A program made the translations under genes and the position numbers. A model generated the notes under the pieces. That model was not told the origin of the DNA, made no database searches, and worked only from the letters and a program-made list of their open reading frames with translations. DNA of 42,751 nucleotides from Pseudomonadota bacterium (lineage in GTDB: Bacteria > Pseudomonadota > Gammaproteobacteria > Competibacterales > Competibacteraceae): assembly GCA_018240295.1 (NCBI GenBank), contig JAFEGB010000125.1, forward strand, positions 1 through 42,751, in the 5' to 3' direction. Below are positions 1 to 42,751 of the stretch, in pieces; position 1 is the stretch's first letter, and every line of letters starts with the position of its first letter.

Positions 1-199
1 GCAGGAAGCGCGACTCGCTGATCCAGCGCCGGTGCTCGACCAGATCCTGATGCAGGATCGCGATCTGTCCGGCCGGCCCGCCGAAGCTGATGCAGCCGAG
101 GCGCAGCCAGTAGCGCAGCGCCTCGGCGAAGCCGGGGGCTGACGGCGGTGCGCTGGCGGTTTCGGGCGTTACGCCCAAGGTCGTGTCGGGTGCGATCAT
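1..199 (-). CDS. chrA: Chromate transporter ChrA, N-terminal part (cut by window edge)
   Basis: This is the first 66 codons of a leftward gene whose remainder lies outside the window. The product begins MIAPDTTLG and soon reaches a stretch with the pattern [18 protein letters not shown], which is the hallmark first-helix motif of the CHR chromate ion transporter family. ChrA proteins sit in the inner membrane and export chromate from the cytoplasm. Its ATG (197-199) overlaps the TGA of chrB by two bases (ATGA), so the two genes are translationally coupled in one operon. Identification rests on the N-terminal motif and the chrB neighbour; the length and full topology cannot be seen. Confidence 0.9.
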
Positions 200-1173
200 C
201 GTTCCTCCGATTCCTGGAAATGGCGGTACAGCCAGTCGAATACGGGCAGGGTCGCGGCCAGCAGCGCATCGTCGTCGGCGATGGCTGCGCAGGCGCCGGC
301 CAGCAGCGCGGCGAGGCCCGCTGCCTCGGCCACCGGCACGCCGCCGGTATCGAGCGCATGTACCAGCGTGCCGAGGCGCAGCAGCGCGACATCGGCGTCG
401 AGGCCGAAGCTCGCGAGCAGGGTTTCATAACTGACGCCGCCGCCGACGTGCGTGAACTGCGCACCGTCGAAGTCGTAGCCGAGCGCATCGGCCGGGCAGG
501 CGGCGGGATCGGCCAGCCACAGGAAGCGTGGCGCGGCGTCGATATGGCGCGCGATCAGCCAGGCCGATGCCAGCCGGTCCACCCAGGGCCGGCAGCGCGT
601 TGCCCAGCAGCGCTGCTGGTATGCGGCCCGCTCCAGCCGCCGGACGCAGGCCCCCTCGACCGCCTGCGGCTCGTCGCCGGCCAGCCGCCGTGCGCAGTCG
701 GCCAGCGCCCGCTGCACCTGCGCCCGGGCTTCGCCGGGAAAGAAGTCGATCGCCGCGAGCTGCGCGCACTGCCGCTGCAACATGCGCAGGCGCCGCTCCC
801 GCAGCGGCGCGGCCAGCCCCGGTGCCTCGGCACGCAAGGCCGATACCGCGCCGAGCAGTTCGCCGAACTCGGCGTCGCGGGCGAACAGGCGCCGGAAGCG
901 GTCAGCCTGCTGCGCATCGCAGGCCAGCAGTTGCACCCGCTCGGCCGAGCCGCCGGCCGCCGCGATCTCGGACGCCAGCCCGTCGAGCCGGGCCTCGTGC
1001 ACCGCGCCTGCCGGCAACACGTACAGCCCGTCCCGCAGCAGCGCCGCCCCCAGCGCCCGGAGCGCGCGCCAGACCCGGGTGCGCACTGAAGGCTGCTGGC
1101 CGGGCAGCGTCAGCAGCAGTCCGGCCAGCGCGCAGTCCCCGGGTTCGACGGCAGTGGATTCCGATACATTCAT
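196..1173 (-). CDS. chrB: Chromate resistance protein ChrB
   Basis: A 325-residue cytoplasmic protein. The C-terminal third carries the ChrB domain: [19 protein letters not shown], then a [12 protein letters not shown] segment near residues 225-240. The N-terminal half is the less conserved ChrB_N region. In studied chromate operons ChrB is a chromate-responsive regulator that also aids resistance, and it is normally followed by chrA, as here. The ATG at 1171-1173 was chosen over an upstream in-frame ATG at 1203 because the upstream codons (DDAGCYGCF) do not resemble the family and lie in a repeat-rich leader. The gene is divergent from the EamA transporter gene, sharing a roughly 250-bp control region. 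Confidence 0.88.
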
Positions 1174-1180
1174 GAAACAA

Positions 1181-1249
1181 CCATAACATCCTGCATCATC
1201 CATAACATGAAAAATTCACTGTCATTGCCCGGTATCAGGTCGTATCAGG
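1181..1249. promoter_or_regulatory. Two pairs of direct repeats in the chrB leader/promoter
   Basis: CCATAACAT occurs at 1181-1189 and again at 1200-1208 (19-bp period), and GTATCAGG occurs at 1232-1239 and 1242-1249 (10-bp period, one helical turn). They lie 8 to 76 bp upstream of the chrB ATG, in the region shared with the divergent EamA gene. Such spacing fits binding of a regulator, possibly ChrB itself, but no binding is shown by sequence alone. The CCATAACAT pair is so close to the start codon that it must lie in the leader or overlap the promoter. Confidence 0.4.
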
Positions 1250-1426
1250 ACTGTGACGCCTTGCCCCGGTTGCCGCACGCTCCGGCCGCCCGGACCGTCG
1301 GCTCCGGCGCTTCGTCTGGCACTTGCGATTGGCAATGAATTTGCTGTGTGTTCGGACCCGGCGCACCTGCCTGCTGCCTGCGGAAAGCTGCGCGCCACGC
1401 ACGCACCACGACCACCGGGAGCACCC

Positions 1427-2503
1427 ATGCAGGATACCACCGCCGTCGTCCCGGCCATCGGTGCCGCGCTGCTGTTCGGCCTGAGCACGCCGGCCGCGCG
1501 GGCGCTGCTCGATAACTGTCACCCGACCCTGCTCGCGGGGCTGCTGTATCTCGGTGCCGGCCTCGGTCTGATGCTGCTGCGCCGGCTGGCACCGGCGCAC
1601 AGCCACGAAACCCCGCTGACACGGACCGCGCTGCCGGGGCTTGCGAGTGCGATCGGCTTCGGCGGCGTGCTCGGACCGCTGCTGCTGATGTGGGGCCTGA
1701 GCCGCACGCCGGCTTCGAGCGCGGCGCTGCTGCTCGGGCTCGAAGGTGTGTTCACGGCGCTGCTGGCCTGGGGCCTGTGGCGCGAGGCCACCGATCGGCG
1801 GCTGATGCTCGGCATGGCGCTGATCGTGCTCGCCAGCGCCTGCCTGACCTGGCGCGGGCAGATCGAGTCCGGCCAGTGGTGGCCGTCACTGGCGATCGGC
1901 GCCGCCTGCCTTTGCTGGGGGCTCGACAACAACCTGACGCGCGGTATCGCCCAGCACGACGCCCGCCAGATCGCCGCGCTGAAAGGGCTGTGCGCCGGCA
2001 GCGTCAATCTGGCGCTCGGTCTCGGACTCGGCGCGACGCTGCCACCGTGGCCGCAGGCGCTGGCCGCGTTCGGCGTCGGCTTTCTCGGCTACGGCCTGAG
2101 CCTCGTGCTGTTCGTGCGCGCCCTCGCCAGCCTCGGCACCGCGCGCACCGGCGCGTGGTTCTCGATCGCGCCCTTCGTCGGCGCCGCCGGCGGACTGCTG
2201 CTCGGCGAGCCGGCCGGACCGCTGTTCTGGCTGGCGCTGGGGCTGATGGCGGCCGGGCTGTGGCTGCACCTGAGCGAGCGCCACGCCCACGAGCACGCGC
2301 ATCCGGCGCTCGCGCACGCGCACCGGCACGTCCACGACGATCACCACCACCATGAGCACGACTTCCCGTGGGATGGCCGCGAGCCGCACGCACACCCGCA
2401 TGTGCATGCGCCGCTCGTGCACAGCCACCCGCACTTCCCCGACCTGCACCACCGGCACCGGCACGGACCGGGCCGCACGGAGGTATCCCCGCGTGACTGC
2501 TGA
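1427..2503 (+). CDS. EamA/DMT-family transporter with histidine-rich C-terminal tail
   Basis: A 358-residue inner-membrane protein of the drug/metabolite transporter superfamily: two EamA repeats of about five helices each fill roughly residues 1-285. The last ~70 residues are a soluble tail holding about 24 histidines in patterns such as HAHEHAH, DDHHHHEHD and LHHRHRH, a typical divalent-metal-binding composition. The ATG at 1427 has GGGAG upstream and begins directly at the first membrane helix (MQDTTAVVPAIGAAL); an earlier in-frame start would add a non-family leader. It is divergent from chrBA and its stop overlaps the next gene. The transported substrate is unknown; a metal-linked role is inferred from the tail. 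Confidence 0.85.
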   Translation: MQDTTAVVPAIGAALLFGLSTPAARALLDNCHPTLLAGLLYLGAGLGLMLLRRLAPAHSHETPLTRTALPGLASAIGFGGVLGPLLLMWGLSRTPASSAALLLGLEGVFTALLAWGLWREATDRRLMLGMALIVLASACLTWRGQIESGQWWPSLAIGAACLCWGLDNNLTRGIAQHDARQIAALKGLCAGSVNLALGLGLGATLPPWPQALAAFGVGFLGYGLSLVLFVRALASLGTARTGAWFSIAPFVGAAGGLLLGEPAGPLFWLALGLMAAGLWLHLSERHAHEHAHPALAHAHRHVHDDHHHHEHDFPWDGREPHAHPHVHAPLVHSHPHFPDLHHRHRHGPGRTEVSPRDC

Positions 2504-3206
2504 ACACCCGCCGACCCGACGAATACTGTCCGCAGGCTGGCTGCTGCTGGCTCTGGTCGCGGCCGGCGCCGCTCCGGCCTTCGCCCACGGCATCGCCGGC
2601 GGCGATCAGGCCTATCTGACCCAGGCCGGCGGCGTGCGCATCGCGCCGTTCGTGTACCTCGGTGCCAAGCACATGGCGACCGGCTACGACCACCTGCTGT
2701 TTCTGGTCGGCGTGATCTTCTTCCTGTACCGGATGCGCGACGTGGCCGTGTACGTAACGCTGTTCGCGCTCGGCCACAGCCTGACGCTGCTCGGCGGCGT
2801 GCTCGGCGGTGTGCACGTCAATCCGTGGCTGATCGACGCCGTGATCGGCCTGTCCGTGGTCTACAAGGCGCTCGACAACCTCGCCGCCTGGCGGGTCTGG
2901 CTCGGGCGCCAGCCGGACACGAAGCTCGCCGTGTTCGGCTTCGGCCTCTGCCACGGCTTCGGACTGGCGGCGAAGCTGCAGGATTTCGCGCTGCCGGCCG
3001 AGGGACTGGTCGTCAACATCCTTGCCTTCAACGTCGGCGTCGAGATCGGGCAGGTGCTCGCGCTCGGCACGATCCTGATCGCGATGGATTTCTGGCGCCG
3101 CCATCACGCCTTCGCCCGTCAGGCGCTGGCCGCCAACGTGCTGCTGATGGCGGCTGGCTTCACGCTGACCGGCTATCAGATCGCCGGCTATTTCCTGAAC
3201 CGCTGA
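2493..3206 (+). CDS. HupE/UreJ-family membrane protein
   Basis: A 237-residue membrane protein with an N-terminal signal-like helix (residues ~10-31, ending AFAHG) and about six further helices. The motifs YDHLLFLVGV, FALGHSLTL and GFGLCHGFGLA, with spaced His and Asp residues, are typical of the HupE/UreJ family, members of which are linked to nickel or other metal uptake. The GTG start at 2493 is preceded by CGGAGG at 2478-2483 and overlaps the end of the EamA gene by 11 bases, which indicates coupling. The real metal specificity is unknown. There are no hydrogenase or urease genes nearby, so a role in those enzymes is not supported here. Confidence 0.82.
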   Translation: MTAEHPPTRRILSAGWLLLALVAAGAAPAFAHGIAGGDQAYLTQAGGVRIAPFVYLGAKHMATGYDHLLFLVGVIFFLYRMRDVAVYVTLFALGHSLTLLGGVLGGVHVNPWLIDAVIGLSVVYKALDNLAAWRVWLGRQPDTKLAVFGFGLCHGFGLAAKLQDFALPAEGLVVNILAFNVGVEIGQVLALGTILIAMDFWRRHHAFARQALAANVLLMAAGFTLTGYQIAGYFLNR

Positions 3207-3216
3207 GGCGCGCGCC

Positions 3217-3816
3217 ATGCACGAACTGCACGACATTTCCGACCTCGATCCGGACGGCCTGCCGTCGAAGCGCACGCTGCTGCGTGCCACCGCCACCGGT
3301 GCAGGACTCGCTGCGCTGCTGCTCGTGTTCGCGGTGCTGCCGGCCGAATTCGGCATCGACCCGACCGGGCTCGGCCGGCGGCTGGGGCTGACGGCGCTGC
3401 ACGCTGCCGGCAGCACGGCCCCGGCGCCGGTGGCCTCGACACCGGCGCCGGCCCCGGACACCCGCGCTCCGGTGCACCGGCTCCCTGGCGAACTGCGCAG
3501 CGACACGCTGACCGTACCGCTGGCACCGCACCGCGGCGCCGAGATCAAGGCGATCATGAGCGCCGGCCAGAGCTTCGTGTTCCACTGGCAGGCCGAAGGC
3601 GGACCGGTACACGTCGACATGCACGGCGACCTGCCGGATGCGAAGGCCGACGAGTTCACCAGCTACTGGCTCGACGATGCCCTCGCTGCGGCCGGCGGCA
3701 GCTTCACCGCGCCGTTCACCGGCCGTCACGGCTGGTACTGGGAAAACCGCAGCGACCGGCCGGTGACGATCCGGCTGCAGGTGAGCGGCTTCTACGAGCG
3801 GCTATACATGCCCTGA
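3217..3816 (+). CDS. Small single-span 'transmembrane anchor' protein of the HupE cassette
   Basis: A 199-residue protein: a short cytoplasmic N terminus (MHELHDISDLDPDGLPSKRT), one membrane helix at about residues 27-48, a Pro/Ala-rich linker (~65-88), then a periplasmic domain of about 110 residues. That domain contains FHWQAEGGPVHVDMHGD and ends GWYWENRSDRPVTIRL, a beta-rich pattern. Proteins like this are annotated only as 'transmembrane anchor' and recur beside HupE-like genes. It starts 10 bp after the HupE-like stop, so it is the third gene of the same operon. Function is unknown; a periplasmic metal-handling or assembly role is a guess from context. Confidence 0.75.
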   Translation: MHELHDISDLDPDGLPSKRTLLRATATGAGLAALLLVFAVLPAEFGIDPTGLGRRLGLTALHAAGSTAPAPVASTPAPAPDTRAPVHRLPGELRSDTLTVPLAPHRGAEIKAIMSAGQSFVFHWQAEGGPVHVDMHGDLPDAKADEFTSYWLDDALAAAGGSFTAPFTGRHGWYWENRSDRPVTIRLQVSGFYERLYMP

Positions 3817-3820
3817 ATGC

Positions 3821-4747
3821 TCAGACCAGCGCCAGCACCAGCGCCAGCACCGGCGCCGACAGCAGCGTCGACAGCACGATGCTGCCCGAGGCGAGCGCCT
3901 CGTCGCCGCCGAGCTGGCGCGCGAGCACGTAGGAAGCCGACGCGGTCGGCGTCGACAGCAGGATCAGCGCCGAGCGCAGCTGCTCCGGCGCGAGTCCGAG
4001 CAGCCAGCCGAAGCCGAAGCCGAGCAGCGGCAGCAGCGCGGTCTTGATCAGCGCCGCCCCGAACACCGGCCGCAGCCGGCTGCCGATGTGCGCACCGATC
4101 AGCGAGCCGCCGATGCCGAGCAGCGCCAGCGGCAGCGCCATGCGCCCGAGCGCATCGAGGCTGCGCTCCAGACTCGGCGGCAGTCCGGCCCCGCTGGCCG
4201 CGAGCGCGAGGCCGATGACGCAGGCGAGCAGTTGCGGATTGGTCGCGAGGCTGCGCCAGAGCCCGGCGCGGCCGGCGCCGGGCGTGCTGCGGCTGGCTTC
4301 GAGCACCAGCACCGCGGCGATGCTGTAGAGCAGGATCACCGGCGCCGAGGCGATCAGCGCGGCGCTGCGCACCTCCGGGTGGCCGGGCGAGGCGTAGACG
4401 ATCACCGGCAGGCTGATGAAGTACAGGTTGCCGCGAAACGCCGCCTGCACGAAGGTGCCGCGCGCGGCGCGCCCGGCCCCGCAGGCCCCGGCGCAATACC
4501 AGGCCAGCACGCCGCCGATCACGGTCGCGACCAGCACGGTCGTGAACAGCCCGGCCGCTGCCAGCGGCTGGAAGGGGCCGGTGGCGATGTCGTGCACGGT
4601 CAGGCAGGGCAGGCCGATCCAGTAGGTGAGCCGGTTGAGGCCGGTCAGCGTCGTCAGCGACAGGAAGCCGCTGCGCCGCAGCGCGGCGCCGAGCGCGATC
4701 AGCAGGAAGACCGGCGCCAGCGAATCGAAGATCGGCCAGAGGCTCAT
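3821..4747 (-). CDS. Auxin efflux carrier (AEC)-family transporter
   Basis: A 308-residue polytopic membrane protein with about ten predicted helices in two bundles, beginning MSLWPIFDSLAPVFLLIALG, the usual AEC/membrane-transport-protein opening. The conserved mid-protein region and the C-terminal FGFGWLLGLAPEQL and STPTASASYVLARQLGG segments fit the family. Bacterial members export or import small organic acids such as malate or malonate; the substrate here cannot be told. ATG at 4747 was chosen because upstream in-frame residues are Arg/Pro/Ala-rich and non-family. It converges with the anchor-protein gene, leaving only 4 bp between the stops. Confidence 0.85.
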   Translation of the reverse strand: MSLWPIFDSLAPVFLLIALGAALRRSGFLSLTTLTGLNRLTYWIGLPCLTVHDIATGPFQPLAAAGLFTTVLVATVIGGVLAWYCAGACGAGRAARGTFVQAAFRGNLYFISLPVIVYASPGHPEVRSAALIASAPVILLYSIAAVLVLEASRSTPGAGRAGLWRSLATNPQLLACVIGLALAASGAGLPPSLERSLDALGRMALPLALLGIGGSLIGAHIGSRLRPVFGAALIKTALLPLLGFGFGWLLGLAPEQLRSALILLSTPTASASYVLARQLGGDEALASGSIVLSTLLSAPVLALVLALV

Positions 4748-4990
4748 GACGGGCGCTCCCGGTACGACGCAAGGCGCTGCGCCGGCCCCGGGCGCGGCGA
4801 CGCCGGCCCCAGTGTGACCCGGCGCATGCGCGCAGCGGGAACGGGCGGGCGGCGAAAGCCCCCGGCCGGAAACCGCGGAGGTACGCGCCGACGGCATCCC
4901 GTCCGTCGGCGCACACCGGCTGCTGCACCGGCCCCGCGCTCATCGGGCCGCGCTGCCGCCCGCGGTGCGGCGCACGCAGCCCGGGGAAGC

Positions 4991-6722
<1,732 letters not shown>

Positions 6723-6830
6723 GAATGGATCTCCTTGGCTGGCCTTGTAAGGACTACGGAAGTCGTAGACGCGGCGCAGCATAGCCTTGCCGCGAACCGG
6801 TAGGGGAATTGAAAATTTCCGATCACGACG

Positions 6831-6845
6831 ATAGCGCGTGCCTAT
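6831..6845. promoter_or_regulatory. OxyR-like binding site upstream of ahpC
   Basis: The bases ATAGCGCGTGCCTAT match the OxyR core ATAG-N7-CTAT exactly. A CGAT seven bases to the left matches a third quarter-site at 3 of 4 positions; the expected fourth is poor. It lies between ahpC (leftward) and the terC-like gene (rightward), 109 bp from the ahpC ATG, a position suited to activating ahpC. The motif is known; binding here is inferred. Confidence 0.55.
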
Positions 6846-6868
6846 CAGCGCGCTCAACGAATCATCAC

Positions 6869-6896
6869 CTGTAAGGCAGCCGCCGGATTCTATACT
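6869..6896 (+). promoter_or_regulatory. Candidate promoter of the TerC-like gene
   Basis: A good -10 hexamer TATACT at 6891-6896 is preceded by a weak -35 CTGTAA at 6869-6874 with a 16-bp spacer. The start codon lies about 80 bp downstream. The leader between them is C-rich and shows no recognisable riboswitch. Confidence 0.45.
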
Positions 6897-6977
6897 CGCG
6901 CTTCGCAGCCCCGCTCATGCCCTTTTCCCGCGCCTTCCCCGCGCCTTCGCCCGCCTCCTCCGACGAGTAGCCCATCC

Positions 6978-7709
6978 ATGGAAATCCTGCTGGACCCGCA
7001 AACCTGGCTGAGCCTGCTGACGCTGACCGCGCTCGAGATCGTGCTCGGCATCGACAACCTGGTGTTCATCTCGATCCTGTCCTCGCGCCTGCCCGCGCAT
7101 CAGCAGAGCACGGCCCGGCGCGTCGGTCTGGCGCTGGCCGTGATCACGCGCCTGCTGCTGCTGCTGTCGATCTCGTGGCTGGCCGGCGTCACCGCGCCGC
7201 TGTTCTCGGTGTTCGATCACCCGGTGAGCCTGCGCGACCTGATCCTGCTCGGCGGCGGCCTGTTCCTGCTCGCCAAGGGCACGACCGAAATCCACGCCAC
7301 CGTCGAGGGCGTCGAGGAGGAAATCCGCGAGTCGAAGGCGGTCAGCTTCACGTCGGTGGTCGTGCAGATCATGATCCTCGACATCGTGTTCTCGCTCGAC
7401 TCGGTGATCACGGCGGTCGGCATGGCCAGCGAGATTTCGGTGATGGCCGCGGCGGTCATCATCGCGGTGCTGGTCATGGTGTTCGCGGCCGACCCGCTGT
7501 CGCGCTTCATCGAGGAGCACGTGTCGGTGAAGATGCTGGCGCTGTCCTTCCTGATCCTGGTCGGCGTCGCGCTGATCGCCGACGGCATGGGCTTCCACAT
7601 CCCGAAGGGCTACCTGTACTTCGCGATCGCGTTCTCGGTCGGCGTCGAGACGCTGAACATCCTCGCGAAGAAGAAGCGGATGAAGGCGAAGGCCGAAGCG
7701 GCGCACTGA
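6978..7709 (+). CDS. TerC-family integral membrane protein
   Basis: A 243-residue polytopic inner-membrane protein starting MEILLDPQTWLSLLTLTALE and containing the family signatures LGIDNLVFIS (residues ~23-32) and ILDIVFSLDSVITAVGMA (~132-150), each with a membrane-embedded Asp, plus a C-terminal IPKGYLYFAIAFSVGVE segment. TerC/YkoY/Alx-type proteins have been linked to manganese export and to metalation of secreted proteins. Tellurite resistance is unlikely as no other ter genes are present. It is divergent from ahpC, so a link to oxidative or manganese stress is possible but not shown. Confidence 0.9.
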   Translation: MEILLDPQTWLSLLTLTALEIVLGIDNLVFISILSSRLPAHQQSTARRVGLALAVITRLLLLLSISWLAGVTAPLFSVFDHPVSLRDLILLGGGLFLLAKGTTEIHATVEGVEEEIRESKAVSFTSVVVQIMILDIVFSLDSVITAVGMASEISVMAAAVIIAVLVMVFAADPLSRFIEEHVSVKMLALSFLILVGVALIADGMGFHIPKGYLYFAIAFSVGVETLNILAKKKRMKAKAEAAH

Positions 7710-7769
7710 CGGGGTTCAGAAACCGGATGCCTGCTCTGGCGGGCAGGCATCCGGCCTGAAGCGACCGCT

Positions 7770-8054
7770 TCAGGAAACCTTGATCTCGACCCGCTTGCCG
7801 AGCGCCCGGGCAGCACGGGCAAGCGTGGCGAGGGTCATGCCGGGATCGTTTTCGTCCAGCACCCGGTCGAGCGCCGCCCGGCTCGTCCCCATGCGCTCGG
7901 CCATCGCCTTCTTGCTGAGCTTCTGGGCCTTCATGGCTTCCCGGATCTGCCAGGCGACCACGCGCTTGATGGCCAGCGCTCCCGCGCTTTCCAGCAGGCC
8001 TTCCTCGGCCAGGAAATCATCGAAATCGCTGCCGATGTGCGGATGATCAGTCAC
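7770..8054 (-). CDS. Antitoxin with XRE-type helix-turn-helix (HigA-like)
   Basis: A 94-residue protein with a C-terminal DNA-binding HTH: MKAQKLSKKAMAERMGTSR, then RVLDENDPGMTLATLARAARALG, the Xre/Cro fold used by HigA-type antitoxins. The start is a GTG at 8052-8054 (VTDHPHIGSDFDDFL), which overlaps the end of the toxin gene by 8 bases. The gene order toxin-then-antitoxin is that of higBA. The protein should bind and neutralise the toxin and repress the shared promoter; this is family knowledge rather than something seen here. Confidence 0.85.
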   Translation of the reverse strand: MTDHPHIGSDFDDFLAEEGLLESAGALAIKRVVAWQIREAMKAQKLSKKAMAERMGTSRAALDRVLDENDPGMTLATLARAARALGKRVEIKVS

Positions 8055-8400
8055 GGTCTGCCCACCTTGAAAACAGCGCCAGACGCTGGCGAGCGGTGTC
8101 GAGTTCATCGACCGGAATCCTGCCGGATTTCTTGATGAAGCCATGCAGCAGCACCAGATCGGCCCCATGCACGGTGAACAGCACTCTCGCAATACCGTCG
8201 GCGATGTGCGAACGCAGTTCCCAGAGTCCGGGTTCGAGCTTGCGCACCAGCGGCATGCCGAGCGGCCAGCCGTACTGCACGGTCTTGATGTCGGTGCCGA
8301 TGGCCCTGCGATGCTCGACGGGCAAATCCCGCAACCATTCCCGGACCGGCTCGGTACCGGCCGCGCTGCGAAAGAACCGGACACCGAGCAAGGGCTGCAT
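8047..8400 (-). CDS. RelE/HigB-superfamily toxin (phage Gp49-like)
   Basis: A 117-residue protein with the Gp49-like/HigB pattern: VREWLRDLP near the N terminus, GWPLGMPLVRKLEPGLWELRSHI in the middle and RVLFTVHGADLVLLHGFIKKSG towards the end. These toxins are mRNA interferases acting at the ribosome, held in check by the downstream antitoxin. The ATG at 8400 was chosen; extending upstream needs a TTG at 8430 and would run through an AT-rich inverted repeat that looks like the operator. It overlaps the antitoxin by 8 bases. It could be a single chromosomal stress module; no mobile element borders it. Confidence 0.85.
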   Translation of the reverse strand: MQPLLGVRFFRSAAGTEPVREWLRDLPVEHRRAIGTDIKTVQYGWPLGMPLVRKLEPGLWELRSHIADGIARVLFTVHGADLVLLHGFIKKSGRIPVDELDTARQRLALFSRWADRD

Positions 8401-8409
8401 GGCCGGGAG

Positions 8410-8429
8410 TGTACATTTTTTGATGCACA
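8410..8429. promoter_or_regulatory. Inverted repeat upstream of the toxin-antitoxin pair
   Basis: TGTACAT (8410-8416) and ATGCACA (8423-8429) form an imperfect inverted repeat, 6 of 7 pairs matching, around a T-run. It is 10 bp upstream of the toxin ATG and is conspicuously AT-rich for this region. It is a plausible operator for autoregulation by the HigA-like protein. Confidence 0.4.
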
Positions 8430-8454
8430 AGCAGACATGCCGCCCTCAGCCTCG

Positions 8455-9822
8455 TCACCCTCCCTCCGGCAGCCCCGTCCCGCTGCTCATCTCCTCGACC
8501 CGCCGCGCCAGCCGCGCGATCTGCGCCCAGTCGTGACTGACGATGTCCTGCGCGTGCGCGAGGTGGTTGCGCAGCGATTCGAGGTCGGCGATCACGCGCT
8601 TCGCGGCGCTGCGTCCGGGCATGTCGAGGCGGGCGAGTTCGGCCGGGTCCTCGATCAGCAGGCGCAGCTTGTCGCCGAACTGCAGGCAGTCGAGCAGCGT
8701 GCAGGCGTGGCCGCGGCGCTGGCGTTCGAGCTGCAGCTGCCTCGCCTTGTCGAGGCGCGCGGCGGACAGCTTCGCCGTCCACTCGCCGCCCGGCCAGCGG
8801 GCGCGGATGCGGCCGGTGAAGTCGAGTTCGGCGAGCGTCAGGATGCCGAACAGCCACATGCGCACGACCGGCTTCTGCATGTCGTTGCGCCCGATGACCG
8901 CGACCGGCTCGCCGAGCAGCGTCACGAAGGCGTGGTCGTGGCGGGTCAGCACGTGCACGACCTCGGCGAGTCCGGCCTCGCTGGCCACGCATTCGGCGCG
9001 CGTCAGCGCCCGCGCGGCCTGCGCGCAGGCGGCCTCGCCGAGCGCATCGAGCGCGGCGCGCTTCACGCTGGCGACGATGCGGCCCTCCTGACGCACGCCG
9101 GCCACACCGTGGCCGCCGGCATCGAGACTGGCAGCGACCGCGGCGGCCGGGCGTTCGCCGTCGAAGGACGGCAGCGCCTCGGCGATGTCCTGCGCCGAGA
9201 ACGCATGCGCGTAGATGCGGCTCTGCCGGCGCAGGCGTTCGGTCTCGGCCGGTGCGGGCGGCGGGCTTGGAGCCGGCGGCGGCGCGTGCTCAAGCCGTTC
9301 GAGCTCGGCCTGCGCCCGCTCCAGCGTGCGCCGGGCCTGCTGGCGCAGCTTCGGGTCGGCCTCGACCAGCACGTCGAGCAGCAGCGCCATCTCGGCCGTG
9401 AAGGTGCGGGCGAAGGCCGGGTCGTGGCGCACCAGATCGCGGCAGTTGTCGATCAGGTCGGCGAGCTTGATGGTCTGCGCGCGCGCCGAAGCCTGCGCGC
9501 TGTGCGCCCGGTCGATGGCGCGGCGCACGGCGCGGTTGCCATCGGCCGGGCGGCTCACGTCGGTCAGCTGCGCGACCAGCGCGGCGACATCGGCGCCGAA
9601 CTCGCGTTCGAGGTCACCGAGCGTCGCCGGCGTGTCCTCGACCGTATCGTGCAGCCAGGCGGCGGCGACCATCGCCGCATCGCCGCCGTGGCGCAGGATC
9701 AGCGCCGCGACCGCCTTCAGGTGCACCTCGTAGGGCTGGCCGGTGTACTTGCGCCGCTGGTCGATGCGCGCGTGCGCCTCGGTGGCGTAGCGGCGGGCGC
9801 GGGCGATCAGTTCGTCGGACAT
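8455..9822 (-). CDS. HD hydrolase (SpoT/MESH1-like) - CBS pair - HEPN fusion protein
   Basis: A 455-residue soluble protein with three parts. Residues 1-175 match the SpoT/MESH1 HD hydrolase fold with the metal and catalytic residues present: His34, His58-Asp59, Glu62-Asp63, Asp122 and Asn126. A Pro/Ala linker (179-193) leads to a region around 200-330 that resembles a CBS-domain pair. The C terminus ends in a helical segment with RNHLAH (Arg418-His423), the RX4-6H motif of HEPN domains, reminiscent of Swt1-type HEPN. The hydrolase could cleave (p)ppGpp or a related nucleotide; the CBS part would sense adenine nucleotides; the HEPN part may act on RNA. No synthetase domain is present. Domain calls for CBS and HEPN are by eye. 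Confidence 0.7.
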   Translation of the reverse strand: MSDELIARARRYATEAHARIDQRRKYTGQPYEVHLKAVAALILRHGGDAAMVAAAWLHDTVEDTPATLGDLEREFGADVAALVAQLTDVSRPADGNRAVRRAIDRAHSAQASARAQTIKLADLIDNCRDLVRHDPAFARTFTAEMALLLDVLVEADPKLRQQARRTLERAQAELERLEHAPPPAPSPPPAPAETERLRRQSRIYAHAFSAQDIAEALPSFDGERPAAAVAASLDAGGHGVAGVRQEGRIVASVKRAALDALGEAACAQAARALTRAECVASEAGLAEVVHVLTRHDHAFVTLLGEPVAVIGRNDMQKPVVRMWLFGILTLAELDFTGRIRARWPGGEWTAKLSAARLDKARQLQLERQRRGHACTLLDCLQFGDKLRLLIEDPAELARLDMPGRSAAKRVIADLESLRNHLAHAQDIVSHDWAQIARLARRVEEMSSGTGLPEGG

Positions 9823-9856
9823 GGCGCTGGCGGCTCCGGAAACGGACGAACCCTGC

Positions 9857-12800
9857 TCATCCGCAGGACGTGGGCCCGGACGGGTCCGGCGCGCCGTAGC
9901 CGCCGCCGCCCGGTGTCTCGATCACGAAGGCATCGCCGGGCTGCATCGACACCGTGGCGATGCCGCCGAGCGGCTCGATACGGCCGTCGGCGCGCTCGAT
10001 GCGGTTGATGCCGCAGGCGCCGGGACCACCGCCGGCCATGCCTTGCGGCGGCACGCGCCGATGATCCGACAGGATCGCCGCCGTCATCGGCGCCCGGAAG
10101 CGCAGCCGGCGCACGACGCCGTCGCCGCCGCGCCAGCGCCCGGCGCCGCCCGAGCCGCGGCGGATGCAGAAGTCCTCGACCAGCACCGGATAGCGCCATT
10201 CGAGCAGCTCCGGATCGGTCAGGCGCGAGTTGGTCATGTGCGTGTGCACGGCGTCGGTGCCGTCGAAGCCGGGGCCGGCGCCGCTGCCGCCGCAGATCGT
10301 CTCGTAGTACTGCAGCTGCTCGTCGCCGAAGGTCAGGTTGTTCATCGTGCCCTGCGCCGCGGCCTGCGTGCCGAGGGCGCCGAACAGCGCATCGACGATT
10401 GCCTGCGAGGTCTCGACGTTGCCGGCGACCACCGCCGCCGGCGGGCGCGGCTGCAGCAGCGAGCCTTCGGGAATCAGGATGTCGAGCGGCGCGAGACAGC
10501 CCTGATTCAGCGGGATGTCGTCATCGACCAGCGTGCGGAACACGTACAGCACCGCGGCGAGCGTGATCGCCTGCGGGGCGTTGCGGTTGTGCGCGCCCTG
10601 AACGCTGGTGCCGCGGAAGTCGATGCGCGCCGTGCGCGCCGCGCGATCCACGTCGATGCGCACGCAGATCACCGAGCCGTCGTCGGTCTCGACGCGGCAG
10701 CTGCCGCCTTCGAGCGTCGCCAGCACGCGGCGCACCGCAGCCTCGGCGTTGGCCTGCACGTGGCCCATGTAGGCGCGCACGGCCGGCAGGCCGGTCTGCG
10801 CGATCAGCGCGCGCACGGCCGCGGCGGCGGTTTCGTTGGCGGCGAGCTGCGCGCGCAGGTCGGCGAGGTTCTGCTCGGGATTGCGTGCCGGCCACGGTCC
10901 GGCGGCGAGGCGCTCGCGGATGTCGGCCTCCAGCAGCTCGCCGTCGGCGACGATGCACTCGCCCGAGAACAGCACGCCCTCCTCGGCGAGCGTCACCGAG
11001 TCCGGCGGCATCGAGCCCGGTGTGCGTCCGCCGATGTCGGCGTGATGGCCGCGGTTGGCGACCCAGCACACCGGCCCGCCGTCGTCATCCTCGTCGTCCT
11101 CGACGAATACCGGCGCGATGACGGTCAGGTCCGGCAGGTGTGTGCCGCCGCGGTAGGGGTCGTTGAGCGCGTAGGCCATGCCCGGACGCACGCTGGCGGC
11201 GTGGCGGCGGATCACGCTCTGCACGCTCGCGGCCATCGAACCCAGATGCACCGGCATGTGCGGGGCGTTGGCGACCAGCCCGCCGCCGGCGTCGAACAGC
11301 GCGCACGAGAAATCCAGCCGCTCCTTGATGTTGACCGACACCGCCGTCTGCGCGAGCACGGCGCCGGCCTGCTCGGCGATGGCCATGAAGCGGCGGTTGA
11401 AGATTTCGAGGCGCACCGGATCGAGCGCGGTCCCGGCCGCTGCGCGCCCGGCGATGCCGACGTGTTCGAGCAGCAGATGCCCGCGCGCCGTCACCCGCCC
11501 CTGCCAGCCCGGCTCGACGACCGTGGTCGCGTGCGGATCGAGCAGGATCGCCGGCCCGGCGACGGCATCGCCGGCGTGCAGCGCCGCCAGCCCGAACACC
11601 GGCACCCGCCGCCAGTCGCCGAACCAGGCGCGCACGTGCGCGAGCGGCACCGGTGCCCCCGCGGCATCGGCCGGGCGCGGGCGCTCGGGTTCGACCGGCA
11701 TGTGCGCGCGCCCGAGCGCCTCGACATCGACGGCCTCGACCGTCAGCGGCCGCCCGGCGAGCGTGAAGCCGAACTGCCGGCGGTGCGCCTCGGCGAAGGC
11801 CGCAGCCATCGCTGCCGGCTCGGCGAGCGCGACGCTCAGCGCCGTGTCGGTGCCGCGGTAGCGCAGGCGCACGCGCTGCTCGATCCGGATCGCCGCGGCC
11901 GGAATGCCCTGCTCGGCCAGCGCCGTGCGCGCCTGCACGGCCAGTTCGCCGGCGCAGCGGAACAGCGCATCGGCCAGTGCCGCATCGAGCTCGGCCTCGA
12001 TCGCGCGCTGGCGCAGCACGCGGCAGTCGGCGAGTCCCATGCCGTAGGCCGACAGCACGCCGGCGAGCGGATGGATGAACACCGTGCGCATGCCGAGCGC
12101 CTCGGCGACCCGGCAGGCGTGCTGGCCCCCGGCCCCGCCGAAGCAGGCGAGCGCGTAGGCGGCGAGATCATGACCGCGCTCGACCGAGATGCGCCGGATC
12201 GCCGCCGCCATGTGCTCGACGGCGATCGCGAGCGCCCCGGCGGCGAGTGCCTCGACCGGCCGGCGCGTGCCGGTGGCCGCCTCGATCTCGCCGGCGAGGC
12301 GCTCGAAGCCGGCGGCAACCGCGCCGGTATCGAGCGGCTGGTTCCCGTGCGGCCCGAACAGCGCCGGGAAATGCACCGGCTGCAGCCGCCCGAGCGCGAC
12401 GTTGCAGTCGGTGACGGTCAGCGGCCCGCCGCGCCGGTAGGCGGCCGGCCCCGGATCGGCGCCGGCCGACTCCGGGCCGACGCGCAGGCGCGTGCCGTCG
12501 AAGCGCACGATCGAGCCGCCGCCGGCGGCGACGGTGTGGATCGCCAGCATCGGCACGCGCAGGCGCACGCCGGCGACCGTGGTGTCCCAGACGCGCTCGT
12601 ATTCGCCGGCGCAGTGCGAGACATCGGTCGAGGTGCCGCCCATGTCGAAGCCGATCACGCAGCCGAAGCCGGCGAGGCGCGCGGTCTCGACCATGCCGAC
12701 CACGCCGCCGGCGGGGCCGGAGAGCACGGCGTCCTTGCCGCGGAAATGCGCGGCATCGGCGAGGCCACCGTTGGACTGCATGAACTGCAGGCGCACGTCG

Positions 12801-13519
12801 CCGAGCGCCTCGGCCACCTGACCGACGTAGCGGCGCAGCACCGGCGACAGGTAGGCGTCGGCGACCGTGGTGTCGCCGCGCCCGACCAGCTTCATCAGCG
12901 GGCTGACCTCGTGCGACACCGACACCTGCGTGAAGCCGGCGATGCGCGCCAGCGCCGCGGCGCGGCGTTCGTGCCGCGGTTCGCGATAGCCGTGCAGGAA
13001 CACGATCGCGCAGGCGCGCAGGCCGCGGGCGCGCGCTGCGGCGAAGCCGCGCGCGAGCGCGATCTCGTCGAGCGGCTTCAGCATCGAGCCGTCGGCGGCC
13101 AGCCGCTCGTCGGCTTCGAGCACCTCGGCATACAGCGGCGCGGGCAGCACGATGTGGCGCGCGAACAGCTGCGGACGGTTCTGGTAGGCGATGCGCAGCG
13201 CATCGGCGTGGCCGCGCGTGATCACCAGCAGCACCGGCTCGCCTCGGCGCTCCAGCAGCGCGTTGGTCGCGACCGTCGTGCCCATCTTCACGACCTCGAT
13301 CGCCCCGGCCGGCAGCGGCGCACCGGCGGCGAGACCGAGCAGGCGGCGGATGCCCTCGACGGCGGCATCGCGGTAGCGCTCCGGGTGTTCGGACAGCAGC
13401 TTGGTGGCGAGCAGCCGGCCATCGGGGCTGCGGGCGACCAGATCGGTGAAGGTGCCACCGCGGTCGATCCAGAACTGCCAGCCGCTCACGGGCGGCGCGC
13501 TATGGGCGGGCGGGTTCAC
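9857..13519 (-). CDS. 5-oxoprolinase / hydantoinase HyuA-HyuB fusion
   Basis: A 1220-residue cytoplasmic ATP-dependent amidohydrolase. The N-terminal ~690 residues are the HyuA-type ATPase half, with [13 protein letters not shown] near residue 18 and [12 protein letters not shown] in the middle. The C-terminal ~510 residues are the HyuB half, with [28 protein letters not shown] and a terminal ETPGGGGYG. Fusion length and order match single-chain 5-oxoprolinases, which open 5-oxo-L-proline to glutamate, rather than separate hydantoinase subunits. The start is GTG at 13519 with GGAGG eight bases upstream. No glutathione-cycle neighbours are visible, so substrate identity rests on family alone. 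Confidence 0.88.
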
Positions 13520-13672
13520 GACGGCGGCCTCCGGCTCGGACGGGTGCAGGCCGCGAGGATACCAGTCGCACCGGCGACGATTGCCGCTGTCGCCGCTGCC
13601 GGCAGTGCTTCGCGCGTCGCCGCCGCAGCGGCGGCGGACCTCCGGACGGGGCCGCGCGGGCAGCCAGCCCCC

Positions 13673-15775
13673 TTACTGCGCCGCCTGCGCCTGTGCCTGT
13701 GGTGCCGGCACCGGCAGCGCGGCCGGGCCGGTGGCCGGGGTCGCGGCCGGCAGCTCGACCAGGAAGCATGCACCGCCCTCGATGTTCTCGACGCGCAGTT
13801 CGCCGCCGAAATCACGGACGATGCCGTAGGACAGCGACAGCCCGAGCCCGGTCCCCTGTCCGACCGGCTTGGTCGTGAAGAAGGGCTCGAAGATGCGCTG
13901 CATCAGCGCCTCGGGCACGCCGCCGCCGGTGTCGGTGACGCTGATCTGCATGCGGCCGTCGGCGAGCGGCTGCGCGCTCAGCTCGATGTGATCGGCGCGG
14001 CCGGTTTCCGGATGCTGCTCGCGCCGGCTCAGGATCGCGTCGCGGGCGTTCAGGATCAGGTTGATCAGCACCTGTTCGAGCAGGCCGATCTCGGCGCGCA
14101 CCCAGTACATGCCGGCCGGACAGATCACGTGGCAGGCGATGTTGGCGAGGCGCAGCGGCGCGTTGGTGATCGACAGCGCCCCTTCGCAGGCCTGGGCCGG
14201 ATCGACCGGGCCGAGCGTGCGTTCGGCGCGGCGGCCGAAGATGCGCATGTGGTCGATGATCGACGCAGCGCGCGCGACGTTGCGGCGGATCTTGTCGAGC
14301 TTGTCATCGAGATATGTCTTTTCCGGCGTGCCGCGGCTGGAGCGCAGCAGCACGTTCTCGACGGTCAGCTTGATCGCGTTCAGCGGCTGGTTCAGCTCGT
14401 GCGCGAGGCCGGTGGCCATCTCGCCGAGCGTCACCAGCTTCGCTGACTGGTAGATCATCAGCTCGGCGGCGCGCCGCTCGGTGTTGTCGAGGCCGATGCC
14501 GACGAGGTTGCGCAGCTCGCCGCCGTCGTCGGTGACCGCCGTGAAGGTCCAGGCCACCGTGCGCCGGATGCCGCCGAGATCGCTGACCTGCGCCTCGAAG
14601 CTGCGCGGCAGACCGGTGACCAGCGCCGCGAACTCCTCGCCGGTGGCGGCACGGCTCCAGGCGCGCGCGCCGCTGCCGGCGCCGAAGTAGCGCGCGAACA
14701 GCGGGTTGGCGACCTTGATCGTGCCGTCGGCCTCGGCGACGACGACCAGCACGCCGGCGGTCTGCAGGATCGAGCTGAGGAACTGGCGCTCGCGGCGCTC
14801 GACCACGGTCTCGCGCGCCAGACGCTCGGCCTCGGTGCGGTTGCGCAGGAAGTTGCGCAGCACGCCGCCGAGCAGCACCAGCGTCACCAGCAGGAAGCCG
14901 TACAGGCCGCCGACCGAGGCCACGTAGCCGGTGTAGCCGGCCATCACGTCGCCGAGGCCGAGGCCGACGACGACGAGCAGCGGGAAGTCACGGACCTTGC
15001 GGTAGCTGACGATGCGCTCGATGCCGTCGACGCCGCTCGGCGCGCGGTAGGTGCCGGCCGGTGCGCTCTGGTAGCTGCGCATCAGCTCGCCGCCGGAGAT
15101 GTCCTTGCCGATGGTCTGGTCCATGTCGATCGAGCGCGCGCGCAGGATGCCGTCGGTGCCGGCCAGCGAGATGACGCCGCGCTCGCCGACGTCGACCGAC
15201 TGATAGAAGCTGTTCAGGTACAGCGGATCGAAGGACACGACCGCGACGCCGCGGAACTCGCCGTCGCTGTCCTCGATGCGCCGCGTGTACTGGATCGAGG
15301 CCTTGCCGCTGGCGCGTCCGACCAGCGGCTTGCTGACGTAGGTCGGTGTCGCGTCGGGCTGCAGGTAATGGCGGAAATGCGCGCGGTCCGAAAGATTGAT
15401 GCCGAGCGACTGCGTGCCGACGCTGGAACCGGCGAGGATGCCGTGCTCGTCGATGATCGCGTGCTGCACGGCGGCATCCTCGATGCGCAGCAGCCCGCGC
15501 AGCGCCTCGGTCAGCTCATCCTTGTCCGGGTAGCGGAAGTAGTACTCGGCGAGGAAGCGGCTCTGCTGGTCGAGCGAGCGGAAGGTCCGGTAGATGTGCT
15601 CCTCGAAGGCACGCGCCAGGTTCTGGCTGTCGCGCTCGGCCCCGTCCATGCGCCGCTGGTAGTCGGTCTTCAGCGCCACGCCGGCGAGCAGGCCGGCGAT
15701 CAGCAGCACCAGGAACGCGCCGGCGAAGTACAGCGTCAGCAGGCGGCGGTCCTGCATGCGACGGATCATGGTCAT
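13673..15775 (-). CDS. Membrane sensor histidine kinase (dCache-like sensor, PAS, HisKA, HATPase)
   Basis: A 700-residue inner-membrane kinase. Helix 1 is at ~13-34 and helix 2 at ~284-306, bracketing a ~250-residue periplasmic sensor of the double-Cache type (SDRAHFRHYL, VSKPLVGRASGKASIQYTRR). A cytoplasmic PAS follows at ~335-435, then the H-box with His459 in HELNQP, the N-box LINLILNARDAI, and the G-boxes DTGGGVPE and GQGTGLGLSL. The layout resembles the DctB class of organic-acid sensors. Its ATG overlaps the stop of the upstream single-domain response regulator by four bases, so both are made together. The ligand is unknown; no sigma-54 activator partner is present. Confidence 0.9.
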   Translation of the reverse strand: MTMIRRMQDRRLLTLYFAGAFLVLLIAGLLAGVALKTDYQRRMDGAERDSQNLARAFEEHIYRTFRSLDQQSRFLAEYYFRYPDKDELTEALRGLLRIEDAAVQHAIIDEHGILAGSSVGTQSLGINLSDRAHFRHYLQPDATPTYVSKPLVGRASGKASIQYTRRIEDSDGEFRGVAVVSFDPLYLNSFYQSVDVGERGVISLAGTDGILRARSIDMDQTIGKDISGGELMRSYQSAPAGTYRAPSGVDGIERIVSYRKVRDFPLLVVVGLGLGDVMAGYTGYVASVGGLYGFLLVTLVLLGGVLRNFLRNRTEAERLARETVVERRERQFLSSILQTAGVLVVVAEADGTIKVANPLFARYFGAGSGARAWSRAATGEEFAALVTGLPRSFEAQVSDLGGIRRTVAWTFTAVTDDGGELRNLVGIGLDNTERRAAELMIYQSAKLVTLGEMATGLAHELNQPLNAIKLTVENVLLRSSRGTPEKTYLDDKLDKIRRNVARAASIIDHMRIFGRRAERTLGPVDPAQACEGALSITNAPLRLANIACHVICPAGMYWVRAEIGLLEQVLINLILNARDAILSRREQHPETGRADHIELSAQPLADGRMQISVTDTGGGVPEALMQRIFEPFFTTKPVGQGTGLGLSLSYGIVRDFGGELRVENIEGGACFLVELPAATPATGPAALPVPAPQAQAQAAQ

Positions 15776-16143
15776 GACGGCGTTCCCCGCGGCAGATGGC
15801 CGGTCGCGGCGACCGCGGCGTCGAGCGCGGCCAGATCGAGCGGCTTGTGCAGCAACTGCACGCCGATGCGGCGTGCGTGTTCGATTTCGGGTTCACCGGC
15901 GTGGCCGGTGACGATGATGAAGTCCGGCGCCGGCGGGCGCGCGAGCCGCGCCTCGATCAGCCCGAAGGCCTCGCCGTCGACCAGCTTCAGGTCGGTGACC
16001 ACCAGCCGGATGTCGTCGCGCCCGGCGAGCAGGCGCTCGGCCTCGGCGAGGCGCCCGGCGCACAGGCAGTCCCAGCCCTGCCATTCGAACCATTCCTGGA
16101 TCTCGGCGAGGATGTCGGGTTCGTCATCGATCAGCAGCAGCAT
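15772..16143 (-). CDS. Single-domain response regulator
   Basis: A 123-residue stand-alone receiver domain. The acidic pair Asp6-Asp7, the phospho-acceptor Asp51 in VVTDLKL, the Thr of IVTGHAG and the Lys of LLHKPLD are all present, so it should be phosphorylated. There is no output domain. Its stop overlaps the kinase start (ATGA at 15772-15775), which points to the kinase as partner. It may act as a phosphate shuttle or sink to the multi-domain regulators next door. Confidence 0.9.
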   Translation of the reverse strand: MLLLIDDEPDILAEIQEWFEWQGWDCLCAGRLAEAERLLAGRDDIRLVVTDLKLVDGEAFGLIEARLARPPAPDFIIVTGHAGEPEIEHARRIGVQLLHKPLDLAALDAAVAATGHLPRGTPS

Positions 16144-16176
16144 GTTCGGTGCTCCTTGCGGGCGTTGCGGGCGCGC

Positions 16177-17898
16177 TCAGGCACGCTTCGGCACGCGCGG
16201 GGTCAGCGTCTGCGAGCGCAGCATCAGCGCCGCCAGATCGGCCGGCACCGGCGGCGAGAACCAGTAGCCCTGGCCGGCGCGGCAGCCGAAACCGAGCAGG
16301 CGTTCGAGCGCCGCGGCATCCTCGATGCCCTCGGCGATCACCGCGAGGCCGAGCCGGCGCCCGAGGGCGATGACGGTCTCGCAGATCGCGAGGTTCTCCG
16401 GCGTCGGCGCCAGCACGAAGCTGCGATCGAGCTTGATCGCTTCGAAGTTCAGGCCGTTGAGCCGCGACAGTGCCGCCTCGCCGGTGCCGTAGTCGTCGAG
16501 GTAGAAGCGCAGGCCGGCCAGGTGCAGCGCGCGCAGGCCGTCGAGGTACGGTTCGCGCTGCGGGCCGGGGCCGTCCTCGGTGATCTCGATGCGCAGCGTC
16601 CCCGGTGCCGGCAGGCGCACGGCCTGACGGGCGATCGCGCAGTAGCGATCGAACTCGCCGGGCGCGAGGTGGGCGCAGCCGAGGTTGACGCTCATCGTCA
16701 GGTCGCGCCGGCCGGTCTCGCGCTGCCAGCGGGCGAGCTGGGTCGCGGCCGTGACCAGCGACCAGGCATCGACCTGTCCGGCGAGGCCGCTGCGCTGCAG
16801 CGCCGGCAGGAAGCCGGCCGGTGCCACCAGCCCGCGGCGCGGACTCTGCCAGCGCAGCAGCGCCTCGAAGCCGAGCAGCCGGCCGTTCTCCAGCTCGACG
16901 ATCGGCTGGTACCAGAGCTCAAGCTCGTCGCGCAGCCGCGCCTGTCGCAGCTCGCTCTCGATCTCCAGATCGGCGAGCGCCTGCGCGCCGAGCGCCTCGG
17001 TGTGGAACACCAGCCCGGTGCCGCCCGCCAGCGTGCGCGCCTGCACCAGCGCCTGCTCGGCACGCGCGAGCGCGGCCTCGGGCGCCGTGGCCTTGCAGTC
17101 GGCGACGCCGGCGCGCAGCCGCGCCTGCAGTTCGAGGCCGTCGGCGCGGATCGGCGCATCGAGGCTGGTGACCAGGCGCGCGTACAGCGCCTCGATTTCG
17201 GCCGGGGTGGCACGCGCCGTGGTCAGCAGGAAGCGGCCGCCGGCCAGCGGCTGCAGGCGATCGGCATCGTTCAGCACCGCGCGCAGGCGTTCGCCGGCCA
17301 GATCGAGCACGTCCATGAACTGCCGGGTCGGCAGCGCCGCGGCCAGCCGCTCCAGGCTGCCGAGTTCGAGCACGGCCAGAAAGCGCGGCAGGAACGGCAC
17401 CGGCAGCTCCGGCAGCGCGCCGCCGGCGGCCCCGGCAGGGCGCTCGTCCTCGCCGCGGCCGGCGGCCGGTGCCAGCACCGGCGCCGACATCCGGGCGTTG
17501 TGCCGGCGTGCGCACAGCGCGGCGAGCTGTTCGAGCAGCCGGGCCGGATCGAAGGGCTTGCGGAAGAAGTCACACACGCCCAGACGCATCGCCGCGATCG
17601 CATCGTCGAGATCGCCGTGGCCGGTGATCACGACGTAATCGAGCCGCTGCGGATAGGTCTGCTGCAGTTCGCCGATCAGCGTCAGGCCGTCGATGTCGGG
17701 CATGCGCAGGTCGCAGAGCGCGATGCCGATGCCGGGCTGCGCGGCGAGGAAATGCCGGGCGGCGGCCGCATCGTGGGCGACGTGACAGCGGTAACCGCTT
17801 TCCTCCAGCAGCTCGGCCAGCTCGACCAGCGCATCGACATCGTCATCGACGAGCAGCAGTTCCTCTGCCTCTGCGGCATGGGCGGCGGGAGCAGGCAT
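16177..17898 (-). CDS. Response regulator with degenerate GGDEF and EAL phosphodiesterase output
   Basis: A 573-residue cytoplasmic protein: receiver domain at ~13-130 (Asp63 in LCDLRMPD, Lys in FRKPFD), a middle domain where GGDEF is replaced by GGRF so no cyclase activity is expected, and an EAL domain in the last ~250 residues. The EAL domain keeps EALLRW, SVNLG, EITE, LDDYGTG, IKLD and AEGIED, so it should cleave cyclic di-GMP. ATG at 17898 has a GGAGG Shine-Dalgarno, which sits inside the palindrome ACGGAGGCTCCGT ending one base before the ATG. It is 33 bp upstream of the kinase-coupled response regulator on the same strand, likely one operon. Confidence 0.88.
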   Translation of the reverse strand: MPAPAAHAAEAEELLLVDDDVDALVELAELLEESGYRCHVAHDAAAARHFLAAQPGIGIALCDLRMPDIDGLTLIGELQQTYPQRLDYVVITGHGDLDDAIAAMRLGVCDFFRKPFDPARLLEQLAALCARRHNARMSAPVLAPAAGRGEDERPAGAAGGALPELPVPFLPRFLAVLELGSLERLAAALPTRQFMDVLDLAGERLRAVLNDADRLQPLAGGRFLLTTARATPAEIEALYARLVTSLDAPIRADGLELQARLRAGVADCKATAPEAALARAEQALVQARTLAGGTGLVFHTEALGAQALADLEIESELRQARLRDELELWYQPIVELENGRLLGFEALLRWQSPRRGLVAPAGFLPALQRSGLAGQVDAWSLVTAATQLARWQRETGRRDLTMSVNLGCAHLAPGEFDRYCAIARQAVRLPAPGTLRIEITEDGPGPQREPYLDGLRALHLAGLRFYLDDYGTGEAALSRLNGLNFEAIKLDRSFVLAPTPENLAICETVIALGRRLGLAVIAEGIEDAAALERLLGFGCRAGQGYWFSPPVPADLAALMLRSQTLTPRVPKRA

Positions 17899-17978
17899 AC
17901 GGAGCCTCCGTGGACGAAAATCACTCCGGCGGGACCGCCGGGCGCGCAAGGGCGGTATCTTGCCGGCTGGCACGGCAC

Positions 17979-18013
17979 ACGACCGTGAACGACGTTACAC
18001 GCGCACCGGTCGT
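17979..18013. promoter_or_regulatory. Inverted repeat between divergent regulator genes
   Basis: ACGACCG (17979-17985) and CGGTCGT (18007-18013) are perfect inverted arms separated by 21 bp, centred between the leftward EAL regulator and the rightward LuxR-type regulator. It could be a binding site for the LuxR-type regulator, but seven matching bases in such GC-rich DNA are weak evidence. Confidence 0.25.
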
Positions 18014-18139
18014 TGCAGACTATTACAGTTGCAGCCCCGGCCCCTGCCGGCCGGCGGGGATACTGCGCAGCCACCACCACCGCGCCCGCGCCGCCGGCAC
18101 CTTTGTCCTTCCGGCACCGTCAATCGAGGATTCCGCCCG

Positions 18140-18946
18140 GTGAAGCAAGACTCAGCGCCGCAGGTTCCGGCCGTGCTGGTCGTCGACGACGAACCCGAAG
18201 CGCTGCAGGAGCTGCTCGAATTCCTGGACCTGAACGGTTACCGCTGCCACGGCGCCACCGGCGTCGACGACGCCCTCGCGACGTTCGCGGCGGATGCAGG
18301 AATCGGCATCGTCATCACCGACCTGAACCTCGCCATCGGCAACGGCAACGAACTGGTCGGCCGCCTCGGGCTCGATTTCGGCGGCACGCGCGCCTTCGAG
18401 GCCATCCTGGTCAGCGGCTATGCCGGCAAGGAGGACGTGATCGAGGCGCTGCGCCGCGGCGCGATCGACTTCCTGAACAAGCCGCTGTCCGGCGACGAGC
18501 TGCTGGACGCCGTGCGCCGTGCCGCCGTGCGCCTGGCGCGGCGCAGCCCCGGTGGCGAGCGGCTGGAGGCGCGGCTCGACGAGATGATGGATACGGTGCT
18601 GCGCCTCGGCGAGGAAGTCAGCGGCCTGCGCCGGCGGCTCGAAGCCGCACCACCGGAAGCGGCGCCGGCCACGACCGCAGCCGTGCTGTCCGACAGCGAG
18701 CCGCTGCCCGAACTGACGCCGCGCATGTGGGAGGTGCTCGCGCACGTCGGCGCCGGCAAGACCAACTACGTGATCGCCTGCGACCTCGGCCTGACCGAGA
18801 ACACCGTCAAGCTCTACGTCTCGCAGATCCTCGGCAAGACCCGCGTCAGCAACCGCACGCAGCTCGCGCTGCGCGCCGCCGCCTGGCTCGCCGCCGCTGA
18901 GGCCCGCGGCCTGCTGCCGGTGCGTCCGGAGCCGCCGGCGGGCTGA
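18140..18946 (+). CDS. Response regulator with LuxR-type DNA-binding domain
   Basis: A 268-residue protein with an N-terminal receiver (Asp16-Asp17 in VVDDEPE, phospho-acceptor Asp61 in VITDLNL, LVSGYAG, FLNKPLS), a helical linker at ~130-185 likely forming a coiled coil, and a C-terminal LuxR HTH (LTPRMWEVL ... GLTENTVKLYVSQILGKTRVSNRTQLA). It would activate or repress transcription when phosphorylated, most simply by the divergent kinase. The GTG start at 18140 has GAGGA about ten bases upstream. A strong terminator follows. The receiver is about equally close to NtrC-like single receivers, so its true kinase is uncertain. Confidence 0.87.
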   Translation: MKQDSAPQVPAVLVVDDEPEALQELLEFLDLNGYRCHGATGVDDALATFAADAGIGIVITDLNLAIGNGNELVGRLGLDFGGTRAFEAILVSGYAGKEDVIEALRRGAIDFLNKPLSGDELLDAVRRAAVRLARRSPGGERLEARLDEMMDTVLRLGEEVSGLRRRLEAAPPEAAPATTAAVLSDSEPLPELTPRMWEVLAHVGAGKTNYVIACDLGLTENTVKLYVSQILGKTRVSNRTQLALRAAAWLAAAEARGLLPVRPEPPAG

Positions 18947-18969
18947 ACCCGCGCGGCCGCAACAACGAA

Positions 18970-18998
18970 AAGGGGCTGCGGCGGCACCGCAGCCCCTT
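18970..18998 (+). terminator. Rho-independent terminator after the LuxR-type regulator
   Basis: A perfect 12-bp stem (AAGGGGCTGCGG at 18970-18981 with CCGCAGCCCCTT at 18987-18998) closes a 5-base loop, 23 bp after the stop. The T-tract is short (TT then GT), but the A-run before it would serve as a T-tract for the opposite strand, insulating the tRNA gene transcript too. Confidence 0.75.
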
Positions 18999-19042
18999 GT
19001 CCGTACTGACCTGCAATCGTCATCGAAGGCGGCCAGAATGTG

Positions 19043-19118
<76 letters not shown>

Positions 19119-19455
19119 GGCGAGGCGCGCATTAGACCGGAACGGCCGGCCGAAGTAAACCCCTGGCTGCGCCTGCGGCACGACGCTTGCACCGGTCTGA
19201 AACCCCGGGCGCAGACCTTACCAAAGTATCACCCCACGCCGGCCCGGCTTCTGATTCACTGAACTACCGTTGTGGTCCCCGAGGCCAGACCTGCTGCTGC
19301 AGAGCGGCCCCGGAAGCACCCGCACCGGGAGGATATTCCCGGAATGTTGCCGCGGATGTTCAAAGAATTGCAGTAACGCCCCGCATCACGGCGGAGCAGC
19401 CTGCACCATGACAAGGCGTCGCAGAACGCCCTCACCACCACAGAGGAGTCGCCCC
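19119..19455. other. Intergenic stretch, no gene seen
   Basis: These 337 bp between tRNA-Lys and the next rightward gene hold the promoter of the leftward tRNA and of the rightward small gene, but no hexamers stand out clearly. No open frame with coding character or family resemblance is visible. It ends with an AGAGGAG Shine-Dalgarno at 19442-19448. Confidence 0.5.
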
Positions 19456-19767
19456 ATGCTGACCGAGCAGGAATGTCTGGACCTGTGCGAGCTGTCCGAG
19501 GAAGAGATTCAGGCGATCGCCGAACATGAGCATGTTCCCGAAGTCATCGCCGCCGAACTCGGCCAGTGTCTGGTGCAGACACACGCCGGACAGTGGCTGA
19601 TCCGGCGCTACATCATGGAGGACATCGCCCACGCCCAGGTCATGGGCCGGGTGGGGCGGGTCGCCGAGCTGAACGGCGTGCTCGAACGCTTCGAGGCCAA
19701 TCACCCGACCTACGACCTGCGTCCGAAGCCGCCGAGAAAGCTGCCGCAGCCGTACCGCCCGCACTGA
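19456..19767 (+). CDS. Small conserved-looking protein of unknown function
   Basis: A 103-residue soluble, acidic-then-basic protein. The N-terminal half is helical and acidic (MLTEQECLDLCELSEEEIQAIAEHEHVPEVIAAELG); the middle has RRYIMEDIAHAQVMGR, and the tail is basic and proline-rich (RPKPPRKLPQPYRP). There is no signal peptide or membrane helix. The ATG at 19456 follows AGAGGAG with an 7-8 base gap, and codon use is like the neighbours, so it looks real. I do not recognise a named family. It stands alone between tRNA-Lys and a convergent regulator gene. Confidence 0.7.
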   Translation: MLTEQECLDLCELSEEEIQAIAEHEHVPEVIAAELGQCLVQTHAGQWLIRRYIMEDIAHAQVMGRVGRVAELNGVLERFEANHPTYDLRPKPPRKLPQPYRPH

Positions 19768-19786
19768 GCCACCTGTCTTCCCCACC

Positions 19787-19819
19787 GACGCCGCGCCGGC
19801 CCCAGGCTGGCGCGGCGTC
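19787..19819. terminator. Stem-loop between convergent genes
   Basis: A perfect 11-bp stem (GACGCCGCGCC at 19787-19797 with GGCGCGGCGTC at 19809-19819) with an 11-base loop lies 19 bp after the small gene and before the end of the convergent regulator gene. It lacks a T-tract, so it may be a weak or Rho-assisted terminator working on either strand. Confidence 0.45.
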
Positions 19820-19961
19820 GTGCCGTCCGTAGCGCGCCGGACGCACCAGCAGGAGGCGACACCGGCGCGGGCGCTGCACCGTTGCGAGGCCAGTCATCCG
19901 CCTGCGTGCCGGCCAGCGCCGGCAGCCGCCGCGGAAGCTCCCGGCGGCGCCGGGGGAACCT

Positions 19962-22232
19962 TCAGGTGCCGGCGCGCTCGCGCCGTGCCAGCCAGTCGAG
20001 CAGCGCATCGAGCGGCATCGCCCGCGCATACAGCCAGCCCTGCGCGTAATGGCAGCCGTGCATGCGCAGCCAGCCGGCCTGCGCCTCGGTCTCCACGCCC
20101 TCGGCGAGCACGCGCAGGCCCAGGCGCTCGGCGAGCCGGATGATCAGTTCGGCGATCTCGGTGCGCGATTCCCCGCCGTTGCCGAGTTCCTGCACGAAGC
20201 TGCGGTCGATCTTGATCAGGTCGGCCGGCAGCCGGCGCAGGTAGGCGAGCGACGAGAAGCCGGTGCCGAAGTCGTCGATGGCGACGGTCAGGCCGCGCGC
20301 GCGCAGGCGTTCGAGCGTGTCGGTGACGGCGCCGAAGTTCTGCATCGCGACGGTCTCGGTCAGCTCGATCTCCATCTGCCGCGCCTCGGCGCCGCTGGCG
20401 AGCAACTGGCGCTCGATGCTAGCGACGAGGTCGGCGCGCGCCGACTGCACGGCCGAGACGTTGACCGCAACGCGGATGTGGCCGTGACCGGCCGCGGCGA
20501 GCCGGGCCGCGGCGGCGCAGGCAAGCTCGATGAAGTGCTCGCCGAGCGGCACGATCAGTCCGGTGGCCTCGGCGAGCGGGATGAAAGCATCGGGCGCGAC
20601 GCGCGTGCCGTCGGCGCGCTGCCAGCGCGCCAGCGCCTCGACGCCGGTGACGGTGCCGGTCGCGAGGTCGATCTGCGGCTGCAGCTCGATGCCGATCTCG
20701 TCGCGCGCGAGCGCCTCGCGCAGCGCCTGCAGCAGCGCGAAGCGCCGGCCGGCAGCGACGGCAATCTCCGGCAGCCAGTCCTGATGCTGGCCGTGGCCGC
20801 GCAGCTTGGCCTGCTTCAGCAGCAGCGTGGCGCTCGCCAGCGCCTCCAGCGCGGTGCCGGTGAACTCCGCAAGCGGCAGGCGCGCGGTGCCGACGCTCCA
20901 GGCGCCGCCGTCCGCGGCCGACGGCGCACCGTCGGCGAACAGGGCGGCGACGCTTTCGGGATCGAGCCGTTCGACCGGACCGAGCGCGCCGAACACGTCG
21001 CCGCCGAGGCGCGCGAGCAGCACGGTCGGGTCGAAGCCGTCGCGCAGGCGCTCGCCGATGCGCTTGAGCAGGGCGTCGCCGTAGGCCGGGCCGAGCGTCA
21101 GGTTGACGCCGGAGAAGTTGTCGATGTCGATCAGCAGCAGCGCGGTGTGGTGGCGGGCGGCGCTGCCGAGCGCGCTTTCCAGCGCGCGCAGCAGCGCGTT
21201 GCGGTTCGGCAGGCCGAGCAGCTGGTCGCGGTAGGCGAGATCGTCGAGGCGGCTGAACAGCGCGACGTTGTGCAGGCCGCTGCCGATGTTCAGCGCGAAC
21301 ACGCGCAGCAGTTCCTGTTCGGTGTCATCGAGCGAGCGCTCGATCTCGACCCAGGCCGCGTATTCGGCCCCGGCCAGCTCGGCCGGGAAGTACAGCACCA
21401 TGCAGTCGGCGAGCACCAGCGTGCGCCGCTCCTGCAGGCAGTGGCGGATCGCCTCGCGCACGCCGGCCGGCTCCAGGGCTTCGAGCGGACGGTCGACGCT
21501 GCGCGCGTAGCGCCCGGCGGCCCCGATCACGCGGCCGTCGTCGCGCGCGCGACGCACGCAGACCACGCCTTCGGGCGGCACGCCGAGCACCGAGGCGATC
21601 TCGGCGATCGTGCGCGCCGAGAAGTCGCGCAGGCTGCGCGCGCCGACCAGCACGTTGCTGGCCTCGACGATCATCTGCAGGCCGCGCCGGGCGCGCGCCA
21701 CGGTGCGCAGCTGCTCCCAGGCGCGCACACCGGCGGTCAGCAGCGTGTGCAGGCGTTCGACGCCGAGTTCGGACTTGGTCCAGTAGTCATTGATGTCGTA
21801 GCGCTCCATGACCTCGTGCACCGGCGCCAGCCCCGGCTGCCCGGTCACGAGCACGATGCGCAGCTCCGCGTTGCCGAGCACCTCGCGCACCGCGCGCGCC
21901 AGCCGCAGGCCGGCGTCGTCGGTTTCCATGACCACGTCGAGCAGCATCACCGCGATGTCGCGCTCGCCGGCGAGCAGGCGCGCGGCCTCGGCGTGGCCGT
22001 AGGCCTGCAGCAGCTCGATGCGCCGGCCGAGCACGCGCATGCCGGACAGCGCGAAGGCGGTCGAGCGCTGGAAGTCGCGGTCATCGTCGACGGCGAGCAC
22101 GCGCCAGCGCTGCGGGCTCGCAATCCGCTCCGGCCCGGCCTCCGGCCCTTCGGGCAGGAACAGCAGATCGTCGTCATCGGCTGCCGGGACGCCGGCCGCT
22201 CCGGTGCTGCCATGGAAGTCTTGCGCGCTCAT
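19962..22232 (-). CDS. Response regulator with DUF3369, degenerate GGDEF and EAL domains
   Basis: A 756-residue cytoplasmic protein: receiver at ~43-165 (Asp49-Asp50, phospho-acceptor Asp99 in VMLLDVVME, Lys153 in YWTKSE), DUF3369 at ~175-345, a GGDEF domain whose site reads GGDVF and so is probably inactive, and a C-terminal EAL domain with GVEALARW, VNVSAVQ, IELTET, AIDDFGTGFSSL, IKIDRSF and EGVETE intact. It should degrade cyclic di-GMP under phosphorylation control. ATG at 22232 has GGAG seven bases upstream; longer in-frame starts read into non-family sequence. No kinase is adjacent; the kinase cluster 4 kb away is one candidate partner. Confidence 0.9.
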   Translation of the reverse strand: MSAQDFHGSTGAAGVPAADDDDLLFLPEGPEAGPERIASPQRWRVLAVDDDRDFQRSTAFALSGMRVLGRRIELLQAYGHAEAARLLAGERDIAVMLLDVVMETDDAGLRLARAVREVLGNAELRIVLVTGQPGLAPVHEVMERYDINDYWTKSELGVERLHTLLTAGVRAWEQLRTVARARRGLQMIVEASNVLVGARSLRDFSARTIAEIASVLGVPPEGVVCVRRARDDGRVIGAAGRYARSVDRPLEALEPAGVREAIRHCLQERRTLVLADCMVLYFPAELAGAEYAAWVEIERSLDDTEQELLRVFALNIGSGLHNVALFSRLDDLAYRDQLLGLPNRNALLRALESALGSAARHHTALLLIDIDNFSGVNLTLGPAYGDALLKRIGERLRDGFDPTVLLARLGGDVFGALGPVERLDPESVAALFADGAPSAADGGAWSVGTARLPLAEFTGTALEALASATLLLKQAKLRGHGQHQDWLPEIAVAAGRRFALLQALREALARDEIGIELQPQIDLATGTVTGVEALARWQRADGTRVAPDAFIPLAEATGLIVPLGEHFIELACAAAARLAAAGHGHIRVAVNVSAVQSARADLVASIERQLLASGAEARQMEIELTETVAMQNFGAVTDTLERLRARGLTVAIDDFGTGFSSLAYLRRLPADLIKIDRSFVQELGNGGESRTEIAELIIRLAERLGLRVLAEGVETEAQAGWLRMHGCHYAQGWLYARAMPLDALLDWLARRERAGT

Positions 22233-22374
22233 CGTCCGTCTCCGCTGACCGGCCGCCCGCATGCGCCGGTCTTCCCTGACGTGTGCCGGGTCACGGACCC
22301 GGACGAGGGCGCAGCATAAACGTTTGCCGGCCATTCATGTTGCACCGCACCACAAGCTTTGCGCCTCATGCGGC

Positions 22375-23838
22375 TCACAGCCCCAGCTCGGGCCACAGGC
22401 TGTCGACGCGCGCGCGGATCGCGTCGTCCATGCGGATCGGGGTGCCCCACTCGCGCGTGGTTTCGCCGGGCCACTTGTGGGTGGCATCGAAGCCGATCTT
22501 CGAACCGAGTCCCGAGACCGGCGACGCGAAATCCAGATAGTCGATCGGCGTGTTTTCGATCGTCACCGTGTCGCGCGCCGGGTCCATGCGCGTGGTCATC
22601 GCCCAGATCACGTCCTCCCAGCGGCGGGCATCGATGTCCTCGTCGGTGACGATCACGAACTTCGTGTACATGAACTGGCGCAGGAAGCTCCAGACGCCGA
22701 GCATCACGCGCTTGGCGTGGCCCGGGTACTGCTTGCGGATGGTCACGACCGCCAGCCGGTACGAGCAGCCCTCGGGCGGCAGATAGAAGTCGGTGATCTC
22801 CGGAAACTGCTTCTGCAGGATCGGCACGAACACCTCGTTCAGCGCCACGCCGAGGATCGCCGGCTCGTCGGGCGGGCGGCCGGTGTAGGTCGAGTGATAG
22901 ATCGGCTCGCGCCGGTGCGTGATGCGCTCGATCGTGAACACCGGAAAGGTGTCGACCTCGTTGTAGTAGCCGGTGTGATCGCCGAACGGTCCTTCGGGCG
23001 CCGTGTCGCCGGGCGCGATGTGGCCTTCGAGCACGAACTCGGCGCTGGCCGGCACCTGCAGGTCGCAGCCGAGGCAGCGCGCGAGTTCGGTCTTCGCCCC
23101 GCGCAGCAGGCCGGCGAACGCGTATTCGGACAGGGTATCCGGCACCGGCGTCACGGCCCCGAGGATGGTGGCCGGATCGGCCCCGAGCGCCACCGCCACC
23201 GGAAACGGCCGGCCCGGGTGCGCCTGCTGCCATTCGCGGAAGTCGAGCGCGCCGCCGCGGTGCGACAGCCAGCGCATGATCACGCGGTTGCGGCCGATCA
23301 CCTGCTGGCGGTAGATGCCGAGATTCTGCCGGGCCTTGTGTGGCCCCTTCGTGACCACCAGCCCCCAGGTGATCAGCGGTCCGGCATCGCCGGGCCAGCA
23401 GGTCTGTACCGGCAGGCGCGCGAGATCCACCGCCTCGCCTTCGAGCACGCATTCCTGGCACGGCGGGCGCGAGATCTCCTTCGGTGCCATGTCGAGCACC
23501 TTGCGGAACACCGGCAGGCTGTTCCAGGCGTCCTTCAGGCCCTTCGGCGGCTCCGGCTCCTTCAGGAACGCGAGCAGCCTGCCGACCTCGCGCAGCGCCG
23601 CGACCGACTCCGCGCCCATGCCGAGCGCGACGCGCTCCGGTGTGCCGAACAGGTTCGCCAGCACCGGCACCGAGTGCCCGGCCGGACGCTCGAACAGCAG
23701 CGCCGGCCCGCGCGCGCGCAGCACGCGATCGCAGATCTCGGTCATCTCCAGCCGCGGCGACACCGGCACGCGGATGCGCCGCAACTGGCCATCGGCTTCG
23801 AGGCGGGCAATGAAGTCACGCAGGTCTTTGTATTTCAT
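22375..23838 (-). CDS. ubiD: UbiD-family decarboxylase (3-octaprenyl-4-hydroxybenzoate carboxy-lyase)
   Basis: A 487-residue protein of typical UbiD length starting [22 protein letters not shown]. It contains the UbiD landmarks [37 protein letters not shown]-like motif [26 protein letters not shown] with the catalytic Glu/Asp region, and the C-terminal [15 protein letters not shown]. It uses prenylated FMN made by UbiX to decarboxylate 4-hydroxy-3-polyprenylbenzoate in ubiquinone synthesis. ubiX is not in the window. The gene is followed on the same strand by the DUF3369 regulator 142 bp away and is divergent from the TRAP genes. Confidence 0.95.
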
Positions 23839-23961
23839 CGGGACTCGACGACCTGACGGTCATCCGGACGACGGGGGGAAGCGGCGGCGGGCGTGCCGGC
23901 AGCCGCGCGGAGCCGACTCTACACTAGGCCGGTCGCCGGCAGCGTGATCCGCGAAAGCGCC

Positions 23962-23980
23962 GGTATGACCATTTGACCAG
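23962..23980. promoter_or_regulatory. GntR-type operator upstream of dctQM
   Basis: The 19-base site GGTATGACCATTTGACCAG contains a GGT-N5-ACC core of the PdhR/LldR type (TGGTnnnACCA, first T changed to C) followed by a third ACCA half. It matches the site in front of lutABC at 17 of 19 bases. It lies about 125 bp upstream of the dctQ start in the ubiD-dctQ divergent region. A -35-like TTGACC overlaps its right part, but no clear -10 follows, so its place relative to the promoter is unresolved. Confidence 0.65.
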
Positions 23981-24103
23981 AACAGTGTAAGCTGCGCGGA
24001 CTCCGCGACCCGGAGCCCATCCCCATAAAAGCCCGCACGGCACCCCCGGCCCGCCCCCCACGCGCGCCGGCAAGCCGGCGCACGACCGGAGGAGAAACAA
24101 AGG

Positions 24104-24682
24104 GTGGACTTCCTGCTGAGACTTTCCCGTGGCATCGACTGGCTCAATGAGCACGTCGGCAAGACCGTGTACTGGCTGATCCTGATCATGGTGATCATCT
24201 GCACGGGCAACGCGCTGATGCGCAAGCTGTTCAACATCAGCTCGAACGGCTTCCTCGAAATCCAGTGGTACCTGTTCGCGGCGGTGTTCCTGCTCGGTGC
24301 CGCCTACACGCTGCAGCGCAACGAGCACGTGCGCATCGACGTGGTCGTCGGGCGCTTCAGCCTGCGCACGCAGATCATCATCGACATCCTCGGCACGCTG
24401 CTCTTCCTGACGCCGCTGTGCCTGCTGATGATCGTGTTCGGCTGGCCGTACTTCCTCGATTCCTGGCACACGCAGGAATACTCGCCGAACCCCGGCGGCC
24501 TGATCCTCTGGCCGGTGAAGGTCCTGATCCCGATCGGTTTCGTGCTGCTGCAGCTGCAGGGCCTGTCGCAGCTGATCAAGCAGATCGGCGCGCTGACCGG
24601 ACACGTCGATCCGCACACGCTGGTCAAGTCGCACCACGGCCACGCGCCCGCCGACGTGCCCGCGCCGCACACCTCGAACTGA
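24104..24682 (+). CDS. dctQ: TRAP transporter small permease (DctQ/TakQ-like)
   Basis: A 192-residue inner-membrane protein with four helices, opening (GTG start) VDFLLRLSRGIDWLNEHVGK and containing NALMRKLFN, EIQWYLFAAVFLLGAAYTLQRNEHVRIDV, the DctQ family pattern. GGAGG at 24088-24092 precedes the GTG. A soluble tail of about 30 residues ends the protein. It pairs with the large permease 15 bp downstream to form the sodium- or proton-driven membrane part of a TRAP carrier. The solute-binding partner is the convergent gene at 26273-27358. The nearby operator suggests control by a lactate/2-oxo acid regulator. Confidence 0.92.
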   Translation: MDFLLRLSRGIDWLNEHVGKTVYWLILIMVIICTGNALMRKLFNISSNGFLEIQWYLFAAVFLLGAAYTLQRNEHVRIDVVVGRFSLRTQIIIDILGTLLFLTPLCLLMIVFGWPYFLDSWHTQEYSPNPGGLILWPVKVLIPIGFVLLQLQGLSQLIKQIGALTGHVDPHTLVKSHHGHAPADVPAPHTSN

Positions 24683-24697
24683 CGGAGCGCGCCCCCG

Positions 24698-26161
24698 ATG
24701 GAAGCCTTCATTGTTGCCAACATGGCGCCGCTGATGTTCGGCGCCCTCGTGATCTTCCTGCTGCTCGGCTATCCGGTCGCGTTCGCGCTGGCGGCCAACG
24801 GCATGGTCTTCGGCCTGATCGGCATCGAATACGGACTGCTGAAGCCCGAGCTGCTGCAGGCGCTGCCGCAGCGCGTGTTCGGCATCATGCAGAACGACAC
24901 GCTGCTCGCGATCCCGTTCTTCACGTTCATGGGCCTGATCCTCGAACGCTCGGGCATGGCCGAGGACCTGCTCGACACCATCGGCCAGCTGTTCGGACCG
25001 GTACGCGGCGGTCTCGCCTACGCGGTGATCTTCGTCGGTGCGCTGCTCGCGGCGACCACCGGCGTGGTCGCGGCCTCGGTGATCTCGATGGGCCTGATCT
25101 CGCTGCCGATCATGCTGCGCTACGGCTACGACAAGCGACTGGCGACCGGCGTCATCGCCGCTTCCGGCACGCTCGCACAGATCATCCCGCCGTCGCTGGT
25201 GCTGATCATCATGGCCGACCAGCTCGGCCGTTCGGTCGGTGACATGTATGCCGGTGCGCTGATTCCGGGCCTGGTGCTGACCGGCATGTACGTCGGCTAC
25301 GTGTTCCTGACCGCGACCTTCAAGCCGGACGCGGCACCAGCGCTGCCTCCCGAGGCCCGCAGCCTGCGCGGCGCGGCGCTCGGGCGGCGCGTGCTGGTGT
25401 CGCTGGTGCCGCCGCTGGTGCTGATCTTCCTCGTGCTCGGCACGATCTTCATCGGCGTCGCGACACCGACCGAAGGCGGCGCGATGGGTGCCTCGGGCGC
25501 GATCATCCTGGCGCTGATCAACCGCCGTCTCGACTGGAAGCTCGTGCGTCAGGCGCTCGACCAGACCGCCAAGCTGTCGTGCTTCGTGCTGTTCATCCTG
25601 ATCGGCTCGACGGTGTTCGGTCTGGTGTTCCGCGCCGTCAACGGCGATCTGTGGGTCGAGCACCTGCTGACGGCGCTGCCGGGCGGCGAGGTCGGCTTCC
25701 TGATCGTCGTCAACATCCTGATGTTCGCGCTGGCCTTCTTCCTCGACTTCTTCGAGCTGGCCTTCATCCTCGTGCCGCTGCTCGGCCCGGTCGCCGAGAA
25801 GCTCGGCATCGACCTGATCTGGTTCGGCGTGCTGCTCGGCGTCAACATGCAGACGAGCTTCATGCACCCGCCGTTCGGCTTCGCGCTGTTCTACCTGCGC
25901 TCGGTCGCGCCGCCCGACATCCGCACCACACACATCTACTGGGGTGCGGTGCCGTTCGTGTGCATCCAGATCATCATGGTGGCGCTGCTGATCGCCTTCC
26001 CGGGTCTGGTCAGCGTCGAGAAGCACAAGGTCGACAACAGCGCCCCGGTGCAGATCGAGATGCCGGCCGTCGACTACGGCGCCCCGGCCGGCGACGGTGG
26101 CTACGCGCCGCCGAGCTACGACTATCAGCCGGCCCCGCCGCCCGAGCCGGCCAAACCCTGA
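24698..26161 (+). CDS. dctM: TRAP transporter large permease (DctM/TakM-like)
   Basis: A 487-residue polytopic membrane protein of the DctM family with about 12 helices. Family landmarks include LLLGYPVAFALAANGMVFG, MQNDTLLAIPFFTFMG, AATTGVVAASVISMGLISLP, ASGTLAQIIPPSLVLIIMADQ and GVATPTEGGAMGASGA. The final ~40 residues are a soluble Pro/Tyr-rich tail (GYAPPSYDYQPAPPPEPAKP) beyond the family domain. It forms the transport channel with DctQ. The length slightly exceeds the usual 425-445 residues, owing to that tail and an inserted loop near 205-225. Confidence 0.94.
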   Translation: MEAFIVANMAPLMFGALVIFLLLGYPVAFALAANGMVFGLIGIEYGLLKPELLQALPQRVFGIMQNDTLLAIPFFTFMGLILERSGMAEDLLDTIGQLFGPVRGGLAYAVIFVGALLAATTGVVAASVISMGLISLPIMLRYGYDKRLATGVIAASGTLAQIIPPSLVLIIMADQLGRSVGDMYAGALIPGLVLTGMYVGYVFLTATFKPDAAPALPPEARSLRGAALGRRVLVSLVPPLVLIFLVLGTIFIGVATPTEGGAMGASGAIILALINRRLDWKLVRQALDQTAKLSCFVLFILIGSTVFGLVFRAVNGDLWVEHLLTALPGGEVGFLIVVNILMFALAFFLDFFELAFILVPLLGPVAEKLGIDLIWFGVLLGVNMQTSFMHPPFGFALFYLRSVAPPDIRTTHIYWGAVPFVCIQIIMVALLIAFPGLVSVEKHKVDNSAPVQIEMPAVDYGAPAGDGGYAPPSYDYQPAPPPEPAKP

Positions 26162-26225
26162 GCGGCCCGCTCCCCGCTGCCGCCGATCCGGGCGGCAGCG
26201 GGGAAAACAGCCGCGAAGACCCAAG

Positions 26226-26255
26226 AAAAAGCCCCGCCGGATGGCGGGGCTTTTT
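26226..26255. terminator. Bidirectional terminator between dctM and dctP
   Basis: AAAAAGCCCCGCC (26226-26238) pairs perfectly with GGCGGGGCTTTTT (26243-26255) around a GGAT loop. Both strands therefore end in a GC stem plus five Us, serving the rightward dctQM and the leftward dctP. Confidence 0.92.
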
Positions 26256-26272
26256 GCTGCCTGTGCTGCGAC

Positions 26273-27358
26273 TTACAGGCGCTGGCTGTAGACGAAGTTC
26301 GCGTAGGTCGCCTCGGCGACGCGGAACCACTGGTACTCGGCCGAACGGAAGGTCTTCCAGGAGTCGTAGAGCTTCTTGAACTGCGGGTTCTTGCCGGCCT
26401 CTTCCTCATACAGCTCGTTGGCCGTCTTGAACGCCGCTTCCATGACATCGCGCGGGAACGGGTGCAGCTTGGCGCCGTCGCGCACCAGCCGGCTCAGCGC
26501 CGGCGGGTTCTTGGCGTCGTACTTGGCCATCATGTCGATGTTGGCCTCGGCCGCCGCCGCCGTGAACGCCGCCTGGTAGCTCTTCGGCAGCTTGTCCCAT
26601 TCGCCCTGGTTGACGAAGAAGCTGACGTTCGGCCCGCCTTCCCACCAGCCGGGGAAGTAATAATGCGGCGCGACCTTCACGAAGCCGAGCTTCTCGTCGT
26701 CGTACGGCCCGATCCATTCGGCCGCATCGATCGTGCCCTTTTCCAGCGACGGGTAGATGTCGCCACCCGGAATCTGCTGCGGCACGGCGCCGAGGCGCGA
26801 CATGATCTCGCCGCCGAGGCCGGCAATGCGCATCTTCAGGCCCTTGACGTCGGCCAGTCCCTTGATTTCGTTGCGGAACCATCCGCCCATCTGCGTGCCG
26901 GTGTTGCCGCCCGGAAAGCTGATGACGCCGTAGTCCTTCAGGAACTCGCGGTACAGCTCCAGACCGCCGCCGTGATACAGCCAGGCGTTCTGCTGGCGGC
27001 AGGTCAGGCCGAACGGCAGCGCGGTGTCGAAGGCGAAGGCTTTGTTCTTGCCGATGAAGTAGTACATCGTCGCGTGGCCGCACTCGACCGTGCCCTGCTG
27101 GGCGGCGTCGAGCGTCTGGAAGCCGGGGACGATCTCGCCGCCGGCGAACACGCGGATGTCGAACTTGCCTTCGGTGATCTCGCGCACGCGGTTGGCGAGC
27201 ACCTCGGCGGCGCCGTAGATCGTGTCGAGGCTCTTCGGGAAGCTCGATGCCAGTCGCCATTTGATCTGCGGTTCGGCGCGCACGATCGCCGGGGCGGCAA
27301 CGGTCGCGGCGGCGGCCAGACCGGCACCGGCGGTCTTCAGGAAGTCGCGTCTCTCCAT
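26273..27358 (-). CDS. dctP: TRAP transporter solute-binding protein, TakP-like (2-oxo acid/lactate type)
   Basis: A 361-residue periplasmic binding protein with a Tat-type signal (MERRDFLKTAGAGLAAAATVA, cleavage near AIVRA). The mature part shows the TakP-group pattern: KWRLASSFPKSLDTIYG, FAFDTALPFGL, QQNAWLYHGGG, GNTGTQMGGWFRNEI, GGDIYPSLEKGTIDAAEWIGPYDDEKLGF and YYFPGWWEGGP. Characterised members bind 2-oxo acids such as pyruvate, or lactate with calcium. It points towards dctQM rather than sharing their operon, and the two are separated only by a two-way terminator. Co-regulation of dctQM with lutABC supports lactate or pyruvate as ligand; that is inference. Confidence 0.92.
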   Translation of the reverse strand: MERRDFLKTAGAGLAAAATVAAPAIVRAEPQIKWRLASSFPKSLDTIYGAAEVLANRVREITEGKFDIRVFAGGEIVPGFQTLDAAQQGTVECGHATMYYFIGKNKAFAFDTALPFGLTCRQQNAWLYHGGGLELYREFLKDYGVISFPGGNTGTQMGGWFRNEIKGLADVKGLKMRIAGLGGEIMSRLGAVPQQIPGGDIYPSLEKGTIDAAEWIGPYDDEKLGFVKVAPHYYFPGWWEGGPNVSFFVNQGEWDKLPKSYQAAFTAAAAEANIDMMAKYDAKNPPALSRLVRDGAKLHPFPRDVMEAAFKTANELYEEEAGKNPQFKKLYDSWKTFRSAEYQWFRVAEATYANFVYSQRL

Positions 27359-27457
27359 TTTCTTCTCCTCGCTTTATCAGGGGGGCTCATGGCCCGGGCC
27401 AGTATAGGCAGTGCATCCGGACTGCCAGCGCCAAGCCTGACGGATTCCGGAAACGAA

Positions 27458-27481
27458 ACGGGGCTGCTCACGCAGCCCCGT
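27458..27481 (-). terminator. Terminator downstream of the small lipoprotein gene
   Basis: ACGGGGCTGC (27458-27467) and GCAGCCCCGT (27472-27481) form a perfect 10-bp stem with a 4-base loop. On the reverse strand it is followed by TTTCGTTTC, giving a fair U-tract 30 bp after the leftward gene's stop. Confidence 0.8.
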
Positions 27482-27510
27482 CGCCCGACTGGTCCGACAA
27501 TAAGACCAAC

Positions 27511-27936
27511 TCAGTTGGCGGCCGGCAAGACCTTGACTCCCTTCTGCGCGAAGCGCTCGTTGTCGAGGTAGACCTCGACCTGCCACTGCCCGGGCTGCTG
27601 CAGGTAGCGGTTGATCTGGAAGCTGCTGACGGTCGAGCGGCTGACGTTGTCGGCCGTGAAGCGCTGGGCATCCGAGAACACCGGCTTGCGCTCGCCGTCG
27701 AGCACGCGCACCAGCTGCGTGTGCTCGCCCGGCGCGAGCTGGTTCCACTGCGTGAACACATGGAAGCGCTCCTGATCGAGGCTCAGGGCCTCGACGGCGT
27801 TGACCGGCTGCTGGCGATCGTTGAGGCCGGTGGTCAGCACGACGGTCGCGCTGGTGCGGAAGGACGGCGCGGTGGCCGGAGTGCCGCAGGCGCCCGACAG
27901 GAGCGCGACGGCCAGGAACAGGATGCGGATTTTCAT
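27511..27936 (-). CDS. Small predicted lipoprotein, function unknown
   Basis: A 141-residue protein with a lipoprotein signal: MKIRILFLAVALLSGAC, lipobox LSGAC with Cys at residue 17. The mature domain (~120 residues) reads as beta-rich: FHVFTQWNQLAPGEHTQLVRVLDGERKPVFSDAQRF, then SSFQINRYLQQPGQWQVEVYLDNERFAQKGVKVL. This looks like an Ig-like fold where a drug or polymer-binding lipoprotein is one option, but I recognise no named family. It is transcribed alone, between xthA and dctP on the same strand, and has its own terminator. It should sit in the outer or inner membrane facing the periplasm. Confidence 0.75.
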   Translation of the reverse strand: MKIRILFLAVALLSGACGTPATAPSFRTSATVVLTTGLNDRQQPVNAVEALSLDQERFHVFTQWNQLAPGEHTQLVRVLDGERKPVFSDAQRFTADNVSRSTVSSFQINRYLQQPGQWQVEVYLDNERFAQKGVKVLPAAN

Positions 27937-28014
27937 GACGGCGAAACTCGATGGGGCGGGCGGGGCGGTGACGGCCGGGCCGGCACTATACCGCAGCGTC
28001 CGCAGCCGGCCGGC

Positions 28015-28785
28015 TCAGGTGTCGAAGCTCGCCAGCACCGGCGCGTGGTCGGACGGCCGCTCCAGCCGCCGCGGCCCGGTGTCGATCCGGCAGCCACGGC
28101 AGCGCGCCGCGAGCGCCGGCGACAGCAGGATGTGATCGATGCGCAGACCGTGATTGCGGCGGAAGCCGCCGCCGCGGTAATCCCACCACGAGAACGTCTT
28201 CGGCGGCTGCTCGAACAGCCGGAACGCATCGCGGAAGCCCGCATCAAGCAGGCCGCGGAAGGCGGCACGCTCGGGCCCGGAGCACAGGATCTGTCCGCGC
28301 CAGGCCTCGGGGTCATGCACGTCGCGATCCTCGGGCGCGATGTTGAAGTCCCCGAGCACGACGAGTTCGGGATGCGCGGCACGCTCGGTTTCGAGAAAGG
28401 CCGCGAGCTTCGCCAGCCAGTCGAGCTTGTAGGCGTACTTGTCGCTGCCGACCGCCTGACCGTTCGGCACGTACAGGTCGAGCACGCGCACGCCGGCGAC
28501 CGTGGCCCCGAGCACGCGCCGCTGCGGGTCCGCGAGCCCGGGCAGCTCGGTCACCACCGCGTCTGCCGGCTCGCGCGACAGCAGCGCGACGCCGTTGTAG
28601 GTCTTCTGGCCGGCGAAGACGACCTCGTAGCCGGCGGCGCGGATCGCCCCGGCCGGGAAATCGGCGTCCTGCAGCTTGGTTTCCTGCAGCGCCAGCACGT
28701 CCGGGCTTTCGGCGGCGAGCCAGTCGAGCACCTGCGGCAGCCGCACCTTCAGCGAGTTGACGTTCCAGGTGGCGATCTTGCGCAT
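28015..28785 (-). CDS. xthA: Exodeoxyribonuclease III (AP endonuclease)
   Basis: A 256-residue DNA repair nuclease of the exonuclease III family. Visible are [11 protein letters not shown] with the metal-binding Asn, LQETKLQD with Glu35, [21 protein letters not shown] with the catalytic Asp-Asn pair, TFSWWDYR and the C-terminal RIDHILLS and SDHAP with the catalytic His. It cuts DNA at abasic sites and digests 3' ends. It is divergent from rsmE, with 77 bp between starts. The ATG at 28785 begins exactly with the family opening [10 protein letters not shown]. Confidence 0.94.
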
Positions 28786-28862
28786 CGGCGGCTTCCGGTC
28801 GGGGACGGGGGCGCAGCATACAATGGCGCCCTTCCCCCGCCGTCCGTCCGGATGCCGCCCGC

Positions 28863-29603
28863 ATGAGAATTCCCCGCATCCACGTCGCCGGTCCGATCGT
28901 CGCCGGCGAGCCGGTCGCGCTCGATGACAGCGCCAGCAACCACGTCGTGCGCGTGCTGCGCCTCGCGCCGGGCGCGCCGCTGCGGCTGTTCGACGGCCGC
29001 GGCGGCCAGTGGCGGGCGACGCTGGCGAGCTGCGGCAAGCGCGGCGCCAGCGCGCTCGCCGAAGCGCACGAAGCGCTCGAATGCGAATCGCCGCTCGCCG
29101 TCGTGCTCGCGCAGGGCATCGCCCGCGGCGAGCGCATGGATTACGCGCTGCAGAAGGCCGTCGAACTCGGCGTGCAGGCGATCCGGCCGGTGTTCACGGC
29201 GCGCTCGAACGTGCAGCTCGACGCCGATCGCCTCGACAAGCGCCTCGCACACTGGCGCGCCGTCATCGTCGCCGCCTGCGAGCAGTGCGGCCGCAACCGC
29301 CTGCCGGTGCTGGCCGCGCCGCTGCGCATCGAGGCGCTGCTCGCCGAAACCGCCGCCGGTGACGGCGGCCTGCGGCTGGTGCTCGACCCGCTGGCACAGC
29401 ACGGCCTGCGTGCGCTCGCGCCGCCTCCAGGACCGGTGACGCTGCTGGTCGGGCCCGAAGGCGGGCTGGCCGAAGCGGAGCTGGCAGCGGCCACGGCGGC
29501 CGGCTGGCAGGGCGTGCGGCTCGGTCCGCGCGTGCTGCGCACCGAGACTGCCGGCGTCGCGGCACTGGCCGCACTGGCGGCGCTGTGGGGCGATCTGGGC
29601 TAG
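28863..29603 (+). CDS. rsmE: 16S rRNA (uracil-1498-N3)-methyltransferase
   Basis: A 246-residue SPOUT-class enzyme that methylates U1498 in helix 44 of 16S rRNA with S-adenosylmethionine. The N-terminal PUA-like part shows [24 protein letters not shown]. The C-terminal knot region carries [46 protein letters not shown] and [12 protein letters not shown], the latter two forming the cofactor site. The length is normal. It is divergent from xthA and is followed by a DUF1499 protein gene. Confidence 0.94.
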
Positions 29604-29702
29604 GTTCGATCGCCAGCACCGGGAACCCCGCGCAGCGCCGCAGACTCCGTCCCCCGGACTGCTGCGCCACGACCGCGCTCCCCCCACACGGGTTCGAACC
29701 AC

Positions 29703-30179
29703 ATGAGGATGCGAAGAACGATGCAGATCCTGACGACGCTGATCGCGCTGGCCGGCTGTCTGGCCATCGGGGCGCTGGTGCTGAACGGGGTGCGCCTCGG
29801 CGAACCGCCCGGCATGGGCCGGCGCCTGCTGACCTACCTGAACAACCACGTCGCCGAGACCCGGCGCGGCCACGATTTCCCGGAGCTGGAACTGCGCTGC
29901 TACCGGATGTCGCCGGCGCAGCTGTACGACCGCGTCGAACAGGCGCTGCGGGTCCTGAACTGGGAGATCGTCGAGGCCAGCCCGCAGGCGCAGTCACTGC
30001 ACGCGACCGTGACCAGCCAGCTGCTGCGCTTCGTCGATGACGTGCACATCGAACTGCGCGTCGCCGCCTGCGGCACCGAGCTGCACATGCGCTCGCAATC
30101 GCGCATCGGCCGCGGCGACTTCGGCGCCAACGCCCGCCACGTCATGGAACTGCACCTGACGCTGGACCGGCTGCTGTAG
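29703..30179 (+). CDS. DUF1499-family protein with N-terminal membrane helix
   Basis: A 158-residue protein (152 if the ATG at 29721 is used; that start is 11 bp after a GAGGA and begins MQILTTLIALAGC). An N-terminal helix (~7-27) probably anchors it in the inner membrane. The rest matches DUF1499: YRMSPAQLYDRVEQALRVLNWEIVE, FVDDVHIELRV, LHMRSQSRIGRGDFGANARHVMEL. The family's function is unknown. It is separated by 99 bp from rsmE and ends 4 bp before the convergent DUF3429 gene. Confidence 0.82.
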   Translation: MRMRRTMQILTTLIALAGCLAIGALVLNGVRLGEPPGMGRRLLTYLNNHVAETRRGHDFPELELRCYRMSPAQLYDRVEQALRVLNWEIVEASPQAQSLHATVTSQLLRFVDDVHIELRVAACGTELHMRSQSRIGRGDFGANARHVMELHLTLDRLL

Positions 30180-30183
30180 CGCG

Positions 30184-30669
30184 TCAGGCCAGCACCCAGG
30201 CGATCGCCAGCGACAGCAGCACGACCTGCGACAGCTTCAGCCGCAGCCGCTCGTACCAGAGCGGCAGCGCGTCCTGCACGGTCGCGTGACGATCGGCGGC
30301 GTACTGCAGCGCGTAGCCGGCGAACAGCAGGCCGAGGCCGGTGCGCGGCGGGATCATCAGTGCCAGCCAGCCGGCCAGCGCCGGCAGCACGCCCCAGCCG
30401 AAGTAGTGCCGGCGGTGATCGAGCGGCTGCTCGCGCAGCGCCAGCCCCCAGTGCACGGCCCCGAGGAAACCGAGGATCACCGCGCCGTAGCCGATCAGCG
30501 CTTGCAGCGCGGTGTCGTGCCAGGCCTCGCCGCCAAGGGCGAGCGTGGCGGTTGCGCCGACGAAGGGCAGCAGGCCGACATAGCAGAGCCACTGCGCCGT
30601 TTCGGACGCGCGGGCCGGATCCTGCGCGCTGGGGGATGGACCGGCGGATGGACCGGCAGATGGAGTCAT
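30184..30669 (-). CDS. DUF3429-family membrane protein
   Basis: A 161-residue inner-membrane protein with about five helices. The segment LCYVGLLPFVGATATLAL, then GYGAVILGFLGAVHWGLAL, YFGWGVLPALAGWLALM and LLFAGYALQYAADR are characteristic of DUF3429, whose function is unknown. ATG at 30669 has AAGGAG 11 bases upstream; the frame continues upstream only in Arg/Pro-rich non-family sequence. A short Ser/Pro/Ala-rich tail precedes the first helix (MTPSAGPSAGPSPSAQDPA). Confidence 0.85.
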   Translation of the reverse strand: MTPSAGPSAGPSPSAQDPARASETAQWLCYVGLLPFVGATATLALGGEAWHDTALQALIGYGAVILGFLGAVHWGLALREQPLDHRRHYFGWGVLPALAGWLALMIPPRTGLGLLFAGYALQYAADRHATVQDALPLWYERLRLKLSQVVLLSLAIAWVLA

Positions 30670-31098
30670 GATCGCGGGCTCCTTCAGAGCAGCTTTTCGA
30701 TCGCTGTGAGCAGTGTGGGGTCTTGCGGGCCGGTCTGCGCAGGAAAACTTGCAACAAGCCGTCCCGAGCGGTCGATCCGGCACTTCCGGAAGCTGCGGCG
30801 CGGCGCCTGTCCGGCGGCTGCGCTGAGCGCGCAGCAGAACGGATGCCGGGCGTTGCCGGCCGCGGACGGGGTTCCGGCAGCGACCGGCGGCACGAGCGCC
30901 AGCCTCAGGACGAATCAGGAACGGCGCGAGCGCAAACGGCATGGGGGCTCCCCGGAACGTCAGGACGGGCAGGTCTGATTTGGAACGCGTCCGTCGCCGG
31001 CGGTTCGCCTGCCTGCCGATCGCTGCATGGCCGGGCGAGGCGGCATGCAGGTATCATCGGCCGCATCGTTCCTGTCTTCAGCCCGAGGATCCGGGGTC
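30670..31098. other. Intergenic region between DUF3429 and mlaA, no gene seen
   Basis: These 429 bp separate the divergent DUF3429 and mlaA genes. Open frames present are Arg/Ala-rich and do not resemble proteins. Towards mlaA a -10-like TATCAT (31052-31057) and a GAGGA Shine-Dalgarno (31085-31089) are visible. GC is high and no hairpin or known RNA stands out. Confidence 0.5.
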
Positions 31099-31839
31099 AT
31101 GTCTTCCGTCCACTCCGGCCTGCGCGCCTGCGCGCTCGCCTGCACGCTGCTGCTCGGCGCCTGCGCCCACCAGCCCCAGCTCGCGCCGCTCGATCCCGAA
31201 GCGATCGACCGGCTGCCGGCGTACAACCGCTGGATGTTCGGCGTCAACGAGAAGCTGGACGAATACCTGCTCAAGCCGGTCGCGCAGGGCTATCAGGCGG
31301 TGACGCCGCAGTTCCTCGACGACGGCATCACCAACATCTTCGGCAACCTCGCCGACCTGCCGATCGGCATCAACAACCTGCTGCAGTTCAAGTTCCGGGA
31401 AGCCGCGCAGGACTTCACGCGCATCGTCTTCAACTCGACCTTCGGCCTGCTCGGCTTCTTCGACGTGGCGAGCTACTTCGGCATCCCGAAGCACGACGAG
31501 GACTTCGGCCAGACGCTCGCGCACTGGGGCGTCGGCGAGGGCAGCTACTTCGTGCTGCCGCTGCTCGGCCCGAGCACGCTGCGCGACACCGGCGGCCTGG
31601 CGGTCGATGCGTTCAACATCGATCCGGTCTGGGAGATCAACCGCATCCCGGTGCGCAACTCGCTGGTGGGGCTGCGCATCGTCGACAAGCGTGCCGACCT
31701 GCTGCGCAGCGAGCGCGTCACCGAAGGCGCGCTGCTCGATCGCTACACGCAGATCCGCGATGCCTGGCTGCAGCGCCGCCGCAGCCTGATCTACGACGGC
31801 AACGCTCCGCTGGAGCCGCGGCGCCTCGACGCCGACTGA
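31099..31839 (+). CDS. mlaA: MlaA/VacJ outer-membrane lipoprotein
   Basis: A 246-residue lipoprotein with signal and lipobox LLGAC (Cys at about residue 22). The mature part shows NRWMFGVNEKLDEYLLKPVAQGYQ, FGNLADLPIGINNLLQFK, RIVFNSTFGLLGFFDVASYFGI, DFGQTLAHWGVGEGSYFVLPLLGPS and RDTGGLAVD, all typical for MlaA. MlaA removes misplaced phospholipids from the outer leaflet of the outer membrane, handing them to MlaC. The mlaBCDEF genes are not here, as is usual when mlaA is encoded separately. Two acyltransferase genes follow closely, forming an envelope-lipid group. Confidence 0.93.
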   Translation: MSSVHSGLRACALACTLLLGACAHQPQLAPLDPEAIDRLPAYNRWMFGVNEKLDEYLLKPVAQGYQAVTPQFLDDGITNIFGNLADLPIGINNLLQFKFREAAQDFTRIVFNSTFGLLGFFDVASYFGIPKHDEDFGQTLAHWGVGEGSYFVLPLLGPSTLRDTGGLAVDAFNIDPVWEINRIPVRNSLVGLRIVDKRADLLRSERVTEGALLDRYTQIRDAWLQRRRSLIYDGNAPLEPRRLDAD

Positions 31840-31858
31840 GCGAGCGCTGCGGCGCACG

Positions 31859-32758
31859 ATGCCCCGCCTGATCTCCCGCACCCGCCGTGCGGCGCTGCTC
31901 GAAGCCGTGCTGCGCGGCCTCGCGCGGCTGTCGCTGCCGGCCGTGCACCGGCTCGGCGATGCGCTGGGCTGGCTGCTCGCAGCGCTGCCGAACCTGCCGC
32001 GCCGGCTCGCGGCGCGCAACCTCGAACTCTGCCTGCCCGAACTCGACGCTGCGGCCCGCGCGCGGCTGCTGCGCGCCAGCCTGCGCGAGACCGCCTGCGG
32101 CATGCTCGAACTCGGACCGCTGTGGTGCTGGCCGGCCGAACGCCAGCGCGCGCTGGTACGCGCGAGCCAGGGCGAGGCGGCGTTCGCGGCAGCGGTGGCG
32201 GCCGGGCACGGGGTCATCGTGCTGTCGCCGCACCTCGGCGCCTGGGAGGTCAGCGGCCAGTACATTTCCTCGCGCTGGCCGATCACCAGCCTGTACCGGC
32301 CCTCGCGCCTCGGCATCGACACGCTGGTGCGCAGCGGCCGCGAGCGGCTCGGCGCGCGGCTGGTGCCGACCGATGCCGGCGGCGTGCGGGCGCTGCTCGC
32401 GGCGCTCAGGCGCGGCGAGGTCGCCGGCATCCTGCCGGATCAGGACCCCGGCCGCGGCAACGGCGTGTTCGCACCGTTCTTCGGCGTCAGCGCCAACACG
32501 ATGACGCTGGTCTCGCGCCTCGCCCAGCGCAGCCGCGCGCCGGTATTCCTCGCCTGCGCCGAACGGCTGCCGCGCGGCGCCGGCTTCTGCGTGCATTTCA
32601 CGCCGTGCTCGCCGGCGATCGGCCAGGAACCGCTCGCGGAGTCGGTCGCCGCGCTCAACGCCGACGTGGAGGCCGCCGTGCGCCGGCTGCCTGCGCAGTA
32701 TCTGTGGGCCTACAAGCGCTTCCGGACCCGTCCGGACGGCGAGGCGAAGCTGTACTGA
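31859..32758 (+). CDS. Lipid A secondary acyltransferase (LpxL/HtrB family)
   Basis: A 299-residue inner-membrane-associated acyltransferase. The catalytic HX4E motif is HLGAWE in VLSPHLGAWEVSGQY (around residue 125), followed by TSLYRPSRLG and GILPDQDPGRGNGVFAPFFG, the substrate and glycerophosphate-binding blocks of LpxL/LpxM. These enzymes add a secondary acyl chain to Kdo-lipid IVA. It starts 20 bp after mlaA and overlaps the next acyltransferase (TGATG). Which chain or position it uses cannot be told. Confidence 0.9.
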   Translation: MPRLISRTRRAALLEAVLRGLARLSLPAVHRLGDALGWLLAALPNLPRRLAARNLELCLPELDAAARARLLRASLRETACGMLELGPLWCWPAERQRALVRASQGEAAFAAAVAAGHGVIVLSPHLGAWEVSGQYISSRWPITSLYRPSRLGIDTLVRSGRERLGARLVPTDAGGVRALLAALRRGEVAGILPDQDPGRGNGVFAPFFGVSANTMTLVSRLAQRSRAPVFLACAERLPRGAGFCVHFTPCSPAIGQEPLAESVAALNADVEAAVRRLPAQYLWAYKRFRTRPDGEAKLY

Positions 32759-33732
32759 TGCCGCCCGCTGCCGCCCGCACTGCCCGGGGTGCTCCGGCCT
32801 TCGACCGGCGCTGGCTCGGACCGCGCCACTGGCCGTCCTGGGGCATCGCCGGTCTCGCCTGGCTGCTGCAATGCCTGCCGCAGCGCGCGCGTGACGCCCT
32901 GGCGCGGCTCGTGCTGCCGCTGGTCTGGCGGCTGACCGGCAGGCAGCAGCACAACGCCCGCATCAATCTCGGCCTGTGCTTTCCGCAGCAGCCGCCCGAA
33001 TGGCGCGAGCAGGTGCTGCGCGAGCACATCGCGCTGGCCGTGCGCGTGACGCTCGACTACGGCCTGCTGTGGTTCGGCAGCGCCACGGCGATCGAGCGCG
33101 CCGTGCGCTTCCACGGCGAGGAGCACCTCGCTGCGGCCCGCGCCGAAGGCCGGCGCGTGATCCTGCTGGTCGCGCACGCGCTGGCGCTCGATTTCGGCAT
33201 CTGCGCCTTCGGCATCCGCCACCGCGCGCTCGGGCCGTACAAGGCGCTGGCCGATCCGGTCATCGACTGGCTGATCGCGCGCGCCCGCACGCGCTTCGAA
33301 GGTTCGGTGTTCGAACGCGAGGCCGGCATGCGCCCGGTGATCCGCGGCTTTCGGGACGGGCAGATCCTCGTGTATCTGGCCGACGAGGACCTCGGCCCCG
33401 ACGGTGCGGTGTTCGTGCCGTTCTTCGCCGAGCCGAAGGCGACGCTCGCGACGCTCGGGCGGCTCGCGAAGCTCGGGGACGCGCGCGTGATCCCGTCGGT
33501 GACGCGCTGGAACGCCGCCGAAGGCGTCTACGACTGCTTCCACCTGCCGCCGCTCGCGGATTTCCCGAGCGGTGACGCCGAGCGCGACGCGCGCGCGATG
33601 AACGCCGCCGTCGAGGCGCTGATCGCCCCCGAGCCGGCGCAGTACATGTGGACGCTGCGCCTGTTCCGCACGCGCCCGAGCGGCCGCGCCAAGCTCTACA
33701 AGCAGCGCAAGACCCCGCCCGCCGGCGGCTGA
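32758..33732 (+). CDS. Second LpxL/LpxM-family acyltransferase
   Basis: A 324-residue paralog of the preceding gene. The catalytic motif is HALALD (HX4D) in LLVAHALALDFGI, the Asp variant that occurs within the family. Other landmarks are HNARINLGLCFPQQPPEWRE, YLADEDLGPDGAVFVPFF and the C-terminal YMWTLRLFRTRPSGRAKLY. ATG at 32758 overlaps the upstream stop by one base (TGATG), so translation is coupled. Together the two enzymes could install the two secondary acyl chains of lipid A; an alternative is acylation of ornithine or other lipids. Confidence 0.88.
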   Translation: MPPAAARTARGAPAFDRRWLGPRHWPSWGIAGLAWLLQCLPQRARDALARLVLPLVWRLTGRQQHNARINLGLCFPQQPPEWREQVLREHIALAVRVTLDYGLLWFGSATAIERAVRFHGEEHLAAARAEGRRVILLVAHALALDFGICAFGIRHRALGPYKALADPVIDWLIARARTRFEGSVFEREAGMRPVIRGFRDGQILVYLADEDLGPDGAVFVPFFAEPKATLATLGRLAKLGDARVIPSVTRWNAAEGVYDCFHLPPLADFPSGDAERDARAMNAAVEALIAPEPAQYMWTLRLFRTRPSGRAKLYKQRKTPPAGG

Positions 33733-33747
33733 GGACCCTGCCCCATC

Positions 33748-34203
33748 ATGACCGTGCCCCGCCATCCGGCCCGCCAGATCGCCCTCGCCTTCGCCTGCAG
33801 CGTCGTGCTGCTCGCCGCCTGCACCGGCCCGACCGGCAGCGAACGGGCGACCGTGACCAGCGATGCCTACCGCCACGCCCGCCCCGGCGAACTGACCGGC
33901 AGCGTCAGCTGGCTGCAGCGCCTGCTGCCGCCGCCCGGCGCCGGACTGACGGTCGAACTGATCGAGGCCGGCCCCCGGGCCCGGGTGCTGGCCGAGCAGC
34001 GGCTGGCACGACTCGGCGCACCGCCGTGGCGCTTCCGGCTCGAATTCGACCCGGCACGCATCGATCCGGCGCAGCGTTACGTGCTGCGCGCCCGCGTCGA
34101 CTTCGACGGCCGCACCCGCTTTGCCAACCGTCTCGACTACCCGGTGCTGACTCATGATGCCCCGGCGCACGTCGACGTCATCGTCGATGCAGCGCTGCCA
34201 TGA
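33748..34203 (+). CDS. YbaY-family lipoprotein
   Basis: A 151-residue protein with signal and lipobox LLAAC (Cys at about residue 28). The mature domain shows GELTGSVSWLQRLLPPPGAGLTVELIEAG, then RFRLEFDPARIDPAQRYVLRARVDFDGRTRFAN, the beta-rich YbaY pattern. The role of YbaY is unknown; it is a periplasm-facing lipoprotein. It lies 15 bp after the acyltransferase pair and probably shares their transcript. Confidence 0.82.
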   Translation: MTVPRHPARQIALAFACSVVLLAACTGPTGSERATVTSDAYRHARPGELTGSVSWLQRLLPPPGAGLTVELIEAGPRARVLAEQRLARLGAPPWRFRLEFDPARIDPAQRYVLRARVDFDGRTRFANRLDYPVLTHDAPAHVDVIVDAALP

Positions 34204-34213
34204 CCGGAATCAC

Positions 34214-34241
34214 TTGTACTGAACGTGGTTTTGCCTATGCT
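34214..34241 (+). promoter_or_regulatory. Candidate promoter of the GNAT gene
   Basis: TTGTAC at 34214-34219 and TATGCT at 34236-34241 with a 16-bp spacer give a reasonable sigma-70-type promoter. A 7-bp stem-loop (GACACAG at 34251-34257 with CTGTGTC at 34265-34271) follows in the leader and may modulate or end read-through from the lipoprotein gene. Confidence 0.5.
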
Positions 34242-34318
34242 GCCGGGCCTGACACAGCGAAGGACTGTGTCCCGACCCCGATAGCCGGCGCAGGAAGCGC
34301 GCAATACCGAGATTGGAC

Positions 34319-35398
34319 ATGTCCTGGTCGCTTTCCTCCGCCCATACGGATTTCCCTGCCTTCGCACCGGCATGGGATGCCCTGAACCGACGGCTGTTCA
34401 ACGCGCACCCGTTGCTCGACAGCGCATTCATCGCGCCGCTGGTCGAACTGTACGGTCCGGACACGCTGCGCCTCGCCCGCGAGACCGTCGACGGCCAGCT
34501 GCGCTCGGCCGCGCTGATCCGGCCGCTGGCCCCCGGTGCCTGGCGCGTGTTCGCGCTCGGCCCGATCCAGATGACTCCGGCGCTGATGGCCCCCGAGGCC
34601 GACTGGGACGAACTGCTGCGCAGCCTCCCCGGCATGGCGCTGCTGCTGAACGTCAACCTGCAGGATCCGCAGTACTCGCATCTCGCCCCCTGCCCGCCGG
34701 TGCGCCGCGCCTTCGATCACGCCTGCACCATCGGCATCGCACTGGAGGGCGATTTCGACCGCTACTGGCAGGGCCGCTCCCGCCACCTGCGCCAGAACCT
34801 CGGCCGCTACCAGCGCCGGTTGCGCGAGGACGGCATGGCCGTCGAATGGCGCCAGTACGCCGAGCCGGACGCGATCGTCGCGGCGGTCGATCGCTACAGC
34901 GTGCTGGAAAGCGCCGGCTGGAAAGGCCGCAACGGCACGGCGCTGCATCCGGACAACCTGCAGGGCGAGTTCTTCCGGCGCGTGATGCAGCGCTTCGCGC
35001 ACCGTGCCAGCGCCAGGGTCTGGGAGCTCTGGATCGACGGGCAGCTCGCCGCTTCCCGGCTGGCGATCGGCACGCCCGACATGCTGGTCATGCTGAAGAC
35101 CACGTATGACGAGCAACTCGCCCGCTACGCACCGGGCATGCTGCTGCTGCGCCGGGTCATCGAGGAGGAATTCACGGCCGCACGGCACCGGCGCATCGAG
35201 TTCTATACCAACGCCACGCCGGCGCAGCACGCCTGGGCGACCGACAGCCGCTGGATCCGTCACTTCGAGGTCTACCGCAACCGCCTGTCGGCGAGCGTCA
35301 TCGACGGCGTGCGCCTGAGCCGCGCCCATCCGCGCGCGCTGCTCGGCGGCACGGCGGCCGTGGCCGCGCTGGCGGCGTTTTCGGCACTGCTCAACTGA
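34319..35398 (+). CDS. GNAT-type acyltransferase, BioF2/CelD-like
   Basis: A 359-residue protein whose middle and C-terminal parts fit the acetyltransferase domain found in CelD/BioF2-like and peptidoglycan-bridge (FemAB-like) proteins: [25 protein letters not shown] (residues ~147-171), then [17 protein letters not shown] and [26 protein letters not shown], the acyl-CoA binding and catalytic side. A terminal hydrophobic helix ([19 protein letters not shown]) may touch the membrane. ATG at 34319 is preferred; a TTG two codons upstream is possible. The substrate is unknown; polysaccharide or peptide acylation is typical of the group. Confidence 0.78.
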
Positions 35399-35442
35399 AC
35401 CCCGGCGCGATCGGCGCGCGGTCCGCAGCAGGGATCGCGCCG

Positions 35443-35448
35443 TATACT
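35443..35448 (+). promoter_or_regulatory. -10 element of the argH promoter
   Basis: TATACT at 35443-35448 lies 38 bp before the argH ATG. No convincing -35 hexamer is seen 16-18 bp upstream in the GC-rich flank. Confidence 0.4.
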
Positions 35449-35486
35449 TGCCGCCCTTTTTCCTGCGGCGGCGGACCGATGCAGCC

Positions 35487-36872
35487 ATGAGCCAGACCAA
35501 TCAGCAGTGGGGCGGACGCTTCACCGAATCCACCGACGCCTTCGTGCAGGCCTTCACCGCCTCGGTGCAGTTCGACCAGCGCATGTACCGCCAGGACATC
35601 GCCGGCTCGATCGCGCACGCGACCATGCTCGCCGAGGCCGGCGTGCTGAACGAGGCCGACCGCGCGGCGATCGTCGCCGGACTGGAAGCCATCCGCGCCG
35701 AGATCGAGCGCGGCGAGTTCGAATGGTCGATCGCGCTCGAAGATGTGCACATGAACGTCGAGGCGCGCCTGACCGAGCGCATCGGCCTCGCCGGCAAGCG
35801 CCTGCACACCGGCCGCTCGCGCAACGATCAGGTCGCCACCGACATCCGCCTGTACCTGCGCGACGCCATCGACGCGATCCTCGCCGAACTCACGCGCCTG
35901 CAGCACGGGCTGGTCGAACTCGCCGAGCGCGAGGCCGACACCATCATGCCCGGCTTCACGCACCTGCAGGTCGCGCAGCCGGTCAGCTTCGGCCACCACC
36001 TGCTTGCGTGGTTCGAACAGCTCAAGCGCGACAGCGGCCGTTACCGCGACTGCCGCGCACGCCTGAACGAATGCCCGCTCGGCGCCGCGGCACTCGCCGG
36101 CACCACCTATCCGATCGACCGCCACCGCACCGCCAGCCTGCTCGGCTTCGCCGGACCGACCGAGAACTCGCTCGATTCGGTCAGCGACCGCGACTTCGCG
36201 ATCGAATTCTGCTCGGCCTCGGCGCTGCTGATGACCCACCTGTCGCGCTTCAGCGAGGAACTGGTGCTGTGGGCGAGCGCGCAGTTCGGCTTCGTCGACA
36301 TTCCGGATCGCTTCTGCACCGGCAGCTCGATCATGCCGCAGAAGAAGAACCCCGACGTGCCGGAACTCGTGCGCGGCAAGAGCGGCCGCGTGCATGGCCA
36401 TCTGGTCGGCCTGCTGACGCTGATGAAGGGTCAGCCGCTCGCGTACAACAAGGACAACCAGGAGGACAAGGAGCCGCTGTTCGACACCGTCGACACCGTG
36501 CTCGGCTCGCTGCGCGCCTTCGCCGACATGGTGCCGGCACTCAGGGCCCGCCCCGAGCGCATGCGCGCCGCCGCGCTGCAGGGCTTCGCGACCGCCACCG
36601 ACCTCGCCGATTACCTCGTGCGCAAGGGCGTGCCGTTTCGCGACGCGCACGAGATCGTCGGCAAGGCCGTGCGCCTCGGCGTCGACACCGGCCGCGACCT
36701 CTCGCAGATGCGCCTCGAAGAACTGCGTGCCTTCAGCGACGCGATCGGCGCCGACGTGTTCGACAGCCTGACCCTCGAAGGCTCGCTCGCCGCCCGCAAT
36801 CACTTCGGCGGCACGGCGCCGGCGCAGGTGCGGGCGGCGGTGCAGCGGGCAAGGAAGTGGCTGGCAGAATAA
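35487..36872 (+). CDS. argH: Argininosuccinate lyase
   Basis: A 461-residue cytoplasmic enzyme splitting argininosuccinate to arginine and fumarate, the last step of arginine synthesis. It opens [17 protein letters not shown] and contains [29 protein letters not shown], the superfamily signature [12 protein letters not shown] from residue 279, and the C-terminal [14 protein letters not shown]. Length and motifs are complete. No other arg genes are near. It is followed 27 bp later by an ATPase gene of different base composition. Confidence 0.97.
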
Positions 36873-36899
36873 GCGGCTGATACGACGCGGAGGACGGCG

Positions 36900-37967
36900 A
36901 TGCGACATCTGGACAGCCTGACCATCGGCGCCTTCCGCGGTCTGCGCGACGTGAAGCTGGAAGGACTCGGCAGCGTCAACGTGCTGGTCGGGGACAACAA
37001 TTCCGGCAAGACCTCGGTGCTGGAGGCGCTGGCGCTGTTCGCACGGCCTTTCGATGACAAAACCTGGCTGGCCAGCGCAAGCCTGCGCGAAATTGGCGGC
37101 CCCGGCTTCCTTTTGTCCGATGCCGTGAACTGGTTTTTTCCGCATTCTGCAGAGCGAGATGAACACTCGCCTGTACGCCTGTCCGGATTCGCCAGCGGAA
37201 AAAAAGAAGCATCCCGCGTCGAAGCCTCCATCCGCCTGGTCAACGCGACCGATCCGGATGTGGCAGGACTGGTAATGCCGAGACGATACGTCGATGTGAG
37301 CCGGTTTCTCGATGAAAACAATGCCGAGAATGCGACGCTTGGTTTCTGGGGCAGCAACTGGTCAGTGGACCGGGGCGACCCGGAACCCAAGATGCTCCCG
37401 CTCCGTTTGTTATCTTCAGTCGCCCACCGGCTCACGGTATTTCAGACAGTCGAAATCTCCAGTGTCTTGCAGAAAAACGACAAAAAGCCAGTCCTGGATG
37501 CATTACAGCTATTTGACCAGGACATCATTGATTTTCTGCTGCTGACGGATGGTGATGGAAAGAATTCACGCCCCTACCTGCGACACCGACGACTTGGCCC
37601 GAAATCGCCGGCACCGCTGAGCATTTTTGGTGATGGCTTACGGCGAGCCTTTTCTATTGCGTTGTCGTTGCATTCGGCACGCCATGGTTTATTGCTGCTT
37701 GACGAGATTGAAACCGCCATACATCCAACCGCATTGACCACGTTCTTTGGCTGGCTGATCAAAGTCAGCCGACAAAGCAAAATTCAGCTTTTCTGCACCA
37801 CCCACAGCCTCGAAGCCGTCGACGCCCTGATGGCTGCCGAAACCGATCATCCGGGCGACATCGTCGTGCATCGACTGGAACACACTGACAACGGCACCGT
37901 CGCCACCCGCATTCGCGGGGAGCTGCTGCGCGAAATGCGCTACGACTTTGGCATGGATGTGCGCTGA
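36900..37967 (+). CDS. AAA/ABC-type ATPase of a two-gene ATPase-TOPRIM module (OLD-like)
   Basis: A 355-residue soluble ATPase of the AAA_21/SMC-like type. Walker A is GDNNSGKT (31-38), a signature-like FGDGLRR is at 243-249, Walker B LLLLDEIE at 264-271 with catalytic Glu269, and the switch His in CTTHS at 299-303. This is the head of OLD-family ATPases, but the TOPRIM nuclease is in the next gene, whose start overlaps this stop (TGATG). Base composition falls well below the flanks from about 37.1 kb, a sign of transfer. By analogy with PARIS (AriA-AriB) it may sense phage infection and control the TOPRIM protein. It is not the same families as known AriA by eye. Confidence 0.82.
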   Translation: MRHLDSLTIGAFRGLRDVKLEGLGSVNVLVGDNNSGKTSVLEALALFARPFDDKTWLASASLREIGGPGFLLSDAVNWFFPHSAERDEHSPVRLSGFASGKKEASRVEASIRLVNATDPDVAGLVMPRRYVDVSRFLDENNAENATLGFWGSNWSVDRGDPEPKMLPLRLLSSVAHRLTVFQTVEISSVLQKNDKKPVLDALQLFDQDIIDFLLLTDGDGKNSRPYLRHRRLGPKSPAPLSIFGDGLRRAFSIALSLHSARHGLLLLDEIETAIHPTALTTFFGWLIKVSRQSKIQLFCTTHSLEAVDALMAAETDHPGDIVVHRLEHTDNGTVATRIRGELLREMRYDFGMDVR

Positions 37968-38740
37968 TGCAATACGGCCTGCTGATCGTCGAGGGGCAAC
38001 ACGATGCGGCCGTCATTGCCAAACTTCTATCCGACTTCAACCTGAAAACCATTCAGAATGAAAAAAAGCTTGCTTCCTACTGGCGTCCCCTGTACGCAAA
38101 CCTGAAATTCCCGCAGGGCGGCGATCTGCTGAAACGCATGGATGTACCGATATTTGTCGAAAACAACACGCATTCGATCGCGATCAGGACTGCCGACAGC
38201 GACACGAACATTGCTTCCGCCCTCGAAGCCACACTGTCAGGACTCGGCAGTAAACAGGATCAATTGCAGGCCATCGGCATCGTCTGCGATGCGGATCAGC
38301 AAACCGCGAGTGCGCGCATGTCGAAACTGTGCGCAGCACTGGCTGGCCGCAATCTCACTTTCGCGGCCAGCACACCCGGCGTCGTCCATGCCGGTCCACC
38401 GCGCACTGGCATCATGGTCTTTCCTGATAATCTCGGCCCCGGCACGCTGGAAACGCTGCTGGAAGATTGCGCCGCCACACACTATCCGCAACTGCAGGTA
38501 CTGGCCTGCAATTACATGACGGATGGCGCTGGTCACCTCGACGAATCCGAACGCCGCAATCTGGAAAAAGGCGCCAACCGGCAGAAAGCCACGATTGCGG
38601 TGATCGGCGCATTGCTGCAGCCGGGTGCATCGATCGCTGTCACGCTGCGCCAGGATCGCTGGCTGACAGGCAGCGCGCTCGCGCAGCCGCGCATCGCTGC
38701 ACTGCGCACATTCCTGAAAGATCTGCTCGACCTGCCGTAA
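37967..38740 (+). CDS. TOPRIM-like protein (DUF3226-type), partner of the ATPase
   Basis: A 257-residue protein. Residues 1-165 fit a TOPRIM fold: LLIVEGQHD with Glu9 and Asp13, then IGIVCDADQ with Asp108 and Asp110 as the DxD metal site, and FPDNLGPGTLETLLEDC at 152-168, a pattern seen in DUF3226 proteins. The C-terminal ~90 residues form a helical region. All acidic residues needed for metal-dependent nuclease activity are present, so it may cut nucleic acid. The ATG at 37967 overlaps the ATPase stop by one base, showing strict coupling. AT content is again higher than in neighbours. Fold assignment is by motif only. Confidence 0.75.
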   Translation: MQYGLLIVEGQHDAAVIAKLLSDFNLKTIQNEKKLASYWRPLYANLKFPQGGDLLKRMDVPIFVENNTHSIAIRTADSDTNIASALEATLSGLGSKQDQLQAIGIVCDADQQTASARMSKLCAALAGRNLTFAASTPGVVHAGPPRTGIMVFPDNLGPGTLETLLEDCAATHYPQLQVLACNYMTDGAGHLDESERRNLEKGANRQKATIAVIGALLQPGASIAVTLRQDRWLTGSALAQPRIAALRTFLKDLLDLP

Positions 38741-38825
38741 GCGTTTCACGGCCAACCCTGTCCCCGGAAACTTCACGGGCGCCGCCCTCCCGGACAGCGC
38801 CCGCGTCGTTCACGGCAGCTCCCGC

Positions 38826-39500
38826 TCAGTCGCCGATCAGCACGATGTGCAGCCGGATCGGGCCGTGTGCGCCCATCTGCAGCTTCTGCTCGATGTCGGC
38901 CGAGCGGGACGGGCCGGTGATCCAGTTGACGACGCGCGGCATCCAGCCCTCGCCGCGCTCGCTGCGCAGCATCGCCCAGGCGTCCTCGTAGGGGCCGACG
39001 ATGCGCGCGGCATCGAGCACGACGATGTGCGCATCGGGCAGGAAGTTCAGCGTCGTCGGGCTCTGCGGGCCGGCGAGCAGCATCAGCGTGCCGGTCTCGG
39101 CGATGCCGGCGAAGGCCGGTGCGACGGTGGCGCGGTCGCCGTTGCGGGCGTGGCGGGCTTCGGTGGCCACACCGGCGGCGGACCAGTCGAGGCCGGCGAT
39201 CGACGCATCCGGCGCGACGATGGCCTCGGCGGCGAAGCCGATGTCGGCCAGATAGCGCGCGACCTCGGCCGGCACGGCGGCGCGCTCCGTGACGCGCGCG
39301 ACCGTTGCCGATGCCTCCTGCGCCATCTGCACGAACAGCTCGACCTGGCCGGCGTGCGGCAGCTGCGCGCGCGCCGGGATCAGGTTCGGCCGGTGCTCGC
39401 GCAGCCGCGTCTGACAGAGCTCCAGCGCCGTGCCCGCCAGCGGGCCGCTGCGCTTGAGGCCCTTGCGGATGTTGCCGAGGATCGCCTCACGCCCGCTCAT
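38826..39500 (-). CDS. lutC: LutC-type lactate utilization protein (LUD domain)
   Basis: A 224-residue cytoplasmic protein opening MSGREAILGNIRKGLKR, with the LUD-domain run GIAETGTLML, LNFLPDAHIVVLDAARIVG and the C-terminal WITGPSRSADIEQKLQMGAHGP. It is the third subunit of the LutABC complex that oxidises L-lactate to pyruvate. Its ATG overlaps the lutB stop (ATGA). It converges with the ATPase-TOPRIM pair, 85 bp apart. Confidence 0.93.
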   Translation of the reverse strand: MSGREAILGNIRKGLKRSGPLAGTALELCQTRLREHRPNLIPARAQLPHAGQVELFVQMAQEASATVARVTERAAVPAEVARYLADIGFAAEAIVAPDASIAGLDWSAAGVATEARHARNGDRATVAPAFAGIAETGTLMLLAGPQSPTTLNFLPDAHIVVLDAARIVGPYEDAWAMLRSERGEGWMPRVVNWITGPSRSADIEQKLQMGAHGPIRLHIVLIGD

Positions 39501-40927
39501 TTCGCACCCCCGGCCTGCTGCCGGTCTTTCCACTGTTCGAAGAAGGTCCTGCCCTGCGGCGCCGGCAGGTCGCGCCACGCCGTCCAGCCGCCGGCGAGCG
39601 GCAGCGAGCCGATGCGGTTGGTTTTGCCGCCGAGCGGCTTCAGCACGCGCGTCGCCACCTGGGTGGCCAGCCGGTACAGCTTCGGCCGGCGCGCGAGCCA
39701 GGCCCAGACGCCGAGCCCGAAGCGGAAGCCCTGCGGCGTCAGGTGCTTTTCGAACTCGCGCGCGCGCCAGTGACGCATCAGCTTCGGCAGCGGGATGCGC
39801 ACCGGGCAGACGCTCTCGCAGCGCCCGCAGAAGGTGCTGGCGTTCGGCAGGTTGCCGGCCTGTTCGACGCCGATGAAGGCCGGTGTCAGCACCGAACCCA
39901 TCGGCCCCGGATACACCCAGCCGTAGGCGTGGCCGCCGATCGCGCCGTACACCGGGCAGTGGTTCATGCACGCCGAGCAGCGGATGCAGCGCAGCATCTC
40001 GCGGAACTCGTTGCCGAGCATGTTCGAGCGGCCGTTGTCGAGCAGCACGACGTGGTACTCGGCAGGGCCGTCCGGGTCTTCGGGCCGGCGCGGACCGGAG
40101 GACCAGGTGCCGTAGACCTCGATCTCCTGCCCGGTCGCCGAGCGCGACAGCAGCCGGTGCAGCAGCGTGGCGTCTTCCAGCGTCGGCACGACCTTCTCGA
40201 TGCTGGTGACGGCCACGTGCACGCGCGGCAGCGTCTGCGTCAGGTCGCCGTTGCCCTCGTTGGTGACGATGACCGTCGTGCCGGTCTCGGCGATGCAGAA
40301 GTTCGCCCCGGTGATGCCGACGTCGGCGGCGATGAACTTGTCGCGCAGGATCTCGCGCGCCTCGTTCATCAGCGCCCGCGGCTCGGTCTGGCGCTCGGTC
40401 TTGCCGTACTTGCCGTGATGGGCGTGGAAGGCGTCGGAAACCTGGTCGAGGTTGACGTGGATCGCCGGCGCGATGATGTGGCTCGGGTGCTCGCCGCGCA
40501 GCTGGATGATGTACTCGCCGAGATCGGTCTCGATCGGCTCGATGCCATTGGCCGCGAGGTGATCGTTGAGGCCGATCTCCTCGGTGATCATCGACTTGCC
40601 CTTGGTGACCGTCTTCGCCCCGGCCTTGCGGCAGATGTCGAGCACGATCGCGCGCGCTTCCTCGGCATCGCGCGCCCAGTGCACGTGACCGCCGCGGCGC
40701 TTGACGTTGGCCTCGAAGGTTTCGAGGTAGAAGTCGAGGTGTTCGAGGATGTGGTTCTTCAGATCGCGCGCGGCATCGCGCAGCTGCTCGAACTCGGGCA
40801 TGCGCGCGACCGCGGCGGCGCGCTTGCCCGGAAAGCCGGCCTTGAGGTTGCCGAGGGCACGCTGCAGCGCGGCATCGCCGAGTGCCTCGTGGGCGTTCTG
40901 CTTGAAACGGGGACTGGTGATCTGCAT
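39497..40927 (-). CDS. lutB: LutB-type iron-sulfur protein of lactate oxidation
   Basis: A 476-residue cytoplasmic protein: an N-terminal LUD-like domain (~60-300, with TKGKSMITEEIGLN and GITGANFCIAETGT) and two ferredoxin-type clusters, Cys314/317/320/324 in CIRCSACMNHC and Cys367/370/374 in CGRCESVCP. These carry electrons in the LutABC L-lactate dehydrogenase complex. A C-terminal segment of ~80 residues follows (GLGVWAWLARRPKLY...). It starts 18 bp after lutA and overlaps lutC. Confidence 0.94.
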   Translation of the reverse strand: MQITSPRFKQNAHEALGDAALQRALGNLKAGFPGKRAAAVARMPEFEQLRDAARDLKNHILEHLDFYLETFEANVKRRGGHVHWARDAEEARAIVLDICRKAGAKTVTKGKSMITEEIGLNDHLAANGIEPIETDLGEYIIQLRGEHPSHIIAPAIHVNLDQVSDAFHAHHGKYGKTERQTEPRALMNEAREILRDKFIAADVGITGANFCIAETGTTVIVTNEGNGDLTQTLPRVHVAVTSIEKVVPTLEDATLLHRLLSRSATGQEIEVYGTWSSGPRRPEDPDGPAEYHVVLLDNGRSNMLGNEFREMLRCIRCSACMNHCPVYGAIGGHAYGWVYPGPMGSVLTPAFIGVEQAGNLPNASTFCGRCESVCPVRIPLPKLMRHWRAREFEKHLTPQGFRFGLGVWAWLARRPKLYRLATQVATRVLKPLGGKTNRIGSLPLAGGWTAWRDLPAPQGRTFFEQWKDRQQAGGAK

Positions 40928-40945
40928 GGCTCGGGCTCCGGGGCT

Positions 40946-41737
40946 TCAGCGGCTCGGGGCTGCGTCCGCAATGGGCGCGCCATCGGTCATGCCGGCCAGC
41001 ACTTCGGCGACGTGCCAGACGCGCACGTCCGAGCCCTGGCGCTTGAGCTTGCCGGCCATGTTCATCAGGCAGCCGAGATCGCCGGCGAGCAGCGTGCCGG
41101 CGCCGCTGGCGCGGATGTTGGCGACCTTCTCGGTGACCATGCGGTTGGAGATGTCCGGATACTTGATGCAGAAGGTGCCGCCGAAGCCGCAGCAGACCTC
41201 GTTCTCGTTCATCTCGGTGAGCGTCAGGCCCTCGACCGTGGCGAGCAGCTTGCGCGGCTGCGCCTTGACGCCGAGTTCGCGCAGGCCGGAGCAGGAATCG
41301 TGGTAGGTGACGGTGCCGTCGTAACGCGCCTGCACGCGCTCGACGCCGAGCACGTCGACGAGGAAGGACGTGATCTCGAAGCACTTCGCGGCCAGCCTTT
41401 CGGCGCGCGCATGCCAGGGGCTGCCGGTCTCGAACAGCTCCGGATAGTGGCGCAGCATGCCGAGGCACGAGCCCGACGGCCCGACGACGTAGTCGAAGCC
41501 CTCGAACGCGGCGATGGTCTGCTCGGCGAGGGCGCGGGCATCGGCGCGATCCCCGGAGTTGAAGGCCGGCTGGCCGCAGCAGGTCTGGCTCGCCGGTGCC
41601 TCGACCCGGCAGCCGGCGTCTTCGAGCAGCTTGACAGTCGCAAACGCGACCGACGGCCGGATCGTATCGGCCAGACAGGTCACGAACAGGCCGACGCGCG
41701 GCGGGGCGCTGCGGGCGGCGCCAGTGGTATCGTTCAT
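40946..41737 (-). CDS. lutA: LutA-type (Fe-S)-binding protein of lactate oxidation
   Basis: A 263-residue cytoplasmic protein with two CCG cysteine-rich domains: TCCGQPAFNSGD near residue 47 and CCGFGGTFCIKYP near 190, plus GPSGSCLG and YHDSCSGLRELG. This is the LutA/GlpC-like cluster-binding subunit and the first gene of lutABC. ATG at 41737 has AGGAG 7-8 bases upstream; a longer frame would run through the operator. Transcription is likely repressed by a GntR-type regulator binding at 41751-41770 and relieved by lactate; the regulator gene itself is not in the window. Confidence 0.94.
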   Translation of the reverse strand: MNDTTGAARSAPPRVGLFVTCLADTIRPSVAFATVKLLEDAGCRVEAPASQTCCGQPAFNSGDRADARALAEQTIAAFEGFDYVVGPSGSCLGMLRHYPELFETGSPWHARAERLAAKCFEITSFLVDVLGVERVQARYDGTVTYHDSCSGLRELGVKAQPRKLLATVEGLTLTEMNENEVCCGFGGTFCIKYPDISNRMVTEKVANIRASGAGTLLAGDLGCLMNMAGKLKRQGSDVRVWHVAEVLAGMTDGAPIADAAPSR

Positions 41738-41750
41738 CTTCTCTCCTAAG

Positions 41751-41770
41751 TGGTAAGACCATTTTACCAG
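41751..41770. promoter_or_regulatory. GntR-type operator of lutABC
   Basis: TGGTAAGACCA (41751-41761) is a perfect TGGT-N3-ACCA palindrome, reading TGGTCTTACCA on the lut strand, the known PdhR/LldR-type core. A further ACCAG half follows at 41766-41770. The 19-base block 41752-41770 matches the dctQM operator at 17 positions. It sits just downstream of the -10, around the likely transcription start, a classic repressor position. Confidence 0.75.
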
Positions 41771-41777
41771 CGCCATC

Positions 41778-41783
41778 ATTGTA
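41778..41783 (-). promoter_or_regulatory. -10 element of the lutABC promoter
   Basis: The reverse strand reads TACAAT here, one base off the consensus TATAAT, 41 bp upstream of the lutA ATG. No good -35 is seen at standard spacing (ATGACT at 15 bp is the best). A small palindrome CCAG-AA-CTGG (41784-41793) lies just upstream of it and may be a second regulator contact. Confidence 0.5.
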
Positions 41784-42047
41784 CCAGAACTGGCCCAAAG
41801 TCATGAGTTCGCATGGTTTTTTTGTTGACCACGAGCTGCCCGGGCAACCCGCCGTGAAAACCGGCCGCCGGGATGCGGAAAGCGTAGTCGCCGGGTCGCA
41901 CCGGCCGGGCGGCAGCCGGAGGTGTCCGGTCGAAGCGGCACCGGCAGCCCGATACCAGTCGTGACCTGCGCACGACGCAGCCGTCACACCGTCAGGGCAG
42001 GATGGGAGCGGCCTGTCCCTTCCCTGCCTGCATCCCGGGAGCCCGCC

Positions 42048-42350
42048 ATGCGCACCGCCCTCGTCAGCCTCGCCCTCACCACCCTGCTCGCCGGCGTGCC
42101 GCTCGCCGACGCCGTCGCGTGGACCCGCCACGGCAGCAGCAGCGGCCCGCACGGCAGCAGCAGCGTCGATGCCTCCGGCAGCTGCGCGGACCGCAGCTGC
42201 TCGCGCAGCGTCACGCGCACCGGCCCGGCCGGGCGGACGTCCACGCATCAGGGCGAGGCGGGCTGCGCCGATGGCAGCTGCAGCGGCAGCAGCACGACGA
42301 CCGGCCCGCGCGGAGCGACGCGCACGCGCTCGGGGTCGGTCAGTCGCTGA
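42048..42350 (+). CDS. Small secreted protein with tandem Cys-containing Gly/Ser/Thr repeats
   Basis: A 100-residue protein with a Sec signal (MRTALVSLALTTLLAGVPLADAVA, cleavage near residue 24). The mature part has two imperfect tandem repeats of about 26 residues: CADRSCSRSVTRTGPAGRTST and CADGSCSGSSTTTGPRGATRT, with the common plan CADxSCSxSxTxTGPxGxTxTxxG, preceded by a partial Ser/Gly unit. The paired cysteines could form disulfides in the periplasm. GGGAG lies seven bases before the ATG. I do not recognise a characterised family; function is unknown. Confidence 0.68.
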   Translation: MRTALVSLALTTLLAGVPLADAVAWTRHGSSSGPHGSSSVDASGSCADRSCSRSVTRTGPAGRTSTHQGEAGCADGSCSGSSTTTGPRGATRTRSGSVSR

Positions 42351-42446
42351 ACCCTTGCCGACTCGACACCCGGCCGTCCACGCCTTGCGAAACCGCTGCA
42401 CGCGTGCCTGACTCACCGCGGCAGGCCGCCCGGGGAGGTTCCGACA

Positions 42447-42751
42447 ATGCGCACTGGCGACACGAAAATTGTGGTGTTCACGCTGGCTTCCGGCGAAAGC
42501 GTGCCGGCCGAGGTCGAAGATGATCTGGTCGGCCTGAGCTTCCGGCCGGTCAGCCGCGCGCCGGACCCCGGCGAGCTGCCGCGCAGCGTGCAGGAAGCCC
42601 TCGCCCGGCTGCAGCCACTTGCCGATGCCGTGCTTGATACGTTGAGCGGGCTCACGGCTCGACCCGATCAGGTCGAGGTGCAGTTCGGGATCAAGTTGAG
42701 TGCTGCTGCCGGCGCGGTCATCGCCAAGGCCGGCAGCGAGGCGAACTTCGC
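42447..42751 (+). CDS. Trypco1 (trypsin-co-occurring domain 1) protein, N-terminal part (cut by window edge)
   Basis: The first 101 codons of a rightward gene that leaves the window. The product starts MRTGDTKIVVFTLASGESVPAEV and reaches QVEVQFGIKLSAAAGAVIAKAGSEANF, matching the Trypco1/CU044_2847-type pattern of a short beta strand, VEVxFGxKLSAxAGxVIAKAG. Such small domains are found next to or fused with trypsin-like proteases and other parts of bacterial conflict systems. A GGGGAGG Shine-Dalgarno precedes the ATG at 42447. The protein is probably nearly complete here (~110 residues), and the informative partner gene should lie just beyond the edge. Confidence 0.72.
   Translation, partial: MRTGDTKIVVFTLASGESVPAEVEDDLVGLSFRPVSRAPDPGELPRSVQEALARLQPLADAVLDTLSGLTARPDQVEVQFGIKLSAAAGAVIAKAGSEANF

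Follow-up and report, generated by a model that had tools for sequence, protein, structure and literature searches.

A divergent ATPase-TOPRIM (DUF3226) gene pair of the candidate family PDC-M38 in a Competibacteraceae genome, a probable mobile immune module

The contig JAFEGB010000125.1 of a Competibacteraceae genome (assembly GCA_018240295.1; 42,751 bp, the whole stretch of DNA that was analysed and hereafter the window) encodes, between argH and lutC, an OLD-type ABC ATPase (gene A) and a separate DUF3226 TOPRIM protein (gene B). The two genes belong to the candidate family PDC-M38 and probably make up a mobile immune module, of a split OLD type in which the ATPase A would gate the nuclease B; as judged from the sequences, its role would be anti-phage defence.

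Both open reading frames are intact and have one base (37967) in common, with the coordinates and the overlap that an earlier note on this DNA had given (Table 1); the TGATG overlap suggests that A and B are translationally coupled. Gene A starts 27 nt after the stop codon of argH, and read-through from argH into the predicted pair is likely, since a scan of positions 36500-39000 found no sigma-70-like promoter. The GC content of the pair is 57.7%, compared with 69.9% in the 3-kb flanks, in agreement with the earlier description of a pair markedly richer in A/T than its flanks of about 70% GC, and the pair coincides with the lowest-GC 1841-base windows across the 42.7-kb contig; the GC content at third codon positions (GC3) is 0.65-0.67 in A and B, and 0.90-0.93 in argH, lutB and lutA.

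Table 1. Features of the ATPase-DUF3226 locus (positions are those of the window)
Feature	Position	Strand	Basis or conservation
GGAGG Shine-Dalgarno-like site, 6 nt 5' of gene A	36889..36893	+	sequence
Gene A: OLD/AAA_21-type ABC ATPase, 355 aa (PDC-M38A)	36900..37967	+	Pfam, PADLOC, AF2 model
Walker A of A, GDNNSGKT, residues 31-38	36990..37013	+	G31, N33, G36, K37 invariant in 51 sequences
Walker B of A, LLLLDEIE, residues 264-271	37689..37712	+	D268, E269 invariant in 51 sequences
Switch His302 of A	37803..37805	+	invariant in 51 sequences
C-terminal tail of A, DVR (family consensus VE[VIM]R)	37956..37964	+	terminal Arg355 invariant in 51 sequences
TGATG, stop of A (TGA 37965-37967) and start of B (ATG 37967-37969)	37965..37969	+	sequence
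Gene B: predicted DUF3226 TOPRIM nuclease, 257 aa (PDC-M38B-like)	37967..38740	+	Pfam, PADLOC, AF2 model
TOPRIM motif 1 of B, Glu9 and Asp13 (metal A / metal B ligands)	37991..38005	+	invariant in 54 sequences; E400/E404 of Bp OLD
TOPRIM DxD of B, Asp108 and Asp110	38288..38296	+	invariant in 54 sequences; D455/D457 of Bp OLD
Thr160-x-Glu162 of B, second metal site	38444..38452	+	T506/E508 of Bp OLD
Lys207 of B, catalytic lysine of the helical part	38585..38587	+	invariant in 54 sequences; K562 of Bp OLD

The product of gene A matches Pfam AAA_21 (1.5e-24) and also AAA_15, and it matches the PADLOC model PDC-M38A over its full length (5.2e-64, residues 1-355). The AlphaFold2 (AF2) model of A, with a pLDDT of 82.5, has the fold of an ABC head of the SMC/Rad50 type; its best fold matches include PtuA, GajA and retron ATPases. 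In an alignment of 51 sequences, Q296 and S303 are invariant in addition to the switch histidine and the Walker residues of Table 1; the Walker A, Walker B and switch residues that the earlier note had reported as kept are thus conserved, the key ones without exception in these relatives, and the same holds for its Glu9, Asp108 and Asp110 of B across 54 relatives.

Unexpectedly, the last residue of A (R355) was found to be invariant as well. Ninety-five of 100 ATPases end in arginine, mostly as VEVR, IEVR or VEMR, and this arginine is kept at the protein level, since all six arginine codons are used among the relatives. Selection for a Shine-Dalgarno site as the cause of the EVR tail was considered and rejected on the same codon usage, and a Shine-Dalgarno-like string is present in just 32 of 79 tails. 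The tail has a pLDDT of about 51 in the model of A, and such low confidence in a monomer model would fit a contact that is formed only inside a complex.

The product of gene B matches Pfam DUF3226 (PF11536; 4.7e-22, 79.2 bits against a curated cut-off of 27) and PADLOC PDC-M38B (6.8e-10), with five more models below 1e-4, the best stretches being partial. The residues of B were matched, by position within the motifs, to the class 2 OLD nuclease of Burkholderia pseudomallei (Bp OLD), in which the corresponding residues build a two-metal site and the catalytic lysine (PMC6755086). Glu162 is more than 90% conserved in the 54 sequences, and invariant in a set of 20. B has every residue that matches the class 2 OLD active site, i.e. 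a complete predicted two-metal nuclease site. The AF2 model of B (pLDDT 80.9, pTM 0.78) has a TOPRIM fold; its best match, at Z 15.0 over 217 residues, is PH0156 of Pyrococcus horikoshii (PDB 2p62). Class 2 OLD proteins come next with their TOPRIM regions (Z 7.9-9.0), before retron Eco2 (Z 7.6) and AriB of PARIS (Z 5.9-6.1); taken alone, the AriB match is weak, since unrelated folds also score in the range below Z 8. An OLD-type ATPase with a separate DUF3226 TOPRIM protein, as first read from the sequence, is borne out by Pfam, PADLOC and fold. The TOPRIM domain of B also contains an insertion of about 45 residues (window 38045-38182; residues about 27-72) of low model confidence, which is missing from canonical relatives.

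A Walker-A ATPase is encoded immediately upstream of the DUF3226 gene in 79 of 84 homologous loci, with the two genes mostly overlapping or a few bases apart. At least 545 relatives came up when genome contigs were scanned with the canonical alignment, and the best 80 of them are from Pseudomonadota, Cyanobacteria, Bacteroidota, Chloroflexota, Myxococcota and others; the pair of the window is a divergent long branch, with mostly 17-29% identity to its relatives. In 73 of 77 loci, the pair has a lower GC content than the DNA on either side (Wilcoxon p = 1.8e-13), the median difference being 6.7 points. The position of the pair directly downstream of genes on the same strand (51 same, 24 opposite, 15 within 60 bp) is not clearly above ordinary gene order. 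At one locus (L095; G572:C199:27221-29510), two ATPase-DUF3226 pairs that are mutually diverged lie in tandem, and in several genomes of Methylococcaceae (L116-L120) the pair appears in a common place inside a formylmethanofuran-related (Amidohydro_3 / FTR) operon.

With the proteins of the window as queries, no matches were found among plasmids, phages and viral contigs; with canonical relatives as queries, copies were found on plasmids and viral contigs, and none among phage records. A 4693-bp ColRNAI plasmid of Escherichia coli (NZ_CP060973.1; L182) carries the pair as its main cargo, with one further annotated CDS of 210 bp, and this 4693-bp plasmid with the pair is present in eight of 5426 complete E. 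coli genomes. A plasmid of the same type and of equal length was also observed in Klebsiella. Further copies are located on small plasmids of Citrobacter and Acinetobacter, and the pair adjoins phage tail or baseplate genes in a plasmid-borne prophage of Plesiomonas and on two IMG/VR contigs. These comparisons support that the pair is horizontally mobile and coupled as one unit.

A conserved housekeeping locus of the genus was the outcome that the earlier note had set against its own proposal. The same-genus genome lacks a match to gene B, 58 relatives contain only two weak, distant ones, and PF11536 is present in eight of 369 genomes of the class and in 15 of 398 genomes of the phylum; vertical inheritance as a housekeeping locus is rejected on this sporadic distribution and on the AT-rich composition of the pair relative to its hosts. 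A related explanation, that the pair acts in DNA repair or chromosome maintenance with a Rad50/SMC-like head and a TOPRIM nuclease, draws on the SMC/Rad50 heads as the nearest folds of the ATPase, on the many housekeeping neighbours, and on archaeal Cran1, an OLD-family ATPase whose role lies in the cell cycle instead of defence (PMC12796447). It is mostly refuted, and we consider it very unlikely: the pair is absent from the congener and from nearly all of the family, it is carried by plasmids and prophages, its composition departs from that of the host, and this genome contains two distantly related copies.

The second of these copies is located on another contig of the same genome (G000:C311; L051: 2041-3813, - strand), where it follows purH at a distance of 67 bp and immediately precedes purD. 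In the congener (G001), just 12 bp separate purH from purD, with no insert, so that for the second pair an occupied site can be set against a clean empty one. At least three more genomes of the family (G008, G030, G026) have a pair in this slot, which is empty in most of the genomes where it is readable, and purH-purD may represent a recurrent landing site for the pair. On a contig of Thiotrichaceae (L099), a pair is likewise located after purH. In the tree, the branches of the two pairs from this genome lie far apart, and the pairs were therefore probably acquired separately.

For the pair of the window, the earlier note had described a clean two-gene insertion between argH and lutC, which the relatives do not bear out. 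The distance from argH to lutC is 48 kb in one relative (G007) and 186 kb in the congener; lutABC is conserved in the relatives with lutC not beside argH, and argH of the congener is followed by a GGDEF-like gene and a gene for a WYL-type regulator (both named from the translated sequence). No empty argH-lutC site is readable, because the two genes are not neighbours in the relatives, and on gene order the argH/lutC junction of the window is a variable spot rather than a demonstrated clean insertion. On the other side of argH, a GNAT-type acetyltransferase gene (window 34313-35398) is located between a YscW-like gene and argH; it looks like an insertion, since the alignment with the congener passes from the YscW-like gene straight to argH.

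PDC candidates were nominated through 'guilt by embedding' in defence loci (PMC12988326); neither DUF3226 nor PDC-M38 was mentioned in the literature searched. The genes that flank the homologous pairs were scanned against PADLOC (138 ORFs of up to 900 aa, plus nine of ten larger neighbours). Of the 138 ORFs, about five gave a match at 1e-15 and most are housekeeping genes; among the nine larger neighbours, HmaB is encoded directly downstream of the pair in two loci, a ZorD/DpdE-like helicase directly beside the pair in one locus, and restriction-modification enzymes, type IIG among them, directly beside it in three loci. By raw counts, most loci thus hold the pair as a lone insertion, and a minority have it within known defence loci, so that the expected clustering in defence islands holds for some pairs and does not extend to most of the flanking genes. 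At the two HmaB loci (L156:2010-4901 and L175:6688-9477), where the overlap with HmaB is 4 bases in one case, the pair may be a module embedded in Hma.

The small plasmids and the lone insertions among housekeeping genes also bear on another explanation, namely a selfish or plasmid-maintenance module of the toxin-antitoxin type, in which A would hold B back until the pair is lost, whereupon B would cut host nucleic acid, without a role against phages. The pair as the main cargo of small plasmids would suit such a module, and AriA of PARIS is deposited in PDB entries as 'AriA antitoxin'. The HmaB, ZorD and type IIG restriction neighbours and the prophage cargo slots suit defence better, however, and most of the related ATPase-TOPRIM systems of known function are anti-phage; we therefore regard a pure toxin-antitoxin role as unlikely, and the two explanations are not mutually exclusive.

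For the immune module that is preferred here, the most likely mechanism is a nuclease that is held by the ATPase and released by a signal, because the pair has the same two parts as PARIS and Gabija, and a full two-metal site. In PARIS, the TOPRIM nuclease AriB cuts tRNA once AriA has sensed an anti-restriction protein and switched it on; in Gabija, a TOPRIM that cuts DNA is kept in check by the ATPase domain. By analogy, A and B would be stably bound to each other, with B inactive; a signal from the phage, or an altered ATP or DNA state, would change the assembly of the ATPase, and this would free or activate B, which would cut nucleic acid (DNA or tRNA) and abort the infection. The gating might depend on the invariant VExR tail at the C-terminus of A. 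The complex, the gating, the trigger, the substrate and the abortive outcome are all put forward as inferred steps. Against an immune role stand the mostly housekeeping flanks, the divergence of the pair of the window, the low-confidence insertion in B, and the precedent of Cran1. A farther-reaching proposal is rather doubtful but worth stating, namely that the DUF3226 pairs make up a widespread class in its own right within split OLD immunity, where the VExR tail would dock on and gate the TOPRIM protein, and where both trigger and substrate would be different from those of PARIS.

DUF3226 is still a 'domain of unknown function', though the structure of PH0156 dates from 2007. It is now tied to one near-obligate ATPase partner across many phyla, and a concrete mechanism is proposed for it, i.e. 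a two-metal TOPRIM nuclease gated by an OLD ATPase. What is added here are the complete assignment of the predicted active site, the near-obligate pairing, the evidence for mobility, the invariant C-terminal tail, and a natural E. coli plasmid; since this 4.7-kb plasmid carries the complete pair, the defence hypothesis is directly testable in laboratory E. coli. If the hypothesis is true, a common ATPase-TOPRIM module passes from candidate to system, and the tail motif offers a handle on the switching of split OLD systems.

Among known systems, PARIS (AriA-AriB; class 4 OLD) shares with the pair an ATPase and a TOPRIM protein in adjacent genes, as well as the TOPRIM fold (Z 6.1 to 8ux9). The likeness to PARIS that had first been suggested stands for the plan, a split ATPase-TOPRIM pair of the PARIS/OLD kind, and not for the system: the TOPRIM partner in PARIS is DUF4435 and here it is DUF3226, B has no match to DUF4435 or to any AriB model at E <= 1, and the VExR tail of A was absent from all seven DUF4435-linked ATPases examined. 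A matches AriA models (1.1e-24), but this match is unspecific and not readable as PARIS, because the best two of these models look like the generic AAA_21/AAA_15 Pfam profiles, being equally long and scoring almost alike. A true PARIS variant, which would respond to anti-restriction proteins such as Ocr with tRNA cleavage, would have the gene order seen here, and the profile of the B family gives a weak match to the N-terminus of AriB among PDB sequences (E 0.27, among chance hits) beside the AriB fold match; with PH0156 and the OLD TOPRIMs nearer in fold than AriB, and with the differences named above, such a variant is highly improbable.

AbiL (AbiLi-AbiLii) resembles the pair in its ATPase, with A matching AbiLi at 2.2e-37, and B has no match to any AbiLii model at E <= 1. 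No reverse transcriptase gene adjoins the pair, as it would in a retron with an OLD effector; the neighbours are argH and lutCBA. Class 2 OLD proteins and GajA of Gabija are similar in both parts (B, Z 9.0 to 6nk8; the ATPase, Z 17.8 to 8x5i), but here the two parts are separate proteins rather than a GajA fusion, with argH and lutC next door in place of a GajB helicase. With an ABC ATPase and a predicted TOPRIM nuclease in adjacent genes, the pair has the make-up expected of a split OLD (class 4-like) system. PH0156, the best fold match of B, was deposited as a hypothetical protein. The closest counterpart is PDC-M38, a two-gene phage defence candidate of PADLOC-DB (M38A/M38B), to which both proteins match in adjacent genes, in place of the undescribed subtype that the earlier note had considered. 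The ATPase of the window has PDLC04608 as its best model, compared with PDLC04611 for most of the relatives tested, and its B protein is longer by about 45 residues; on these matches, the pair is a divergent member of the catalogued candidate PDC-M38.
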